In this document: positions 1 to 64,000 of the stretch, in pieces
Layout of the letters: each line of letters begins with the position of its first letter
How positions within the stretch are numbered: position 1 is the stretch's first letter
Source of the DNA: Phycisphaerae bacterium
GTDB lineage: Bacteria; Planctomycetota; Phycisphaerae; Tepidisphaerales; Tepidisphaeraceae
Assembly (NCBI GenBank): GCA_025924315.1
Contig: JAICIO010000021.1
Span: forward strand, 1-64,000
Direction: 5' to 3'
DNA length: 64,000 nucleotides
Position numbers and translations under genes: made by a program
Notes under the pieces: model-generated
What the model saw: the letters and a program-made list of their open reading frames with translations, nothing else
Told to the model about the DNA's origin: nothing
The model's database searches: none

Positions 1-55
1 CAATCTTGCGGCGAATCGTCGCACCTTCGCCACTATGTTGAATCTACGTTAGAAT

Positions 56-751
56 ATGAGCATGCGGTACAAATCCATCCTCCTGTTCGGCGCCCCCGGC
101 AGTGGAAAGGGGACGCAGGGAAAGATCCTCGGGGCCATTCCAGGCTTCTACCACAGCGCCTGCGGCGACGTGTTTCGCACGCTCGATCTCCGCAGCGAAA
201 TGGGCCGCGTGTTCTGGGAATACTCGAGCCGCGGACAGCTCGTGCCGGATGAGTTCACGGTGAAGCTGTGGAAGAACTACATCAAGGGCATGGAGATGGT
301 GAACCAGTTCCATCCCGAGACGGAACTGCTGGTTCTCGACGGCATCCCGCGAAACAAGATGCAGGCCGAGCTGCTCGACGAGACGCTCGACGTGGTGAAG
401 GTGATCTACCTTCGCTGTGCGGACATGAAGAAGATGGTGATGCGTTTGCGCCGTCGTGCGCTGAAGGAAAACCGGTTCGACGACGCAAACGACACGGTGA
501 TTCAAAATCGCCTCGAGGTCTACGAGCGCGAAACCCGGCCGGTGCTCGACCATTACCCGAAGGACAGGATCGCGGAGATCGACGCGACGATGTCGCAGAT
601 CAGGGTACTTCACGACATCATCAACATCCTCACGCCGATCAAGAGCGACATGGACCACGCGCGCGAGACCGCGGAAATGAGCGGGCTGGCGGAGAAAAAA
701 CCATTCAATCCCGAGCTCGCGGCGGTTTCCATCGGTGGGAAATCTTCGTAG
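56..751 (+). CDS. adk: adenylate kinase family nucleoside monophosphate kinase
   Basis: Cytoplasmic P-loop kinase that should interconvert ATP + AMP and 2 ADP. The 231-residue product has the Walker A loop GAPGSGKGTQ at residues 12-21, the NMP-binding region CGDVFR near 37 and a DGIPRN stretch that matches the family DGFPRT motif. The LID is the short, cysteine-free form (RRRALKENRFDD...NRLEVY). A tail of about 35 residues follows the normal kinase end. No clear Shine-Dalgarno (SD) sequence marks the start; the in-frame ATG two codons later is an alternative. Other NMP kinases (UMP/CMP) share this fold, so substrate is inferred. Confidence 0.88.
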   Translation: MSMRYKSILLFGAPGSGKGTQGKILGAIPGFYHSACGDVFRTLDLRSEMGRVFWEYSSRGQLVPDEFTVKLWKNYIKGMEMVNQFHPETELLVLDGIPRNKMQAELLDETLDVVKVIYLRCADMKKMVMRLRRRALKENRFDDANDTVIQNRLEVYERETRPVLDHYPKDRIAEIDATMSQIRVLHDIINILTPIKSDMDHARETAEMSGLAEKKPFNPELAAVSIGGKSS

Positions 752-756
752 TTTTG

Positions 757-816
757 ATAGGGAGTGCTTCAGCACGCCAGCCTGCACTCGAAAGCGGTGT
801 GTGGAAGCACACGCTA
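757..816. repeat. intergenic inverted repeat, family A (diverged copy)
   Basis: Left arm TAGGGAGTGCTTCAGCACG and an oppositely oriented right arm ending GGAAGCACACGCTAC lie six bases after the adk stop. The arms match the better copies at 9384, 10721, 14399 and 38897. Confidence 0.7.
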
Positions 817-830
817 CAGCGCAAAAAGAA

Positions 831-860
831 AAAAGCCGCGAGACGAATCTCGCGGCTTTT
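831..860. terminator. bidirectional hairpin terminator between adk and efp
   Basis: A perfect 13-bp stem (AAAAGCCGCGAGA and its complement) closes a CGAA tetraloop. The plus strand continues TTTTCGTTT. The minus strand continues with a long T-rich run (complement of GCAAAAAGAAAAAAG). It can therefore end transcription of both adk and the convergent efp. Confidence 0.85.
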
Positions 861-864
861 CGTT

Positions 865-925
865 TAGCCGCGAGCTTGCTCGCGGTTGTTGTTCGAGAAG
901 ATGACGCGAGCAAAGCTCGCGGCTA
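865..925. repeat. intergenic inverted repeat, family C
   Basis: Two arms, TAGCCGCGAGCTTGCTCGCG and its near complement CGCGAGCAAAGCTCGCGGCTA, face each other across about 20 nt. A second copy of the same family lies at 25537-25598. Confidence 0.8.
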
Positions 926-947
926 AGCGCGCATCGGACTGACTTGA

Positions 948-1502
948 TCAGGCGCGGCTCAGGTAGCTGCCGGTTTCGACGTTGATGCGGATGGTCTCGC
1001 CGATTTCGATGAACGGCGGGACGCGGGTCTTCAGGCCGGTTTCGAGCTCGGCGTCTTTCATCTGATTGGTGGCCGTCGCACCCTTGATGCCAGGCGCGGT
1101 CTCGGTCACCTTCAAATCGACCGTCTTGGGCATTTCATAGCTGACAACCTTGCCCTCGTGGAACATCGCGAGCAGCTGCGTGTTCGGCTTGAGATAAAGA
1201 ATGTCGTCGCCGAAGACTTCTTTGGGGATCGTGTTCTGGTCGTAGGTCTCGAGGTCCATCAGGACGTGACCTTCGTTGTCGCTGTAGAGGTATTCCACCT
1301 GCCGGCGGTCGAGGGTGGCGGTCTCGATGTCATCGGTCGCGCCGACGCGCTTGTCCTGAATGGTGCCCTTGACCACGTCGCGCAGCTTGAACTGAACTTT
1401 GGCGCGGAGGTTGCCCGGGGTGTTGTGGTCGGCGTTGGTGACCACCATCAGCTTGCCGTCGAGGATGACGGCCTGTCCACGTCGAATATCACTGGCTCGC
1501 AT
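948..1502 (-). CDS. efp: elongation factor P
   Basis: Translation factor that enters the ribosomal E site and relieves stalling at polyproline. The 184-residue length and the KOW plus two OB-domain layout fit EF-P, with the C-terminal signature region GLKTRVPPFIEIGETI. ATG start has AAGGA about nine bases upstream. The domain I loop reads TPGNLRAK (residues 28-35), so the tip position that carries the modified Lys or Arg in many bacteria appears to be Asn31. In many bacteria efp sits next to accB/accC; here that group is 4 kb away on the same strand. Confidence 0.95.
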   Translation of the reverse strand: MRASDIRRGQAVILDGKLMVVTNADHNTPGNLRAKVQFKLRDVVKGTIQDKRVGATDDIETATLDRRQVEYLYSDNEGHVLMDLETYDQNTIPKEVFGDDILYLKPNTQLLAMFHEGKVVSYEMPKTVDLKVTETAPGIKGATATNQMKDAELETGLKTRVPPFIEIGETIRINVETGSYLSRA

Positions 1503-1654
1503 TGCTGTAAATCCTTATCTGCCTGGATCTTCCGAAACTCTCTTGATGACGCCCAAAAGCGGGCGTTTCCCCGTCTGGTACTACGTTTTTCGAGGGGAAA
1601 GGGTCGGAGAATGTACCCGCGAAAGCGACGAAGGTCAAACTGCCGCGGGGACGA

Positions 1655-1684
1655 GAGAAGGCGCGGACACACCCGCGCCTTCTC
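1655..1684 (-). terminator. hairpin downstream of the PEP-CTERM gene
   Basis: Perfect 12-bp stem GAGAAGGCGCGG / CCGCGCCTTCTC with a 6-nt loop, starting 18 bases after the end of the minus-strand gene. There is no clear U-run on the minus strand, so efficiency as an intrinsic terminator is uncertain. Confidence 0.6.
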
Positions 1685-1702
1685 ATTGCGTAGTCGATAG
1701 GT

Positions 1703-4087
1703 TCACCGCCGAACGCGGCGGCGGCTCATGAGCCCGAACGCGCCGCACACCACCAGCATGACGCTGCCCGGCTCGGGCACCGCGTAGGTCAGCACGAGGT
1801 TGTTTTCGGTTCCGTCGAGACCAACGGTGAAGTCGGTTGAGTTCGGGACATTCGCAAAACCGCTGGTATCGATCGCGAAGATGGCTGGATTGAAGTTCCC
1901 GATGGTTGCAGAGGTTGGCCCGCCGCCGTTGTCGATGAGGATGTCGCTCGCGCTGGCGATCACCCAGGAATAGCTCTGGCTCGGATTAAAGTTGGCGGTC
2001 GCGCCCGCCGTCTGGCTCGCGGTGAGCGATCGCACGACGATGTTGAACTTGTTCGCAGCGGAGAGCCCGGAGAGGTCGAGCACGCCGGTGCCTTGGTTGA
2101 GCTGAAGCTGATCGTACTTCGCGCCGGCGGAGGCTTGCGAGGTATCGGAAGCGTCCGCGACTTCAAAGACGTAGTTGCCGCCGGTTTGCCACGTTTCGTT
2201 CCCGGTGTGGAGGACACCGGTGCTGTCGCCGGGAGAGACACTTGCGCCGTTCTGGATCGTCGCGCTGGCATTAAGCGTGCCGGTCCCGCCGAGCGCTGCG
2301 CCCGTGAGAACCGTTGTCGCATTCGTGATCGATCCGTTGCTGCCGAGCGCGAGCGTTCCATTGCTGACCTGAATGGTGCCGGCGAAGTTGCTCGCGTTGT
2401 TCAGCACCAGTTTTCCGGCGCCCGCTTTGTTGATCGACAGTGTGCCTGCGCCGCCGGAGATGACGCCCGAAAACGTGGTGACGCCGGAGTTGCTCACAGT
2501 CAACGTTCGCGGAATGGTTCCAAGCGCGATCGGTCCGGTCATGTTCAGATCGTTGCTCCCTTTGATAGTGGTGTTAACGACGCTGCCGAGAATGACCGGA
2601 TTGCCGACGGTTCGTGAGCCGCCGCTGGCGAAGAAACCAACGGTGCTGTCGTCGGCGATGGTGAGCGTGCCCGTGCCGATGGGACCGCTGGTCGGCGCGC
2701 CCGCCGGGCCGGTCGAATCGATGCCGAAGCCGATGAATCCGCCGAAGAGATTCGTGTAGCCCGAGTAGGTATTGGCGCCGGAGAGGATGGTATCGCCGCC
2801 TTCGCCATCGTTGGTCGAAGTGCGTCGAAGGCTGCCGCTACCGGAGATCGTATCGCTGAACGTGACCGAACCGGCGGCGCTCGTCCCGAAGAAGCTGATT
2901 TGCGAGCCAGCCGTCGTTCCTGAACCGACACTCAGACCTGAGTTGAGAACGACCGGCCGCGCAAACGTGAATCCACCGCCCGCGAAGCGAACATCAATGA
3001 TGGAGGTGTTCGAGGCCGTGGTTGCGATGTTCGCGATCGTCAATGTTCCGGCTGTTGCTGTAACGCTATTGGTGAAGATCGCGTAGTTTCGCGTGCCGGC
3101 CGTGGCGGTTGTCGTGTTGGCGATGGTGGTGTTCGCCGACATGTTGATGGGGTTCGAGTTCGTCGCACCGAGACTCGTTGTGCGGTTGGCGGAGACGTAG
3201 ATATTTCCGCCGTCCAGATGCAGCGTTCCGACCCCATTGCCGTAGGTGGCAGTTGAACCCATCACGAAGCCGCCTTCCGTCAGGAAGGTGTCGCCGTTGT
3301 AGGTGTTGGCGCCCATCGTCAAAGCGCCGGCACCGGTCTTGGTGAACGCTCCGCCGGCGGTGCCTGCGATCCCGCCGGTGTAGGAGAGCGTTGCAGTCGA
3401 AAGGGCCACATCGAATGTTCCGCCGCCCGCATTCAACTGCACACCACGGTTGGGGATAATGAAGCTCGATGTGGTCGAGTTTTTGAGACTGCGGAGTGTA
3501 CCGCCATCGAAAACGAGATAGCCGGGCGTCGCTGATCCCGGCGCAGCGCCAAGCGGATTGGCCGCCGTGGCGGCCGCGCTGGTCTCGCCGGGAATGATGA
3601 TCATTCCGCCGTTGATCGTGAGGCCGTTAAACGTGTTGTTCGCGTTGAGGATGAGCGTTCCGGCGCCGCTCTTCGTGATGCGACCACTGCTGCCGAGCAC
3701 GGAATCGATCTGCGCGGTTGCGCCCGCGGCGACATCGATCGTTCCGCTGTTGAGAGTGAGCGTGCTGGTGGTGATCGTTCCGGTGCCTTCTTCGAAGCGG
3801 AGGCCTGCGGCGTTTTGCGGTGTGTTCAATGTAACGGTGTATGCGCCGGTGGCGTCGGTGCCTGCGGAGAACACCGCGACCTCGCCGCTTGTCCATGCAC
3901 CGGGGGAACCGCTACCGTCGGAGTTCGCATTCCAGACGTTCGCCGCATCCCAGGCGCCGGTCGGTGAGGTGCTGGCACCGTCGGCGGAGTCGTTGAGATC
4001 CCAATAGAGATCTGCGTGCGAAGTCCCGGCGACGGCCAACGCGAGTGCAGACAGTCCGACCGTTAGCGAAGCACGAAGTGGTTTCAT
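1703..4087 (-). CDS. PEP-CTERM protein with autotransporter-type passenger repeats
   Basis: Exported surface protein of unknown ligand. Residues 1-25 form a Sec signal peptide ending TSHA. Most of the 794 residues are Gly/Thr/Ser/Asn-rich beta-helix repeats, with several passenger-associated units such as KTGAGALTMGANTYNGDT. The C-terminus is a PEP-CTERM sorting tag: VPEPGS, a hydrophobic stretch, then SRRRVRR. In the known system this tag is removed by an exosortase during export to the outer surface; no exosortase is in this window. There is no autotransporter beta-barrel. ATG start with AGGAGAGG a few bases upstream. Confidence 0.88.
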   Translation of the reverse strand: MKPLRASLTVGLSALALAVAGTSHADLYWDLNDSADGASTSPTGAWDAANVWNANSDGSGSPGAWTSGEVAVFSAGTDATGAYTVTLNTPQNAAGLRFEEGTGTITTSTLTLNSGTIDVAAGATAQIDSVLGSSGRITKSGAGTLILNANNTFNGLTINGGMIIIPGETSAAATAANPLGAAPGSATPGYLVFDGGTLRSLKNSTTSSFIIPNRGVQLNAGGGTFDVALSTATLSYTGGIAGTAGGAFTKTGAGALTMGANTYNGDTFLTEGGFVMGSTATYGNGVGTLHLDGGNIYVSANRTTSLGATNSNPINMSANTTIANTTTATAGTRNYAIFTNSVTATAGTLTIANIATTASNTSIIDVRFAGGGFTFARPVVLNSGLSVGSGTTAGSQISFFGTSAAGSVTFSDTISGSGSLRRTSTNDGEGGDTILSGANTYSGYTNLFGGFIGFGIDSTGPAGAPTSGPIGTGTLTIADDSTVGFFASGGSRTVGNPVILGSVVNTTIKGSNDLNMTGPIALGTIPRTLTVSNSGVTTFSGVISGGAGTLSINKAGAGKLVLNNASNFAGTIQVSNGTLALGSNGSITNATTVLTGAALGGTGTLNASATIQNGASVSPGDSTGVLHTGNETWQTGGNYVFEVADASDTSQASAGAKYDQLQLNQGTGVLDLSGLSAANKFNIVVRSLTASQTAGATANFNPSQSYSWVIASASDILIDNGGGPTSATIGNFNPAIFAIDTSGFANVPNSTDFTVGLDGTENNLVLTYAVPEPGSVMLVVCGAFGLMSRRRVRR

Positions 4088-4189
4088 TATTCCCTCTCCT
4101 GTCAGTTCGAAAATGAACGAGAGCCCTTACAGGAGTGCCGAGACGTGCCGAAAGCTGGCTGAAAAGATTCTCCGCGCTCCTGCAGAACT

Positions 4190-4217
4190 TATATAACGAA
4201 CCGGGGGTGCACGGCAA
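4190..4217 (-). promoter_or_regulatory. candidate sigma70-type promoter for the PEP-CTERM gene
   Basis: On the minus strand TTGCCG (4217-4212) and TATATA (4195-4190) are separated by 16 nt, about 105 nt upstream of the start codon. Found by eye only. Confidence 0.35.
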
Positions 4218-4256
4218 CGAAATAGGTGGGTTCCCTAGCAGATTTTTGGCAAGGCT

Positions 4257-5348
4257 CTACGCGACCAGCGAGCGGAGAGCCTCGAAGATGGTTCGCTCTG
4301 GGAGGTCGTCGCGGATCACCACATGGCCGATTCGGTCCGGAAGGACGAAACGCAGCTTTCCTGCTTTCACCTTTTTATCAAAGTACATCGCCGAGAATAC
4401 CGGCTGCGGATCCAGCTTCATTCCACCAATCGGCAGGCCGGCTTGCCCGATGAGCTTTTCGATCCGATCGCGGGAGGAGTTATCGAGCATCTTCAGATCG
4501 TTCGCGGCGCGGGTGGCGGCGATCATGCCGAGGGCGACGGATTCGCCGTGGGAGTATTCGTAGCGCGAGACGGATTCGATGGCGTGGCCGAAGGTGTGGC
4601 CGAAGTTGAGGTGGGCGCGCTCACCTTCTTCAAACGGATCGGCCTCGACGACACGGGCTTTGATCGCGACGTTGTGGGCGACCAGATCGGCGAGGTAATC
4701 GACGTCGAGCGCGAGCGCTTTGCCGATTTCTTTTTCGAGGCGATCAAATCCTTCCGCGTCGCGGATGATCTCGTGCTTGATGCATTCCGCGAGTCCACCG
4801 CGCAGCTCGCGCTCGGGCAGCGTTCGCAGCACCTCGGGATCGATGAGAACGGCGATCGGTTGATGGAATGCGCCGATCAGGTTCTTTCCGGTCGGATGAT
4901 TGACGCCCGTCTTTCCGCCGACGCTTGCGTCGACCATCGCAAGCAGCGTCGTCGGCATCTGGATGAACGGCACGCCGCGGAGAAGCGTGGCGGCCACGAA
5001 GCCGGTCATGTCGCCGATCACACCTCCGCCCAGTGCGATCACTGGCGTGGAGCGTTCGATCTTCGCGCCGAGCAGGGCGTCGTAGATCTGGCCGAGCGTT
5101 TCGATGTTCTTGTGCTGCTCGCCCGCGGGAACGATCGCGACCACCGTTTCAATTCCGGCGGCGGCGAGCGATTTTCGCACGGGCTCTAGATGGCGCGGTG
5201 CGACTTGATCGTCGGTGACGATGCCGAGCTTCTTCGAGTGCGTGAGTCCGGAGACGACAGCACCAGCGCGCTCGCGCAGGCCGGGTTGGATCCAGATGTC
5301 GTAGTGACCGCTGGAGAGATTCACCGGAACTTTGAGAGGAGGCTTCAC
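4257..5348 (-). CDS. aroB: 3-dehydroquinate synthase
   Basis: Second shikimate-pathway step: converts DAHP to 3-dehydroquinate using NAD and a divalent metal (Zn/Co). The 363-residue length fits the family. The nucleotide/substrate core GGGVIGDMTGFVAATLLRG and PTTLLAMVDASVGGKTGVNH are intact, as are the metal-site histidine motifs (LNFGHTFGHAIE). GTG start, with no clear ribosome-binding site. It lies 64 bp past the end of accC with a strong terminator between, so it is probably transcribed separately. Confidence 0.95.
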   Translation of the reverse strand: MKPPLKVPVNLSSGHYDIWIQPGLRERAGAVVSGLTHSKKLGIVTDDQVAPRHLEPVRKSLAAAGIETVVAIVPAGEQHKNIETLGQIYDALLGAKIERSTPVIALGGGVIGDMTGFVAATLLRGVPFIQMPTTLLAMVDASVGGKTGVNHPTGKNLIGAFHQPIAVLIDPEVLRTLPERELRGGLAECIKHEIIRDAEGFDRLEKEIGKALALDVDYLADLVAHNVAIKARVVEADPFEEGERAHLNFGHTFGHAIESVSRYEYSHGESVALGMIAATRAANDLKMLDNSSRDRIEKLIGQAGLPIGGMKLDPQPVFSAMYFDKKVKAGKLRFVLPDRIGHVVIRDDLPERTIFEALRSLVA

Positions 5349-5368
5349 GTGGGGATTGTAATCAACAC

Positions 5369-5398
5369 AAAGCCCCGGCTGCTAGCAGCCGGGGCTTT
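5369..5398 (-). terminator. intrinsic terminator after accC
   Basis: A palindrome, AAAGCCCCGGCT/AGCCGGGGCTTT around GCTAGC, lies 14 bases after the accC stop. On the minus strand it runs into TTTGTGTTG. It should end the pepP-accB-accC transcript before aroB. Confidence 0.75.
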
Positions 5399-5412
5399 CG
5401 GGCGAAACACGT

Positions 5413-6759
5413 TCACTTCCCGAGCAGCACGCGCTCGACGAAACCGGTGTCGACGTCGCCGCTTCGGAAATACTCATTGTCCATGATCTGCAAGTGCAGC
5501 GGAATCGTTGTGCGCGTCGGGGAGATATAAAACTCGCCGAGCGCCCGCTTCATCGTCGCGATCGCGTCTTGGCGGTTCTTTCGATGCACGATCAGCTTGC
5601 CGATCATGCTGTCGTAGTTCGGCGGAATGCGGTAGCCCGCGTATGCGTGCGAGTCGAGCCGCACGCCTGGTCCGCCCGGCGGACGGAATTCTTCGATCAA
5701 TCCGGGCGAGGGCGCGAAGTTCCGTGACGGATCCTCCGCATTAATGCGGCACTCGATCGCGTGGCCGATTTGCGGAATGTCCTTCTGCTTGTACGGCAGC
5801 GCCTCGCCGCTCGCGATGCGGATCTGCTCTTTGATGAGGTCCATTCCGGTGACTTGTTCCGTGACCGGATGCTCGACCTGGATGCGGGCGTTTACTTCCA
5901 GGATGTAGAAGTTCTGGTCCTTATCGACGAGATACTCGACGGTGCCCGCGTTCGTATAGCCAGCGGTTTTCACGAGACGCACGGCGCTTTCGCAAAGCTT
6001 CTCGCGCGTCGCTTGGGTGAGGGCGGGGCTGGGTGATTCTTCGACCAGCTTCTGATGGCGGCGTTGCATCGAACAGTCGCGCTCCCAAAGGTGCAGCGCG
6101 TTTCCATGAGCATCGGCGAGGACCTGCACTTCGACGTGTCGGCCGAACTCGACGTACTTTTCGATGTACACCGTCGAATTCTTGAACGCGTTCTCCGCCT
6201 CCGCCTGCGCCTGCTTGAAACCTGCGCGGAGCGAAACGTCGTTGTGCGCCACGCGCATCCCACGGCCACCACCACCTGCGGCGGCTTTGATGATCACGGG
6301 GTAGCCGATCTCCTCGGCGATGCGCAGGGCGACGCGCTCGTCATCGACCGCGCCTTCCGACCCCGGAACCGTCGGCACCTTCGCTTTCTTCGCGAGCTTC
6401 TTGCACTCGACCTTGTCACCGACGGCGGCCATCGCCTTCACCGGCGGGCCGATGAACTCGATCTTGCAGCTGCGGCAGATCTCAGCGAAGTGCGCATTCT
6501 CCGCGAGGAAGCCGTAGCCGGGATGGATCGCCTGCACGTCTGCAATTTCAGCGGCGCTGATGATGCGCGGGATGTTGAGATAACTCGCGGCGGGGGGCGC
6601 GTCCCCGATGCAAATCGCCTGGTCGGCCAGCTTCAGATACGCGGCATCTTTGTCCGCGGTCGAATACACCACGGCGGTCTGTACGCCCAGCTCGCGGCAG
6701 GCGCGGATGATCCGCAGCGCGATCTCCCCTCGATTGGCAATCAGGATCTTTGAAAACAT
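5413..6759 (-). CDS. accC: acetyl-CoA carboxylase, biotin carboxylase subunit
   Basis: ATP-grasp enzyme that carboxylates biotin on AccB with bicarbonate, the first half-reaction of malonyl-CoA synthesis. The 448 residues carry the usual N-terminal [13 protein letters not shown], the ATP-binding [11 protein letters not shown] loop, CSMQRRHQK and the active-site [16 protein letters not shown] start two bases after the stop of the DUF1569 gene, so it is part of the same operon. No accA or accD is present in the window. Confidence 0.96.
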
Positions 6760-6761
6760 GT

Positions 6762-7655
6762 TTAGTTGGTCGGCACCAGGTAAGAAAGATGATGCGCACA
6801 GTGAATGAGGTTGAGTTGCCGCGCGTCGGCGTCGCTGAGCCGGCCAAAGAACAGGTGCGGCGCGATTTCGCCTTTGAACGCCTTGAGTCGTTTCAACGCC
6901 GTAATCAAAGCATCGATGGAAGCATCGTCCGCGTCCTCCGGTGGAACGACATCCGACGGCGCGATGATCCCATGCGGCAATGCACCCGCTGCGAGAATCT
7001 GCGGGATCGCCGCCTTACGCTGGGTCTGCTCCGGCGTGTCTTCGTCAAACGGTCCGGGCCGCAAGCGCGACATCACCGTCTTCTCGAGATGCCAGCACGT
7101 TTGCGGAAGCGACCACGATCCGGCACGCTCGTAGCCCTCCCTGAGGCGCGAGACGTCGGCCACCACTTCGTCTTCGTTCTTGTACTGCAATCCGATGCGC
7201 CGCGCGGGCGACGTCGGAACCAGATGGCTTAGGTGATGTGCCGCGTGCATCAGCAGAAGCGCGCGGACATGTTCCGTCAGCACCGGCCCGAACGGTCCCA
7301 TCGACACGTGCGAATGCGGATACGCCTTGAGCTTGCGAAGCGTCGCGAGGAAATGGTCGACGTCGGCATCCCCGCACGATGGCGATGGGGTGCGATCCGG
7401 CGGGGCTTCGAAATTCCCCGGCGGACGACCGGTCGTCAGGATCACATCGATGAAATCGCGCTGCCGCTGCTCCTGTTGCGGCGTGAGCTTCGTCGTGACC
7501 GGCGGATCGAGCGGCATGTCGAGATGCCAGCAGATCATCGCAAGCGTCCAGTTGCCGAGCTTGTCGTATCGGCTGGCGCGCAGACGCTCGATCTCCGCGA
7601 TCGCGTCGTCTTCATTCTTAAATCGGAGTTGTCGCTTCTGAGCAACTTTGCTCAC
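6762..7655 (-). CDS. tandem DUF1569 (DinB-like) protein inside the acc operon
   Basis: A 297-residue protein of two homologous halves. Each half has [11 protein letters not shown] or [11 protein letters not shown] near its start and [12 protein letters not shown] or [12 protein letters not shown] at its end, the pattern of DUF1569 in the DinB four-helix superfamily. The conserved histidines could bind a metal, as in DinB/YfiT proteins. Biochemical role is unknown. GTG start overlaps the accB TGA by four bases (GTGA), and accC starts two bases after its stop, so translation of all three is probably coupled. A gene of this kind between accB and accC is unusual. Confidence 0.85.
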
Positions 7656-8185
7656 GGCTTCACCAGGAAGAGCGGCTGCCCGAATTCAACGACCTGCCCG
7701 TTGGTCACGAGGACTCTCGCAATCGTCCCGCGAACCTGGGCCTGAATGTTGTTGAACACCTTCATCGCTTCGATGATGCAGACGTCGGTTTCTTCGTCGA
7801 CGCTGTCGCCGACGCTGACGAGCGGTTTGGCATCGGGGCTCGTGGCGGCATAAAACGTGCCGACCATCGGGCTCTTGATCGGAATGAGGCCGGCGGTTTC
7901 GTCGGTGACTGCAGGTGTCGATCCGGATGACGCTGCGGCTGGCGGTGCGGAGGGCATCGCCATCGGTGCGGACGCATGATGCGCCATCGCATACGCGGGC
8001 GCAGCCGACATCATTGCACCGCGTTTGAGAATCACACGCTTATCCCCGTCGCGAACGTCGACCGTATTGAGATCGTTCGCCGCCATCAGCTTCACCATCT
8101 GTTCCAGCAGGCCGACATCCATTGGACTGTTGCTGATCGCGCGATTGTTTGTTTTCGAAGTTGTGGGAGTTTTCTTTTTGCTCAA
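7652..8185 (-). CDS. accB: acetyl-CoA carboxylase biotin carboxyl carrier protein
   Basis: Carries the biotin that shuttles carboxyl groups between AccC and AccA/D. It has an N-terminal helical region ([19 protein letters not shown]), an Ala/Pro-rich hinge and a C-terminal biotinyl domain with the biotinylation motif EAMKV. I placed the start at the TTG at 8185 because AAAGG lies seven bases upstream; a second TTG at 8200 would add five residues but has no SD. In the longer numbering the biotinyl lysine is K147. It follows pepP at about 50 bp in what looks like one operon. Confidence 0.92.
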
Positions 8186-8203
8186 GTCAGAGCCTTTCAA
8201 TCC

Positions 8204-8227
8204 GTGGCGCGGGCGCCTCGCCCGTGC
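8204..8227. repeat. short hairpin repeat, family S
   Basis: GCGCGGGCG and CGCCCGTGC around CCT, in the gap between pepP and accB, 9 bases past the pepP stop. Only one copy is in this window, so family status rests on its likeness to the other hairpins. Confidence 0.5.
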
Positions 8228-8236
8228 AAACTGAAA

Positions 8237-9367
8237 TCATTCGATGTGGCAGCCCTCAAAGGTCTTATCCAGCGACGACAGCACCTCGCACCCTGAATGC
8301 GTGATGAGCACGTCGTCCTCGATGCGCACGCCGCCTTCTCCGGGCAAATAAATCCCTGGCTCGACCGTCACCACCATGCCCGGCCGAAGCTCTTCTTCGC
8401 CGCCCGTCTTTCGCAGCGTCGGAAGCTCGTGAATATCGCGGCCGATGCCGTGGCCCAGGCCGTGACCGAACTGCTCGCCAAATCCTGCCTTCTCGATCAC
8501 ATCGCGGGCGACGCGATCCGCCTGCATCGTCGTCACGCCGGGGCGCATGAAGTCGAGCACCGCCCGCTGCGCCTCAAACACGACCTTATAAATCGTCTTG
8601 ATCTTCTGGCTCACGCGCCCGACGAGAAGTGTGCGCGTCAGATCGCTGCAATACCCTTTGTAGAGCGCGCCCCAGTCGAGCAAGAGCGGTTGATCCTGCT
8701 GCACGAGCGTGTCGCTCGGACGATAGTGCGGAAGCGAGCTGTTCGCGCCGGCGGCGACGATCGGCGGAAAGCTGCTGTCGCTGGCGCCTCGCGATCGCAG
8801 CTCCATCACTAAGAGTCCGGCGATGTGGCTTTCCGATTCGCCCACCTTGATGTCGTCTCGAATCGCTTCGAACGCCTCTTCCGCGATCGCGACCGATTTG
8901 CGGATCAGGTCGATTTCCTGGTCGTCCTTCACCTTGCGGATGTTGGACATCACGTCTTCCAGCGGCACCAGCTCCGGCTCGGAGCCAGTCTTCGACTGCT
9001 TCAGCGCGTGATCGACCGCGTTAACCTGGCCGAAGGTGGTGAAGTTCGCCTCGAAGCCGATGCGCTTGGCCTTTGACTCGCCAATCGCTTTCGCGAGCGC
9101 ATCGGCCATCTTCGCTTCGCGGAGGCTGACTTTCAGCCAGCCGGCTTCGAGATCCGCCTGTTCCTTGTAGCGGAAGTCGGTGACGAGGAAGAAATCCTTT
9201 TGCGTAATGATGCCGACGGAGTCGTCGCCGGTGAAATTGGTCAGGTACGCAAGATCCGGCGGATGCGTCAGAAGCAGGGCGTCCAGCTTCAGTTCCTTCA
9301 TCGCGTCGCGGACGCTTTTGTGGCGCGTCTTGAGATACGCCTTGGCTCGTGTAACGGCGGCCTTCAT
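8237..9367 (-). CDS. pepP: M24 family metallopeptidase, Xaa-Pro aminopeptidase type
   Basis: Cytoplasmic dimetal aminopeptidase expected to release N-terminal residues before proline. 376 residues: a creatinase N-terminal domain, then the pita-bread fold with all five metal ligands in order: LLLDWGALY (Asp), SDLTRT (Asp), HGLGHGIG (His), VEPGIY (Glu) and RIEDDV (Glu). It heads the group with accB, DUF1569 and accC. A peptidase of this type beside accB/accC/efp is a common bacterial arrangement. Exact specificity (PepP versus PepQ) cannot be told from sequence. Confidence 0.9.
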   Translation of the reverse strand: MKAAVTRAKAYLKTRHKSVRDAMKELKLDALLLTHPPDLAYLTNFTGDDSVGIITQKDFFLVTDFRYKEQADLEAGWLKVSLREAKMADALAKAIGESKAKRIGFEANFTTFGQVNAVDHALKQSKTGSEPELVPLEDVMSNIRKVKDDQEIDLIRKSVAIAEEAFEAIRDDIKVGESESHIAGLLVMELRSRGASDSSFPPIVAAGANSSLPHYRPSDTLVQQDQPLLLDWGALYKGYCSDLTRTLLVGRVSQKIKTIYKVVFEAQRAVLDFMRPGVTTMQADRVARDVIEKAGFGEQFGHGLGHGIGRDIHELPTLRKTGGEEELRPGMVVTVEPGIYLPGEGGVRIEDDVLITHSGCEVLSSLDKTFEGCHIE

Positions 9368-9383
9368 GGATGCTCAGTTCTAT

Positions 9384-9438
9384 GTAGGGTGCGCTTCAGC
9401 ACACCGGAATGCAGATGGTGTGCTGAAGCACACCCAAC
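9384..9438. repeat. intergenic inverted repeat, family A
   Basis: GTAGGGTGCGCTTCAGCACA and, reversed, GGTGTGCTGAAGCACACCC with a short loop, just upstream of pepP. Confidence 0.85.
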
Positions 9439-9499
9439 GAATTAAAAACGCGGCGAAAACCGTAACCGGGGGTGCGGTAAGGTGTCAACGTTGTGCGCT

Positions 9500-9533
9500 T
9501 CACGGCCGCCCAGAGCGCAGCGCCGGGCGGCAT
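9500..9533. repeat. inverted repeat, family R (short-loop copy)
   Basis: TCACGGCCGCCCAGAGC followed by GCGCCGGGCGGCAT forms a hairpin 41 bases past the kdgK stop. The same two arms occur inside mtaB at 38304-38363 with a longer loop. Confidence 0.65.
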
Positions 9534-9573
9534 TTTATCGGACGATGTCGCGAAATGACCCCTGCGAGTACGA

Positions 9574-10656
9574 CTATCGCTTGATCCGCGCACTCCCACC
9601 CTTCGCGACGTGCGACAGCTCATCCAGCGTGATCTGGCTCGTATCACCCATCGTACTCATCAGCAGCGCGCCGTGCGCGACACCGAGGTTCACGCATTCC
9701 TGCGGAGACTTGCCCGTGAGGAAGCCGTACGAAAATCCGCTCGCGAACCCATCCCCGCCGCCCACGCGATCTTCGATCTCCAGGTTCTCAAACATCGGCC
9801 CGTCGTAGAACGCTCCGTCCGCCCACATGATCGCCGACCAGTCGTTGATCGTCGCGGTCTTCACGCCGCGCAAGGTCGTGCCGACGACTTTGATGTTCGG
9901 GAAATCTTTAACCACGCGCTCGACCATCTTCTTGAATGGTCCGACGTCCAGTGCGCCCGCCTTGTGCACGTCCACGCCTTCCGCCCGATACCCGAGCACC
10001 TGCTCAAAGTCCTCCTCGTTGCCAATGAGCACATCGATGTACGGCACGAGCGGCTTGGTCGTCGCGATGGCGTCTTTGCTGCTCCACAGCTTCGAACGGA
10101 AATTCAGATCGTAGCTGACGATGGTCCCCGCCTCGTGCGCTGCTTTGACGGCCTCCGCAACCACCTGTCGGGTCGTTTCGGAGAGCGCACTAAAGATGCC
10201 TCCGGTGTGCAGCCACCGCACGCCATCTTCCTTGAACAGCTTGTTCCAATTTACATCGCCCGGCTTCATCCCCGCCGTCGCGGTGTGTCCGCGATCGTAG
10301 AGCGTGACGCTGCCGCGCTTGGCAACGCCCACTTCGGTGAAGTTCAAGCCGACCCGGTCCTTCGCGCCGACACCGTCGTACTTCCGCTCGACGACGTAGC
10401 TCACATCCATCCCGACGGCTCGAGCATGGTTGCGAATGATCGCGCCCATCGGTGAGCTGTTCAGCCCGCCGACCCATCCCGTTCGCAGGCCCAGACGCGA
10501 GAGGGCGTATGCGACGTTGTATTCGCCGCCACCCACCCACACCTCAAGCAGCGGCGCAAACTCAATTCGCCCATGCTGCGGCGGCGAGAGGCGAATCATC
10601 GATTCGCCGAGCGCGACAAGATCGTATTTCGTTTCTTTGGGATCACGGATTTTCAT
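9574..10656 (-). CDS. kdgK: PfkB-family sugar kinase, probable 2-keto-3-deoxygluconate kinase
   Basis: Ribokinase-family enzyme that phosphorylates a sugar acid, probably KDG to KDPG. 360 residues, with the N-terminal ALGESMIRL and a substrate-side glycine pair VGGGEYNVAYALSRLG. The C-terminal PfkB signature reads DRVGGGDGFASG, whose Asp is the catalytic base. Ends SARIKR. No KDPG aldolase or uronate genes are nearby, so the substrate is inferred from family resemblance. ATG start. Confidence 0.82.
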   Translation of the reverse strand: MKIRDPKETKYDLVALGESMIRLSPPQHGRIEFAPLLEVWVGGGEYNVAYALSRLGLRTGWVGGLNSSPMGAIIRNHARAVGMDVSYVVERKYDGVGAKDRVGLNFTEVGVAKRGSVTLYDRGHTATAGMKPGDVNWNKLFKEDGVRWLHTGGIFSALSETTRQVVAEAVKAAHEAGTIVSYDLNFRSKLWSSKDAIATTKPLVPYIDVLIGNEEDFEQVLGYRAEGVDVHKAGALDVGPFKKMVERVVKDFPNIKVVGTTLRGVKTATINDWSAIMWADGAFYDGPMFENLEIEDRVGGGDGFASGFSYGFLTGKSPQECVNLGVAHGALLMSTMGDTSQITLDELSHVAKGGSARIKR

Positions 10657-10720
10657 TGCTTTTACTCCTCAATTCGGAGGGGCAACTGTAATCGGACGAG
10701 GACGGAAAGTGAATTGCGAG

Positions 10721-10795
10721 GTAGGGTGCGCTTCAGCGCACCGGTTATTCGCTGTGGGCGTGGAGAAATAACGGGTGCGCTGACGCGCACCCTAC
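10721..10795. repeat. intergenic inverted repeat, family A (best copy)
   Basis: GTAGGGTGCGCTTCAGCGCA, then CCGGTTATT, a 20-nt spacer, then AATAACGGGTGCGC and GCGCACCCTAC. Each arm is itself palindromic and the two arms also pair with each other. Confidence 0.9.
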
Positions 10796-10810
10796 GAATG
10801 CGAAGGCAGA

Positions 10811-11872
10811 TTACTTCGATTCGGGTTGTTGCTGTGGTAATGGCGTAGAGGGCTTCGACTGCTCGCGCGCGTGGCGTTTGACCGCCATGTCGATCGCCAT
10901 CTCGATCGCGGAGCGCATCGAGCCTGGGTTGGCCTTGTTGCGCCCGACGATGTCGAACGCGGTGCCGTGATCCGGACTGGTGCGGATGATCGGCAGGCCG
11001 ATCGTGATGTTCACCGCCCGATCGAATGCGAGCAGCTTCACGGGAATCAAACCCTGGTCGTGATACATGCAGACGACGGCGTCGAAGTAGCCGTCGCGCG
11101 CCTTGAGGAAGATCGTGTCCGGCGGATAGGGACCAGTCACATCGATGCCCTGATCTTTCGCCATCAGAATGGCCGGCGCGATGATGCGCTCTTCTTCATC
11201 ACCGAACTGTCCGTTTTCGCTCGCGTGCGGATTCAGCCCCGCCACCGCGATGCGTGGCTTGGGGATGTCGAACCATTCGACCAGCGCCTGGTGGATCAGT
11301 TCGATCGGTTGAAACACCGCGCCGATGTTGAGCTTGCCCCACAAGCCCATCAGCGGAATGTGAACGGTCGAAAGCACAACCTTGAGCGGCCCGCCGGCGA
11401 ACATCATCGCGTGACGCCGCGCGCCAGTGCGCTGGGCGAAAAGTTCCGTGTGACCAGGAAAGTGATACCCCGCGAGCTTCCAGCTTTCCTTCGCGATGGG
11501 GGCGGTGACAACCGCATCGACGATCTTTTGTTTTGCCGCGTCGATTGCATCAAGACAAAAGCGCATCGACGCTTCGCCGCCCATTTTGCTGGGGCTGCGG
11601 ATCGCGCTCCCGCCGAGCATCGAATAGGTGTCGTAATCGACGACGACAACATCGTGCGGATACGCGCGGAGCCGGCCGTTGAACTGATCGCGCCACCAGA
11701 AGACGTCGTATTCCGCGACGTCGGCGGCGTAGTGCAGCAGTTCGTTCATCCCATAAATGATGTACCGCGCCCGATGCCGCAGCACCGGGTCGGCAAGTGC
11801 TTTGACGATCACCTCCGCGCCGATGCCGGCGGGGTCGCCCATGGTGATCGCGATGGTCGGCCTGTAGTCCAT
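10811..11872 (-). CDS. pdxA: 4-hydroxythreonine-4-phosphate dehydrogenase
   Basis: NAD-dependent step of DXP-dependent pyridoxal phosphate synthesis. Motifs: ITMGDPAGIGAEV at the N-terminus, PGHTELFAQ, AGLNPHASENGQFG, YHDQGLIPVKLL and RTSPDHGTAFDI, including the metal-binding histidines of the family. I chose the ATG at 11872 because GGAG lies six bases before it; a TTG eight codons upstream lacks an SD. Divergent from the exported protein gene at 11999. No pdxJ in the window. Confidence 0.93.
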   Translation of the reverse strand: MDYRPTIAITMGDPAGIGAEVIVKALADPVLRHRARYIIYGMNELLHYAADVAEYDVFWWRDQFNGRLRAYPHDVVVVDYDTYSMLGGSAIRSPSKMGGEASMRFCLDAIDAAKQKIVDAVVTAPIAKESWKLAGYHFPGHTELFAQRTGARRHAMMFAGGPLKVVLSTVHIPLMGLWGKLNIGAVFQPIELIHQALVEWFDIPKPRIAVAGLNPHASENGQFGDEEERIIAPAILMAKDQGIDVTGPYPPDTIFLKARDGYFDAVVCMYHDQGLIPVKLLAFDRAVNITIGLPIIRTSPDHGTAFDIVGRNKANPGSMRSAIEMAIDMAVKRHAREQSKPSTPLPQQQPESK

Positions 11873-11998
11873 CTGTGCTCCAACAATAGACCTCAAAACC
11901 GAAATGGCAATCCATCAATCGGCGTGCCAAACACGCCACTATTTACATCGAACAATCGCGCCGTTTTTCGATTGCATTTTTGCTCGCGGCTTCTTGGA

Positions 11999-12898
11999 AT
12001 GAGCGCCATGCGAAGGCACTTGTTGGTGATCTTGTCAACACTTTTCGCACTATTCGTGCCGGCACTTCGCGCGGATGAGAATGACAGTTGGCGAGAGAGA
12101 TTTAACGAGACATACAAGATGGACGACGGCGAAGCGCTCAAGCGCATCGCGCCGCCGTTCATTCCCGAGCGAAAGACCTATTACTTCAAGGAGGAACCGG
12201 ATCAGGCTCGCGCGATTAGCGATCCGCCGACATATTTCACATTTCACTGGACTGGCTCGTCGTTTCAGAACTGGGGCTTGGGCTTCGGCGACGAAAAGGG
12301 CATGACCATCCGCCAGGTTTTGGGCGACGTGCTCGAATTAAAATCGTATCAGATCCAACTGCCGCAGGAATATCCTTCGTTCAAACTTCCGGGCGACTGG
12401 ATGCTCGACGTCACGACGGAAATGCAGCCAAAGCTCGACAAGCTCGCCGACATTATTCGCGACGCGAAAGGGCCGTCGCTCAAGTTCAGCGAAAAAGAGA
12501 TCGAGCGTCCGGTTCTCGTCGCGCAGGGAAAATACGCGTTTCATCCAATTGATGGCGCGTACGAAGCGACCTCCGTTCACTTGTTCATTGGTAAATCCGA
12601 CAAAGATGAAGGCGCCGGCGGCGGATCCGGGTTGCTCGACGAATTCCTCAAAATGCTCGGTGACCGTGTCGGCATGCCTGTGGCGAACGAAGTCGAAGAT
12701 CCGCCTTCACAACGGATTTCGTGGCGCCATCACAGCTCGACGAATTACAAGCAGTTGGCGGGGCTGCCCGAAGGACCTGCGAAAGAGGAGAAGATCAAAC
12801 AGTTACTCGAAATGGTTTCGAAACAGACTGACTTGAAGCTGACGATCGAGCAGCGAAAAGTTTCAGTATGGGTGGCCGAGCCGGCGCCTGCGAAGTGA
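11999..12898 (+). CDS. exported protein of unknown function, TIGR03435-like
   Basis: 299 residues with a signal peptide (RRHLLVILSTLFALFVPALRA). The body is soluble and rich in charged residues. The central part (a hydrophobic strand, then LPGDWMLDV) and the C-terminus (LLEMVSKQTDLKLTIEQRKV) loosely recall the TIGR03435 'soil-associated' exported proteins of Acidobacteria, but the match is by eye. Two in-frame ATGs (11999, 12008) are possible starts. Function unknown. Confidence 0.75.
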   Translation: MSAMRRHLLVILSTLFALFVPALRADENDSWRERFNETYKMDDGEALKRIAPPFIPERKTYYFKEEPDQARAISDPPTYFTFHWTGSSFQNWGLGFGDEKGMTIRQVLGDVLELKSYQIQLPQEYPSFKLPGDWMLDVTTEMQPKLDKLADIIRDAKGPSLKFSEKEIERPVLVAQGKYAFHPIDGAYEATSVHLFIGKSDKDEGAGGGSGLLDEFLKMLGDRVGMPVANEVEDPPSQRISWRHHSSTNYKQLAGLPEGPAKEEKIKQLLEMVSKQTDLKLTIEQRKVSVWVAEPAPAK

Positions 12899-12899
12899 C

Positions 12900-13124
12900 T
12901 CACGAATCCCGCAAACACTTCACCTTCGGCGGCGGGGGTGGGAAACAGTTGATCGCCGCGTGAAGCGATTGATACGCGGAACGGATCGAGTTCAGAATAG
13001 GATCGTTCCCATACCAACCCGTGCGCTCCATCCAGCGAATCACCCGCCCAAGATAATCCCGTCGCTCCGCGATCGCGCGCAGCAACTTCTCGCGGTCCTC
13101 CTGACTCATCCGGGTCACATCCAT
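12900..13124 (-). CDS. small protein of unknown function
   Basis: 74 codons, convergent with the preceding gene (one base between stops). Predicted mainly helical (MSQEDREKLLRAIAERRDYL, RVIRWMERTGWYGND) with a proline run near the end. There is no clear ribosome-binding site. Composition looks protein-like, but a chance reading frame is not excluded. Confidence 0.5.
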   Translation of the reverse strand: MDVTRMSQEDREKLLRAIAERRDYLGRVIRWMERTGWYGNDPILNSIRSAYQSLHAAINCFPPPPPKVKCLRDS

Positions 13125-13205
13125 GTGCGAAGAATACTCGTCCCGAACATTGCGCGCAGTGTCAGACTGGGAAGATTAGTTCGATCGTAATTCAACAAAC
13201 GACTA

Positions 13206-13267
13206 TGTGGCACAGCCGCCCTCGGCTGTGCGTTTCGGAAAGCACAGCCGAGGGCGGCTGTGCCACA
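13206..13267. repeat. intergenic inverted repeat, family B (two-arm copy)
   Basis: TGTGGCACAGCCGCCCTCGG...TGTG and its exact complement on the right (GCACAGCCGAGGGCGGCTGT...) flank about 12 nt. Single-arm copies occur at 23797, 27428 and 60145, and a hybrid at 47079. Confidence 0.9.
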
Positions 13268-13339
13268 CAATCTCATTGCATCAGGCGAGCGATGTGATAT
13301 GACTACGCGTCCGGTGACGAATCTGCCTCGCATGATTCA

Positions 13340-14374
13340 ATGACCACTTCAACCTCTTCTGTCGTTACCCCTTCTTCACGGTTTTCAAGCATTCGCCAGA
13401 TCATCCGATGGATGCTGGGCCTCTGCATTCTCGGAACAGTCGCTGCGATACTTCTAGCCTATCTTCTTCCGCAAAATTTCCGTGCGACGCGGCATAGCTA
13501 CCTGCTTCTGGCCGCTTTTGCGTTCGCCGTTCGCTCACTTCAATTTCAAATCGCGGTCGGATTAGCGGGCGCAGCGATCCTCGCATGGATCATGCGCTCG
13601 TGGCGGCTTTCGATGATCGCATTGCTCCCCGCGATTGTGCTTCTCGCGCCGGTGGCGAGGGATTACCTGCCCAAGAAGCAGCCGGAGACTCGCGCGCAGA
13701 CTTGCCGTGTGATGAGCATGAACCTCCTGTATAAAAATCAGAATACCGATGCGATCGTGAAGCAGATCCGCGAGGCGGATCCGGACGTCGTGCTCGTGGA
13801 GGAGTTCACGCTGTTCCAGAATGATGCATTGCAGAAGGCAATCGGTGCGGAATATCCGTACCAGAGCATCTTCGCGGATCATGGTTCGTCCGGGATCGGC
13901 ATCTTTTCTCGCATTCCGTTCTCAAACGCGGGGGACATCGGGCTCTATAGCTCGCACCAGCAATTGCGTGCGACCCTTCATCTGCCCGGCGGGGATGTCG
14001 CACTCTATGCCGTTCATCTGCGATGTCCGCAGTCGATTCGAAGCATCGCGACCGAGCGGATTCAGACGGCCGACCTGATCGATCGATTGAAGAACGAAAA
14101 ACTCCCGGTGATCGTCGGCGGAGATTTCAACTTCACGCCCGATTCCCCCAACGCCGCCGCGCTGCGCGACATTGGCCTCGCGAGCACGCATGAGCTCGCG
14201 GGCCACGGCCGCGGTACCACATTTCCGTGTGTCGGCCGCTGGTCGCACTTCCCCGGCATCCGCATCGATCACGTGATGATCAGCCACGAGCTAGCGTGCA
14301 CCCGCTCGTATGTCGCCGGCAATAGCGGCTCCGATCACCGCCCAATCGTCGCGGATGTCGGCTGGAAGAAATGA
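13340..14374 (+). CDS. membrane-anchored endonuclease/exonuclease/phosphatase-family protein
   Basis: 344 residues: three N-terminal hydrophobic segments (about residues 22-105), then an EEP catalytic domain starting at VMSMNLLYKN. Active-site motifs are present: VEEF (metal-binding Glu), GGDFNFTPD, HVMI and C-terminal GSDHRPIVADV. The EEP fold covers nucleases, sphingomyelinases and phosphoinositide phosphatases; the membrane anchor suggests an extracytoplasmic phosphodiesterase, but the substrate is unknown. Its terminal 15 bp, including the stop, are duplicated 86 bp downstream across a family A repeat. Confidence 0.83.
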   Translation: MTTSTSSVVTPSSRFSSIRQIIRWMLGLCILGTVAAILLAYLLPQNFRATRHSYLLLAAFAFAVRSLQFQIAVGLAGAAILAWIMRSWRLSMIALLPAIVLLAPVARDYLPKKQPETRAQTCRVMSMNLLYKNQNTDAIVKQIREADPDVVLVEEFTLFQNDALQKAIGAEYPYQSIFADHGSSGIGIFSRIPFSNAGDIGLYSSHQQLRATLHLPGGDVALYAVHLRCPQSIRSIATERIQTADLIDRLKNEKLPVIVGGDFNFTPDSPNAAALRDIGLASTHELAGHGRGTTFPCVGRWSHFPGIRIDHVMISHELACTRSYVAGNSGSDHRPIVADVGWKK

Positions 14375-14461
14375 ACGATCCGTTCGAGGGACCATCTTGT
14401 AGGGTCCGCTTCAGCGGACCGGTTACTTTTTTTCGAAAAGGTGATAGCTGGAAGAAATGAA
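14361..14461. repeat. 15-bp direct repeat flanking a family A element
   Basis: GCTGGAAGAAATGAA occurs at 14361-14375 (the end of the EEP gene) and again, identical, at 14447-14461. Between them lies the family A arm. Confidence 0.8.
14399..14426. repeat. family A repeat, single arm, GGTCC variant
   Basis: GTAGGGTCCGCTTCAGCGGA then CCGGTTAC. It shares the palindromic GGTCCGCT variant with the copy inside mtaB. Confidence 0.8.
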
Positions 14462-14489
14462 TAATGAACAATCGAAAATGAACAATGCG

Positions 14490-16208
14490 TTAGCTGATCC
14501 GCGCCACGATCATCGTGACGTCGTCGGTTCGCCGCGTCATGCCGACGAACCTTCGCATGTCCCAGAGGATGCCTTGCGCCACGGTTTCCGCGTTCGTTCC
14601 GCCTTTCGCGAATGCGTCGAGGATTCTCTGTCGGCCGAAGGTTTCGTCCTTGAAGTTCATCGCGTCCGGAAGGCCATCGGTGTACAGCAGCAGCAGGTCG
14701 TTTGGTTTGAGATCGATGAACTGCTGGCGGAAGATTTCGTTGGGGTCGATGCCGAGGACCATGTTGTCCGTTGTCAGCTCAGTGATCTTTCCGTCGCGGA
14801 GCAGCATCGCGGGCGGATGACCGGCGTTGCAGTAGGTGAAGCGTTTGTTGCGCGTATCGAGCACGCCGTAGAAAAGCGTGACAAACTCGCTCACCTTCGT
14901 GTCGCGGCAGAGCATCTTGTTGAGGCGACTCAGGACTTCGTAGAGGTAGTAAACGTTGTCGACCTGGGCGCGAAGGGCAGCGCGAACGGACGCCATGATG
15001 AGGCTCGCGGGGACGCCTTTGCCGCTCACGTCCGCGATCACTAGCCCGAGGTTGCCATCGGGAAGTGAGATGTAGTCGAAGAAATCGCCGCCGAGGTCGA
15101 AGCTGGGGACGTAAACGGAAGAAAGCTCGACGCCGGGCAACTCGGGCGGGGTTTGCGGAATCATCCGCTGCTGCACGTCCGCGGCCATTCGGACCTGTTT
15201 TTCGAGCGCTTCGGCCTCGATCGATTCCGCGAGCAGACGCGAATTCTCAATCGCCGACGCCGCCTGCGCCGCGATCGCCTTCAGCAGATCGATTTTCGCC
15301 TGGCTGAAGGCTTCCTCCTCCGCCGTGTAAAGCCGCAGCGCCCCGATCGCCTTTCCCTTGTAACGCATTCCGACTGAAAGCATCGACACGATGCCCTCGC
15401 GCTTGGCCTCCTGCGGATACTGCACGCGCGGATCCGTCGTCATGTTTTTCACGTACTCGTATCCGCGCGGCGAAAGGGCGATCTTGTCGATCTGCGCCTT
15501 GCTCAGCAACACCGGGCCTTTGGCGAGGTATTCCCGCGAGAGGTTGTGAACCGCGCGAATGACTAGCTCGTCATGGTCGCGATCGATCAGGCGGATCGAA
15601 ACCGCCTTCACGTTCATCACTTCAGCGACGAGCTCAGTTGTTCGCTGCAAAACGCGCGGCAGATCGCGCGCGTCGGCCAGCATCATTGTGACGTTGTAAA
15701 CCGTCGTCAGCTCGTTGATCCGCTGGCGAAGCTGGAATTCCTGAAAGCACAATCGCGTGATCGCGTTGGCCATCAGGAAGAGAAACTGAATCGCCGCCGG
15801 TCGCGTTTCCCGCGATCGGAGCAATGTCGTCGCAAGCGCCTTGATCTGCTTCGCATCGAGCCCGTATTTCTCCGCGAGCGCCGAAATCTTTGCTTCATCG
15901 ATCGAGCTGATGCCGTTCGGACTGGCGGACATGCGGATCGTGCCGAGCCGCTGGTTGTTCACGATGATCGGCGCGACGTACTCGCGGCCCTCGCGCTGCG
16001 GGCCTTCGGTTTTCGCTTCCGCCTGTTCGATCGCGCGCTGGCGCTTGAGAAACTCCGCGGTGGGATTCGGCTGCGTGAGGACGTTGCCGGCGGCGTCGGT
16101 GATCGTCGCTTTCACGTTGGCGACGGCGGCAAAACCATCCTGGATCTCCTGCAACGTGGCGAGATCCATGAAGTCGGTGAGGCGTAGATTGTCGGGATCA
16201 AAATCCAT
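14490..16208 (-). CDS. PocR-GAF-SpoIIE serine phosphatase (RsbU type)
   Basis: PP2C-like phosphatase expected to dephosphorylate an anti-anti-sigma (STAS) partner. Domain order: N-terminal PocR-type sensor (LTDFMDLATLQEIQDGFA, about residues 10-125), a GAF domain (about 165-315), and a SpoIIE/PPM domain (about 340-570) with GGDFFDYISL, IADVSGKGVPASL, NAGHPPAML, LYTDGL and TDDVTMIV. The metal-binding Asp residues are present. The start was set at the ATG at 16208; a TTG at 16232 would add eight residues, with no SD for either. No STAS or RsbW-like gene is adjacent. Confidence 0.88.
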   Translation of the reverse strand: MDFDPDNLRLTDFMDLATLQEIQDGFAAVANVKATITDAAGNVLTQPNPTAEFLKRQRAIEQAEAKTEGPQREGREYVAPIIVNNQRLGTIRMSASPNGISSIDEAKISALAEKYGLDAKQIKALATTLLRSRETRPAAIQFLFLMANAITRLCFQEFQLRQRINELTTVYNVTMMLADARDLPRVLQRTTELVAEVMNVKAVSIRLIDRDHDELVIRAVHNLSREYLAKGPVLLSKAQIDKIALSPRGYEYVKNMTTDPRVQYPQEAKREGIVSMLSVGMRYKGKAIGALRLYTAEEEAFSQAKIDLLKAIAAQAASAIENSRLLAESIEAEALEKQVRMAADVQQRMIPQTPPELPGVELSSVYVPSFDLGGDFFDYISLPDGNLGLVIADVSGKGVPASLIMASVRAALRAQVDNVYYLYEVLSRLNKMLCRDTKVSEFVTLFYGVLDTRNKRFTYCNAGHPPAMLLRDGKITELTTDNMVLGIDPNEIFRQQFIDLKPNDLLLLYTDGLPDAMNFKDETFGRQRILDAFAKGGTNAETVAQGILWDMRRFVGMTRRTDDVTMIVARIS

Positions 16209-16285
16209 CAGAGCCGGAGGATTGTAAGGCAACGACCGACCGCTTCAACGACGCAGCTTTTGCGCGTCACTTCCAACGAGAATTT

Positions 16286-16351
16286 GCCACGAAGGCACAG
16301 AGGACACAGGGCATTCTTCTTTCTCTCTGTGCTCTCTGTGTGCTCTGTGGC
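16286..16351. repeat. intergenic inverted repeat, family G (tandem-unit arms)
   Basis: Left arm GCCACGAAGGCACAGAGGAC..., right arm ...GTGCTCTCTGTGTGCTCTGT GGC, facing each other across about 10 nt. Each arm is a string of imperfect 9-12 nt units. It lies just upstream of the hydrolase SD. Confidence 0.85.
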
Positions 16352-16375
16352 TATATTCGATTGCAAGGAGATGCG

Positions 16376-17164
16376 ATGGCGGAAAAGAGCATCAATGGCA
16401 CGACCTTGTCGTACGAAGAGCGCGGATCGGGAGTGCCCGTCGTTCTTTTGCACGGATTTCCGCTCGATCGCCGGATCTGGAAAGATCAGGTCGATCCGCT
16501 CAGCAAGCAATATCGCGTGATCGCGGTGGATCTTCGCGGGTTTGGACAATCCAAATCAAACACGCCGTTCACGATGAAGTCGCTCGCGGAAGATATCTGT
16601 TCGCTGCTTCGCGCGATCAACGCGACTCCGTGCGTGCTCGGCGGATTGTCGATGGGCGGATACGTCGCGCTCGCGTTCGCGAGGGAATACCAGAAAGACC
16701 TTCGCGGACTGATGCTGATCGACACGCGCGCGGAAGGAGACACGTCCGAGGGAAAAGCGGGGCGACAGAAAATGATCGACCTCGCCCGAACGAGCGGCAG
16801 CAAGGCCGTCGCGGATCAAATGATGCCGAAAATGCTCGCGCCGAGCACGCCGAAGAATCAGCCGGCCGTCGCACAAGATCTTCAGCGCATCATGGAGGCG
16901 TGCCCTGCGCTCACAATCGAGCACGCATTGGCGGCAATGCGCGATCGCGACGACCAGACTGCATTCCTTCCATCCATTTCCGTTCCCACCCTGATCCTTG
17001 TCGGGCAGGAAGATGCTATCACTCCGCCAAAGATGGCCGAGGCGATGAACGCGCAAATCCCCCGATCGAAGCTGGTGATCATCCCCGATGCCGGCCACAT
17101 GTCGCCGATGGAAAAGCCGCAGGAAGTCACGCGCGCGATGCAGGAACTCCTTGCTCGCCTGTAG
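16376..17164 (+). CDS. alpha/beta hydrolase
   Basis: 262-residue alpha/beta-fold hydrolase. Oxyanion region LLHGFPLDRRIW, nucleophile elbow GGLSMGGYVAL (Ser), acid near VGQEDAITP and catalytic His in DAGHMSPMEKP. It resembles 3-oxoadipate enol-lactonase and general esterases; substrate unknown. The start is fixed by AAGGAG five bases upstream of the ATG at 16376. The TAG stop is the second to fourth base of the family M repeat (TGTAGGTGCGAGCC). Confidence 0.87.
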   Translation: MAEKSINGTTLSYEERGSGVPVVLLHGFPLDRRIWKDQVDPLSKQYRVIAVDLRGFGQSKSNTPFTMKSLAEDICSLLRAINATPCVLGGLSMGGYVALAFAREYQKDLRGLMLIDTRAEGDTSEGKAGRQKMIDLARTSGSKAVADQMMPKMLAPSTPKNQPAVAQDLQRIMEACPALTIEHALAAMRDRDDQTAFLPSISVPTLILVGQEDAITPPKMAEAMNAQIPRSKLVIIPDAGHMSPMEKPQEVTRAMQELLARL

Positions 17165-17251
17165 GTGCGAGCCTGCGTCGCGGTCGGGGCAGCCGACATC
17201 GGTTATCATTTCGACGCTGCGCATCGACGCGACGCAGGCGTCGCCGCTACA
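17160..17251. repeat. intergenic inverted repeat, family M
   Basis: TGTAGGTGCGAGCCTGCGTC on the left and GACGCAGGCGTCGCCGCTAC on the right, about 40 nt apart. It contributes the stop codon of the preceding gene. Confidence 0.8.
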
Positions 17252-17277
17252 ATGCTGCACCTTGATTTGGAGTTTGA

Positions 17278-18777
17278 ATGAACCGTGAACGACTCGCCTG
17301 GACCGTCAGCCTTGTCCTCATCGCGCTGCTCGCGTTCCAGATTCCCGCCTCCCTCGCCCAGCGCGACGACGATTACGCCTTCGTCGGAAAGCTCGTCGAA
17401 ATCCAGCGGCAGATCACCAGCAACTACGTCGATCCCGTCGATGAGAACAAGCTGCGTGACGCCGCCATCGAAGGCATGCTCAGCGAGCTCGATCCCTTCA
17501 GCGTCTACGTTCCGCCGGCCAAGACGGAAGAATTCGAGCGGATGCTAGAGAACAGCTTCAAAGGCGTCGGCATTCAGCTCGACCAGAACGAGCAAACCGG
17601 CGCGATCGAAGTTGTCACGCCGATCGACGGCAGCCCCGCCCTCAAGGCCGGCGTGCTCGCGGGCGATCAGATCCTCAAAGTGAACGGCGAATCGATCGAA
17701 GGCCTGCGCCTGCCGGAGGTGATCAAAAAAATCGCCGGCCCGCTCGGCAGCGACGTCGCGCTCACCGTCAAGCACGCGACTGGCGAAACCGCCGACATCA
17801 AAATGACCCGCGAAGAGATCGTCGTGCCGACCGTCAAAGGTTATCAGCGCAATCCGGATAACACCTGGGATTATTTCGTCAGCGACGATCCGAAGATCGC
17901 GTACCTCCGCATCACGCAGTTCACGAGCGAAACCTACGACCGCATGAAGGAGGTCATGAATGATCTCATGAAGCAGGGCATGGACGGCCTGATCCTCGAC
18001 CTTCGCTTCAATCCGGGCGGGCGCCTCGACCAGGCGGTGCAGATCGTCGACATGTTCGTCGATCACGGCGTGATCGTGAGCACCAAGGGCCGCAATCGCC
18101 CCGAGCAGAAGATCGAAGCGACGAGCGAAGGCACGCTGCCGAAGTTTCCGATGATCGTGCTGGTCAACGAGCACTCCGCCAGTGCTTCCGAAATCGTTTC
18201 GGGCAGTTTGAAGGACAACAATCGCGCGCTGGTCATCGGCACGCGCACGTACGGCAAAGGCTCGGTGCAGGAAGTGATTCCGCTCGACAGCAAGGGCGGC
18301 GAGCTGAAGCTCACCGTCGCGTATTACTATCTGCCCAGCGGCCGCCTCGTGCACAAGAAAAAGGACGCGACCGACTGGGGCGTCGAGCCGAACATCACTG
18401 TCCCGATGGACGTCGCCGCCGAGGGCCGCGTGCTGCACGATCGCCTTGAACAAGAGCTGATGAAGCGGCCCATGCCCAAGGCCGCGACGAATCCAAAGAC
18501 CCCCGCGGCGACGACGCAGGTCGTCGATACGCAGTTGCAACGCGCAGTCGACACGATGGTCGCGGTCCTCGTGCTCGATCAGAACAAGAGCGACCGCAAG
18601 GGGAAGTTGGTGCCGCCGATTACCGAAAAGGTGTCGCCGCTGCCGACAACGTCAACCGCGACCCCCGCGTCGCAATCGGCCCCCGCGATGCCGGTGGTGT
18701 CGCCCGCGCCGACGACGAAGTCTTCTCCGACTTCGAAGAAGGCAACGCCCGCGGCGACGACGGGCACGTCGAAGTAA
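17278..18777 (+). CDS. ctpA: S41 family carboxy-terminal processing protease
   Basis: Periplasmic Ser/Lys protease. Residues 7-27 form a signal anchor. A PDZ domain follows (about 95-175; KGVGIQLDQNEQ, AGVLAGDQILKVNG). The S41 core has GLILDLRFNPGG, the nucleophile in NEHSASASEIVSG and the general-base Lys in GTRTYGKGSVQ. The C-terminal 80 residues are a low-complexity Pro/Ala/Thr/Ser tail that ends TPAATTGTSK. The 499-residue length fits CtpA. Plus-strand neighbours are tsaD and nnrD. Confidence 0.93.
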   Translation: MNRERLAWTVSLVLIALLAFQIPASLAQRDDDYAFVGKLVEIQRQITSNYVDPVDENKLRDAAIEGMLSELDPFSVYVPPAKTEEFERMLENSFKGVGIQLDQNEQTGAIEVVTPIDGSPALKAGVLAGDQILKVNGESIEGLRLPEVIKKIAGPLGSDVALTVKHATGETADIKMTREEIVVPTVKGYQRNPDNTWDYFVSDDPKIAYLRITQFTSETYDRMKEVMNDLMKQGMDGLILDLRFNPGGRLDQAVQIVDMFVDHGVIVSTKGRNRPEQKIEATSEGTLPKFPMIVLVNEHSASASEIVSGSLKDNNRALVIGTRTYGKGSVQEVIPLDSKGGELKLTVAYYYLPSGRLVHKKKDATDWGVEPNITVPMDVAAEGRVLHDRLEQELMKRPMPKAATNPKTPAATTQVVDTQLQRAVDTMVAVLVLDQNKSDRKGKLVPPITEKVSPLPTTSTATPASQSAPAMPVVSPAPTTKSSPTSKKATPAATTGTSK

Positions 18778-18790
18778 TCGCGCGCTCTGA

Positions 18791-18951
18791 TCCCCTCTTC
18801 CTGAAAGGGAGAGGGTAAGGGTGAGGGTCGAGCGCGGGAGTAGGAAGGGCGTCGTTTCGCAAAGAAGCCTCGCGCGGGATCTCACGAACTAGCGCCGCGC
18901 GACTCTCACACTTCACCCTCACCCAACCCTCTCCCTTAAGGGAGAGGGGAG
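18791..18951. repeat. long-loop inverted repeat, family D
   Basis: Left arm CTGAAAGGGAGAGGGTAAGG GTGAGGG, right arm CCCTCACCCAACCCTCTCCC TTAAGGGAGAGGGG, about 80 nt apart. The right arm's GGGAGAGGGGAG lies just before the tsaD ATG and probably acts as its SD. A second copy is inside mutL. Confidence 0.87.
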
Positions 18952-18961
18952 AAAACACAAA

Positions 18962-19981
18962 ATGCCCCGCATCCTCGCCATCGAATCCACCTGCGACGAA
19001 ACCGCGGCCGCGGTCGTGGACGACGGCGTCCACGTCCGCAGCAACGTCATCGCGACGCAATTCGAACTGCACGCGAAGTACCGCGGCGTCGTCCCCGAGA
19101 TCGCCAGCCGCGCCCACATCGAAAACATCCTCCCCGTCATCGACGAAGCGCTGCAAAAGTCCGCTTGCGGTTTCGCAGATCTAGACGCAATCGCCATCGC
19201 CCACCGCCCCGGCCTCATCGGCTCGCTCCTCATCGGAGTCACCGCCGCCAAGACCCTCGCCTGGTCGACGGGCAAACCCCTCATCGGCGTCGATCACGTC
19301 CACGCACACCTCTACAGCGTCGTCCTCGACAAAGGCATTCAACCCGAATTCCCAGCCGTCGGATTAGTCTGCAGCGGCGGGCACACCGCGCTCTACCAGG
19401 TGAACACCTGGTCCGACGTCACACTCATCGGCAGCACGATCGACGACGCCGTCGGCGAAGCGTACGACAAGGTCGCCGCCATCCTCGGCCTCGGCTATCC
19501 CGGCGGACCGATCATCGATCGCCTCGCACAGCAGGGCGATCCGAAGTCGATCCACTTCCCGCGCTCCATGCTCGGCCGCGGCTCGCTCGACTTCTCCTTC
19601 AGCGGTTTAAAAACGGCTGTCCTCTATCACGTCAGAGGCGTGCCGGGAAAGGATGAACATCCCGCGCCGCCGAACGAACAGCACATCGCCGACATTTGCG
19701 CGTCGTTTCAGGCCGCGTGCATCGACGTGCTGATCAAAAAGATTCGCCGAGCGATGGAAACCTTCAACGCGAAATCCGTCATCATCGGCGGCGGCGTCAG
19801 CGCCAACCGCGGCCTGCGCGCGGCGCTGTCAAAATTCGAGGTCCCCGTCTACTTCCCCGAATTGCAATACTGCACCGACAACGCCGCCATGAGCGCCGGC
19901 CTCGCGCACATTTACTTCGAGCGTAACGAATTCAGCCCCCTCGATCTCGACGCAATCACGTACAGTCAATTCCGCCCGTAG
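18962..19981 (+). CDS. tsaD: tRNA threonylcarbamoyltransferase TsaD
   Basis: Transfers threonylcarbamoyl to A37 of ANN-decoding tRNAs (t6A) with TsaB/TsaE. 339 residues, the normal length. N-terminal ILAIESTCDETAAAVV, iron-binding HVHAH in GVDHVHAHLYSV, GAEA-like DAVGEAYDKVA, PGGPIIDRLA and IIGGGVSANRGLR are all present. ATG start; the purine-rich end of a family D repeat about ten bases upstream is the only SD candidate. mtaB, which acts on t6A, is also in this window (37.5 kb). Confidence 0.96.
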   Translation: MPRILAIESTCDETAAAVVDDGVHVRSNVIATQFELHAKYRGVVPEIASRAHIENILPVIDEALQKSACGFADLDAIAIAHRPGLIGSLLIGVTAAKTLAWSTGKPLIGVDHVHAHLYSVVLDKGIQPEFPAVGLVCSGGHTALYQVNTWSDVTLIGSTIDDAVGEAYDKVAAILGLGYPGGPIIDRLAQQGDPKSIHFPRSMLGRGSLDFSFSGLKTAVLYHVRGVPGKDEHPAPPNEQHIADICASFQAACIDVLIKKIRRAMETFNAKSVIIGGGVSANRGLRAALSKFEVPVYFPELQYCTDNAAMSAGLAHIYFERNEFSPLDLDAITYSQFRP

Positions 19982-19993
19982 GAACAGAGAGGT

Positions 19994-20111
19994 AAAAGTT
20001 GCACAGGACTGAGGTGAAAGTTAAAGAAACAAACACTCAGTCCTCAGTCCTGCGCAACTTTCGACTTATGCTGATACTCAGTCCTCAGTCCTGAGCAGCT
20101 TTCAACTTATG
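19994..20111. repeat. family L repeat, with two 36-bp direct copies ending in ATG
   Basis: A left arm, AAAAGTTGCACAGGACTGAG, faces ACTCAGTCCTCAGTCCTGCG. The 36-bp unit from ACTCAGTCC to CTTATG occurs at 20035-20070 and 20076-20111 with three differences. The ATG that ends the second copy is the nnrD start codon. Confidence 0.88.
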
Positions 20112-20966
20112 ACACGCATCACCCAACTTCCACCCCTTCCGCCGCGTCCCGCCGATGGCCACAAAGGCCTCTTCGGCCGCGTGCTCGTTGTCGGCGGAAA
20201 CGAGGGCATGATCGGCGCGCCATCCCTTGCCGGAAAATCCGCGCTGCGCATGGGCGCCGGCCTCGTGCAGATCGCCGTCCCGCGCTCGATCCTTAGCGCC
20301 GCGCTGGCCATTACCCCCGAACTCATCGGCCTCGGCCTCGGCAAATCCTCCGCGAAGGACGAGCTGCTCAAAATGGCCGAGAAATCCGACGCCGTCGTCA
20401 TCGGCCCCGGCCTCGGCCAGACCCCCGAAGCGCTCGCGCGCCTGCAGCGCCTCGTCCGTCTGGAAAAACCGATGGTCGTCGACGCCGACGCCCTCAATCT
20501 CCTCGCCAAGCAAAAGCGCTGGCCCGCCTACTTCAAAGCCGCCGCCGTCCTCACCCCGCACCCCGGCGAGATGAAACGCCTCGCCAAGCTCTTCGATCGC
20601 GACGAAGTCCCGACGGATGACAACGGCCGAATCGAAATCGCGAGGCAGGCATCGAACACCTTCCACCAGGTGGTGGTGCTGAAGGGCAATCGCACCGTCG
20701 TCACGGACGGCGAAAAGGTCTACGTGAATCGCACCGGCGACAGCTCGCTATCAAAGGCCGGCACCGGCGACGTCCTCAGCGGAATCATCGGCACGCTGCT
20801 CGCCCAGGAAATGAATCCCTTCGACGCCGCCTGCGCCGGCGTGTGGTTACACGGCAAAGCCGGCGAACTCGCGGGGAAACGATTAGGTATGCGCAGCGTG
20901 CTCGCGCATGAGGTCATCGATGCATTGCCTGAGGCCATCGAAGCGTATGAACAGGCGAATGGGTAA
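20109..20966 (+). CDS. nnrD: ADP/ATP-dependent NAD(P)H-hydrate dehydratase
   Basis: Repairs hydrated NAD(P)H. 285-residue ribokinase-like (YjeF C-terminal) protein without the NnrE epimerase domain. Motifs: GKSALRMGAGLVQIAVP, VIGPGLGQT, DADALNLL, LTPHPGEMKRL and the catalytic loop GTGDVLSGIIG. The ATG lies in the last three bases of a repeated 36-bp element, and there is no SD in the usual position. No separate nnrE is visible. Confidence 0.93.
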   Translation: MTRITQLPPLPPRPADGHKGLFGRVLVVGGNEGMIGAPSLAGKSALRMGAGLVQIAVPRSILSAALAITPELIGLGLGKSSAKDELLKMAEKSDAVVIGPGLGQTPEALARLQRLVRLEKPMVVDADALNLLAKQKRWPAYFKAAAVLTPHPGEMKRLAKLFDRDEVPTDDNGRIEIARQASNTFHQVVVLKGNRTVVTDGEKVYVNRTGDSSLSKAGTGDVLSGIIGTLLAQEMNPFDAACAGVWLHGKAGELAGKRLGMRSVLAHEVIDALPEAIEAYEQANG

Positions 20967-21108
20967 CCGGCCCGCAGAACCGCACCGGCATTCAATTCAT
21001 GGACAGACTCACTTGCAGGTAAGGGTCTTGGCATGACGCCAGGCAGCACGTTTTGGCGACAGGTCGCCGATTGCGCCGTAAACTGTCATGCGATGTGGGG
21101 AGTGCGCG

Positions 21109-23214
21109 ATGCGTCCAAACGTGAGTGACATCAGCAAGGCACTGCAGGATGACTCGAATTGGCCTCATTTCCAGAGATTCGCCACGGATCTTCTCGGGAA
21201 AGCCCTCAACCTGAATCTTGTATCCAGCGAACTTGGAAACGATCTGGGGCGGGACGCGCAATGGTTAAGTCCGCGCACGGGTGATCTGGATGGTGTCGTG
21301 TGCGTCGCAATTCGGAACACTGCGAAGGCAGCGATCGCCAAATTCCATCAGGACTTCAACCGCCTCATCAAAACCGGTCTACCAAATCATGTGGTGATGG
21401 CAAGCAACTTTCCCATCGAAGAGGCGGAGGCATCAGAGTTTCGTCAATGGTGCCGAGCTCGCACCGAACAGCGCCCTCGGATCGAGGTCTTCGGATTGGC
21501 TCGACTTGCCACCGCTGCGGCGAATCACACGGACATATTCATCGAATACTACGAGGCAGACTTACTCAGTCTCCGCCATAGGTTGCTGGGCGCCGACGAT
21601 GCGACTCCCGTCAGATTGAACGGGCTACGAATTGCGCTCGCGACACAATTCAACGAGGACGGGGTCGCTCTCCGCGATAGCTTAATTGATGCATGCGTCC
21701 TTCTATCGCTTTCCAAGACGCAGGATTGGATGTCCTCACATCAGCTGTGCGTGGAGGTGGGCCGACAGTTACAGCTCCCTAATAAGGTGGTCCCCGAACT
21801 AATAGAGTTGAGCGTTCAAAGGCATGCTGCGGCCGAGAGGGTTTCCCGCGTCGCCAGCAGTGTGCGCATAGAACCGCCGGGCGCGGAGCGGCTCCAAGAA
21901 CTCGACAATTACTCGACTACTGATGCTCGCACGATGCGAGAGGGTTTTTGCGCCGAGGTTACGCGTCGCCTCTCGCAGGACCTCGTCAGGAGGATCGGTG
22001 ACCGCCTCCCGGAGATTTGGGTACGTCTTCAGGAACTACTCGTCGATGCCTTCTGGAGCCGCAGCCTTGAGGTTTGCAATCGAATCCTGGAACTGTCGAA
22101 CCGCCCACCGCTTCCGGAGTTGTTTGGGGTCCGCGCATTTGAGCCATTCATCGCTGAGTTGTTTGCGACCGACGAATCGATGGACTCCGTTAAAGAGCTT
22201 GCCAATGCGGTTGTGGAGGTTGTTTTGGATCGCACGGGGATCGTGCGGCAGTCGATGCTCAACACGGTGGTTAAGTTCGTGGCGCTCTGCAGCATCGGGA
22301 TTCATCCCGAGGCGTATGAAGAGGTCAATGCGAAACTACAGAAGTGGTTAATGTTGCTCGACACGCACGTATTAATTAGCTGGCTTTGCACCGGCGAGGC
22401 GGACCATGATGCACTCTGCGCCCTGATCGAGTCTTGGAAACGATTGGGGCGAAGGATCGCGGTGCCGGAGCCCGTGCTAGAGGAAACCGCGTATCATGCG
22501 TGGAGAAGCAACGAGGAAGCTAAGGGCCTTCCAGGAGATCGCGGTCGCACAGCAAAAACATATTTTGCAGAGACGGCCTTCCTGAGGACTTTCTTATTGC
22601 AAGAGCGGGGTCAGTTTTCTCCAGGCAGATGGCGCGCGTTCATGACTAAGTTCGGCGGAGAAACCAAAACTGACACGAGTGCAATTGAGGAGGAACTCAA
22701 AACGCGACAGATTACAGCGATCAAGATCTCCAGCAGCGAATCACCGGGGCCTCGAGTTCACAGGGGACCAGTTGTCCGTCCGACCGTGAGGCTCAGCAAA
22801 GAGGGCGAGGGTGAGATTGAACTAAAGCCGATCTGGGATAGACGGCTGATCGAGATCGCGACGATGTGCAAGCGTCAACAGGAGCAACAGGGGGGTGGGG
22901 TTGTAGTTGTCTCAGACTCGGGGGCGTTGCGAGCAGCAATGGAAACTCGTCTACCGCGAGACCGGGTCGCGGTGAAGTCGGCCGCGTCCGTAGGATTTGC
23001 AATGGCGATGCTCCCAGGAAGCTCATTGTCGCTCGCACACCTTCGCGAGCTTCTTTTTGATGACCAGCCCTTCCTCGCCTTGATTACAGAGTTGGCGCCG
23101 CTTGCGAAAAAGATTGTGCACGACTCCTACGAAGATGGTCTTGATCAGTTAGGGCGGTTGCACTTGTGTGAGGCGCTCGCTGAGCGCGTCAGAGCTGCGT
23201 TTAATAGGCGTTAG
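21109..23214 (+). CDS. putative two-nuclease protein: restriction-endonuclease-like N-terminus, PIN-like C-terminus
   Basis: 701 residues; start set at the ATG with GGGGAG six bases upstream. Residues 15-125 resemble the Mrr/PD-(D/E)xK entry fold (WPHFQRFATDLL, GNDLGRDAQWL with Asp49), but the expected (Q/E)xK strand reads VVCVAIRNTAK, so this domain may be inactive. A long helical middle follows. Residues 412-610 look PIN-like: LLDTHVLISWL (Asp418), VPEPVLEETAYHA (Glu458/459), VVVVSDSGALRAAM (Asp603). Codon use is less GC-biased than in the flanking genes. It stands alone and looks like an accessory, possibly defence, gene. Function inferred only. Confidence 0.72.
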   Translation: MRPNVSDISKALQDDSNWPHFQRFATDLLGKALNLNLVSSELGNDLGRDAQWLSPRTGDLDGVVCVAIRNTAKAAIAKFHQDFNRLIKTGLPNHVVMASNFPIEEAEASEFRQWCRARTEQRPRIEVFGLARLATAAANHTDIFIEYYEADLLSLRHRLLGADDATPVRLNGLRIALATQFNEDGVALRDSLIDACVLLSLSKTQDWMSSHQLCVEVGRQLQLPNKVVPELIELSVQRHAAAERVSRVASSVRIEPPGAERLQELDNYSTTDARTMREGFCAEVTRRLSQDLVRRIGDRLPEIWVRLQELLVDAFWSRSLEVCNRILELSNRPPLPELFGVRAFEPFIAELFATDESMDSVKELANAVVEVVLDRTGIVRQSMLNTVVKFVALCSIGIHPEAYEEVNAKLQKWLMLLDTHVLISWLCTGEADHDALCALIESWKRLGRRIAVPEPVLEETAYHAWRSNEEAKGLPGDRGRTAKTYFAETAFLRTFLLQERGQFSPGRWRAFMTKFGGETKTDTSAIEEELKTRQITAIKISSSESPGPRVHRGPVVRPTVRLSKEGEGEIELKPIWDRRLIEIATMCKRQQEQQGGGVVVVSDSGALRAAMETRLPRDRVAVKSAASVGFAMAMLPGSSLSLAHLRELLFDDQPFLALITELAPLAKKIVHDSYEDGLDQLGRLHLCEALAERVRAAFNRR

Positions 23215-23277
23215 TCCGGGGTAGCGACAGAGAAGAGTTTTTGGATTTAACGATCTGACTCGATTGAAAATCACTCC

Positions 23278-23315
23278 ATCATTCGTGTCCATTCGTGTTC
23301 ATTCGTGGTTCAAGT
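23278..23315. repeat. family E repeat, single arm
   Basis: Three 10-11 nt units ATTCGTGTCC, ATTCGTGTTC, ATTCGTGGTT in tandem, 17 bases past the VOC gene. Other copies are at 45664-45747. Confidence 0.8.
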
Positions 23316-23332
23316 CTTTTGTTCGACCGCAT

Positions 23333-23755
23333 TCACTTCCGCAGCTGCGGCGTGTGCGTGATGCCGACGAGCAAACCTTCCGGCCCCAGCAGCCGCGTCA
23401 CGATTTGCCCCCACGGCTCCGTTCGCATCGCGACGAGCAGCTGGTAGCCTTGCGACTTCAGCTCGGCGGTCGCTTGTTCGATGTCGGCGACGTCGAACTC
23501 GATCCACGCCTGCGGCACCGGTAGATCGCCGGGCCACTGGTTCGTGCCGAAGCAGGACTCGGCGGCCTGCGCGAGCGGCCATAGGGCGAAATGCTTTACG
23601 CCGTCGAGCGCGCCGGTGTGCAGGTATCCGCCGGCGTCTTCCTTGAACGGCAGGGCGAGCGTCTCGGCGTAGAACTTGCGGCTGGCGACCGCGTCGCGAA
23701 CGATCGGGCCGAAGCCCGCGACGAAGAGGACGTCGATGTTTTTCGGGGATTTCAT
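23333..23755 (-). CDS. VOC (glyoxalase/dioxygenase superfamily) protein
   Basis: 140 residues with the paired beta-alpha-beta-beta-beta layout of vicinal oxygen chelate proteins: an opening IDVLFVAGFGPIVRDAVASR, then KFYAETLALPF, a central AWIEFDVADIEQATAEL and a C-terminal LGPEGLLVGITHTP. Start at the ATG with AAAGGAG six bases upstream; an upstream extension is repeat-derived. Substrate unknown; not adjacent to a resistance or catabolic cluster. Confidence 0.82.
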   Translation of the reverse strand: MKSPKNIDVLFVAGFGPIVRDAVASRKFYAETLALPFKEDAGGYLHTGALDGVKHFALWPLAQAAESCFGTNQWPGDLPVPQAWIEFDVADIEQATAELKSQGYQLLVAMRTEPWGQIVTRLLGPEGLLVGITHTPQLRK

Positions 23756-23796
23756 GAGAGGTCTCCTTTGGCATGCTGCTTGATCCCTTCGCGCGG

Positions 23797-23824
23797 AGCA
23801 CAGCCGAGGGCGGCTGTGCCACAC
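23797..23824. repeat. family B repeat, single arm
   Basis: GAGCACAGCCGAGGGCGGCT GTGCCACA, upstream of the VOC gene. Confidence 0.8.
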
Positions 23825-23835
23825 CGTGCTACACC

Positions 23836-23859
23836 GTGGGGTTGGCGACCCCGCCTACA
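23836..23859. repeat. short palindromic repeat, family N
   Basis: On the minus strand TGTAGGCGGGGTCGCCAACC CCAC, a GGGGT/ACCCC hairpin. Its TAG is the stop codon of gltX. Confidence 0.65.
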
Positions 23860-25489
23860 GTGCCGGCGTGAGGCAACGATCGATTCGCGCGAGGGTGTTT
23901 TCTTTTCCGAGGAACTCCAGGCTTTCGAAGATCGGCGGGCTGATGGTGCCGCCACTCACGGCGACGCGGACGGGTTGGGCGATTTTGCCCAGGCCCAATT
24001 GCTTTTCGGCGCCGTAGGCGTTGATGGCGGATTCGATTGTCGCGTGATTCCACGTAGAGAGGGTCGCGAGGATCGGTCTCAGATCGCGCAGGACGGTCAG
24101 GCCCTGGTTGTCGGATTTTTTCAGGACTTTTTCGACGGCGTCGGGTTGATAGGTGATTTCGTCGTCGCGCATGAAGAGGAAACGGGAGGACTCGTCGACG
24201 TCGCGCAACAGGCGGAAGCCTTTTTTCATTTCGAGCATTTTGGCGAGTTGTTCGTCGCTCGCTCGGGCGAGCGGGGATTCGGGGTTGACGGCGAGATAGG
24301 CTTTGAAGGCTTGCACGAGGTGTGCGGCAGAGGTGCTGGCCGCGTATTCCGTATTGAAGGCGAGGAGCTTTTCGCGGTTGAACTTGGCGTTGCTCCTGCC
24401 GATGCCCTCGATTGTGAAGAGTTCGATCAATTGCTCGGTGGTCATGCGCTCGCGATCGCCGCCGGGGTTCCAGCCTAAGAGGGCGAGGAAGTTGAGCATC
24501 GCTTCGGGGAGGTAACCGGCCTTGCGGAAATCGTGGACGAGGATTTCGGGGAGATCGGTGTTCTTGAGGCCGATGACGCTCATCACCTGCTGTTGTTCGG
24601 GGATGTCGAGCTGTTTTTGTGTGTCCTTCAACCAGTCTTCGATCTGCGAAACCGCAAGCGACGTCTTGGCCGCGAGATCCTGTGGAGACGTCTTGTTGGT
24701 CTTAAGCCAGTTTTGGGCGCGCTGACGGATGAGTTTGTCGCGATCGCGCTTGCTCATTTTGCTGCCATCTTGTGGGTTCAAGATGACGGGGAGGTGCGCG
24801 TAGATCGGACGCGGGTAACCCAATGCCTCTTGCAGCGCGATGTGGTTGACGGTGTTGAGCAGGTGCTCCTGTCCGCGGAGGACGTGGGTGATGCCGGCGT
24901 CGGCATCGTCCACGACGACGGCAAAGTGATAGGTCGGCATGCCGTCGCTTTTGCGGATGACGAAGTCCTGCACTTGTGTCGAGTTGACGCCCTGGCCGGG
25001 GCCGAGGACGGCGTCTTCGAAGTAGTAATCTTTGACCGGCGTGGCGAAGCGCACGACGTGCGGGCGGTTTTCGGATTCGTAGGCGCGGAGCTGGTCGTCG
25101 GTGAGTTGCGGGCGACGGTAGATGTAGGTTCGCTTCGCTTTCTCGGCGACCGCGCGCTGGGCGGTCAGCTCTTCGTCGGTCTCGTAGGCTTTGTAGGCGA
25201 GGCCGCGCTTCAGCAGGTCGTCGATGATTTTGTTGTAGATCTCGAGGCGTTTGGATTGGAAGACGAGCTCGGTGTTGTCCCAGTTGAGTCCGAGCCAGCG
25301 GAGGTCGTCGAGGAGTTGATGGACGGCGGTCTCCGTGCTGCGCGCGAGGTCGGTGTCTTCAATGCGAAGGAGGAATTCTCCACCGAAGTGTCGGGCGAGG
25401 AGGAACGAAAAGAGCGCGGTGCGCGCGCCGCCGACGTGAAGATAGCCGGTGGGCGAAGGGGCGAAACGGGTGATGACTTTGTTGGCCAT
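23855..25489 (-). CDS. gltX: glutamyl-tRNA synthetase
   Basis: Class I aminoacyl-tRNA synthetase charging tRNA(Glu). The HIGH-type motif is in RFAPSPTGYLHVGGARTALF and the KMSKS-type motif is SKMSKRDRDK. About 544 residues with the C-terminal anticodon-binding helical bundle, within the long end of the family range. Start chosen at MANKVITRF (25489); an ATG four codons upstream is equally possible and neither has a clear SD. The stop codon TAG belongs to the family N repeat. No glutaminyl-tRNA synthetase or gatCAB is seen here. Confidence 0.95.
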   Translation of the reverse strand: MANKVITRFAPSPTGYLHVGGARTALFSFLLARHFGGEFLLRIEDTDLARSTETAVHQLLDDLRWLGLNWDNTELVFQSKRLEIYNKIIDDLLKRGLAYKAYETDEELTAQRAVAEKAKRTYIYRRPQLTDDQLRAYESENRPHVVRFATPVKDYYFEDAVLGPGQGVNSTQVQDFVIRKSDGMPTYHFAVVVDDADAGITHVLRGQEHLLNTVNHIALQEALGYPRPIYAHLPVILNPQDGSKMSKRDRDKLIRQRAQNWLKTNKTSPQDLAAKTSLAVSQIEDWLKDTQKQLDIPEQQQVMSVIGLKNTDLPEILVHDFRKAGYLPEAMLNFLALLGWNPGGDRERMTTEQLIELFTIEGIGRSNAKFNREKLLAFNTEYAASTSAAHLVQAFKAYLAVNPESPLARASDEQLAKMLEMKKGFRLLRDVDESSRFLFMRDDEITYQPDAVEKVLKKSDNQGLTVLRDLRPILATLSTWNHATIESAINAYGAEKQLGLGKIAQPVRVAVSGGTISPPIFESLEFLGKENTLARIDRCLTPAL

Positions 25490-25536
25490 GGAAGGGCGCA
25501 TTATCGAAAGGTGAAGGGGCGTGGCAAGGATGCGTT

Positions 25537-25598
25537 TGGCCGCGAGCTTGCTCGCGTGGATTTGTATCCGAAAAAGGCGCGAGCACGCTCGCGGCTAA
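25537..25598. repeat. intergenic inverted repeat, family C
   Basis: GGCCGCGAGCTTGCTCGCG and GCGCGAGCACGCTCGCGGCT AA around about 20 nt. The far end supplies the TAG stop codon of pssA (25595-25597). Confidence 0.85.
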
Positions 25599-26599
25599 AC
25601 ATTGAGGTGCTGGGGCGCGACCGGTTTGCGGCGCATCTTCAGATACGCCTGAATGCCGGGGCCGTAAAGCGCATAGGCGAGGCATCCGATTCCGAGGACG
25701 TAGCGGTGGGCGATCAGGAAGAGGAGCAGAATCGCCACGCCGGCGATGAGGCGGGCGATAGGCCTGCGTCCGCGGAGCCAGCGGTTGATCACGTGCGGGT
25801 AGCGGATGTTGGAGACCATCAGCAATCCGGCGCACAGGACGATCGCGGGGAGAATGCAGGTGCAGGTATTGGCGAGCGCGCGGGCGAGATGGGAGTCAGT
25901 TGCTTCCCAGATCTTGTAAAGGTCCTGCTGCATGAGGATGAACGCGACGACCGCGCCGGCGGCGCCGGGCGAGGGAAGGCCGAGAAAGCTGAAGTGGTGT
26001 TGTTCGCCGTGTTCGTTGCTGACGTTGAATCGTGCGAGGCGAATGGCGGCGCAGCTGAAGTACAGCGCTCCGATCGCCCAGATCAGGCGTGAGAAGACGA
26101 TGGGAAGAGTCGGGCCCTGGGCTTTGAAGACGAGCAGTGCGATGAACGCGGGCGCCGCGCCGAAGCTGACGACGTCGGCGAGGCTGTCGAGCTGTCCGCC
26201 AAAGTCGGTCGTGTGGCGCGTGAAGCGCGCGAGGCGGCCGTCGAGTGCGTCAAAGATCATCGCCATGAAAATCAGGTAAGCGGCGGCGAGAAATTTGTAG
26301 CCGCTGAACCACCTGGCCCAGGGGTCGCTACCGACGTTCGAAGCGTCGAACGCAGCGACGTACATCGCGCCGAATCCGCAGATGGCATTGCCGAGCGTCG
26401 CCATGCTCGGGAGGAAATAAACCGAGCGGATGTAAGCGCGGCGCCCGCGACGGCGCATGCGGCGGCGGCGATGCTCTCGCGTTCGCAGGGATGAAGGATC
26501 GTCAGATAAAGATGAAGGATGAAGGATGAAGGATGAAGACGATTCATCTTCCTCTTCATCCTTCATCCTTGTGCCTTCATCCTCGTTGGGATCGCTCAT
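25595..26599 (-). CDS. pssA: CDP-diacylglycerol--serine O-phosphatidyltransferase
   Basis: Membrane enzyme making phosphatidylserine from CDP-DAG and serine. It has the CDP-alcohol phosphatidyltransferase motif DALDGRLARF...GGQLDSLAD and several membrane helices. The start overlaps the psd stop as ATGA, which supports coupled expression and fixes the start. Residues about 5-38 (rich in Asp/Glu/Ser, with FILHPSSL) are a translated family K repeat, not family sequence; the conserved part begins near YIRSVYFLPSMATLGNAICG. The stop codon lies in a family C repeat. Confidence 0.93.
   Translation of the reverse strand: MSDPNEDEGTRMKDEEEDESSSSFILHPSSLSDDPSSLRTREHRRRRMRRRGRRAYIRSVYFLPSMATLGNAICGFGAMYVAAFDASNVGSDPWARWFSGYKFLAAAYLIFMAMIFDALDGRLARFTRHTTDFGGQLDSLADVVSFGAAPAFIALLVFKAQGPTLPIVFSRLIWAIGALYFSCAAIRLARFNVSNEHGEQHHFSFLGLPSPGAAGAVVAFILMQQDLYKIWEATDSHLARALANTCTCILPAIVLCAGLLMVSNIRYPHVINRWLRGRRPIARLIAGVAILLLFLIAHRYVLGIGCLAYALYGPGIQAYLKMRRKPVAPQHLNV
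26488..26585. repeat. family K inverted repeat inside pssA
   Basis: Tandem 7-mers GATGAAG on the left (through 26547) face CTTCATCCTTCATCC units on the right. On the coding strand it is read as an acidic and FILHPSS-type peptide in the PssA N-terminus. Confidence 0.88.
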
Positions 26600-27348
26600 G
26601 CCGGCGACTCCCGGCCGACGATTGGTTCGTACTCCTGGTCATCGAGCTTTCGCACGCGCGTCACGACCGGCTGATGAAGAATCGCGATGACATCTTGCGC
26701 TCCGCGGACGGTGTCGCCGATCTGAACTTTGATCTCGGGCTCGAGCCAAGCAGGGATGTACAGCTCGGTGCGGCTGCCGAACTTGATCATGCCGATGCGC
26801 TGTCCGCGCGCGACGCTTTCGCCTTTATCGACCGTGCAAATGATTCGCCGCGCGATGAGACCGACGATTTGCTTGACGACCGCGATCGGGCGATTGCTTT
26901 CACTCTCGACGAGCACTACGGTGTTGGATTCGTTGTCGGTCGACGCTTCGTTGTGCTTCATCGCGTTAATGAACTTGCCGCGCTTGTAGCGAACTTCCTT
27001 CACCACGCCGTCGCATGGCGCGCGGTTGATGTGCACGTTGAAGACAGAAAGAAAGATGCCGACGCGGACGCACGGTCCGCCGAGGAGTTCGTGGTTGGGG
27101 AGCTTCTCGATGTCGGAGACTTTTCCGTCGGCGGGGCTGACCATCGCATGCTGCTCGACGGGAATCGCGCGCTCGGGATCGCGGAAGAAGGCGAAGAGCC
27201 AGATGAGGACCGCGACGGGAAGCAGGAGAAAGACGTAGCGGAGCCAGTCGGGGATGAAATACGCCTGGGTGATTCCGACCATCACGGCGGCGAGAACGAG
27301 CGAACCAATCAGCATTTCTCGCCAGCCGTGTCGCGTCACAGGAATCAT
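26596..27348 (-). CDS. psd: phosphatidylserine decarboxylase
   Basis: Makes phosphatidylethanolamine from phosphatidylserine. 250 residues, with an N-terminal membrane region (about residues 12-50), then VSPADGKVSDIE, VHINRAPCDG and the self-cleavage site GS in IKFGSRTELYIP, where Ser becomes the pyruvoyl cofactor. The short form fits the PSD-A subfamily. Upstream partner of pssA with a four-base overlap, so both steps are on one transcript. Confidence 0.95.
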   Translation of the reverse strand: MIPVTRHGWREMLIGSLVLAAVMVGITQAYFIPDWLRYVFLLLPVAVLIWLFAFFRDPERAIPVEQHAMVSPADGKVSDIEKLPNHELLGGPCVRVGIFLSVFNVHINRAPCDGVVKEVRYKRGKFINAMKHNEASTDNESNTVVLVESESNRPIAVVKQIVGLIARRIICTVDKGESVARGQRIGMIKFGSRTELYIPAWLEPEIKVQIGDTVRGAQDVIAILHQPVVTRVRKLDDQEYEPIVGRESPA

Positions 27349-27427
27349 GATTTCACGCTATGACATGGTGCGCAGGTTGTCAACGCGAGAACCCTTTGGG
27401 GCCCGCGCGCTTGCCGACAAACGACGG

Positions 27428-27457
27428 AAGCACAGCCGAGGGCGGCTGTGCCACATG
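27428..27457. repeat. family B repeat, single arm
   Basis: AAGCACAGCCGAGGGCGGCT GTGCCACATG, in the gap between the TPR gene and psd. Confidence 0.82.
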
Positions 27458-27479
27458 ATTCGCATCACAACCACCACCA

Positions 27480-29456
27480 TCATTTTGGGAACCAGTGTTT
27501 CTTAGCGGCGGCGGCGCCGAGATCGGTTTGCGCGAAGCGCGTGACGAGTTCTTTGTAAAAGCGATCGGCGGATTTCGCGTCCTGTGCCTTGATCCATCCG
27601 CCGGCTTCACAAAGGCGCGCCGCGGCGGTGGCGTCGTTGTCGGGCATGAGTTCGATCGCTTCCCATGCGATATCGGCGGCGAGATAGCGGTGGTGGAAGC
27701 GCAGTGCCGGTTTTAAGGCGCTCTGCTCGGCGCGTTTCACCTCGTCCGCCGTCGGGGCGATGATCGACGGGGTTTTCGGATGCAATCGCGCCGCGGCAAG
27801 GCCTGCTTCGAAGTTTCCGCCGTACAGTACGCCGTCTGGTTCGAGCTCCGTGCCGAGCAACTCCATCCCGTCGTTGCGCGCGATCGTCGCCGCTTTCCAC
27901 AGAAGCTCCGCGCGTTCGCTCGCGGACCGCTTCTTCTCGTGACCGTCACAGAGCGCGAGCTGATACGCGATCGCCTTGTCGCGAAGGGCCTTTGTGAAAT
28001 AGGGAAGCGCTTCATCTGCGCGATCGAGGCGCATGAGTCGCCGTGCGAGAAGCGCGCGGATGTCATCGCTTCCGGGCTTGTCGGCGGGCCAGTGGGCATC
28101 GACGTAACGCATCAATTCGTCGACGGTGAGGACGCGCTCGGCGATGTAGGCGGCGTCCTGCCAGAAGCCGGCGTCGAGCAGCTCGGTCAGCGCGGGAAGA
28201 TACTGCTGCTGCGCGAGGTGCACGGCGCCGAGTTCTCCGCGGACCTGAACGAGCGGTTTAATTTCTTCGGCGCCTTGGTAGTCGCCATTTGTCCAGGTGA
28301 GATCGGGCGCGAAACCTCGCTGCGCTTCGGCGAGATGCGCGGCCGCGCTGGCGAGCTGGCCGTCGCGCAGCAAAAGCTTGGCGCGGACCCAGTGCCCGAG
28401 CGGTGTCAGCTCTCCGTGATTGAGCCAGCGGTCGGCCTGCACGTAAAGATTCTTCTCATACGCGATCAAGGCAAGGCGATCGCAGTTTTCCAGGTTCTTC
28501 GCGCCGCATTTCTCGACGGCCGTAAACCATTGACTGATTTGATTGACGTTGGAGCGTTGCGCGTAGAGGAGCGAGGGCTCTGCGGTGAGATATGCGGTGA
28601 TGACGCGACGGGTCTTGTCGTCGGTGGCGGCGTCGTTCATATCGGTCGCGCCGGCGTTGATGATCTGCATCGCGACGTCGCGCAACGACCACGCCGCCAG
28701 CGGGTCATTGCAGGAGAGTTGCATGAGATATCGATCCGCGGCGAGCTTGAACTGCTGCCGATCCAGCGCGATGCGGCCTTCCCAGCCGTAACTGAGCGCC
28801 GCCAGGCCGAGCGAATCGACGAAGCCTTTCTGCGCGAGCGTGCGCGTCTGCTCGAAGTAGCGGATCGCCTCGTCCGGCTTCTCATTCATCAGTGCTCGGC
28901 CGATCATGAAGGCGGCCCAGGTTGAGCGATAGTGTCGCTCCTCGGGCGGAAGATCGAGCACCGTCTTCCAGATGTTCACTGCGCGGGAGAGCTTGCCGTT
29001 GTGATACGCAATCGCTCCGCGGAGATAGCGCAGGAACTCTTCGGGCAGGCCTGCGGGGATCGCGACGTCGAGCGCCTTGGGCGCGAGCAGCGGTTTTGAG
29101 TTGTCCTGCGCGAGCTGCGCTTGCACATATGCATCAATCTGCGAACGAAGCTCGGTGTAATCGGCGAGAATCTTGTCGCTGTTCTTCGCTCCGTCGAGCG
29201 CTGTTGCGAGGTCGCGGAGTTCGGCTTCGGTCGTGGTTCGCTGGATATAGTGAAACTTTGGCCCGGCGGGCATGGGAATCTGCTTCAGCTCGAAGAGAAA
29301 ATCCGCGGGAGGCGCCGCGAGGACTTCCTCGTCGCTGGCGATCAGACTGTTGGGAAAGTTTGGGCTGCACGCGTGCGCGCGAGGCGCGAACGGAAGAAGG
29401 ATCGACGAGATTGCAGAGACGACGACGCTAATCGTGAGGTGACGTTGTCTGGACAT
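27480..29456 (-). CDS. exported TPR-type protein of unknown function
   Basis: 658 residues. Signal peptide in the first 29 (VVVSAISSILLPFAPRAHA), followed by CSP, possibly a lipoprotein-like or disulfide cysteine. The body is almost entirely helical pairs of TPR/Sel1 character (for example YRSTWAAFMIGRALMNEKPD, EAIRYFEQ). Start chosen at 29456, where AGGAGG lies nine bases upstream; a GTG seven codons earlier is less likely. It overlaps the DUF3142 gene by 29 bp, so they form an operon. Partner unknown. Confidence 0.83.
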   Translation of the reverse strand: MSRQRHLTISVVVSAISSILLPFAPRAHACSPNFPNSLIASDEEVLAAPPADFLFELKQIPMPAGPKFHYIQRTTTEAELRDLATALDGAKNSDKILADYTELRSQIDAYVQAQLAQDNSKPLLAPKALDVAIPAGLPEEFLRYLRGAIAYHNGKLSRAVNIWKTVLDLPPEERHYRSTWAAFMIGRALMNEKPDEAIRYFEQTRTLAQKGFVDSLGLAALSYGWEGRIALDRQQFKLAADRYLMQLSCNDPLAAWSLRDVAMQIINAGATDMNDAATDDKTRRVITAYLTAEPSLLYAQRSNVNQISQWFTAVEKCGAKNLENCDRLALIAYEKNLYVQADRWLNHGELTPLGHWVRAKLLLRDGQLASAAAHLAEAQRGFAPDLTWTNGDYQGAEEIKPLVQVRGELGAVHLAQQQYLPALTELLDAGFWQDAAYIAERVLTVDELMRYVDAHWPADKPGSDDIRALLARRLMRLDRADEALPYFTKALRDKAIAYQLALCDGHEKKRSASERAELLWKAATIARNDGMELLGTELEPDGVLYGGNFEAGLAAARLHPKTPSIIAPTADEVKRAEQSALKPALRFHHRYLAADIAWEAIELMPDNDATAAARLCEAGGWIKAQDAKSADRFYKELVTRFAQTDLGAAAAKKHWFPK

Positions 29457-30735
29457 CGGCGCGAACCTCCTGTTCACGGTCGAGTCGGATCCATCCGATT
29501 GTTTTTCGGTCGCCGGCGCCGATGCGCGGCGCGGCTTCGTCCTTGGTTGGCTCGGCGGCGAGAAGAAGCGACTGCTGCGAGGCGTCCGGCATTTCCTGGA
29601 AGCCCTCGGAAGTGTCGCTGGCGAGAAGATGACCGTCGGACCAGTTGAGCTTCACGCGCGCCGAATCGAGCGAAGCGTCGGCGTCGCCGGCGTTGACGAG
29701 ATCGACTTCGACGAGGCCGCGCTCGGGATGGCGCAGCTCCGCGTGCAGCTGGGCCTGCGGGGTGCGGCCCTCCATGACCGCGGCGAGGGTTGGCCAGCGC
29801 CAGTTGAGGCGGTCTTCGTCAATCGGCAGGCGATACCAAATGATGCCGGCCATGTTCGAAGGGCGATTCTTTGACCAGGTTTCGACGAGCTGCGCCATCT
29901 GCGACGCATCAGCGGAGACCGTTTTCACGATCGCGCTCGATGGCCAGTTGCGCGAGGGGCCTTCGGCGCTGAGGCCGAGGAATTTTCCGTTTGCATCAAA
30001 CGCAACCAAATAGCCATAGGTTGGCAACGCGACTCGGAAGGGCGCGGGCAATCGGCCAGCGCGTTCGACCGCGCGCTTGGCGGCGGCGGGATCGCAAAGC
30101 GTAAAGTTCGCGCTCGCCGATTTGGGTCGGTCGAGCGAGTGGACCTGCAGGATAAAACCATCCGTCGCTTCGACAAGCCGCGACATCGCTTTGTTGTCGA
30201 GCCAGCTGGGCAGGCTGGTGATGACGATCGGCAGCGAACCGAGGCGTTCGTGCAGCGCCTGCACCCACGTGCGATAGCCGTCGAGTTTTGATTCAGCGCA
30301 GTCGAAGTCGATCTGCAATTCGGAGACGGCGACGCCGGCGTCCGTCGCCTTTTTGACAAGATGTTGGGCGAGATCGCAGATGGCGGTGGTGATCGGCCCA
30401 TTCGAATCGAATGGGCCCGCGTACGGGCCGATGCGAAGGGCGAGACCGATCGCGACGTTTTCAGAGCGCAGCGTGTCGTACGGAATGCTCACACGAACCG
30501 CGCGGGGCTCGCCTTTCTGCCGTTCGATCTCGGCGGCGAGGGCGACGATGGTGTGGATCTTTCCGCTGGCCTCGTCGAGGGATTTGACGTGCGAATCGGT
30601 CCAGCGACGTTGCCAGACGTAGGCGTCCTGGCGAAGGGGGCCGGTCACGTGTGGGGCGATTGGCGGCTGAAGCCAGAGAATCAGAACGAAAGCGCAGACG
30701 AGAACGAGGAGCGCGATTTTCGCGGAGCGAGGCAT
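29428..30735 (-). CDS. DUF3142 family exported or membrane-anchored protein
   Basis: 435 residues. N-terminal hydrophobic segment (KIALLVLVCAFVLILWL), then AYVWQRRWTDSHVKSLDEAS and QIDFDCAESKLDGYRTWVQA, typical of DUF3142, which has a TIM-barrel glycosidase-like look; the Asp-rich LQIDFDCAE could be catalytic. Start at 30735 has AGGGA six bases upstream; a longer reading frame to 30930 would translate a family H repeat. It overlaps the following TPR gene by 29 bp. Substrate unknown. Confidence 0.83.
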   Translation of the reverse strand: MPRSAKIALLVLVCAFVLILWLQPPIAPHVTGPLRQDAYVWQRRWTDSHVKSLDEASGKIHTIVALAAEIERQKGEPRAVRVSIPYDTLRSENVAIGLALRIGPYAGPFDSNGPITTAICDLAQHLVKKATDAGVAVSELQIDFDCAESKLDGYRTWVQALHERLGSLPIVITSLPSWLDNKAMSRLVEATDGFILQVHSLDRPKSASANFTLCDPAAAKRAVERAGRLPAPFRVALPTYGYLVAFDANGKFLGLSAEGPSRNWPSSAIVKTVSADASQMAQLVETWSKNRPSNMAGIIWYRLPIDEDRLNWRWPTLAAVMEGRTPQAQLHAELRHPERGLVEVDLVNAGDADASLDSARVKLNWSDGHLLASDTSEGFQEMPDASQQSLLLAAEPTKDEAAPRIGAGDRKTIGWIRLDREQEVRADVQTTSPHD

Positions 30736-30792
30736 GTGCCGTCCCTGGCAGTTTGTCTTGTCCGATGAGCCCGTGCGGATCATACCAAATGA

Positions 30793-30867
30793 AACCGCCA
30801 AGACGCCAAGACGCCAAGGAAGAAAAATATTTCTTGGCGTCTTGGCGTCTTGGCGTCTTGGCGGTTC
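30793..30867. repeat. family H inverted repeat with 9-nt tandem units
   Basis: AACCGCCAAGACGCCAAGAC GCCAAGG, a short AT-rich loop, then four copies of TCTTGGCG ending GGCGGTTC. It lies five bases past the sdhB stop and upstream of the DUF3142 gene. Confidence 0.92.
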
Positions 30868-30871
30868 GAAA

Positions 30872-31645
30872 TTACTTGCTGAAAAAGCTCTTGATCGCGT
30901 GGACTGTCGCTTGGCGCTGGACAGCGGCAATCGACTCCAGGAGGGGGATGTCCTTGGGGCAGACTTCGACGCAATTGCCGGCTTTGCCGCAATCGGCGAC
31001 GCCGCCTTCTTCCATCATCGCCTCGAGCCGCTCTTTCTTGAGCGCCTTGCCGGTCGGATGGTCGTTGAAGAGGCGGACCTGGCTGATGACGGCGGCGCCG
31101 ACGAACTTATTCGTCGGGGTGTACTGCGGGCAGGCTTCGAGGCAGCACCCGCAACTGATGCAGCGGGAAAGCGGGTAGCGCTCTTCCTGCAACGCCTGTG
31201 AGACCGGCGGGCCCTGGCCGATGTCGTACGTTCCGTCAATCGGCACCCACGCCTTTACGCGTTTAAGGTCATTGAAGAGTCGTCCGCGATCGACGAAGAG
31301 ATCTCGCACGAGCGGGAATTTGGTCATCGGCTCGAGCGTGATCGGCTCGCCGGGTGCGCCGAGCTTATCGACCAGGGCCGAGCAGGATTGCCGCACTTTG
31401 CCGTTGATCACCATCGTGCAGGCGCCGCAGACTTCTTCGAGGCAGCCGGCGTCCCACACCGGCGTGGTCGTGTCCTTGCCGTCGGTCGTGCGCGGATTGG
31501 CGGCGATCCACTGCAGGCAGGAGATGATGTTCATGTTCGGGCGATAGGGCACCGCGAACTCTTCCCAACGCGAGGGGGCGCTCGGTCCATCTTGTCTGCG
31601 GATGCGAATGATGATCGATTGAGACGGCGTGTTGCTGGCAATCAT
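30872..31645 (-). CDS. sdhB: succinate dehydrogenase/fumarate reductase iron-sulfur subunit
   Basis: Electron-transfer subunit of complex II. 257 residues with cysteines for all three clusters: [2Fe-2S] C68, C73, C76, C88; [4Fe-4S] C162, C165, C168 with C229; and [3Fe-4S] C172, C219, C225, by family pattern. The N-terminal ferredoxin domain and C-terminal helical domain are full length. sdhA and sdhC are not next to it, and a terminator precedes it, so it seems to be its own unit. Confidence 0.93.
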   Translation of the reverse strand: MIASNTPSQSIIIRIRRQDGPSAPSRWEEFAVPYRPNMNIISCLQWIAANPRTTDGKDTTTPVWDAGCLEEVCGACTMVINGKVRQSCSALVDKLGAPGEPITLEPMTKFPLVRDLFVDRGRLFNDLKRVKAWVPIDGTYDIGQGPPVSQALQEERYPLSRCISCGCCLEACPQYTPTNKFVGAAVISQVRLFNDHPTGKALKKERLEAMMEEGGVADCGKAGNCVEVCPKDIPLLESIAAVQRQATVHAIKSFFSK

Positions 31646-31704
31646 GGATCAAATCTTTCCAACTGTGCGAGCGTGAAATGGTATGGATTTGAGATGGAAA
31701 AGAA

Positions 31705-31730
31705 AAGCCCACGCCTCAAGACGTGGGCTT
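31705..31730 (-). terminator. intrinsic terminator of the pilM operon
   Basis: AAGCCCACG / CGTGGGCTT stem with an 8-nt loop; the minus strand continues TTTTCTTTTCC. It lies 27 bases after the last gene of the operon and upstream of sdhB. Confidence 0.85.
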
Positions 31731-31756
31731 GGTGAAGGCAAAGTTTTACGAACGCA

Positions 31757-33721
31757 TCAGCGCGAGGCAACGGGTGTCGCGGCGGGGAGAAGGCTCTTCA
31801 TCTTCAGGTACTCCGGATCGTCGCGATCGGAATCGGCGTCGCGACGGTGCAATTGACCCGCCGGGTCGGCCACGACGATCAGCGGGCGGTTGTTGCGGCC
31901 CGGATCGACCGTCACGTCGACCAGCGTCCAGCCGGTGCTGAAGTCGATGCCGGCCGGATCTTTGTAGGAGATGAGGTCGCCCGGCGCTACGTTCACGCTG
32001 TGCGAGTGCAGCTCGCCGTTCTGCCAGCGGAAGATCTGCAGCGTGACCTTGTTGTTAAACAAGCTTGCGACGAAGAACCGGGTGAGCGGCGGAATCGACA
32101 CCGGCTGAGTCCAACCGCTGTCCGGGCTGGTGATGGCGAACACATTCGCCAGATTCCTCGGCTGCGCGACGTTGATCGTCTGGAAGACCGGGTTCTTGAT
32201 CTTGTAGCGTACCTTGTACTGATAGCTCTTGCCCGGCTCGACGGTGTCGTCGGTCGCCCAACCGATGGTCGGATCGGGCGCGGTGCGCGGGTCGTATTCG
32301 CCCTGCGGCGGAAGCGGGAACTGCGCGTACGCGGCCGGCGCCATCTGCGGCTGTTGGAAGCCGTTTCCGGTGCCGTTGTCGCCGTTGTCCATGCCCTGGT
32401 CGGCCATTTCTTCCGGCGTGAGAACTTGCGGCGGCGCCACTTGCGCAAACTGCAAGCGAGAAAGATCCGGCACTTCAGGCTGGGAGTTCTCATCCATCGG
32501 GACCTCGCCGCCCGCGCCCCGGCCGCTGTTGTTGTTCCCGGCGTTCGAGCGGATCTTGGCGCGGGCGTCCGCTTCCTTCGCGTCGCGAATCATCTTCTTC
32601 TGCTGCGGAGTCAGTTGCCGGATTTCCTCGGGCGTAAATTTCCGGTGCACGTCGAACGCCTGATTGACCGGCGCCTGCTGCTGCGCGAGCGCGGTCTGGT
32701 CAACCACACCGGGCGGAAGCCACGGATCACCGCGAGCGATCTGGAAGAAGCCGGGCTGAATGATCTGGCCCTGGTTATTCGCGGCCCAGCCGACGTACTG
32801 CATTTCATCCGCGAGACCATTCGGGAACGGCGGGGTGTTGCTGACTTCGAGCTTCTTCACGACCACTTCGTCGCCCGATGGTTTGCCATCGACGATTTCC
32901 TGGCGGACGAGCTCGACGTCGAGAACGCAGGTCTTGAAGAGATTGAGCTGCTGGCCTTGCGGGATGTTCGCGTCGGTGAAGGCTTGGCCGATGGCTTTCA
33001 TCGGCAGCTTGTACATAACGGTAACCCAATCCTTGTCAGCGAGAACGGGCGGCGCGGGCGCGCCAGGAGCAGCCGGCGCGGGCGCGGGGGCCGGCGCTGC
33101 GGGCGCGGCGCCATTGACAACCGGCGGCCGACCGGTTGCCGGATTGGTCAGCGCCCCGGGCTGAGCGGGACGACCGAGCATGCCGGGCGTCGCCGGCGCG
33201 ATCGGCGTCGGATTCAAAATCGGTTGCAGGTTCACCACAGGCAGCGGCGTGCCCGGCTGCCAATCGGCAGGCGGCATCACGACGTTGGTGCGGCCACGAT
33301 TCACGTCCGCGATTTCCGCGGCGGGAATCTTCGGCAGCGATTTCACGACCTGAGTGGGGTTCAAAATATCAGTGTTCTTGTCGATCACCCTCACCTGCGC
33401 GTCGCCGGGCATCGCGGTGAAGAGCGCGACTTGCAGCGGCGCCGGTTCTTCGGTGTCCAGGCGCTTGCGAATATCCGCGGTGAAGTCCGGAACCACCACC
33501 TTCGGCGGATGCGCCGAAGCCTCCTGCTGCTCAAGTTGCTCGACCGGGCCATGCACGGTGGCGTTGTCGATGTCGCCGGGCCGGAGGCTCTGCGCTCCGA
33601 CCGGAATTGTCACCGGCGTTTGCACGAGATACGACCACGCCATGAAGACGAGGAACAGCGCGCCCAGACCGAGCACGATGAACTCGACATACTGTTCGAG
33701 AATTCCCAGCACTTTTTGCAT
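31757..33721 (-). CDS. proline-rich single-pass membrane protein of the PilM operon
   Basis: 654 residues: one N-terminal membrane helix (FIVLGLGALFLVFMAWSYLV), then a long Pro/Ala-rich periplasmic region with runs such as APAPAPAAPGAP. A folded domain follows near residue 490 (PGKSYQYKVRYKIKNPV) with a beta-rich end. By position (third gene after PilM and a PilO-like protein) it may do the work of PilP/PulC, linking the inner-membrane platform to other parts, but no PilP motif is recognised. Unknown otherwise. Confidence 0.78.
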   Translation of the reverse strand: MQKVLGILEQYVEFIVLGLGALFLVFMAWSYLVQTPVTIPVGAQSLRPGDIDNATVHGPVEQLEQQEASAHPPKVVVPDFTADIRKRLDTEEPAPLQVALFTAMPGDAQVRVIDKNTDILNPTQVVKSLPKIPAAEIADVNRGRTNVVMPPADWQPGTPLPVVNLQPILNPTPIAPATPGMLGRPAQPGALTNPATGRPPVVNGAAPAAPAPAPAPAAPGAPAPPVLADKDWVTVMYKLPMKAIGQAFTDANIPQGQQLNLFKTCVLDVELVRQEIVDGKPSGDEVVVKKLEVSNTPPFPNGLADEMQYVGWAANNQGQIIQPGFFQIARGDPWLPPGVVDQTALAQQQAPVNQAFDVHRKFTPEEIRQLTPQQKKMIRDAKEADARAKIRSNAGNNNSGRGAGGEVPMDENSQPEVPDLSRLQFAQVAPPQVLTPEEMADQGMDNGDNGTGNGFQQPQMAPAAYAQFPLPPQGEYDPRTAPDPTIGWATDDTVEPGKSYQYKVRYKIKNPVFQTINVAQPRNLANVFAITSPDSGWTQPVSIPPLTRFFVASLFNNKVTLQIFRWQNGELHSHSVNVAPGDLISYKDPAGIDFSTGWTLVDVTVDPGRNNRPLIVVADPAGQLHRRDADSDRDDPEYLKMKSLLPAATPVASR

Positions 33722-33775
33722 AAGTCACCCAATCATTGGGCCAATGTTGATCGATTCACTGTTGACGTTTCCACT

Positions 33776-35068
33776 TCATGCCGGTGGCGTGCCCGGCGTT
33801 GCGGGCGCCGGCACCGTGACGTTCAGCGCCTTGCGCACCGCATCCGGCATCCACGGCACCGTCCACTGGCGGAGCAATAGCTCTTCACCGCTCAAGGCCA
33901 CCTGGACGATCGGCTTTTTGCCGTAGATATAGCCCTTGTTGGCTTCGCCGGCGGAATCGATCGGATTGATCGATTCAACCTGTTTAACGGTGATCAGCCG
34001 GTTGCGCGTGAGCACGGCAAGCAGGGCGGGGATCTTCTCCACTTCGACGTTCACGACCAGGTGGAACGGGACGACGTCGTAGAGCGCGTTGGAGGTGCGT
34101 CCGGTGGGAGAAGCAGCGTAATTGGGCGCGTTCGGGTCAGTGCCTGGGGGCAGAGCCGGCGCGGCGCCGGCGCCGAACATCGCCGGAACGTCCAGCTTGT
34201 ACAGATGCTTCACCGGCGCTTCCATCACGCTCTCGGGGGGTCCGGTGCTGCCATCATCTTTCTTGACCGGCTGCGAATTCAGATCACGCAGCGCCTGGCA
34301 GACGTCTTCCTGAACCCACAGCTGCACCTGCGACACCCAGATGTTGACCGGGTCGGGCGGCTGCGTGCCGGTGATCGTCGGGTTCACGTTGATCGAGTCG
34401 GGGTTGATGTAGATCAGGCAACCCTTCGCGGCCGAGCTACGCAGCACGTCCGGGAGGTTCGCAAGCTGAGCGGCTATCGCCTGGTTCACCTGGTCCTGGT
34501 TGATCGCCACGCCCTTGTCGTACACGAGTTGCTCACGCTGCATGCGTGTTTTCGTGTCATCCTTCGCGCGGGTGATGTCCGCTTCGTTGGGCGGCATGCC
34601 GGCCTTGAGGATCTCCTGCTGGATGGATCCAGAGCGATCTTCCGGAGGCATCGGCGGATTCACACGACGCTGATACGCCGCGATGTAGTTGATGCCCGTC
34701 ACGGGATTCGGCGCCGGCAGCGAACCGGGCAGCAGCAGCTTGTGGACGTTGATCTTCACAACCTCTTCCATGAGTCCTTTGCTGCTTTGGGCGACCGCTT
34801 TCACCAGCTGCGCGCCTTCATCGATCACAGGACGCGTGGGGAACGTGTCGAGCGATTTCGGCTCAGTGCTCTCGGGATCGAGGATCGGAAGCTGACGCTT
34901 CTGAGTGACGAGCGCCTCGACCTTGTCGTAGTCCGCCTTGCGGGCGGCGCCGTCGCTCTTGAGCTCGGTGTAGTACTTCGGCACCGGCCAGACGAATACG
35001 GCGATCACGCACAGCAGTGCGACCACGCCGAGGATGATGCTCACGAGGTTCTTTTTAACGATGTCCAT
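33776..35068 (-). CDS. PilO-like single-pass membrane protein
   Basis: 430 residues. Short cytoplasmic start (MDIVKKN), a membrane helix (residues 8-28), a coiled-coil region, then two alpha/beta parts; one ends in a ferredoxin-like stretch (PFHLVVNVEVEKIPALLAVLTRNRLITVKQVESI) typical of PilO-type periplasmic domains. Lies 29 bp downstream of the PilM gene and 54 bp upstream of the proline-rich gene. Assignment as PilO-like is by architecture and context, not a signature. Confidence 0.77.
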   Translation of the reverse strand: MDIVKKNLVSIILGVVALLCVIAVFVWPVPKYYTELKSDGAARKADYDKVEALVTQKRQLPILDPESTEPKSLDTFPTRPVIDEGAQLVKAVAQSSKGLMEEVVKINVHKLLLPGSLPAPNPVTGINYIAAYQRRVNPPMPPEDRSGSIQQEILKAGMPPNEADITRAKDDTKTRMQREQLVYDKGVAINQDQVNQAIAAQLANLPDVLRSSAAKGCLIYINPDSINVNPTITGTQPPDPVNIWVSQVQLWVQEDVCQALRDLNSQPVKKDDGSTGPPESVMEAPVKHLYKLDVPAMFGAGAAPALPPGTDPNAPNYAASPTGRTSNALYDVVPFHLVVNVEVEKIPALLAVLTRNRLITVKQVESINPIDSAGEANKGYIYGKKPIVQVALSGEELLLRQWTVPWMPDAVRKALNVTVPAPATPGTPPA

Positions 35069-35097
35069 GAGGTCGTTCCTTCAAACTCGGCTACTGA

Positions 35098-37263
35098 TTA
35101 CTGGGGAACCGCCGCCGTCGGAGTCGTGCCTTCGGTTGCGGCGGGGGGCGTATATGCGGGCGGATCGAGCTGCACCAGGAACACCACGGTCACTTCCCAG
35201 TCGTCGCGCACGTCTTCCTGCAGCACGCGATCGAGATACGGGCTGTTGTCGTTGGGGTCGATCTGGTTGACATTCGGCACGACGACCGGCTGGCCGCGGC
35301 CGAAGAAACCGGTCGGAGCGCCGGGCTTGGCCGGCGTCGCCGGGGCGTTCTGCTGCTGCTGCGCCTTCTGTTGTAGCGCGACGGCGTAATCGCTCTTCAT
35401 CTTCGCCAGCTTCGGCGTATCCTGCTTAACCTGCATCGCGCCAAGCACGGTGGCTTTCGGAATCGCATACGCCTTGTGCGGATTGGCGGCGTCCGGTGCG
35501 ATTTTCTGGAGCGCTGCGACAAACACGTCCTGCACGAGGCTGTGGCCGGCTTTGTTCGGGCTGATGCACTTCACGGTGATCAGGAACCCGCGCGTAGCGC
35601 CCGCGGGGCCACCCGCCGCGGCCGGTGCTGCCGGAGCTGCTGCGGTGGGAGGCGCGATCCCCGCATCGACCGAATCCATCGCTGCATCGCCTGAGTCCGG
35701 CGTCATGCCCGGAGCCGGCGCCGCAATCATCACTGCTCCGCCAGGCTGCACAAACCTCGAAAGATCCGGCGCCGCCAGCGGCTGCGTGAGGTCCGGATAA
35801 TAAACCGACGTGATGCTGTCGATCTGAACGAGCTTGCGATCGCCGCGCGGAATGGACTTCACCTTCGTGATGTCATCGCTCAGCAATTCAGGTTGTGGCT
35901 TCGGCAGACAGTTGACCACGTCGGCGAGTAAGTTCGTCCACGTTCCGCGGAAGGCTTCGAGCGACTTCACGCTTTGAATGCGGGCGCGGTCGTCGGCGCC
36001 GGAGCCTTCGATGGTTGCCCACTCGTCGCTCAGCGCCTTCGCGGGACCGTATGTGTTGTTGATGTGCTGACGGTCGGGCTCGGCGGCCGCGAGCTGTCCC
36101 TTCTCCACGAAATATCGACCCAGCGGAACGACGCTACCCGCGACGAACAGTGCCGCCGCGGCTGCGAACCACTTCGTCTTCTCCTTCCACATCTTCTCGC
36201 GACGAATCTTCTGCGGCAGGAGCGAGCTGGTGATCTTGCCTTCGCCCATCGCCTGGATGGCCAGGCCGTAGGAACTGACGAGCGAGAGCACGTTTTCGCT
36301 GAAGGTCGGAGCGAGCTTGCTGTCGGCTGACGGCCCCGCGCCGACGCTGTCGAGGCGCTCAACATCCAGCTGCAGGTTCTGCTGCAGATACTTCTGCAGG
36401 CCCGGCAGCTTGAACGTTCCGCCGATTGCGATCACGCGCTTGATGCGCGAATCGCGGTGCGTCGAGGCATAGAAGCCGATCGAGCGCTGAATTTCCGCCA
36501 CGAGATCCGCGAAGATCGGACGCATCGCCTGGAAGATCTGGCGGGCATACTTGCTCGTGGCCGCGTTGCGCTTCAGTTCTTCCGCCTTCTGGAAGTTCAA
36601 CTTGAAGCTCTTCACCAAGGTTTCGGTGAAGCTGTTTCCGCCGATCGGGATCGAACGCATCCACACCGTGTCCTGATCCGCGATGATCAGGTCAGTGTTC
36701 TCGGCGCCGAGGTCCACGATCATCGTCGTGCCGTTCACGCGATTGTCGTGATACATCGCGTTGTAAACCGCCAGCGGATTCATCTGCACCGTCTGGACGT
36801 TCAGGTCCAGGTCGGTGAAGTACTTGATGTGCTGGTTCACCAGCTCCTTGCGCATCGCAAAGATGCCGACCTCGACGTCCGGCGATTCGGGGCTGCGGAA
36901 GAGCTGGTAGCTCCACTCGACGTCATCGAGCGGGAAGGGGATCTGCTGGATCGCTTCGAAGCGGACGATCTCAGGAATTTTCTTCTCTTCGACCGGGGGA
37001 AGCTTGATGAAGCGGGCGAAGCTGGACTGGCCGGACACTCCGACCGCAACGACCCCGCCTTTGATCGGATGGCGCTGCAGGAAATTGGCGAGCGCCGCCT
37101 GGATTAATGCTTCTTTGTTGTCTCCGGAATTGGAGAGGACTGTTTCATGCTCGATGACTTCAAAATCATCGACTCGAAGCTGATCCCCGTCGCGGACGAG
37201 CTTTACCGCCTTCAGTGCGCGGTTCCCGATATCGATGCCCCATGCAAATCGAGCAGATGCCAT
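35098..37263 (-). CDS. pilM: PilM-type actin-like ATPase fused to a PilN-like membrane domain
   Basis: 721 residues. Residues 1-355 form a PilM actin-like ATPase: WGIDIGNRALKAVKLV, LPPVEEKKIPEIVRFEA, TTMIVDLGAENTDLII and AIGGTFKLPGL. A hydrophobic segment follows near residues 363-385, then a periplasmic region with a low-complexity Ala/Pro linker and a beta-rich end. This joins what are usually PilM and PilN in one chain. In type IV pilus and type II secretion systems these proteins form the inner-membrane alignment complex. SD AGGAGA is five bases before the ATG. First gene of the operon. Confidence 0.85.
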   Translation of the reverse strand: MASARFAWGIDIGNRALKAVKLVRDGDQLRVDDFEVIEHETVLSNSGDNKEALIQAALANFLQRHPIKGGVVAVGVSGQSSFARFIKLPPVEEKKIPEIVRFEAIQQIPFPLDDVEWSYQLFRSPESPDVEVGIFAMRKELVNQHIKYFTDLDLNVQTVQMNPLAVYNAMYHDNRVNGTTMIVDLGAENTDLIIADQDTVWMRSIPIGGNSFTETLVKSFKLNFQKAEELKRNAATSKYARQIFQAMRPIFADLVAEIQRSIGFYASTHRDSRIKRVIAIGGTFKLPGLQKYLQQNLQLDVERLDSVGAGPSADSKLAPTFSENVLSLVSSYGLAIQAMGEGKITSSLLPQKIRREKMWKEKTKWFAAAAALFVAGSVVPLGRYFVEKGQLAAAEPDRQHINNTYGPAKALSDEWATIEGSGADDRARIQSVKSLEAFRGTWTNLLADVVNCLPKPQPELLSDDITKVKSIPRGDRKLVQIDSITSVYYPDLTQPLAAPDLSRFVQPGGAVMIAAPAPGMTPDSGDAAMDSVDAGIAPPTAAAPAAPAAAGGPAGATRGFLITVKCISPNKAGHSLVQDVFVAALQKIAPDAANPHKAYAIPKATVLGAMQVKQDTPKLAKMKSDYAVALQQKAQQQQNAPATPAKPGAPTGFFGRGQPVVVPNVNQIDPNDNSPYLDRVLQEDVRDDWEVTVVFLVQLDPPAYTPPAATEGTTPTAAVPQ

Positions 37264-37304
37264 GATGTCTCCTGAAATTCAGGGCTTTGAATTCGAACGC
37301 TTAG

Positions 37305-37332
37305 ATTTAACCGTAATGCCAATCCACTTCAA
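37305..37332 (-). promoter_or_regulatory. candidate sigma70-type promoter of the pilM operon
   Basis: Minus strand TTGAAG (37332-37327), 16-nt spacer, TTAAAT (37310-37305), about 42 nt before the pilM start. Found by eye. Confidence 0.4.
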
Positions 37333-37465
37333 CAATAACCGACAACGCGAACACCATGGAAACCGGCATGATCCGATAACATCGGCTCACAGCGGCTCGG
37401 GTGGTGAATCGAATGACGCTCGCATACAGTAAGACGTTCCAAAACGGCTCAGGGTTTTACCGTCG

Positions 37466-39115
37466 ATGCAAACTTTCTGGATCCAGACACTCGGCTGCAA
37501 GGTCAACAGCTACGAGAGCGAGCAGGTGGCCACGTTGCTTCGCGCCCGAGGTCTGTCCCAAGTCGATCGATCCGGCGAAGCCGACCTCCGCATCGTCAAC
37601 ACCTGTAGCGTGACCCTGCAAGCTGCAAGCAAAAGCCGTCAGACCATTCGACGAGCGACCCGGCTTCCTGTTCTTACCGAGCAACCTCATCAAGCCAACG
37701 ACTTCAGTCGTGGGCAATCTGATGGGCAGTCCAAATCAAGAACCCTGATCATGGGTTGCTGGGCCACATCCGACCCTGAAGAAGCGCGTGCGCTCCCAGG
37801 GGTCGATGCAGTTCTCACTCATCACAATGACATCGAACAGGAACTAACACGTCTCCTCGATCTCTGGTGCGATTCAAGCGAAGCGAGGCAGGCGCCCTCC
37901 ATTACCGAACAACCGGAAAAACCGAAGTCGTCAGCAGAGCCAATCAGGAATGAGATATCAATGATATTGGCTGGAGCTCTGCACAACGATCTCGACACAG
38001 ATAATAAGCCACGCGCGCGCTCAACAGTCAAGAAAAATCCTTCCGGAACTCACCGACTTCCTTTGCTCGGCGAGCGGTATACCGGCCACCAGCGCGCGTT
38101 CCTGAAAATCCAGGACGGCTGCGATGCCCATTGCACCTACTGCATCATCCCGCAACTGCGCCCGACCTTGTGGAGCAAGCCGATCGACGACGCCGTTGAC
38201 GAAGCGCGACGATTGGTCGGTGCCGGTCACGTGGAGTTGGTTCTCACAGGCGTCTTTCTCGGTGCATACGCTCACACGACTGCGTTGCGACGCAAGCAGT
38301 CCCTCACGGCCGCCCAGAGCACCTCGACCGCGCTCGGTACAGGCGAAGCGCCGGGCGGCATCCCGCTCGGGTATTTAATCGATGCTCTTTGCACGCAGGT
38401 TCAGGGACTAAAGAGACTTCGCCTGAGCAGCCTCGAACCCGGCGACCTCACACCCCAACTCGTGGAAGTTCTAAAATCTCACCCCCAGGTCGTGCCGCAC
38501 TTCCACCTCCCGCTCCAAAGTGGCTCCGACGCGATTCTCCGTAAGATGAATCGCCAGTACTCGCGCGATGACTTCCTGCGGATGCTCGACCTCGTCCACG
38601 CCTCCTTCGACCGACCCGCCCTCACAACCGACGTCATCGTCGGCTTCCCCGGCGAGAGCGACGCCGAGTTCGAGCAAACCCTCGACATTGTCCACCGCGC
38701 GCGCTTCATCCACACGCACGCGTTCAGCTACTCCCCGCGAGCTAAGACAGCCGCAGCCCGATGGACGGACGACTTCATCCACGGGCCCGTGGTCAACGAC
38801 CGCATCAATCGCCTGACCGACCTCGCCGAGCAGCACAGCTTCGCCTTCCGCCAACAGTTCCTCGGCGAAACGGTCGAGCTCCTCGTCGAGCGGCCTCTTG
38901 TCGGGTCCGCTTCAGCGGACCGGTTACTTAATTCGAACGGCGAGCATAACCGGTCCGCTGAAGCGGACCCTACAAAGACGCACGGGATTCAGCATGGAAG
39001 ATGCGAACGCTACTTCGATGTGCACTTTGAACATCACGAAGACCTGACCGGGCAATCGGCGCGCGTGGTCATCGAGCGCGTCACCCCGCAGCGAACGTAT
39101 GCGAGGCTCGCATGA
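37466..39115 (+). CDS. mtaB: tRNA (t6A37) methylthiotransferase MtaB with repeat insertions
   Basis: Radical SAM enzyme converting t6A37 to ms2t6A37. UPF0004 cysteines lie in TLGCKVNSYES, VNTCSVT and MGCWATSD; the radical SAM triad is CDAHCTYC; the C-terminal TRAM strands include FLGETVELLVE and LTGQSARVVIERV. At 549 residues it is about 100 longer than usual. The excess includes residues about 280-300 (a family R repeat in frame), about 478-504 (a family A repeat in frame, splitting TRAM) and a long linker before HQRAFLKIQDGC. Overlaps dtd by four bases (ATGA). Confidence 0.9.
   Translation: MQTFWIQTLGCKVNSYESEQVATLLRARGLSQVDRSGEADLRIVNTCSVTLQAASKSRQTIRRATRLPVLTEQPHQANDFSRGQSDGQSKSRTLIMGCWATSDPEEARALPGVDAVLTHHNDIEQELTRLLDLWCDSSEARQAPSITEQPEKPKSSAEPIRNEISMILAGALHNDLDTDNKPRARSTVKKNPSGTHRLPLLGERYTGHQRAFLKIQDGCDAHCTYCIIPQLRPTLWSKPIDDAVDEARRLVGAGHVELVLTGVFLGAYAHTTALRRKQSLTAAQSTSTALGTGEAPGGIPLGYLIDALCTQVQGLKRLRLSSLEPGDLTPQLVEVLKSHPQVVPHFHLPLQSGSDAILRKMNRQYSRDDFLRMLDLVHASFDRPALTTDVIVGFPGESDAEFEQTLDIVHRARFIHTHAFSYSPRAKTAAARWTDDFIHGPVVNDRINRLTDLAEQHSFAFRQQFLGETVELLVERPLVGSASADRLLNSNGEHNRSAEADPTKTHGIQHGRCERYFDVHFEHHEDLTGQSARVVIERVTPQRTYARLA
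38304..38363. repeat. family R repeat inside mtaB
   Basis: TCACGGCCGCCCAGAGC and GAAGCGCCGGGCGGCATCC flank about 24 nt. Both arms match 9500-9533. Read in frame as part of MtaB. Confidence 0.7.
38897..38977. repeat. family A two-arm repeat inside mtaB
   Basis: GTCGGGTCCGCTTCAGCGGA...CCGGTTA, a 20-nt loop, then TAACCGGTCCGCTGAAGCGG ACCCTAC. Complete element in the coding sequence with the reading frame kept open. Confidence 0.92.
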
Positions 39116-39567
39116 TCGCAGTGGTGCAACGCGCCAGCGAAGGCAAAGTCGAAGTCGCCGGCGAAATCGTGGGACAGATCGGCCGTGGATTGGTTGTGCT
39201 CCTCGCGGTCGAGCGCGACGACACACAAGCTCAGGTCGATTGGATGGCGAATAAGCTCGCCAACCTGCGAATCTTTCCGGAAGGAGACAAGGAATACGAT
39301 CTGAACCTCGCGCAGATCGGCGGATCGATTTTGCTGATCAGCAACTTCACCGTCGCCGCCGACACCTCCGGCGGACGCCGGCCCTCACTCAGTGCCGCTG
39401 CTTCCCCCGAACAGGCCCAAGAACGCTTCGAAGCTGTCGTCTCCGCACTCCGAAAGCTCAACGTCACCGTCGCCACTGGCCAGTTCCGCGCCATGATGAA
39501 AGTCACCATCGTCAACGACGGCCCCAGCACCTTCATCGTCCGCACCGAAAAGAAAAGTGGTGACTGA
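39112..39567 (+). CDS. dtd: D-aminoacyl-tRNA deacylase
   Basis: Removes D-amino acids (and glycine) from mischarged tRNAs. 151 residues, the usual length; starts MIAVVQRAS and has DLNLAQIGGSILLISNFTVAAD and the cross-subunit Gly-cisPro motif in NDGPSTFI. The normal SQF/SQT is SNFTV here, and GPVT is GPST. Start overlaps the mtaB stop (ATGA). Its TGA lies inside a hairpin that also reads GTGGTGACTGACGC. Confidence 0.93.
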   Translation: MIAVVQRASEGKVEVAGEIVGQIGRGLVVLLAVERDDTQAQVDWMANKLANLRIFPEGDKEYDLNLAQIGGSILLISNFTVAADTSGGRRPSLSAAASPEQAQERFEAVVSALRKLNVTVATGQFRAMMKVTIVNDGPSTFIVRTEKKSGD

Positions 39568-39600
39568 CGCAAGCGTCAATCACCACTCATCAATCACCAC
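39557..39600. repeat. hairpin (family T) spanning the dtd stop; possible terminator
   Basis: GTGGTGACTGACGC / GCGTCAATCACCAC with a short loop (39557-39586), then a partial copy ATCAATCACCAC. Lies between convergent dtd and the cyclophilin gene. No U-run. Confidence 0.65.
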
Positions 39601-39612
39601 AAAATCCTTCGC

Positions 39613-40257
39613 CTACTTTTCTTCGATCGTAATGCTCTTAATCGTGATCGGTTCGTTCGGCCGATCGTTGTCATCGCGCGGCGCTTGGGCGATTTGCTTC
39701 ACGACGTCCTGACCTTCTTTCACCTGGCCGAAGATCGTGTACTTGTCGGCCGTCAGGTGTGATGCGTCCGGTCCGTCCACGATGAAAAACTGGCTGCCGT
39801 TCGTATCCGCTCCCGCGTTCGCCATCGCGAGCGTGCCCGGAGGGAAGCCATGATCGCTGTCTTTGTTCTCGTTTTCGAACTCATAGCCCGGCCCGCCGCG
39901 GCCCGAGCCGGTCGGATCTCCGCCCTGGATCATGAACCCCGGAATCACACGATGGAAAATCACGCCGTCGTAAAAATGATCCTTCGCCAGAAAGACGAAA
40001 CTGTTCACCGTCTTGGGCGCCTCCTTCGCGAAAAGATCGACCACGATCTTTCCTTTGCTCGTGTCGATCGTCGCGGTGTACTTCTTGTTCGCATCGAGCT
40101 TCATCTCCGGCGGCTTGTCATACGTCTTGGCCGTCTTCTGCTCCGCCGGCGCCGCCTTCGACGGCGTGTCCGGCTTGGCCGGCTTCTCATCGCCAATCAG
40201 AATCCCCGCCGTGATTGCGACAATCCCCACACCCAGAATCGGTACCCAGAATTTCAT
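39613..40257 (-). CDS. membrane-anchored or exported cyclophilin-type peptidyl-prolyl isomerase
   Basis: About 214 residues: N-terminal hydrophobic segment (VPILGVGIVAITAGILIG), a short Lys/Pro/Ala-rich linker, then a cyclophilin domain with VIFHRVIPGFMIQGGDPTG, FEFENENK-type loop and GSQFFIVDGP. The catalytic Arg (FHRV) and Gln (MIQGGD) are present. Start at 40257 has AAAGGAG six bases upstream. Expected to assist folding of envelope proteins. Confidence 0.93.
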   Translation of the reverse strand: MKFWVPILGVGIVAITAGILIGDEKPAKPDTPSKAAPAEQKTAKTYDKPPEMKLDANKKYTATIDTSKGKIVVDLFAKEAPKTVNSFVFLAKDHFYDGVIFHRVIPGFMIQGGDPTGSGRGGPGYEFENENKDSDHGFPPGTLAMANAGADTNGSQFFIVDGPDASHLTADKYTIFGQVKEGQDVVKQIAQAPRDDNDRPNEPITIKSITIEEK

Positions 40258-40324
40258 GAATTCTCCTTTAGTCACAGCCCCATAGCTTTTGCTGAGTTGC
40301 GAGGAATGTCAACGGAAGAAGAGT

Positions 40325-40396
40325 TGCCACCGATCGGGCGCCGATTCACACCGATCCAAAATCTGCATTATCGGTGCGGTGCCGCATCGGTGGCTA
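40325..40396. repeat. family Q inverted repeat at the mutL 3' end
   Basis: TGCCACCGATCGGGCGCCGA and CGGTGCCGCATCGGTGGCTA. The TAG stop codon of mutL (40394-40396) is in the outer end of the right arm. Confidence 0.78.
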
Positions 40397-42316
40397 AAAA
40401 CCAGTCCGTTTGAATTGCTTCTCAAGATCGCGGAGTGAAAGCCGCAGCGTGGTGGGGCGGCCATGCGGGCAATTACTCGATCGCTCGACGAGCTCCCGTC
40501 GCGCCAGCAAGGCTTCGATCTCCGCAGGGGTCAGCGGATCGCCCGCCTTCACCGCGGCCTTGCACGCCATCATGTCGAGCACTTCGTGAAGCATCTCTTC
40601 GTCATGCAGATCGAGCAATTCCTGCTCGCCGCGCTCGAGCAGCTCCTGCACAAACTTCGCCGGCTCGAGCTTTTCGAGAAACGACGGAAACGATTGCACG
40701 GCGATACTGTTCGGCCCGAAGGGCAACACCTCGATACCGAGCCTTTGCAGCAAGGGCTGAATCGTGTCGAGCATCGCAATCTGCCGACTCGATGCCTGAA
40801 CGGTCTCCGGGATCAGCAATCGTTGCGACTCCAGCGTCCCGCGCTGCACGCGCGCGAGCAATTCCTCGTACATGATCCGCTCATGCAGCGCGTGCTGATC
40901 GATGATGATCATCCCATCGTCGCTCTGCGCGACGAGGTAGCTGTTGTGCAATTGAATTGCGCTCTTGGGAGGCGAGATACTTGGATTTACGCCCTCTCCC
41001 TTCAAGGGAGAGGGTTGGGGTGAGGGCGACGCGTGAATCGGGGAATTGCGATCATCGGAGAAGCGATCCACGACGACTGGCGCAGGAGAACCCGAAACTT
41101 CGAACGATCTCTGCACTGGCGGTGCCGGATCCAACTGCCACGCCGAACCCTCACCCTTACCCTCTCCCTGAAAGGGAGAGGGGACCGGAGGCGCAGTCGT
41201 CTGCGCCGCGCCGGGAATTGCGCTCTTAAAAAACGCCGCCAGCTTCGCCTGCATGTCCTGCCGCTGCGCATCATCCACCGGGTCACTCGCGCGCGGGCTC
41301 GCCTTTGGCGTGAGATCACTCCCGAGCAATCGCTCCCGCACGCTGGCGAGCACCAGCCCGTGAATCCGCCCGCTGTCGCGAAAGCGCACCTCCACCTTCG
41401 TCGGATGCACGTTCACATCCACATCCTGCGGTGGAATCGTCAGCAGCAAAATCGCCGCGGGATATCGCCCCGGCTCGGTCAGCCCGCGATAGGCCTCGCG
41501 CAGCGCGTGCTGAATAAACTTGTCGCGAATCGGCCGGCCATTGAGATAGACGTGCTGGTATTTCCCCGTCGGCCGCGCCAGTTCCGGCAAGCCGATCAAC
41601 CCACTCAAGCGCAGCTCCGCGTCGCGCACCTCGATCGGCAATCGCTGCTCGCGAAACTCGTCCGGCCACGCCGCCAGCAACCGCTCTTCATCCGTCGTCG
41701 CCGGCAGATCCGTCACCACGCGCCCGTTGTGCAGCAGCTTGAACGCAACCTGCGGATGCGGCAGGGTCGTCTTCAGCAATTGCTCCGAGATATGCCCGAA
41801 CTCCGTCGGCGAGCCTTTGAGAAACTTCCGCCGGGCCGGCACGTTAAAGAACAAATGCCGCACCTCGATGGTCGTCCCGACATTGGCGGCCGCCGCCTGC
41901 GGATCCGAAATCTCCCCGCCGCGGTTGAAAATCTCATACCCCGCATCGCTGTCATTGGTGCGCGAAAGAATCCGCGCCTGCGCCACAGATCCAATGCTCG
42001 CCAGCGCCTCGCCTCGAAACCCCATCGTCGCGATCGCGAACAGATCCTCGTCGCTCAGGAGCTTGCTCGTCGCGTGCGACGCGAACGCCAGCCGCAGTTC
42101 CGTCGGCGGAATCCCACACCCGTCATCAATCACGCGAATGAGCTCGCGCCCACCATCCTCAATCTCCACCGTGATGTGCGTCGCCCCCGCGTCGATGGAA
42201 TTCTCAACCAGCTCTTTAACGACCGAAGCCGGCCGCTCGATGACCTCGCCCGCCGCGATGCGGTTGACGAGAGATTGCGAAAGCTGTTGAATCACACGGC
42301 GAGACACGCGGGGCAT
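40394..42316 (-). CDS. mutL: DNA mismatch repair protein MutL (endonuclease type) with a repeat-derived linker
   Basis: Matchmaker and nicking ATPase of mismatch repair. GHKL ATPase motifs: AAGEVIERPASVVKELVENS, DDGCGIP and GFRGEALASI. The C-terminal domain keeps the endonuclease set DQHALHERIMYEE, ACKAAVKAGD and CPHGRPT, so nicking activity is likely. Start at MPRVSRRV; the longer frame is not supported. Residues about 377-442 are a long-loop family D repeat read through in frame (peptides PSPFQGEG and PSPLKGEG). The stop codon is in a family Q repeat. Confidence 0.94.
   Translation of the reverse strand: MPRVSRRVIQQLSQSLVNRIAAGEVIERPASVVKELVENSIDAGATHITVEIEDGGRELIRVIDDGCGIPPTELRLAFASHATSKLLSDEDLFAIATMGFRGEALASIGSVAQARILSRTNDSDAGYEIFNRGGEISDPQAAAANVGTTIEVRHLFFNVPARRKFLKGSPTEFGHISEQLLKTTLPHPQVAFKLLHNGRVVTDLPATTDEERLLAAWPDEFREQRLPIEVRDAELRLSGLIGLPELARPTGKYQHVYLNGRPIRDKFIQHALREAYRGLTEPGRYPAAILLLTIPPQDVDVNVHPTKVEVRFRDSGRIHGLVLASVRERLLGSDLTPKASPRASDPVDDAQRQDMQAKLAAFFKSAIPGAAQTTAPPVPSPFQGEGKGEGSAWQLDPAPPVQRSFEVSGSPAPVVVDRFSDDRNSPIHASPSPQPSPLKGEGVNPSISPPKSAIQLHNSYLVAQSDDGMIIIDQHALHERIMYEELLARVQRGTLESQRLLIPETVQASSRQIAMLDTIQPLLQRLGIEVLPFGPNSIAVQSFPSFLEKLEPAKFVQELLERGEQELLDLHDEEMLHEVLDMMACKAAVKAGDPLTPAEIEALLARRELVERSSNCPHGRPTTLRLSLRDLEKQFKRTGF
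40991..41186. repeat. family D long-loop inverted repeat inside mutL
   Basis: CCCTCTCCCTTCAAGGGAGA GGGTTGGGGTGAGGG on the left, CCCTCACCCTTACCCTCTCC CTGAAAGGGAGAGGGG on the right, 111 nt apart. Same arms as 18791-18951. Confidence 0.92.
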
Positions 42317-42429
42317 TATAGGGGCTGGCTGCGCCTCATCGAAACGACACACGCACATCCGTCCGCTCATCCACAAACGCGTTGCTGACGTATTGTCACG
42401 AGTCAGGGTGGGGCGTCCGCATCCTTACA

Positions 42430-42807
42430 ATGGAACGCGCGTTTTCGCCTGGTTTCCGGCTGTCGGCTTTCGACTGCGTCGTTCTCATCGTCGGTGCTGT
42501 GCTCACCGTCGCGGTTTCGGCAATCCGCCTTCCGATCGGATTCGCAGTCGGGTTTGTCGTGCTGCACTTCTTTGTGTTCTGCAATATCGTTCGCATGTCG
42601 CGGAAATTGGAACTCATCTGGACGGCACTCTTCATCATTCTTGCCGCGGGTGCGGTCGCGCAGTTGATCTCGTGGACGTTTGTCTTCGGGTTGTCGCTCG
42701 CGGGTTCGACGTTTCTGGCGATCATGGAGATGCGAGGCATCTCCTATCACGGAGTCGGCTGGCGAAGGATCAATCCCAGTGGGCGGCGCAACAGAATCGA
42801 ATGTTGA
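42430..42807 (+). CDS. small membrane protein of unknown function
   Basis: 125 residues with three hydrophobic segments (FDCVVLIVGAVLTVAVSAI, FAVGFVVLHFFVFCNIV, IWTALFIILAAGAVAQLISW) and a basic C-terminus. Lies between the divergent mutL and mutS. Start at the ATG at 42430, with no SD; an in-frame ATG 16 codons upstream is less likely. No family recognised. Confidence 0.65.
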   Translation: MERAFSPGFRLSAFDCVVLIVGAVLTVAVSAIRLPIGFAVGFVVLHFFVFCNIVRMSRKLELIWTALFIILAAGAVAQLISWTFVFGLSLAGSTFLAIMEMRGISYHGVGWRRINPSGRRNRIEC

Positions 42808-42910
42808 CGTGATTTCTGTGTCCCCCTGTGGATTACCTGTCGCGAAGGGTGGATAAGCGTCGCTATTCTTGCTTCACTCGCACTCGTTTCATACCCTGCG
42901 CGATAGACCC

Positions 42911-45619
42911 ATGGAGGATCGCCGAGACATTGCGGTGGAGGAAGTGGCTGCGCCTGCGCCGAAAGAGGCGGAGAAGGCCGGGCCGGTCATGGTGGACATC
43001 GGCGGGTCGCTTTCGCCAGCGATGCGGCAGTATCGGCAGTTCAAGTCTCAATATCCCGATTACATTCTGTTCTTCCGCATGGGCGACTTCTACGAGATGT
43101 TCTGGGAAGACGCCCGGTTGGCCGCGCGCGTGCTCGGCGTCACATTGACCAGCCGCAACAAAGGCGCGCCCGATGAGATCCCGATGGCGGGGGTGCCGTT
43201 TCATTCCGTCGAGGGTTATCTCCGCAAGATGATCACCGCCGGGCACAAGGTCGCGATCTGCGAGCAGATGGAGACCGCGGCCGAGGCGAAGGGGATGATC
43301 AAGCGCGAAGTCGTGCGCCTGATGACCCCGGGGACGCTTACCGACGAGCCGCTGCTTGATGGGCGAAGCGAGAACAACCTCGCATCGGTGGCGTTTGGGA
43401 TTTCGAAATCGGAAGGGTTTCGCGTCGCTCTCGCGTGGGTGGAGCTTTCGACCGGCAGTTGCGTGGCGCTGAGTGGCACGCAGGGGCAGGTGCTCGACGA
43501 GATCGCGCGACTGAGGCCTGCAGAAGTTTTGATTCCCGAGCAGGCGTCGGGTCAGCCGCATGAGATTGGCGCACAGATCAAGGGGCTGGGGATCAATGCG
43601 ATCACCGCGCGTCCGGGCTGGCAATTCACGCCGCATCATGCGATCGAGTGCATCCGCAGGCAGTGGCAGTTAACTGCCGCTGCCGGATTAGGGTTTGAGA
43701 ACGATGATCCCGCCCTCATTGCAGTCGGCGCGGTCGTGAGCTACCTCGAAGAAACGCAGAAGGCCAGCCTCGCGCACCTGCGCACGCCGCGGCGACACGT
43801 GGTTGAAGATCACCTCTCGATCGATCCATCGAGCTATCGCAGTCTGGAGATCGATCGCACCGTGCGCGCGGGCGGAACGGAGGGCTCGCTCCTCGCGACG
43901 ATCGACCGCACGCGCACGGCGATGGGCGGACGTTTGCTGCGACAGTGGTTGCGCTATCCGCTGCGCGACATCGAGCACATTACCGCGCGGCAGGACGCCA
44001 TTGCGGCGCTTTTGGCGGCGCCGGGATCGCTCAAGGCGATTATCGCGCAGCTCGAGGATGTGTGCGATATCGAGCGAATCATCGCGCGGTTGACCGTCGG
44101 CCGCGCGAGCCCGCGCGACGTGTCGGCCCTGGGAAAATGCCTGGCCGCCATGCCGAAGCTCTTCGACGAACTGCAATCGCTTCCGGGCGCCAAGGACGTC
44201 GCGCCTGAACTGCTGAGTTTGCGGCAGTTCTGTGCCCAGCAGGCGCAATACATCCGCGGCGCGATCCTCGCCGATCCGGCGCCGCATCTGCGCGAAGGTG
44301 GGGTGATCGCCAGCGGGTTCGACGCCGAGCTCGATCGCCTGCGCGACATGGGCACGAACAGCCAGCAGTGGCTCGCGAAGTATCAGGCGCAGCTGATTTC
44401 CGAAACCGGCATCTCCACGCTGAAGGTCGGCTACAACAAAGTCTTTGGCTACTACATCGAGGTCACGGAATCGCATCGCGAAAAGGCGCCGATGGCGTGG
44501 ACGCGCAAGCAGACGGTGAAGAACGCGGAGCGCTACGTCACGTCGGAGCTGAAGCACTTCGAGACCGAGGCGCTGGGCGCGCGGGAGCGCGCGATCGCGC
44601 TCGAGCAGACGCTCTACGAAAACGTTCGGCAGACGCTGTTGCCGCAGATTGCGACGTTTCAGGAATTGGCACATGGCCTGGCGCGAACCGATGCGTTGTC
44701 GGCGCTCGCGCTGCTCGCACAAGAACGGCGTTACTGCCGGCCGAAGGTTGTCGACGAGCGTACGCTCGAGATCGTCGATGGCCGCCATCCCGTGCTCGAC
44801 CAGCAACTCGGCAGCGAGTTTGTCGCCAACGACGTGCGCTTCGGCGAATCCGATTCGCTCATGCTCATCACCGGCCCGAACATGGCCGGTAAGAGCACCT
44901 ACATCCGCCAGGTCGCGCTCATCACATTGATGGCGCAATCGGGCTCGTATGTCCCCGCCAAGAGCGCGACGATCGGCATCGTCGATCGGCTCTTCACGCG
45001 CATCGGCGCGAGCGACGAGCTTCACTCCGGCCAATCGACCTTCATGGTCGAGATGATCGAGACCGCGAACATCCTCAACAACGCGACCGATCGGAGTTTA
45101 GTGATCCTCGACGAGATCGGCCGCGGGACGAGCACGCTCGACGGCCTTTCGCTCGCGTGGTCGATCGCGGAGCACATCGCCAGCGAAGTGAAATGCCGCA
45201 CGCTCTTCGCGACGCATTACCACGAGCTGACCGATCTCGCCCAGCGATTCACCGGCGTGCGCAACCTCAACGTGGCCGTGCGCGAGTGGGAGGATCAGGT
45301 GATCTTCCTGCACCGGATCGTCGAAGGCGGAACGGACCGCAGCTACGGCATTCACGTCGCCCGACTGGCGGGCGTTCCGCGCGAAGTGCTCGAGCGCGCG
45401 CGGCAGCTCTTAAGCGAACTGAGCGTCCAGCACGTCGGCCGTCCGCGCGTGAGCCGCGCGCGCAAGAGCGATCGCCAGGTTGATGATTCCCAGCTGCCGC
45501 TCTTCGTCGATCCGTCAAAAGAATTGCTGACGGCACTGGCGGGCACAAAGGTCGAATCGCTTACGCCGATCCAGGCCTTCGATCTGCTGCGACAATGGAA
45601 AGAAAAATACGGAAAGTAA
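42911..45619 (+). CDS. mutS: DNA mismatch repair protein MutS
   Basis: Mismatch-recognition ATPase. 902 residues. The wedge motif FYE (Phe60-Glu62) lies in LFFRMGDFYEMF; connector, lever and clamp domains are complete; Walker A TGPNMAGKST begins near residue 655, Walker B is LVILDEIGRGTSTLDG, and the C-terminal helix-turn-helix follows. Start at ATG 42911 (MEDRRD). The TAA stop is the first three bases of a family F repeat (TAACCGCAGATACACG). Confidence 0.97.
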   Translation: MEDRRDIAVEEVAAPAPKEAEKAGPVMVDIGGSLSPAMRQYRQFKSQYPDYILFFRMGDFYEMFWEDARLAARVLGVTLTSRNKGAPDEIPMAGVPFHSVEGYLRKMITAGHKVAICEQMETAAEAKGMIKREVVRLMTPGTLTDEPLLDGRSENNLASVAFGISKSEGFRVALAWVELSTGSCVALSGTQGQVLDEIARLRPAEVLIPEQASGQPHEIGAQIKGLGINAITARPGWQFTPHHAIECIRRQWQLTAAAGLGFENDDPALIAVGAVVSYLEETQKASLAHLRTPRRHVVEDHLSIDPSSYRSLEIDRTVRAGGTEGSLLATIDRTRTAMGGRLLRQWLRYPLRDIEHITARQDAIAALLAAPGSLKAIIAQLEDVCDIERIIARLTVGRASPRDVSALGKCLAAMPKLFDELQSLPGAKDVAPELLSLRQFCAQQAQYIRGAILADPAPHLREGGVIASGFDAELDRLRDMGTNSQQWLAKYQAQLISETGISTLKVGYNKVFGYYIEVTESHREKAPMAWTRKQTVKNAERYVTSELKHFETEALGARERAIALEQTLYENVRQTLLPQIATFQELAHGLARTDALSALALLAQERRYCRPKVVDERTLEIVDGRHPVLDQQLGSEFVANDVRFGESDSLMLITGPNMAGKSTYIRQVALITLMAQSGSYVPAKSATIGIVDRLFTRIGASDELHSGQSTFMVEMIETANILNNATDRSLVILDEIGRGTSTLDGLSLAWSIAEHIASEVKCRTLFATHYHELTDLAQRFTGVRNLNVAVREWEDQVIFLHRIVEGGTDRSYGIHVARLAGVPREVLERARQLLSELSVQHVGRPRVSRARKSDRQVDDSQLPLFVDPSKELLTALAGTKVESLTPIQAFDLLRQWKEKYGK

Positions 45620-45651
45620 CCGCAGATACACGCAGATGAACGCAGATTAAG
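45617..45651. repeat. family F tandem-unit repeat
   Basis: TAACCGCAGATACACGCAGA TGAACGCAGATTAAG: three CGCAGAT units spaced ten bases. Its first three bases are the mutS stop. Confidence 0.88.
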
Positions 45652-45663
45652 AAACAGATTTTC

Positions 45664-45747
45664 AACCACGAATGGGCACGAATTTTCACGAATGAATTCA
45701 AGATCAGTTTCTTCATTCGTGTTCATTCGTGTTCATTCGTGGTCAAT
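45664..45747. repeat. family E inverted repeat with about 11-nt units
   Basis: AACCACGAATGGGCACGAAT TTTCACGAATG faces ATTCGTGTTCATTCGTGTTC ATTCGTGGT across about 25 nt, directly after the family F element. Confidence 0.88.
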
Positions 45748-45772
45748 CCTTTCGTTTTTCTGCGGTTCAAAA

Positions 45773-46474
45773 ATGATTCCCGACCTGACTCACCGCAACT
45801 GCAAAGAAGAATGGATGGACGAGCCGGATGCGGATCCGCGACTGGTCGCCAAGAGCCTGCGGTACATCCGGGTCATCAATCGGATCTTCCGTTACACCCA
45901 GGCGACGCTCTCGCATCTCGAACAATTCAGCCAGCGCTGGAAACCCGGTGAGCGGATTTCGATTGTGGATCTGGCGACGGGGTCGGCGGACATTCCGCGG
46001 GCGATTTTGAAATGGGCGAATCGCCGCGGGTTTGATGTTCATGTCGTCGGCGTCGATCGGCATCCCATCATTTCCCACGAAGCCCTCGATCGGCATCACG
46101 AGTCGCGTTTGACCATCGTCCGCGCCGACGCGCTGGATCTTCCCTTTGCCGACCGGAGCTTCGACTATGTCATTACGAACATGTTTACGCATCACCTCGA
46201 CGACGACGCGGTGGTGCAACTGCTGCGGCAGATGGATCGCATCGCCCGGCGCGGGATCGTCATGGCGGACCTCGAGCGCGATCGCCGGGCGTATCGATGG
46301 ATCTCGCTCTTTACACTGCTCGCCAATCCGATGGTGCGGCACGATGCGCGCGTGAGCGTGGCGCAGGCGTTCACGCGCGACGAGGTGCTGCAGCTGCGCG
46401 ATCGCGCGGGCGTGGGATACACACACTATCACCCGCACTTCGCTTATCGCTTTGTGCTGGCGGGCGAGAAGTGA
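45773..46474 (+). CDS. class I SAM-dependent methyltransferase
   Basis: 233 residues. SAM-binding motif I is SIVDLATGSADIPRAIL, the acidic residue after strand 2 is in VVGVDRHP, and VRADALDLPFADRSFDYVITNM follows. The N-terminus (MIPDLTHRNCKEEWMDE, DPRLVAKSLRYIRVINRIF) resembles small-molecule methyltransferases found with type III polyketide synthases, but no such synthase is nearby. Start at 45773 avoids the repeat-derived upstream extension. Substrate unknown. Confidence 0.82.
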   Translation: MIPDLTHRNCKEEWMDEPDADPRLVAKSLRYIRVINRIFRYTQATLSHLEQFSQRWKPGERISIVDLATGSADIPRAILKWANRRGFDVHVVGVDRHPIISHEALDRHHESRLTIVRADALDLPFADRSFDYVITNMFTHHLDDDAVVQLLRQMDRIARRGIVMADLERDRRAYRWISLFTLLANPMVRHDARVSVAQAFTRDEVLQLRDRAGVGYTHYHPHFAYRFVLAGEK

Positions 46475-46668
46475 TCCTGCAGATCCCGTCTGGTCTCTGG
46501 GCCGGCAATGTTCGTGCTGACGGGGAGAAGCGAACTATAGCGGTTGTGCGACCGTAATCTCTGCAACAGGAATGGCGGGTTGGCAATTTTTGGCATTGAG
46601 AATGATCGGCGATGACCGATAATTCTTATGGGCTAATGGGACGAGTGTGCCGGGAGAGGACATTCGTC

Positions 46669-47076
46669 ATGCGGATGTTTTCAACCAACTTAAATTCCGT
46701 CGCGCGCCGGGCGCAAGGCTTCGGCGAAGTCGCTTCGCGTCGTGTGCTGTGGGTTCCGCTGCTCGTCGGCGGCCTGCTCGCGGCAGTGCTCACCACGCGG
46801 CGGAGACTTTCATTTCGCCCAAGCGAATCGCCGCAATCCGACGACACGGGCCTGGCGCGTCTGCGCGATGCCATCCTCGGCAACAAAAAGAGCGCCGTCG
46901 CGTCAGTCTTCGGCGCGCCACCCGCGACCGCGGGTGGATTTGCGAGCGGACACTATCACCAGGCCGACACGTGGTATTACCCGCTCAATCAGGTAGAGAA
47001 GAGTGCGATGGTGATCCAGTTCGAAAACGGCATCGCCCGCGACGCCCACTTCATCCTCGCGCCGCAACTGGACTAG
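46669..47076 (+). CDS. small membrane-anchored protein of unknown function
   Basis: 135 residues; one hydrophobic segment (VLWVPLLVGGLLAAVL), then a soluble C-terminus (LRDAILGNKKSAVASVFGAP, TWYYPLNQ, MVIQFENGIARDAHF) that loosely recalls the SmpA/BamE fold. Start set at 46669, where GGGAGAGGA lies eight bases upstream. A family B repeat follows the stop. Confidence 0.68.
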   Translation: MRMFSTNLNSVARRAQGFGEVASRRVLWVPLLVGGLLAAVLTTRRRLSFRPSESPQSDDTGLARLRDAILGNKKSAVASVFGAPPATAGGFASGHYHQADTWYYPLNQVEKSAMVIQFENGIARDAHFILAPQLD

Positions 47077-47078
47077 AA

Positions 47079-47157
47079 CATGTGGCACAGCCGCCCTCGG
47101 CTGTATTCGGTGCGCGAGCAGAAGCACAGTCCCGGCGCGCCGGGACTGTGCCACATG
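47079..47157. repeat. family B hybrid repeat (two different arm types)
   Basis: Left arm TGTGGCACAGCCGCCCTCGG is standard family B. The right arm, CACAGTCCCGGCGCGCCGGG ACTGTGCCACA, has the same outer bases but a different core, so the two arms pair only at their ends. Confidence 0.82.
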
Positions 47158-47164
47158 CTGTTCG

Positions 47165-47626
47165 TTACTCGAGCCCGCCGACGATTCCCGTTACGAAGAC
47201 GTCCAAATACTTCGAGATGAACAGATCGACGGCGCGCACCGTGTCGAGGTGATTCATGCCCCACACCGCGCAGCGCGGGTCGCTCATCTCCAGATCCATC
47301 TGCACGACGAGCGTGTTCTCGATCGCGACGATGGTTTGCAGCTCTTTGGCCCACGCGGCTGAGAGGGCGTTCACGCCGGGCCCGCCGATGCTGATCGTGG
47401 GGCGCGACTGCACGTTTTCGTCTTCACTGTTGAGGTAATAGACGTCGCTGATGACGGTGGGGATGATCGGGGGAAGCTCGCCGGGTTCGGTCGGCGGAAG
47501 TTGTGCGCTCAACCGCGACTTGAGTTCCTGTTCGATGCGATAGGCGAGCGGACGATCGCCGAGCTCGGCGTTCAGCTGCACGCCGGTGACGATCCAGATC
47601 AGTCGGTCAACATCGACATCGGGCAT
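47165..47626 (-). CDS. protein of unknown function
   Basis: 153 residues, no signal peptide or membrane segment. Alpha/beta composition with a proline-rich stretch (LPPTEPGELPPIIPTV) and a C-terminus rich in hydrophobic residues (AVDLFISKYLDVFVTGIVGG). ATG start. No family recognised; coding looks real from codon use and its fit between the repeat and the HEAT gene. Confidence 0.6.
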   Translation of the reverse strand: MPDVDVDRLIWIVTGVQLNAELGDRPLAYRIEQELKSRLSAQLPPTEPGELPPIIPTVISDVYYLNSEDENVQSRPTISIGGPGVNALSAAWAKELQTIVAIENTLVVQMDLEMSDPRCAVWGMNHLDTVRAVDLFISKYLDVFVTGIVGGLE

Positions 47627-47663
47627 GGCGATCCATCTTCGGGCAGTCCATGTTCACGCAATG

Positions 47664-49886
47664 CTATTCTGCGGCGCCAGCCGTCGTATTGGGAACGACG
47701 CTTCCTGCCGAGCGCGGCGTGGAATCGGAGCTGGGACTTTTGCCTTTGTCGGCGAGCTGCTTGCGCGCCGCATCTTCCACTTCGCGAAGCTGCTGTTGAA
47801 ACTTCGGCGCGAGCGGCGGATCGATCGTTCCAGCCTGCTTGATCACGTCCAGCGCCGACTGGGGGTCATTATCCTTGTTCAGCCGCTCGGCCTCATCGCG
47901 GAACGAAGAGCCGACGATGTCCTGGAACTCGTTGTTCTTCTTGAGCAGATCGCTCGCGAACTTGGCGGCCTCCGGATACTGCTTGCTCTTGAGCAATGCC
48001 TCGGTGGTGTTGTGCACCAACCGTTCCTTGACAATACCCGTGTCGTTTTCGTGCGCGCCCAGCGCCTGCTGGTAGTAGATCGCGGCGGCCTTCCAATCCT
48101 TCAGGTCGGCGGAGACCTGTCCGAGGTTTTCGCGTGTTGAAGCGAGGCCATCGACGTTGTGCTGGCTAAGCTGCTTGTCCGCGAGCTGGGTGAGGATCAG
48201 AAGCCGCTGGTTCGGATCTTTGCTGAATCGGTCCGCATAGCCCTGGAGCTTAGGGGGCTCCATCTGCGGCAGGAGGCTCTGGAAGACCTTCCACGCTTCT
48301 CCACGGACGGATTCGTCGGGATCCTGATCGACGCGGTTGGCGATCGCATCGGCATTCTCGACGCTCGCAACCTTGCCCATCGCCAGCACTGCTTCGAGAC
48401 GAATCGCGCTCTGCTGGTCGGTGAGTGACGGGACGATCATGTCGGCCGTCTTCGGGTCGCCGATCTCGCCGAGGCCTTTGAGCGCGGCGCGGCGAACGCG
48501 GACGGACTCATTCAGATTGAGCAGCCCCTGGAACGTGCGGATGAGATCGTGCTGCCGCAGGGTGGCCATCGCCTCGACGAGCGATTCGCGAAGCTCCTGC
48601 GCTCCGGTTTTGCCCTCGGTCTTCTGCAGAACGTCATTGAGCCGCGCGGCGGTTTGGCTGGCGAGGTTGGGGTTGTCGTCACGAAGTTTTGGGCCGAGTT
48701 CCTTGAGCGCGTCAGCGGCGGCCCGTGCGACCGCGAAGCTGTCATCGTTCACGACATTCAGCAGCGGGGGCACGGCTTTGAGATCGCGAATCGGGCCGAG
48801 CGCGGTGGCGATGGCGGCGCGAACGTCAGGATCGGTCTCCTGGGCGAGCTGCGAGAGAAGCGGTTGCAGGGCGGCGGGGTCATTCAGTGCGCCGAGCGTC
48901 TTGGCGACCTGCAAGCGAACGTTGGTCGCGCTGTCGCCGACCATCTTGCGAAGTTCTTCCTGAACCTCCGGCGGAATCACGCGCGCGTCGATGATCTTGT
49001 CCTCGAACACCAACCGCGCGCCGACCTCGCGCACTTCGGGCTTGGTATTTCGCAGGTAGCGCAGGACCATTTCTTTTTTCTGGGCATCGGGGGCGGCGAC
49101 GTAAGCGTCCTTCAGCAGCGCGTAGACTTCGCTGCTCAGGGCAAGGTAGCGCGCCTTGAGCTGATCGAACGCGGCGACGCGGCTCGAAAGGATGTCGTTG
49201 CGGAAATCGTTGTCGTTCTTTCCGCTGTTCGCCTGCCACCAGCGTTCCCAGCGTTGCAGATCGCGGCCGTTCTCGGTCAGGCCGGTCATGGTGACCAGCG
49301 CATCGGCGGCGGCATTGATGATCGCCTGGTTCTCGTCGCGGCTGCGCGTGGTATCGATGAGGAACTCGGCGGCGCGCTTCTCGACCAGCGTTCCGATGGC
49401 GCGAATGACCGGGATGCGTGCCCACTCGTAACGATTGCGCGCCTGGGCGATGTTGATCAGGCGCGTCAGGACGCCAGGCTGGTCTTTATAATTCGCCAAG
49501 GCCTTGGCCGCCGCGTCGGCAAGCGGCTGGCTGTCCATCATCGCGAAGAGCGGATCGACGGCTTGCGGATCGGGATGAGTCGCCTCGGCCAGCGCCTTGG
49601 CCATCGAAAGCTGCGCTGCGGGATTTCCGAGGTCGCGAAGGGAGTTGATGACGGCTTGGCGCGCTTCGGGGGTCGCGCGCGAAGCGATTCGGCGGGCGGC
49701 CTCGTCGCGCTGCTTTTCGTTGTCGGGATCCTGATTGTTCAGCGTGGTGATGAGCGTGCTGAGGTCGTCCGCCTGAGGCGCCGCGGAGCGCGAGGCATCC
49801 TGGGCATAAGCGCGGGGCGGGGCGACCGCGGTCACAACCGCGAGAACCAGAACCGCCCCGAGACCAAGCCTGCTGCCGAACGCCAT
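47664..49886 (-). CDS. exported HEAT-repeat and TPR-like protein
   Basis: About 740 residues. Signal peptide (GAVLVLAVVTAVAPPRAYAQ), then at least eight HEAT-type helical pairs (for example VRLQVAKTLGALNDPAALQP, VRRAALKGLGEIGDPKTAD) and a C-terminal TPR-like part (WKAAAIYYQQALGAHENDTG). Ends in a Ser/Thr/Gly-rich tail. Start at the ATG at 49886 or a TTG at 49913; neither has an SD. A scaffold or adaptor in the envelope is plausible; no catalytic motif seen. Confidence 0.8.
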   Translation of the reverse strand: MAFGSRLGLGAVLVLAVVTAVAPPRAYAQDASRSAAPQADDLSTLITTLNNQDPDNEKQRDEAARRIASRATPEARQAVINSLRDLGNPAAQLSMAKALAEATHPDPQAVDPLFAMMDSQPLADAAAKALANYKDQPGVLTRLINIAQARNRYEWARIPVIRAIGTLVEKRAAEFLIDTTRSRDENQAIINAAADALVTMTGLTENGRDLQRWERWWQANSGKNDNDFRNDILSSRVAAFDQLKARYLALSSEVYALLKDAYVAAPDAQKKEMVLRYLRNTKPEVREVGARLVFEDKIIDARVIPPEVQEELRKMVGDSATNVRLQVAKTLGALNDPAALQPLLSQLAQETDPDVRAAIATALGPIRDLKAVPPLLNVVNDDSFAVARAAADALKELGPKLRDDNPNLASQTAARLNDVLQKTEGKTGAQELRESLVEAMATLRQHDLIRTFQGLLNLNESVRVRRAALKGLGEIGDPKTADMIVPSLTDQQSAIRLEAVLAMGKVASVENADAIANRVDQDPDESVRGEAWKVFQSLLPQMEPPKLQGYADRFSKDPNQRLLILTQLADKQLSQHNVDGLASTRENLGQVSADLKDWKAAAIYYQQALGAHENDTGIVKERLVHNTTEALLKSKQYPEAAKFASDLLKKNNEFQDIVGSSFRDEAERLNKDNDPQSALDVIKQAGTIDPPLAPKFQQQLREVEDAARKQLADKGKSPSSDSTPRSAGSVVPNTTAGAAE

Positions 49887-50115
49887 GCCGAAGCCCAAGC
49901 CGCCTAATGCCAAATGTCCGGAAGATGATAGGAACCGCTCCGGCGGCCGCTCCTTCCGGCGGGGGGCGCCGCTTGATCGGCGCTCCGTGCCCGTAGAATC
50001 TCCGTTTCCCGCCCCATGTGCCCGCGGGTGCGCGCAACTTACCCTAATTTATATCGCCCGCAAAGTCCTACGGATGAAGGAGAACGGTGATTTGAGAGTG
50101 AAAAGATTTTGACGG

Positions 50116-50348
50116 AAGTCAGAAGCCAGAAGCCAGAAGCCAGAAGCCAGGAGCCAGAAGCCAGGAGCCAGAAGCCAGGAGCCAGGAGCCAGGAGCCAGA
50201 CGGGAAAATGCGCCAGACCAGACGGACGTGTCATTCTGAGCGGAGCGAAGAATCTCCGGATCGACAGCCGCTTCCGATATCGAGATCCTTCGCTGGCGCT
50301 CAGGATGACATCGCGCGCGACTTCTGGCTTCTGGCTTCTGACTTCTCT
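50116..50348. repeat. family I inverted repeat (7-nt units) enclosing family J
   Basis: The left arm is about 11 tandem units of CCAGAAG or CCAGGAG (50116-50200). The right arm is TTCTGGCTTCTGGCTTCTGA (50318-50348). Between them lies a complete family J element. Confidence 0.9.
50230..50311. repeat. family J inverted repeat (nested)
   Basis: GTCATTCTGAGCGGAGCGAA GAATCTC, then GAGATCCTTCGCTGGCGCTC AGGATGAC. A second copy at 56017-56099 is not nested. Confidence 0.88.
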
Positions 50349-50361
50349 CCTCAGCCCCCTT

Positions 50362-50391
50362 TTCAACTTGCAACCCTTCCCCGCGTATTAT
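50362..50391 (+). promoter_or_regulatory. weak candidate promoter of the TPR gene
   Basis: TTCAAC and TATTAT separated by 18 nt, 55 nt before the start at 50446. Poor -35 match; by eye. Confidence 0.25.
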
Positions 50392-50445
50392 TACAGTACG
50401 TCCGTAAATGGAGTTGCCAGGCCGTTTCCTTCCGAGTCGCCTTCG

Positions 50446-51789
50446 ATGGAAACCAACGATTGGAACGACGCAGAACGCCGGGTCGAACGAGCTCAAGAGC
50501 TCTTCGAACAGCGCAAGTGGCAGGAAGCCCTCGAGGAGCTCCGCGCCGCCACGTCGATCAATCCCTACAACGCCGCCTGGTACTTCAATATCGGACTGAC
50601 GCTCGACGAGATGGGCCGCGCCAACGAAGCGATCGACGCTTATCGCCAGGCGCTGGAGATCGAGCCGGATGACGTGCAGGCTTTGCATCATCTCGGCGTC
50701 GATCTGCACCAGATCGGCCAGTTCGAGCCAGCCCTTCAGGCGTTCGAGAAGATCGAGACGATCGAGCCGACCTTCGAGGCCGCCTACTGCAGTCGCATCA
50801 TCACTCACACCGAACTGGGCGAGCACGATCGGGCGGAGGAAATCTTCTACCTTGCGCGGCTCTACAAAGAGCACTGCCCCCACTGCTACTACAACATCGG
50901 CGTGAGCCTTTTTGCGCGGAAAATGTACGACAAGGCGATCTTCTGCTGGCAACAGACGCTCGATCTGCAAGGTTCGTATTCGCACGTGCACGTCCGAATC
51001 GCCGAGGCGCTGTGCAAGAAGGGCCAGCTCGAGCAGGCTCGACGGCAGTATCTGCTGGCGCTGCGGCAGGCGCCGGGCGATCTGACAACGTTGCTCGACC
51101 TGTCGGACCTGCTGATTCGTATGCGCCGGCTCGATGAGGCCGGAGAAAAGATCCGCCGGGCGATTGAGCTTTCGCCGGAAGATCCAGCCGGTCACTACTG
51201 CCACGGTCAATGGCTTCTCCGCTGCGGGATGGACGACGAGGCCATCGGGGCGCTTCAGCGCGCCCTCGTGCTCGATCCGACCTTTCCCGGCGCGCACCTT
51301 CGTCTCGGCGAGGTCTACCACCTGCGCGGCGAGATCAACGAGACGCGTCGGCATCTCCGCGCCGAGCTGCTACTTCGCCCCGAGAATCCAAAAGCGCTGA
51401 TGGAGCTGGCGAACCTGCTGACCGACATTGGCGAAATTCGTCACGCCGCCGCGTGCTTGAAGCGCCTCGTCCAGCTCGATCCCGACAGCAGCAGCGCCTG
51501 GCAAAACCTCGGCGTCGCGCATTTCATGCGCAACCGCTTCGGCGAAGGCATCGCCGCGTGCCAGGAAGCGTTGCGCCAAGACCCGCACAATCTGATGGCC
51601 GCGCACAACCTCGCGATGGCGCTGGGCCAGCTTCGCCAGTACGAAGAAGCCCTCGCCTGCGTCCGCGCGGCGATGGCGATCGACCCGAAACATCCACGCC
51701 TGCAGAACCTCGAGTTTCGCCTGCGCATCCAGCGCTGGCGGTTCAAGCTCTTCACCGGCCTGCGAAAAGCGCTGCGCTTCGGCTTATAG
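50446..51789 (+). CDS. cytoplasmic TPR protein
   Basis: 447 residues made of about ten tetratricopeptide repeats (for example AWYFNIGLTLDEMGRANEAI, PEDPAGHYCHGQWLLRCGMD). No signal peptide or catalytic domain. Start at the ATG at 50446; a longer frame would translate the family I/J repeats. Likely a protein-interaction scaffold; partner unknown. Confidence 0.85.
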   Translation: METNDWNDAERRVERAQELFEQRKWQEALEELRAATSINPYNAAWYFNIGLTLDEMGRANEAIDAYRQALEIEPDDVQALHHLGVDLHQIGQFEPALQAFEKIETIEPTFEAAYCSRIITHTELGEHDRAEEIFYLARLYKEHCPHCYYNIGVSLFARKMYDKAIFCWQQTLDLQGSYSHVHVRIAEALCKKGQLEQARRQYLLALRQAPGDLTTLLDLSDLLIRMRRLDEAGEKIRRAIELSPEDPAGHYCHGQWLLRCGMDDEAIGALQRALVLDPTFPGAHLRLGEVYHLRGEINETRRHLRAELLLRPENPKALMELANLLTDIGEIRHAAACLKRLVQLDPDSSSAWQNLGVAHFMRNRFGEGIAACQEALRQDPHNLMAAHNLAMALGQLRQYEEALACVRAAMAIDPKHPRLQNLEFRLRIQRWRFKLFTGLRKALRFGL

Positions 51790-51836
51790 TTAGTTTTTCC
51801 TAACATTTTGTTCGCGCTCGTGCTATCCTTAATGGC

Positions 51837-52655
51837 ATGAAAGCCAGGTTCTGGGGATGGAGCATCCTTGCGCTGATCGGATTTGGCGCCGGCGCGATCG
51901 GCGCCGCTTTCGCGCTTGGATTTCAGGACTTCTCCGGCTTTCTGTGGGAAGTTCCGGTTTACGCACTCGCCGCCGCGATCTGTGCCGCTGCGGGGCTCGC
52001 GCTTGCGATTCAGCGCTCACGGCGGCCCAGGCTCAACGCACTGTCTGTCGCCGCGGCAGCGACCCTTTGGGTCATTTTCATTCTGGCGCTCTTCAACATC
52101 CAGGTGAGCTTTCCCCTCGATCATTGGTACCAGCACGGGTTGAACGCCCTGCTGGCGCTCATCTCAATCTTTGGAATGTGGGCCGCGGCGGCGCTGCCCC
52201 TGTTTGCATTTGAACCGTCAACCGCTCTGCTGCGGCGTTTTCGTCGCGCGGCGCTCCTGCTCTGCACGCTGCTGGCAGTGGCATGGCTCGGCTATTACGT
52301 CGACGACACGTACTTGTCAGGGAGCGACAAGTTCATCCGCGTGGCGCTGATGTTCTCAAGCGTGGCGTCCCTCGTCAGCGTGCTCTGCTTAGTGGGCGGA
52401 CTGTATGTTGTGCCCGCAAGCGCGCCACAACCTATCCAGATCAGTAAAGCGTTCTGTCCTCGATGCGGATCGGTCTGCGATTCGATCGAAATGGGCCACT
52501 GCACCTGCGCGCAGTGCCACTTGCCAATCGAGCTCGACCGCCGCGAACCGCGCTGCGCCTGCGGCTATCTGCTGATGAACCTCAACGGCACGACTTGCCC
52601 CGAATGCGGCAAGCCATTCAGGGCGCGGATTCGCTACGAGCTGACCAGCGTTTGA
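51837..52655 (+). CDS. membrane protein with C-terminal zinc ribbons
   Basis: 272 residues: about six hydrophobic segments in the first 200 residues, then cysteine pairs CPRCGSVCDS, CTCAQCHLP, CACGYLLMNL and CPECGKPF, suggesting two zinc ribbons. The CxCGYxLxxL...CPECG pattern recurs in the gene at 55408. ATG start. Function unknown. Confidence 0.78.
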   Translation: MKARFWGWSILALIGFGAGAIGAAFALGFQDFSGFLWEVPVYALAAAICAAAGLALAIQRSRRPRLNALSVAAAATLWVIFILALFNIQVSFPLDHWYQHGLNALLALISIFGMWAAAALPLFAFEPSTALLRRFRRAALLLCTLLAVAWLGYYVDDTYLSGSDKFIRVALMFSSVASLVSVLCLVGGLYVVPASAPQPIQISKAFCPRCGSVCDSIEMGHCTCAQCHLPIELDRREPRCACGYLLMNLNGTTCPECGKPFRARIRYELTSV

Positions 52656-52664
52656 GAGGGAAAC

Positions 52665-52749
52665 CAACCCGCGGTCCTTCGGACCGCCGCTAAATAACGG
52701 ATGAGGTCGATTGCAAATAGTTAGCGGCGGAGCGCAGCTCCGCGGGTTC
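52665..52749. repeat. inverted repeat, family O
   Basis: AACCCGCGGTCCTTCGGACC GCCGCTAA on the left; TTAGCGGCGGAGCGCAGCTC CGCGGGTT on the right, about 22 nt apart. The arms share outer ends but have different internal palindromes. Confidence 0.85.
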
Positions 52750-52763
52750 TAGCAACGAGCCGG

Positions 52764-53027
52764 TCACACCCCGCGCAGCTCGCGCTCAGCGCGGACCCAG
52801 TTGTCGTGCTCGCTGCCGCCCTGGCCCGATTGCCAGATCTCATACGCGCGGATCGAGATCTGCTCGAAGGTCGGCTCGGCCTTTGGCGCGCCGGAGGCGG
52901 ACTTGGTCTTCGCCTTCGGCACGCTCGTATTGCGCACGGGCGAGCTGCCGGCCTTCGGCTTCTTGGGAACCGGGCTGCGGCGGACGGGGGTGCTCTTCTT
53001 TGCAGACGACGTTGGCTTTTTGGCCAT
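52764..53027 (-). CDS. DUF2934 protein with a lysine-rich N-terminus
   Basis: 87 residues. The first 45 are Lys/Pro/Ser/Ala-rich (MAKKPTSSAKKSTPVRR), histone-H1-like. The C-terminal DUF2934 motif reads ISIRAYEIWQSGQGGSEHDN then WVRAERELRGV. AGAAGGAG lies eight bases before the ATG. The basic tail suggests nucleic-acid binding, but the role is unknown. Confidence 0.82.
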   Translation of the reverse strand: MAKKPTSSAKKSTPVRRSPVPKKPKAGSSPVRNTSVPKAKTKSASGAPKAEPTFEQISIRAYEIWQSGQGGSEHDNWVRAERELRGV

Positions 53028-53094
53028 GTTGATATGCTCCTTCTAACGTCCCAGAGCACGGTGTATCAGATCGGCCCCCCAGCATCAAGCAATT

Positions 53095-53673
53095 GTGAAT
53101 TTGCGCAACTCGATCGAGCGCATCATTAACATCGAAGGCCTGGCAGATGGGAGCAATGGGTTGAAGGACGGCTTGCAGAGCCTGCTGGACCGCGACGGGG
53201 CGAGGCTGTTCGCCCTCCTGACCCGGCTAACCCTGCGCCAGGAGGTCGCCCATGACCTCTTCCAGCAGCTGTTCCTGCAATTGGCGGGCTCCGATGGCTT
53301 TCGACGAGCCGCCAACCCGACCGCGTATGCCACCAGAGCCGCGATCAACCTCGCCTTCGCATGGCGACGCAATCGGCGGACGCACGAGTCGATGCAGACC
53401 GAACCGGTGGATTCGCCCATCGATCCGCTCGACCGCCTGATCGACGCCGAGCAGATCGATCAGACGCTCGGCGCGTTGCAGGACCTTTCCGAGTTCACGC
53501 GCGAGGCGATGGTGCTGCGGTTCATCGAGGACCTTTCGTACGACGACTGCGCCGCCCGAATGAACAAGACGGCTCATCAGGTGCGAGCGCTGTGTCACGC
53601 CGGAATCCGGCAACTTCGCGAGCGCCTCGCGCCGAAAGAGATCGAGCCGCTCAGGCAGGTGCCTCATGAATAG
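53095..53673 (+). CDS. RNA polymerase sigma factor, ECF type
   Basis: 192 residues. Region 2 is LFALLTRLTLRQEVAHDLFQ and nearby; region 4 helix-turn-helix is LSYDDCAARMNKTAHQVRAL. The linker is acidic and short, as in ECF factors. GTG start (53095) is the only good candidate and has no SD. Overlaps the next gene by eight bases, which implies joint expression. Target promoters unknown. Confidence 0.85.
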   Translation: MNLRNSIERIINIEGLADGSNGLKDGLQSLLDRDGARLFALLTRLTLRQEVAHDLFQQLFLQLAGSDGFRRAANPTAYATRAAINLAFAWRRNRRTHESMQTEPVDSPIDPLDRLIDAEQIDQTLGALQDLSEFTREAMVLRFIEDLSYDDCAARMNKTAHQVRALCHAGIRQLRERLAPKEIEPLRQVPHE

Positions 53674-55393
53674 CCCAACCGAACGCGACATCCTCGCAAA
53701 CCTCCGCTCGCTTCAAACGATCAACCCGAGCGACGAGGCGACGCGCGCCGCGCTCGCGGCTGCGTCAGCTGCACTTAGACAGAGCAGTCGAACTCAACAC
53801 AAAGCCTTTCGAAGGATCATCATGTCCACCAGCATTGCCGCGCTCGTTGCCGCGCTCGCATCGATCGCCTGGTTCACCTTCGCCCCGCAACCCGCGACCG
53901 CGGCCGAAACCCTCGCCCACGCCGCCGCCGCGACTCAGGCGTACCACGGCTGGGTTCGCATCCGCTACAACTCCGACGCGGCGGCCACTCAGCCGAACAT
54001 GCCGACATCCGCCGACATGTACTTCGATAAGGTCACCGGCACGACGATCCACGACAACAGCGTCGATGGGCATCGCGAAATCCAGATGTGGGACATTCCC
54101 AATAAACAGGAAGTCATCTACGACAGCGCGAAGGGACAGATTCTCGTCGGCGACATCACCGACTCTTTCGCCAAAGGTTGGGCCGAGAGCATGATGAAGT
54201 ATCCGATCACGCTCGCGGAGACGATCGCATCGCTACAGGAGCACGGCGATGAAAAGCCCGCTGTTCGCGAGTCGAACGACAACGGACTCAAGCGGCTGGA
54301 CCTCGATTTCAGGAAGCGTGTTCCGACCACGTCGTCGACGCGAGAGCAAACGCAGCAACTCACCTCCGCGACCATCTGGGTCGATCCGAAAACAAACCTC
54401 ATTCAGAAGACCAGCGTCGTCCTGGACGACGGAGAGCATGAGACCATCACCTACGCGTACGTTCCACCCATCAAGGACCTTCATGCGCTGGGCGTCCCGC
54501 GTGACACGAAGATGGTCGACAATCGAATCAAAGGAGACGTCAACGCGCTGTTCGAGCGCTTGGAGAAGCGCTACGAGAAGGGCTTCGGAGATTTCGTTGC
54601 CCTTGAAAGCGAAATGGATGTCGATCACCCGGACAAGCCGGACCGCGAAGGGGCGGTGATTGTTTACGCGGGTCAAGGTCAGAAATGGTTCCGCCAGCGC
54701 TTCCTCGTCGGTCGAAAGCAGTACGCGCCTGGCAACCCGCGCGACGTCGCGGTTGAGCCGTTCGACACCTGGCCGCCGAGCGACTGCAAAGTGGTGTTGG
54801 ATCGATTACGCGATGCACTTCCCTCGGACTTTACAGTGTCGGATGGCAAGACGGTGTGGCAGGGTGGAGGCGCTTCGCGGCGAGACTATTACTCTCGCGC
54901 GCTCGAAGGCCGAATGAAGCAGACAATCCCAGTCGATAGGGCCCAGATGTCGCTGCCGGGCATCATCTGGCCGACGCGCACGCGTATGGGTCTCTCCGGC
55001 GCCGACGCGAAGGCTTCGCTCCTCACTGACCAGAAGAAACATCTCGGGAAAATAGATCTGCACGTCGAACAGTATCTCTTCGACCTCGACTCGACGAAGC
55101 AACTCAACGTGAGCGATTTCTGGCTCGACCCCTCGCGGGACGACATGCCGATCGAATGGACGACCGTTCAGTATGAGAAGGATGGGAAGAGCATCGCCAA
55201 CAGTTCGACGACGATCTTTCTCGACTGGAAACAGTTACCCAATGGTCCATGGTATCCGACGCGCTGGACATCGGATTTCACGATGAACGACAGTGGCAGA
55301 TCCGTTCACAGCAAGCAGGCATTCCAACTGGTGATGTGCCCCGGCCTACAGCTCGGCGACGAATGGTTCATGGATCCCGGCAGGAAGAAGTGA
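53666..55393 (+). CDS. membrane-anchored protein coupled to the ECF sigma factor
   Basis: 575 residues: a cytoplasmic N-terminus of about 48 residues, one membrane helix (IIMSTSIAALVAALASIAWF), then a large periplasmic domain of repeated beta structure (for example VRIRYNSDAA, TSATIWVDPKTNLIQKTSVV) similar in style to MucB/LolA-type lipid-binding folds. The start lies inside the sigma gene end, so a role as its anti-sigma or sensor is likely, but no classical zinc anti-sigma motif is present. Confidence 0.75.
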   Translation: MNSPTERDILANLRSLQTINPSDEATRAALAAASAALRQSSRTQHKAFRRIIMSTSIAALVAALASIAWFTFAPQPATAAETLAHAAAATQAYHGWVRIRYNSDAAATQPNMPTSADMYFDKVTGTTIHDNSVDGHREIQMWDIPNKQEVIYDSAKGQILVGDITDSFAKGWAESMMKYPITLAETIASLQEHGDEKPAVRESNDNGLKRLDLDFRKRVPTTSSTREQTQQLTSATIWVDPKTNLIQKTSVVLDDGEHETITYAYVPPIKDLHALGVPRDTKMVDNRIKGDVNALFERLEKRYEKGFGDFVALESEMDVDHPDKPDREGAVIVYAGQGQKWFRQRFLVGRKQYAPGNPRDVAVEPFDTWPPSDCKVVLDRLRDALPSDFTVSDGKTVWQGGGASRRDYYSRALEGRMKQTIPVDRAQMSLPGIIWPTRTRMGLSGADAKASLLTDQKKHLGKIDLHVEQYLFDLDSTKQLNVSDFWLDPSRDDMPIEWTTVQYEKDGKSIANSSTTIFLDWKQLPNGPWYPTRWTSDFTMNDSGRSVHSKQAFQLVMCPGLQLGDEWFMDPGRKK

Positions 55394-55407
55394 GCTCCGT
55401 CGCTCGA

Positions 55408-55980
55408 TCAACTGGAAACTCCGGCCGCGAGATGATTTCGAGGACTTCCGCACTCAGGGCAGCGATCGCTGCTCCCGCGAAGGTCGTAGCCGCACGCCGG
55501 GCAGCAACCCGACGCGCTGCGTTTCGCGCCGACGCGGCGTTCGATCATGCCTCTCGCGAATCGACCCGCCGTAACAATCGGCGCGATCGCCGCGAGTACT
55601 GCCAGGAGCAGGTGAGGCACTCCAATGAAATAAAAGTAGAGCGACGCGGAGTAGGGAATCCGTTTGCAGACAACGCTCGCGGGCGTGGACCGGTCGGCCA
55701 TCACGTGATGAAACGCATGCGGGGTCATGTCCGGCACCGTGCCGTTCATGCCGGTTGGGTCATCGAATTTGCCGGCACGCGACCAAAAATAATAGACAGT
55801 GATCCGCCACCCTTCGGAATTGATCCCCCAGCCGTGCCACTCTTGCGACGCTTCGTCGCGCCAGCCGGCCCAGCCGATGGTGTCCGTCCGATACCGAGCC
55901 AGCACCGCCAGCGCGATGCAGCCGATGCACAGCAGGAACGAAAGCGCCGCGAAGAGATTGAAGAGGCGCCGCTGCATCAT
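55408..55980 (-). CDS. membrane protein with C-terminal zinc ribbon
   Basis: About 190 residues. Two main hydrophobic segments (LFNLFAALSFLLCIGCIALAV near the start, ASLYFYFIGVPHLLLAVLAA near residue 130) and a zinc ribbon CCPACGYDLRGSSDRCPECG. An upstream extension (IEILRLAQND) is a translated family J repeat, so the start is put at the ATG-ATG at 55980/55977. Function unknown. Confidence 0.7.
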   Translation of the reverse strand: MMQRRLFNLFAALSFLLCIGCIALAVLARYRTDTIGWAGWRDEASQEWHGWGINSEGWRITVYYFWSRAGKFDDPTGMNGTVPDMTPHAFHHVMADRSTPASVVCKRIPYSASLYFYFIGVPHLLLAVLAAIAPIVTAGRFARGMIERRVGAKRSASGCCPACGYDLRGSSDRCPECGSPRNHLAAGVSS

Positions 55981-56016
55981 CCTTTTGCACTGACGAGCAT
56001 TCGCTTGCGCTGATCC

Positions 56017-56099
56017 GTCATTCTGAGCTAAGCGAAGAATCTCGATATCCAAAGCGATGTTCGATTTCGAGATCCTTCGCCTTCAGCTCAGGGTGACAC
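56017..56099. repeat. intergenic inverted repeat, family J
   Basis: GTCATTCTGAGCTAAGCGAA GAATCTC and TCGAGATCCTTCGCCTTCAG CTCAGGGTGAC, about 20 nt apart. Confidence 0.88.
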
Positions 56100-56143
56100 G
56101 TGCTTACGATACGAGTAATTGATTCCCGCGCAACATTCGGCGG

Positions 56144-56623
56144 TCATTTCTCGTTCGACTTGATCCACTCGAGCACTTCCTGGTCGTGCCCGTCGGGCTT
56201 CACCTTCTCAAACACGCGCGCGATTTTTCCGTTCTTGTCGATCACGAACGTCGTGCGGGCGGCGCCCGTGTACTTCTTGCCGTACATGCTCTTTTCCTGC
56301 CACACGCCATACTTCTCCGCGATCGAATGATCGGCATCCGCGAGCAGCGGAAAGTTCAGGTGAAACTTCGTCGAGAACTTCTCCACATCCTTCACGGGAT
56401 CCGGGCTGATGCCGAGGACGGCGACGTCGCCTTTCTCATAGTCGGCGATCGCATCGCGAAATCCGCAGGCCTCCTTCGTGCAGCCGGGCGTGTCGGCCTT
56501 CGGATAGAAATAGAGCACGACCGTTTTCTTGCCTTTGAAATCGTCGAGCTTGATCGATTTGCCGGTGCTCGTCGGCAGATCAAACTTCGGCGCCGCCGAT
56601 CCAACTTGAGGATAATTTGCCAT
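56144..56623 (-). CDS. bcp: peroxiredoxin, Bcp/PrxQ type
   Basis: Thiol peroxidase reducing hydrogen peroxide and organic hydroperoxides. 159 residues; peroxidatic Cys in FYPKADTPGCTKEACGFRD, with the second Cys five residues on, the Bcp 2-Cys pattern. Active-site Pro/Thr are present. Start at MANYPQVG. The start codon is only about 10 nt from the divergent start of the next gene, so its promoter must lie inside that gene. Confidence 0.94.
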   Translation of the reverse strand: MANYPQVGSAAPKFDLPTSTGKSIKLDDFKGKKTVVLYFYPKADTPGCTKEACGFRDAIADYEKGDVAVLGISPDPVKDVEKFSTKFHLNFPLLADADHSIAEKYGVWQEKSMYGKKYTGAARTTFVIDKNGKIARVFEKVKPDGHDQEVLEWIKSNEK

Positions 56624-56633
56624 AGGATGTTCC

Positions 56634-58121
56634 ATGATGGCAGAAACGGCAGGGGATACAACTGATTCCAACAGGCAAGGCCGCGCGCTGCAATCGCTCG
56701 CGCTCGTGCTGTTGTGTGCCGCCGCCTACTTCCCAAGCCTCCGCGGACCATTTCTGCGGCTCGACGATCAGACGTACATCAGCCACAACCTCACGATCGC
56801 GAGCTCCGATCATGGGCTGTGGGAAATCTGGTCGGGCCAGACCGCCGACTATTGCCCGCTGACATACACGCTCATCTGGATCCAGTGGCACAACAGCAAT
56901 CACTCGCCGCTGGTGTTTCACATCGTGAACCTCGCGATGCATATCGCGTCGACGCTTCTGCTCTTTGCACTTTTGAAAGAATGGAAGATCGCCCTCGCAT
57001 GGTTCGCCGCGGCGGCGTGGGCCATTCACCCGATCAACACCGCCACCGTCGCGTGGATCATTCATCAGAACAACACGCTCTCGATGCTGCTGGCGTTATG
57101 CGGCGCGCTGGCGCTGACGGACTTCCTGAAGCGCAGAACGAAAATCTCGTACGCCGCCGCTCTGGCCTTCACAGCCGCGTCGGCGCTGGCGAAACCCGCG
57201 GCCGTGTTGATGCCGGTGGTCTTGCTTCTGCTGCTCTGGTGGCGAGAGGGGAAGATGACGTGGCGCCGCGCGCTGCCGTTTCTGCCCGTGCTCGTCGTAG
57301 CGTGCCTGCCGATCTGGATCGCCGCGAGATTGCAAATCAAATCGGCGGCGCTCGGGCACACACAGGCGCTCACGCTTGCTGGCCGCTTCATCCATGCGTC
57401 CAAGACAGTCGCATTTTTTGTGTATCAGACGTTCTGGCCCAATCATCTCGCGATCTTCCATCCGCAGTGGAGCGACAGCCCGGCTCAATGGACGAACGAC
57501 GTCCCGCTCGTCGTCATCGCGCTCGTGCTGGCGATTGGACTCATCATTGCCTGGCGCGGACATCGCCGCGCGCCGATCGTCCTGATGGCCTCGTTCATCC
57601 TGCTCCTGGCGCCGATCCTCGGCTTCATGGACCTCGCCTTCTGGTACATCTCGCCCGTCGCCGACCACTGGGTCTACTTCGCACTGCCCGTGCTGCTGTG
57701 CGGAGTCGGCTGGTGCATATCGAAATTCGCCGCGCCGCTTCGATACGGCGCCTGCACGATCGCGCTGGCAATCCTCTTCGCAATGACGTTCCAGCGATCA
57801 CATCTCTTCACGGACGAACTCGCCCTCTGGCAGGACAACGCCCAGAAAGATCCGAACTGCTTCGCCGTCTACAACAACATCGCCATCGCCGCCGCCGAGA
57901 CTGGCCGCTGGGACGAAGCCGAATCCGCCGCCGCCAAAGCCGTCAAGCTCGCGCCCGAGAGCTGGCCCGCGTATCAAACCTACTCATGGATCCTGAAATC
58001 CCGCGGCAAGGCGAACCAGGCTATCGCAGCCTACCGCCGCCTGATTGAACTGGAGCCCGAACGACGCGTGGAATTCGAAACGGAGATCGACAAGTTGCAA
58101 CAGGGTCGCGGATCGATCTGA
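56634..58121 (+). CDS. GT-C type membrane protein with C-terminal TPRs
   Basis: 495 residues with about ten membrane helices. The first luminal loop has LDDQTYISHNLTI, a DD motif expected for GT-C glycosyltransferases (O-mannosyltransferase/TMTC style). The last 110 residues are TPRs (CFAVYNNIAIAAAETGRWDE, AESAAAKAVKLAPESWPAYQ). Likely transfers a lipid-linked sugar to exported proteins, but substrates are unknown. Double ATG start. Confidence 0.8.
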   Translation: MMAETAGDTTDSNRQGRALQSLALVLLCAAAYFPSLRGPFLRLDDQTYISHNLTIASSDHGLWEIWSGQTADYCPLTYTLIWIQWHNSNHSPLVFHIVNLAMHIASTLLLFALLKEWKIALAWFAAAAWAIHPINTATVAWIIHQNNTLSMLLALCGALALTDFLKRRTKISYAAALAFTAASALAKPAAVLMPVVLLLLLWWREGKMTWRRALPFLPVLVVACLPIWIAARLQIKSAALGHTQALTLAGRFIHASKTVAFFVYQTFWPNHLAIFHPQWSDSPAQWTNDVPLVVIALVLAIGLIIAWRGHRRAPIVLMASFILLLAPILGFMDLAFWYISPVADHWVYFALPVLLCGVGWCISKFAAPLRYGACTIALAILFAMTFQRSHLFTDELALWQDNAQKDPNCFAVYNNIAIAAAETGRWDEAESAAAKAVKLAPESWPAYQTYSWILKSRGKANQAIAAYRRLIELEPERRVEFETEIDKLQQGRGSI

Positions 58122-58148
58122 GCTTTCTCTCGTCAGCCCGTCCGATCC

Positions 58149-58178
58149 TTGCAGCACCTAAACCGCGCGGTGTAATAT
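58149..58178 (+). promoter_or_regulatory. candidate sigma70-type promoter
   Basis: TTGCAG, 18-nt spacer, TAATAT, 53 nt before the gene at 58232. By eye. Confidence 0.35.
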
Positions 58179-58231
58179 TCCCGTGCCGAGCCGAACCGAC
58201 TTCATTCAGCACGATAGGTGGTGCAGCGCTG

Positions 58232-58681
58232 ATGAATGCGATGTTATCGACGCTCTGCGGGTCGATGCGCGAAGACGTTCGAAAGCATCCTGAGATTGTC
58301 GACGCCTACCAACGTGGCGATCACTTCTTCGCCGCAATCGGTCTTCATCGAGAAGGATCCGACCGCGTATTCGAACTTGGTATCTCGGCGGCGTCGTACG
58401 CGGCGTTAAAGCAAGTCCTCAACACCCGCCCGTTCAACGGAATGCCTGGGCTGACATACCGGCGCTTCTTCCTCCCCATCTACGGGAGAAACGAAAGTGA
58501 CACCGCGAGTGTCGAAATCCGTGTCGAGCAAGGGCGTGATGGAAAAGCTTTTCGCTTTGAATTCCCAAAGGATTTGATCGCGAATCTGCTCTGGTTCGAC
58601 CAGATGATGAACTTCCGTCCAGCAGCGCATCTTCGATCGTGGGCACCAGACGAAAGAGCTGCCGCGGGAGGGGCTGGATAG
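58232..58681 (+). CDS. protein of unknown function
   Basis: 149 residues, soluble, with alternating helices and strands (FFAAIGLHREGSDRVFELGI, KAFRFEFPKDLIANLLWFDQ). No signal peptide and no family recognised. First of a run of four small plus-strand genes. Confidence 0.6.
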   Translation: MNAMLSTLCGSMREDVRKHPEIVDAYQRGDHFFAAIGLHREGSDRVFELGISAASYAALKQVLNTRPFNGMPGLTYRRFFLPIYGRNESDTASVEIRVEQGRDGKAFRFEFPKDLIANLLWFDQMMNFRPAAHLRSWAPDERAAAGGAG

Positions 58682-58750
58682 CCCTGCACTGCAACGGACC
58701 GGTCGGCCTCAACGTGACCGCTTTTCCACCGCCCGATACGATGGCCGCGC

Positions 58751-59302
58751 GTGTTACAGCGGCTGCGCTATCGTGACGGGCGGGAGGGCGATGTTGATCC
58801 GGTGCTCAGCGAGCGCGGCGGGGACGGGTCGCTGCGGATCGTCGTCAACTATCCGAAGGCCTCGCGACGCAAGGCGCGCAACCGTTTCCTGCTGGCCGGC
58901 AGCGCCGCGATCGCGTTTGTGCTGTCGGGCGTGTTGGGAGCACGATCGCGATCGTTGCTCATTGGCTCGCTCGGCCTGCTCTGGTTCATCGGCGCCATGG
59001 GCGCCGTCGTTTTCGGGATCCTGTGGGTGCAATCGGGCTGGACGTACGTATTGGAAGTTACCGCGAAGGAATTGTGCGTGGAACGCCGCGGCCGGTTCTT
59101 CGCACGGCGTCGCTGCTTTGCTCGCCGGTGCGTGAGCGACGTGCAAGTGGCGAGGAGCCTCGGCAGCGGCCGCGGCGTCGCGCTGGTCTTCCGTTCGAGC
59201 GACCGGAACCTGGGAAGACGATACTTCGAGTACCTCGACGAGCCGTGCATCGAGCAGATCGCGACGGCTTTACGCGAGGAACTGGCGCTGGCGGGGAAAT
59301 AA
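58751..59302 (+). CDS. membrane protein of unknown function
   Basis: 183 residues, GTG start. Two hydrophobic hairpin segments (FLLAGSAAIAFVLSGVLGA, LIGSLGLLWFIGAMGAVVFG) followed by a basic soluble C-terminus with CVERRGRFFARRRC. Resembles PH-like membrane proteins only in outline. Confidence 0.6.
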   Translation: MLQRLRYRDGREGDVDPVLSERGGDGSLRIVVNYPKASRRKARNRFLLAGSAAIAFVLSGVLGARSRSLLIGSLGLLWFIGAMGAVVFGILWVQSGWTYVLEVTAKELCVERRGRFFARRRCFARRCVSDVQVARSLGSGRGVALVFRSSDRNLGRRYFEYLDEPCIEQIATALREELALAGK

Positions 59303-59308
59303 CGTAGT

Positions 59309-59331
59309 GTAGGTCCGGCTCCGCCGGACTT
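59309..59331. repeat. short palindromic repeat, family P
   Basis: TGTAGGTCCGGCTCCGCCGG ACT, seven bases past the preceding stop; starts TGTAGG like families M and N. Confidence 0.55.
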
Positions 59332-59372
59332 TGATCGCATCCGAGTTGCCAGCGATAACAAAGAGCGACGTG

Positions 59373-59777
59373 ATGCAGCGATTTAAAAAGCGCAACCGGC
59401 TGTTGTTGTTCTCGCTCTGGTTGAATGCGATGCTCACTGTCGCGTTGGTGGCAGGGTATGAGTATTACCGCTTTCAGCGCATATGGTGGGAAATGGAAGC
59501 GTCGCATTGGGCAGTTGCTGCCGGAGCGACGGAGTGCATCGCAGACCATGATGCGGGCACGACGCGCTATTACCGTATGGTGACGCTGCCGCCCACGGAT
59601 CTCCACGCGGAGAGCAAGTTCACCGGGGAGCACGAAGATGGTGTCGAAGTCTGGTCGTGGCCGTGGTATTCCAATCTCGGTGAGGCATCGCGTGTCTCGA
59701 ACGAGAAGTATTTGGAAGCGTATAACGGTCGCATGAAGAACTTTGTCAAAGGGACGACGACTCGCCCGGCTGAGTAA
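59373..59777 (+). CDS. small membrane-anchored protein of unknown function
   Basis: About 134 residues: one N-terminal helix (LLLFSLWLNAMLTVALVAGY) after a basic start and a soluble C-terminus containing WSWPWYSNLGEASR. Start at ATG 59373. No family recognised. Confidence 0.6.
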   Translation: MQRFKKRNRLLLFSLWLNAMLTVALVAGYEYYRFQRIWWEMEASHWAVAAGATECIADHDAGTTRYYRMVTLPPTDLHAESKFTGEHEDGVEVWSWPWYSNLGEASRVSNEKYLEAYNGRMKNFVKGTTTRPAE

Positions 59778-59816
59778 TGGGCCGACCGTGCCGGCAATTA
59801 TTCAGGACGAACCGCG

Positions 59817-60074
59817 GTGACCACCACTATTGCTCTCACAATATCTTGTCTCGTGATCGCGATCGTTTGCCTGGCTTTGCCGGAACATTCGCCTAAAGAT
59901 CGTTGGCCGGCTAAAGCCTGGCTGTCTTTGCTCGCGTTGTACGGAACGTGCGTCGGCCTTGTCTCAACGCTAGTGATTTACTTCTTCTCGCTCAGTCCGC
60001 TGATAGCAGTCATCGTAGCAGTTCCGGCGGGTGTCCCGACGCTCTTTCTGTTCGCCCGAATGTCTGAATTGTGA
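59817..60074 (+). CDS. small two- or three-helix membrane protein
   Basis: 85 residues, GTG start; hydrophobic segments IALTISCLVIAIVCLAL, LYGTCVGLVSTLVIYFFSL and AVIVAVPAGVPTLFLFA. Unknown function. Confidence 0.55.
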   Translation: MTTTIALTISCLVIAIVCLALPEHSPKDRWPAKAWLSLLALYGTCVGLVSTLVIYFFSLSPLIAVIVAVPAGVPTLFLFARMSEL

Positions 60075-60144
60075 GCGGTGTGGGTGCAACGTACCCAAGA
60101 CAAGGCCAAACCGGTACTTCATCTCGTAAGCTGTGATGTGACAG

Positions 60145-60174
60145 GAGCACAGCCGCGGGCGGCTGTGCCACACG
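60145..60174. repeat. family B repeat, single arm
   Basis: GAGCACAGCCGCGGGCGGCT GTGCCACACG, between the small membrane gene and the heme protein gene. Confidence 0.8.
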
Positions 60175-60254
60175 CGGGCGATTTGACAACATCCCACCCC
60201 CGGCGGCGTAATACTCGGGACTTGATTGGCTTCGACTTCCACCGAGGAGTGTGC

Positions 60255-63200
60255 TTGCGATACGTTGTCTGTTTACTGGTCGGCCTGGCCGTGGCGATTT
60301 CGTCTTTTGCTGCCGACAAGGCGCCGCATCCGCGGGGGAAAGCAGGAGATAAAGCGAAGGCAACCGCCGCACAGCAGCCGGCGGATCCGTCCGACCGGTA
60401 TGCGAACGTTCCCAAGCCGACCGTGCCGAAGGAATTCGACGTGAAGATCGTCGCGGCGGCGCCGGATATCTTCAGCCCGGCGTCGATGGCCGTCTCACCG
60501 AATGGCGACGTCTACATCGGTGAAGATCCTTACAATACTTCCGACAAACGCGAGATGGGCCTCGGCAAGGTCATGCTCTGCCGCGACACCAATGGCGACG
60601 GGCAGGCGGATCAGTTCATCACCTTCGCGACGGGTTTGTGCGCCCCGCAAGGCATGTGCTTCGTCGGTGATACGTTGTATGTCACGAACGCGCCGTTTCT
60701 CACCGCCTTGCGCGACACGAACGGCGACGGTGTCGCGGATCAGCGCGAAGAGCTCATCACCGGCTTCGGTCCCGTTCCGCAGGGGCTCGTGCATCACATC
60801 CCGTCCGGCGTACGCATGGGCATCGATGGGTTTCTCTACGTGAGCGTAGGTGACAAGGGGATCGTGAAGGCGACCGGCACGGATGGGCGAACGATTCAGT
60901 TGCATGGCGGGGGCGTTGTGCGCGTGCGGCCCGACGGCACGATGCTCGAGGTCTACTCGCACGGCGAGCGAAACATCTTCGACGTTTCGATCTCTCCGCG
61001 GATGGACATCTTCACCCGCGACAACACCAACGACGGCGACGGCTGGTGGTCGCGCGTCGCGCACATCCAGCGCAACGCGAACTACGGCTACCCGAGTTTT
61101 TATGTGAACTTTCAGGACGAGATGATCCCGTGCATCGCCGACTACGGCTCCGGCAGCGCGACGGGATCGCTCTTCGTGCAGGATTCGCGCTGGCCTGCCC
61201 CGTGGAACAATGCGCTTTACACGCTCGACTGGGTGAAGGGCACGCTCTATCGCCACGATCTGAAGCCCAAGGGCGCGACGTACGACATCAACTCGAACGA
61301 CTTCATCAAGGGCAACGCGCCGACCGACGTGGACATGGACGCGCGCGGGCGCTTGTATTTCTGCGACTGGGACCGCAAGAGCTGGGGGAACAGCGACGCA
61401 AAGGGCATCATCTCGATGATCACGCCGAAGGGCATGCCCGCGCAACCGCCGATGCCGAAGTTGTCGGAAGCGAGCACGTTTCAACTGCTCGACTGGCTCG
61501 CCTACGGCAGCAGCGTGTGGCGGATCAACGCCCAGCGCGAGATCATCCACCGCGGCGGGGGACCGGCTTATGCGATCGGGCTGCGCAGCATCCTCGAGCA
61601 CAACCCGTCGATCGACGCGCGCGTGGCGGCGATGTATACACTGAAGGAAACCGAAGGCGAGGCGTCGAACGAAACGCTCGCGAAGCTCGTGAATGACCCC
61701 GCGATGCGCGAACACGCGATTCGCGCGCTGTCGAACCGCGACGATCAAATTGCATCGGTCGATCCGCAGATTTTTGTGAACGCGACGAAGGATGCGAACC
61801 CCCGCGTGCGCGAGCAGGCGGCGGTGGCGCTGGGCCGGCTTGATGCACGATATGCGGAGGCGCTCGTTCCGCTCATGGCGGATCCGGATGTGATGATCCA
61901 CCACGCGGCGATGCGGTCGCTTCAGCGCATGAACGCATTCGATGCCTGCATCGCGGCGCTCAAGCCCGGCACGCGGCCAGAGCTTGCGAAGGGAATTCTG
62001 GTCGTGATGCGCGGGCTCTACAGCCCGCGGGTGATCGAAGCGCTGCATGCGTATATCCCCGCGGTCAAGGATCCGGCGCTGCAGGCGGAGGCGATGAAGT
62101 CGCTCGCTCGCCTCTATCAGACCGAAGCACCATGGGACGGCAGCTGGTGGGAAACGCGGCCCGATACGCACGGTCCGTACTACAAGGCCGCGAACTGGGC
62201 GGAGAGCAATCGCGTCGCGGCTTATCTCGGCGAATTCGTCGCCAGCTCCAATCCCGCGATCGCCAAGGCCGCGGTCGCTCAGATCGGCTTCTGCCGCGTG
62301 ACCGAAGCCGCGCCGCAGCTTGCGAAGCTCGCGCAAAACCCTGGTCCGTTGCAAATGGAGGCGGCGCGCGCGATTGTGCAGCTCAAGGCCGATGACCCCG
62401 CGGTCGCGGCGGCGCTCGAAAAAATCGCGCTCGACGAAACCCAGGATGCGAACCTGCGTGGAGACGCGGCCGATTCGCTCGTGCGCGTCTCCGGTGATCA
62501 GGGCTTTGATCTGCTGTTCCATATCGCCACCGCCATCGCGCAGCAGAAGAATCCACCGGCGCGCGTCGTCGATGCCGTCGCCAATGGCGTGAAAATGCGA
62601 AAGGCGATCGACGCACTCGACAAGATGGTCGAGCTGACCAAGTCCGATCAGCAACCCATCCGCGCCGCGGCGGCGCAGACGATCGTTCGCGTCGACAAGC
62701 CGGAATGCAAAGCGGCCGTCGAGAAGATGTGGCAGGACAACGATCCCAAGCAGATCGATGCGCTGCTGACGGCGCTGTCGCGCACGAAAAAGGAGAACGG
62801 CGAGCCGATGCTCGCGCGCATCCGTCCGCTGCTCGACGAGAAGCGCAAGGAAACACGTCAGGCGGCCATCGCGGCGGTCGCGCATCTGGAAGATGTGCCG
62901 TCGATCCCGAAGCTCGTGCAGCTGGCGGGGAAATACGTCGATCAGAATCCAGCGCTGCTGGCCTTGGCGGACTTTGGTCCGGCGAAAGTTCCGGACGATC
63001 AGATCCTTCCCGTCAGCAAGGCGATGGTGAAAGGAACCTCGTCGCTGGCGAGCAGCGATGCGAAGGACGTGTACAGCAAAGTATTAAACGCAACCAACGC
63101 GTTCCTCGCGGACAAGCGGCTGCCCCAGGAAGAGGTGTCAAAGCTCCTCTCGCAGATCCAGCTCTCCGGTGTGTTCTACGAATACATGACCGCCGGGCCG

Positions 63201-64000
63201 ATTCCCGTGAAGGGCGATTCCTTCGCCGCGCAAATGGGGCCGGAGAAAACGCCGGCGGGGCCGTTCGAGACCATCACCGCGGACGGAAAGCCGTTCGCGT
63301 GGACGAAATTCCAGGTGAAAAACTCCACCGGCGCCGCCAAGCTGTCGATGCCGGATTCGTCGGTTCAATATTTCAACGCGACGTACAACGCATCGGAGCC
63401 GGGATCGGCAATCATGACCTTCGGGAGCGATGACGGCCTGACCGCGTGGCTGAACGGCGCGAAGATCCTCGCCAAGAACGTGAACCGCGCCCTCTCCGTC
63501 GAGCGCGACCAGGTTCATGTAAACCTGAAGAAAGGCGCCAATACGCTTCTGATGAAGGTGAACAACAACGCCGCCGACAGTGGGGTCTTCGCGAGAATCC
63601 GCTTCCGCGCCGCGGAGTTCGAGCCGGGCGAACTCGTCGCCGCTTTAGGCGATCCGAGCATCAAGCCCGATGTGAAGCAGGGCCGGCATCTCTTCGAGGT
63701 GCAAGGTTGCGTGAAGTGTCACACCACCGATCCGGACGAAACGCCGAAAGCGCCGTATCTCGGCGATGCCGGCGCGAAATACGATCGCAATTACTTCGTC
63801 ACCTCGATCCTTCGCCCCAGCGCGCAGATCGCGCAAGGCTTCGCGACGCAGAAGATCGTGGCGACGGGCGATGACGGCAAAGACGTCGAGTACATCGGCT
63901 TCATCTCAAAGGAAACGGCCGACGACGTGCGCCTCGGCGACGCCTCCGGCAAGGTGACGATCGTGCCCAAGTCCAAAATCAAATCGCGGACGACGCTGCC
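60255..64000 (+). CDS. PVC-type heme-binding CxxCH protein, partial at window edge
   Basis: 1248 codons visible, open at the right edge. TTG start with GAGGAG five bases upstream. Order: signal peptide (YVVCLLVGLAVAISSFAAD); beta-propeller dehydrogenase-like domain (about 60-395; AVSPNGDVYIGED, DTNGDGVADQREE, FDVSISPRMDIFTRDNTNDG); HEAT repeats (about 440-900); a jelly-roll-like domain with TFGSDDGLTAWLNGAKIL; and a cytochrome c motif CVKCH (C1152, C1155, H1156) followed by the TIGR02603-type C-terminus. Such proteins are expanded in Planctomycetota; they probably oxidise sugars outside the membrane. Substrate unknown. Confidence 0.9.
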   Translation, partial: MRYVVCLLVGLAVAISSFAADKAPHPRGKAGDKAKATAAQQPADPSDRYANVPKPTVPKEFDVKIVAAAPDIFSPASMAVSPNGDVYIGEDPYNTSDKREMGLGKVMLCRDTNGDGQADQFITFATGLCAPQGMCFVGDTLYVTNAPFLTALRDTNGDGVADQREELITGFGPVPQGLVHHIPSGVRMGIDGFLYVSVGDKGIVKATGTDGRTIQLHGGGVVRVRPDGTMLEVYSHGERNIFDVSISPRMDIFTRDNTNDGDGWWSRVAHIQRNANYGYPSFYVNFQDEMIPCIADYGSGSATGSLFVQDSRWPAPWNNALYTLDWVKGTLYRHDLKPKGATYDINSNDFIKGNAPTDVDMDARGRLYFCDWDRKSWGNSDAKGIISMITPKGMPAQPPMPKLSEASTFQLLDWLAYGSSVWRINAQREIIHRGGGPAYAIGLRSILEHNPSIDARVAAMYTLKETEGEASNETLAKLVNDPAMREHAIRALSNRDDQIASVDPQIFVNATKDANPRVREQAAVALGRLDARYAEALVPLMADPDVMIHHAAMRSLQRMNAFDACIAALKPGTRPELAKGILVVMRGLYSPRVIEALHAYIPAVKDPALQAEAMKSLARLYQTEAPWDGSWWETRPDTHGPYYKAANWAESNRVAAYLGEFVASSNPAIAKAAVAQIGFCRVTEAAPQLAKLAQNPGPLQMEAARAIVQLKADDPAVAAALEKIALDETQDANLRGDAADSLVRVSGDQGFDLLFHIATAIAQQKNPPARVVDAVANGVKMRKAIDALDKMVELTKSDQQPIRAAAAQTIVRVDKPECKAAVEKMWQDNDPKQIDALLTALSRTKKENGEPMLARIRPLLDEKRKETRQAAIAAVAHLEDVPSIPKLVQLAGKYVDQNPALLALADFGPAKVPDDQILPVSKAMVKGTSSLASSDAKDVYSKVLNATNAFLADKRLPQEEVSKLLSQIQLSGVFYEYMTAGPIPVKGDSFAAQMGPEKTPAGPFETITADGKPFAWTKFQVKNSTGAAKLSMPDSSVQYFNATYNASEPGSAIMTFGSDDGLTAWLNGAKILAKNVNRALSVERDQVHVNLKKGANTLLMKVNNNAADSGVFARIRFRAAEFEPGELVAALGDPSIKPDVKQGRHLFEVQGCVKCHTTDPDETPKAPYLGDAGAKYDRNYFVTSILRPSAQIAQGFATQKIVATGDDGKDVEYIGFISKETADDVRLGDASGKVTIVPKSKIKSRTTL

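Follow-up and report, generated by a model that had tools for sequence, protein, structure and literature searches.

The 64,000-nucleotide stretch analyzed here (hereafter the window) represents contig C21 of a draft genome (6.57 Mb, 262 contigs, 96.8% complete) whose closest named relatives are Phycisphaerae/Tepidisphaeraceae genomes from metagenomes. At positions 37466–39115 of its forward strand lies mtaB, encoding a tRNA (N6-L-threonylcarbamoyladenosine(37)-C2)-methylthiotransferase of 549 amino acids, as identified through a profile search (322 bits against TIGR01579) and a domain search that recovered the UPF0004 and Radical_SAM domains. The reading frame is intact as far as its natural stop codon, and this codon overlaps the start of the following gene (39112). 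Comparison of 32 sequences showed Cys11, Cys47, and Cys98, together with Cys219, Cys223, and Cys226, to be invariant; the cysteines expected from sequence to bind the clusters and act as metal ligands are retained, as are the other invariant residues. No second mtaB occurs in the genome; two further loci that match the family are lower-identity relatives of the MiaB/RimO type. TsaD is an enzyme of the t6A pathway, which feeds MtaB, and a tsaD-like gene in the window contains a 21-nt repeat-like stretch (19161–19181, peptide SACGFADL) that may be due to chance.

Two different repeat-derived segments are built into mtaB, as the initial annotation had claimed; both are in frame, the reading frame through them is open, and the residue ranges then given (280–300 and 478–504) are correct. 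The downstream segment is a two-arm element of a family here called A, a GTAG-tagged head-to-head doublet of 78 nt (38898–38975, forward strand) that supplies 26 codons and the peptide VGSASADRLLNSNGEHNRSAEADPTK at residues ~478–503. Its left arm, GTCGGGTCCGCTTCAGCGGACCGGTTA (38900–38926, forward strand; consensus GTAGGG...), is separated by a 20-nt loop (38927–38946) from a right arm (38947–38973, reverse strand) that is the exact consensus, i.e., the reverse complement of GTAGGGTCCGCTTCAGCGGACCGGTTA. The two arms are inverted relative to each other and each is a palindrome by itself, with the element strand folding at −35.5 kcal/mol (z = −9.8). The tag of the left arm reads GTCG in this copy; in the mtaB frame this replaces the codon GTA by GTC, and both encode Val. 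The upstream segment, designated R-long, is a 63-nt element (38301–38363, forward strand) that supplies 21 codons at residues ~279–299, including the peptide SLTAAQSTSTALGTGEAPGGIP.

The same annotation had raised the possibilities that a relative might carry these segments or that a broken gene might be backed by another mtaB; the relatives were found to lack both segments, and mtaB is single. Element A is missing from the relatives' MtaB proteins in the alignment, where 0–30 residues occupy its site and the residues following the insert align well, while at the R site most relatives have two or three residues and a few carry longer, unrelated inserts. Thus, the relatives' MtaB proteins are variable in length at exactly the two insertion sites. 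No near relative with an unoccupied site was found in the data, so the boundaries given for the insertions are putative. The protein had also been described as about 100 residues longer than usual, which is right relative to its best solved-structure match, MTAB-YVFG model 9a6d (451 residues; TM-score 0.86, normalized by target length). Repeats, however, account for only roughly half of the excess, contributing about 47 codons. The remaining extra length lies in two linkers (residues ~72–90 and ~143–195) that are variable in relatives as well and, when searched against the 1.62 Mb sample, matched no repeat; complete MtaB reading frames of relatives span ~460–645 amino acids from stop to stop. 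In one related genome, an MtaB linker holds a different repeat-like peptide, SDPHPNPLPDYRGRGPEAQRER (L057 591–656), which suggests that other lineages have had repeat families of their own inserted in mtaB.

Structure prediction, proposed earlier as a check, placed both insertions in surface loops. In the AlphaFold model, which otherwise shows a confident MtaB fold, residues 281–296 and 483–500 have pLDDT values below 50 and are bounded on either side by well-predicted strands and helices, so that both repeat segments are predicted to be disordered surface loops. The R insertion lies on the surface of the predicted radical-SAM core, and the A loop connects predicted strands 469–475 and 507–513, the first two of a C-terminal TRAM-like domain. 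From the fold and from knowledge of the family, we take this to be the TRAM domain of MtaB, interrupted by element A; a Pfam search of the protein returned no TRAM match.

Family A is abundant in this genome. Each arm consists of GTAG followed by the palindrome GGTCCGC-TTCA-GCGGACC and then GGTTA; a 23-base pattern, with up to 3 mismatches allowed, detected 783 arms genome-wide (394 forward and 389 reverse), in agreement with the earlier statement that the elements are frequent, and the reversed control pattern gave 0 matches across the whole genome. The source genome contains ~390 inverted doublets. A sample of contigs totaling 1.62 Mb yielded 226 arms, most of which belong to 103 head-to-head doublets, the usual unit, with loops of 16–29 nt (mode 21). 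The GTAG tag precedes nearly all arms, and the 7-bp stem occurs in two subfamilies (GGTCCGC/GCGGACC and GGTGCGC/GCGCACC) that differ by paired, compensatory changes. The window contains one other doublet, of the GGTGCGC subfamily (10721–10795), and a single arm (14399–14425, forward strand). Among 25 members of the same family of bacteria, matches remained at the chance level of 0–5 per genome, and a stricter pattern matched 722 times in the source genome versus 0 times in 297 other Phycisphaerae; an Rfam search gave no match. Confinement of A to the source genome at high copy number indicates that its expansion is recent and lineage-specific.

The genomic distribution of A argues against the idea, put forward earlier, that such elements are selected to keep frame. 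A simple gene finder based on codon usage assigned 88% of bases to coding sequence, and coding status was determined by ORF-level scoring, an earlier classifier based on 180-nt flanks having been too weak and having missed mtaB. By this measure, 69 of the 103 sampled doublets fall between genes and 32 extend across a gene end; only one, the mtaB copy, is gene-interior, and one further copy encodes the final residues of a protein (a C-terminal tail). The median distance from a doublet to a gene 3′ end is 12 nt, and the flanking gene pairs are convergent, unidirectional, and divergent in 47, 47, and 6 cases, respectively, against a background of 228, 824, and 228. Doublets of family A therefore favor convergent gene pairs and avoid genes. 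Two of the six frames are open in most copies, and the doublet length is a multiple of 3 in 42 of 102 cases, without clear bias. Because A lengths show no clear frame bias and genes are avoided, the mtaB copy is a rare survivor rather than a representative of frame-keeping elements.

Only two full-length copies of R-long exist in the genome, the one in mtaB and another at 2537–2599 of contig C142; a consensus query matched both over their full length with 94–95% identity (E about 1e-22 and 3e-21). Chance similarity, considered as an explanation of R, was ruled out by this second 63-nt copy, which is likewise in frame, within a membrane glycosyltransferase-like protein of 533–595 amino acids whose neighboring paralog (40% identical) has a shorter loop at the same point. 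Dozens of shorter REP-like copies of TTCACGGCCGCCCAGAGCGAAGCGCCGGGCGGCAT, some of them in inverted pairs, match the end thirds of R-long; R-long is best explained as an R-family REP-like element with an enlarged 24-nt loop. A short intergenic R element also occurs in the window (9499–9533, forward strand), and further copies are in frame in an S58 peptidase gene, in other genes, and in IspD, where the element occupies a loop of variable length. The exact R pattern had no match in 25 genomes of the same bacterial family. The R arm TTCACGGCCGCCCAGAGCGAAGCGCCGGGCGGCAT carries neither a GTAG nor a CGTC tag, and since both published tags are absent, R is not classed as a GTAG or CGTC REP.

These two families are not alone. 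At least ten further repeat families, mostly palindromic, were found in the 1.62 Mb sample, and in-frame two-arm repeats occur in DnaE (contig C2; L161 5980–6050), in HrpA (contig C1; L160 11233–11296), in PMT-type transferases (contigs C16 and C22), and in other genes. The HrpA insert corresponds to residues 604–635, which are unaligned against the HrpA structure 9ggr. In mutL, a neighbor of mtaB in the window (40394–42376, reverse strand), two in-frame copies of another palindromic family, CCCTCTCCCTT..AAGGGAGAGGG, lie at 40992–41026 and 41160–41194, in the linker between the N-terminal domains and MutL_C. A tandem GAAGCCA/GGAGCCA array, of a family also present elsewhere in the genome, is found at 50101–50212 of the window. 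As a rough figure, ~15–20 internal insertions occur per 1300 genes, at which rate about one doubly hit gene in the genome is estimated to be expected by chance. A double hit therefore needs no selection for frame-keeping elements; the argument that two insertions in one gene are improbable does not call for it, as survivorship under purifying selection suffices.

A search for the mobilizing enzyme covered all ten Y1_Tnp genes in the genome, some of which lie near contig ends, and among them no Y1 transposase gene was detected that has A or R arms of its own on both sides. A TnpA gene situated between inverted A arms on contig C56 was considered as the autonomous parent of A and rejected. It belongs to a nested IS200-like tnpA element (L035 1316–2055) that inserted right after the GGTTA of the left arm, as deduced from the complete, typical A loop kept on its right side. 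A Y1/RAYT gene on contig C20 (L042 1384–2047) is flanked by a different palindromic family, CACAGCCGAGGGCGGCTGTGCCACA, with which it likely forms a transposase–repeat pair.

It is highly probable, in our judgment, that two mobile palindromes of the REP/REPIN type were taken up separately by mtaB and were kept as open, in-frame, loop-located segments. Several families of such palindromes would bombard this genome; A would be a GTAG-tagged REP doublet (REPIN-type) and R a REP-like element, both small and non-autonomous, that entered mtaB in separate events. From established knowledge of REPs and REPINs, A and R may move as single-stranded hairpins by means of a Y1/HUH (RAYT-type) transposase; the confinement of A to the source genome bears on such movement only indirectly. 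Purifying selection would have purged many out-of-frame or disruptive insertions, and the retained intragenic copies would be those that are open, in frame, and positioned in tolerant, length-variable flexible loops. Most likely, MtaB still works as an enzyme and carries both insertions as neutral passengers. It is very improbable that mtaB is instead decaying, with its product ended or crippled by the mRNA hairpin or by the insertion into the TRAM domain: the hairpin in the sequence is very stable and the TRAM-domain loop is enlarged, but the reading frame continues to a natural stop overlapping the next start, the metal-ligand cysteines and other invariant residues are kept in a genome lacking a second mtaB, and the residues after the insert still align well with those of relatives. 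An assembly chimera, in which short-read assembly joined unrelated sequence via a repeated element, might be suspected in a draft of 262 contigs with A so highly repeated; since normal reads are longer than the 78 nt of element A, and both flanks of A and of R are homologous, in frame, to the same MtaB protein, it is extremely improbable.

The frame usage of R calls for separate consideration. Of the 25 R units classified, eight are located within predicted genes, and five of the seven clear internal ones (in mtaB, on contig C142, in IspD, and in genes on contigs C103 and C67) use the same frame, TAAQS..APGGI, a bias that is suggestive only (P about 0.012 after correction for the choice of frame); the two copies of R-long also agree in frame and in length, 63 nt being a multiple of 3. 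These figures could be read to mean that R, possibly together with other families, has become adapted to coding sequence in the manner of the Rickettsia palindromic elements, with one frame, TAAQSEAPGGI, shaped so as to yield harmless or useful loops. We regard this as quite improbable, given that the numbers are small, that the two R-long copies may not be independent, that 17 of the 25 units are intergenic, and that the gene finder may add bias of its own. The favored frame is poor in bulky or charged residues, and because it is also the least arginine-rich and the most loop-like, the bias is explained by selection on the host proteins.

Family A matches the tested features of GTAG REP head-to-head dimers and of the REPIN architecture. 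Like the dimers described by Di Nocera et al. (2013; PMC3733652), its inverted doublets have stem-loop arms with GTAG at the outer ends, occur at high copy number in intergenic regions close to the 3′ ends of genes, where the flanking pairs are convergent or unidirectional, and have rare in-frame copies; unlike them, its sequence is so far restricted to the source genome. The same study describes GTAG REPs as located near gene 3′ ends and between convergent genes, and reports occasional in-frame intragenic copies of GTAG/CGTC REPs of 20–30 amino acids, two insertions in one gene (uvrA of Opitutus, O. terrae), and an insertion into a tRNA-modification gene (truB); its authors, too, propose flexible linkers or loops (PMC3733652). 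Because double insertions and insertions into tRNA-modification genes are thus on record there (PMC3733652), the kind of event seen in mtaB is already known; mtaB and the class Phycisphaerae are not named in the parts consulted. As in REPINs (Bertels and Rainey, 2011; PMC3116915), the inverted doublet forms one long hairpin with compensatory arm changes and an extragenic bias, but in contrast to REPINs with their RAYTs, a RAYT gene flanked by A arms was not found among the ten Y1_Tnp genes. The Rickettsia palindromic elements (Ogata et al., via PMC3733652 and PMC10969869) resemble R and other families here in lying in frame inside unrelated housekeeping genes, whereas their ~150-bp type is larger than A or R, a CGTC tag, absent from A and R, is present in RPE-4/6, and A, unlike these elements, is almost never found in genes. 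In that they are retained within proteins, A and R behave in the manner of the Rickettsia palindromic elements; membership in that group is not claimed.

The present findings extend the catalogue of genes with protein-built-in palindromic mobile DNA to the Phycisphaerae and to mtaB. It is conceivable but unlikely that several of the palindromic families, above all R, are coding-compatible mobile elements whose consensus, read in a preferred frame, encodes a small hydrophilic peptide that forms a loop; were this true, the spread of such families through genes would continually supply new protein loops outside the Rickettsiales. With its many repeat families and its many coding insertions, in DnaE, HrpA, and IspD among others, this genome of a free-living organism lends itself well to testing how loops are added to enzymes by mobile hairpins and whether purifying selection alone filters frame.
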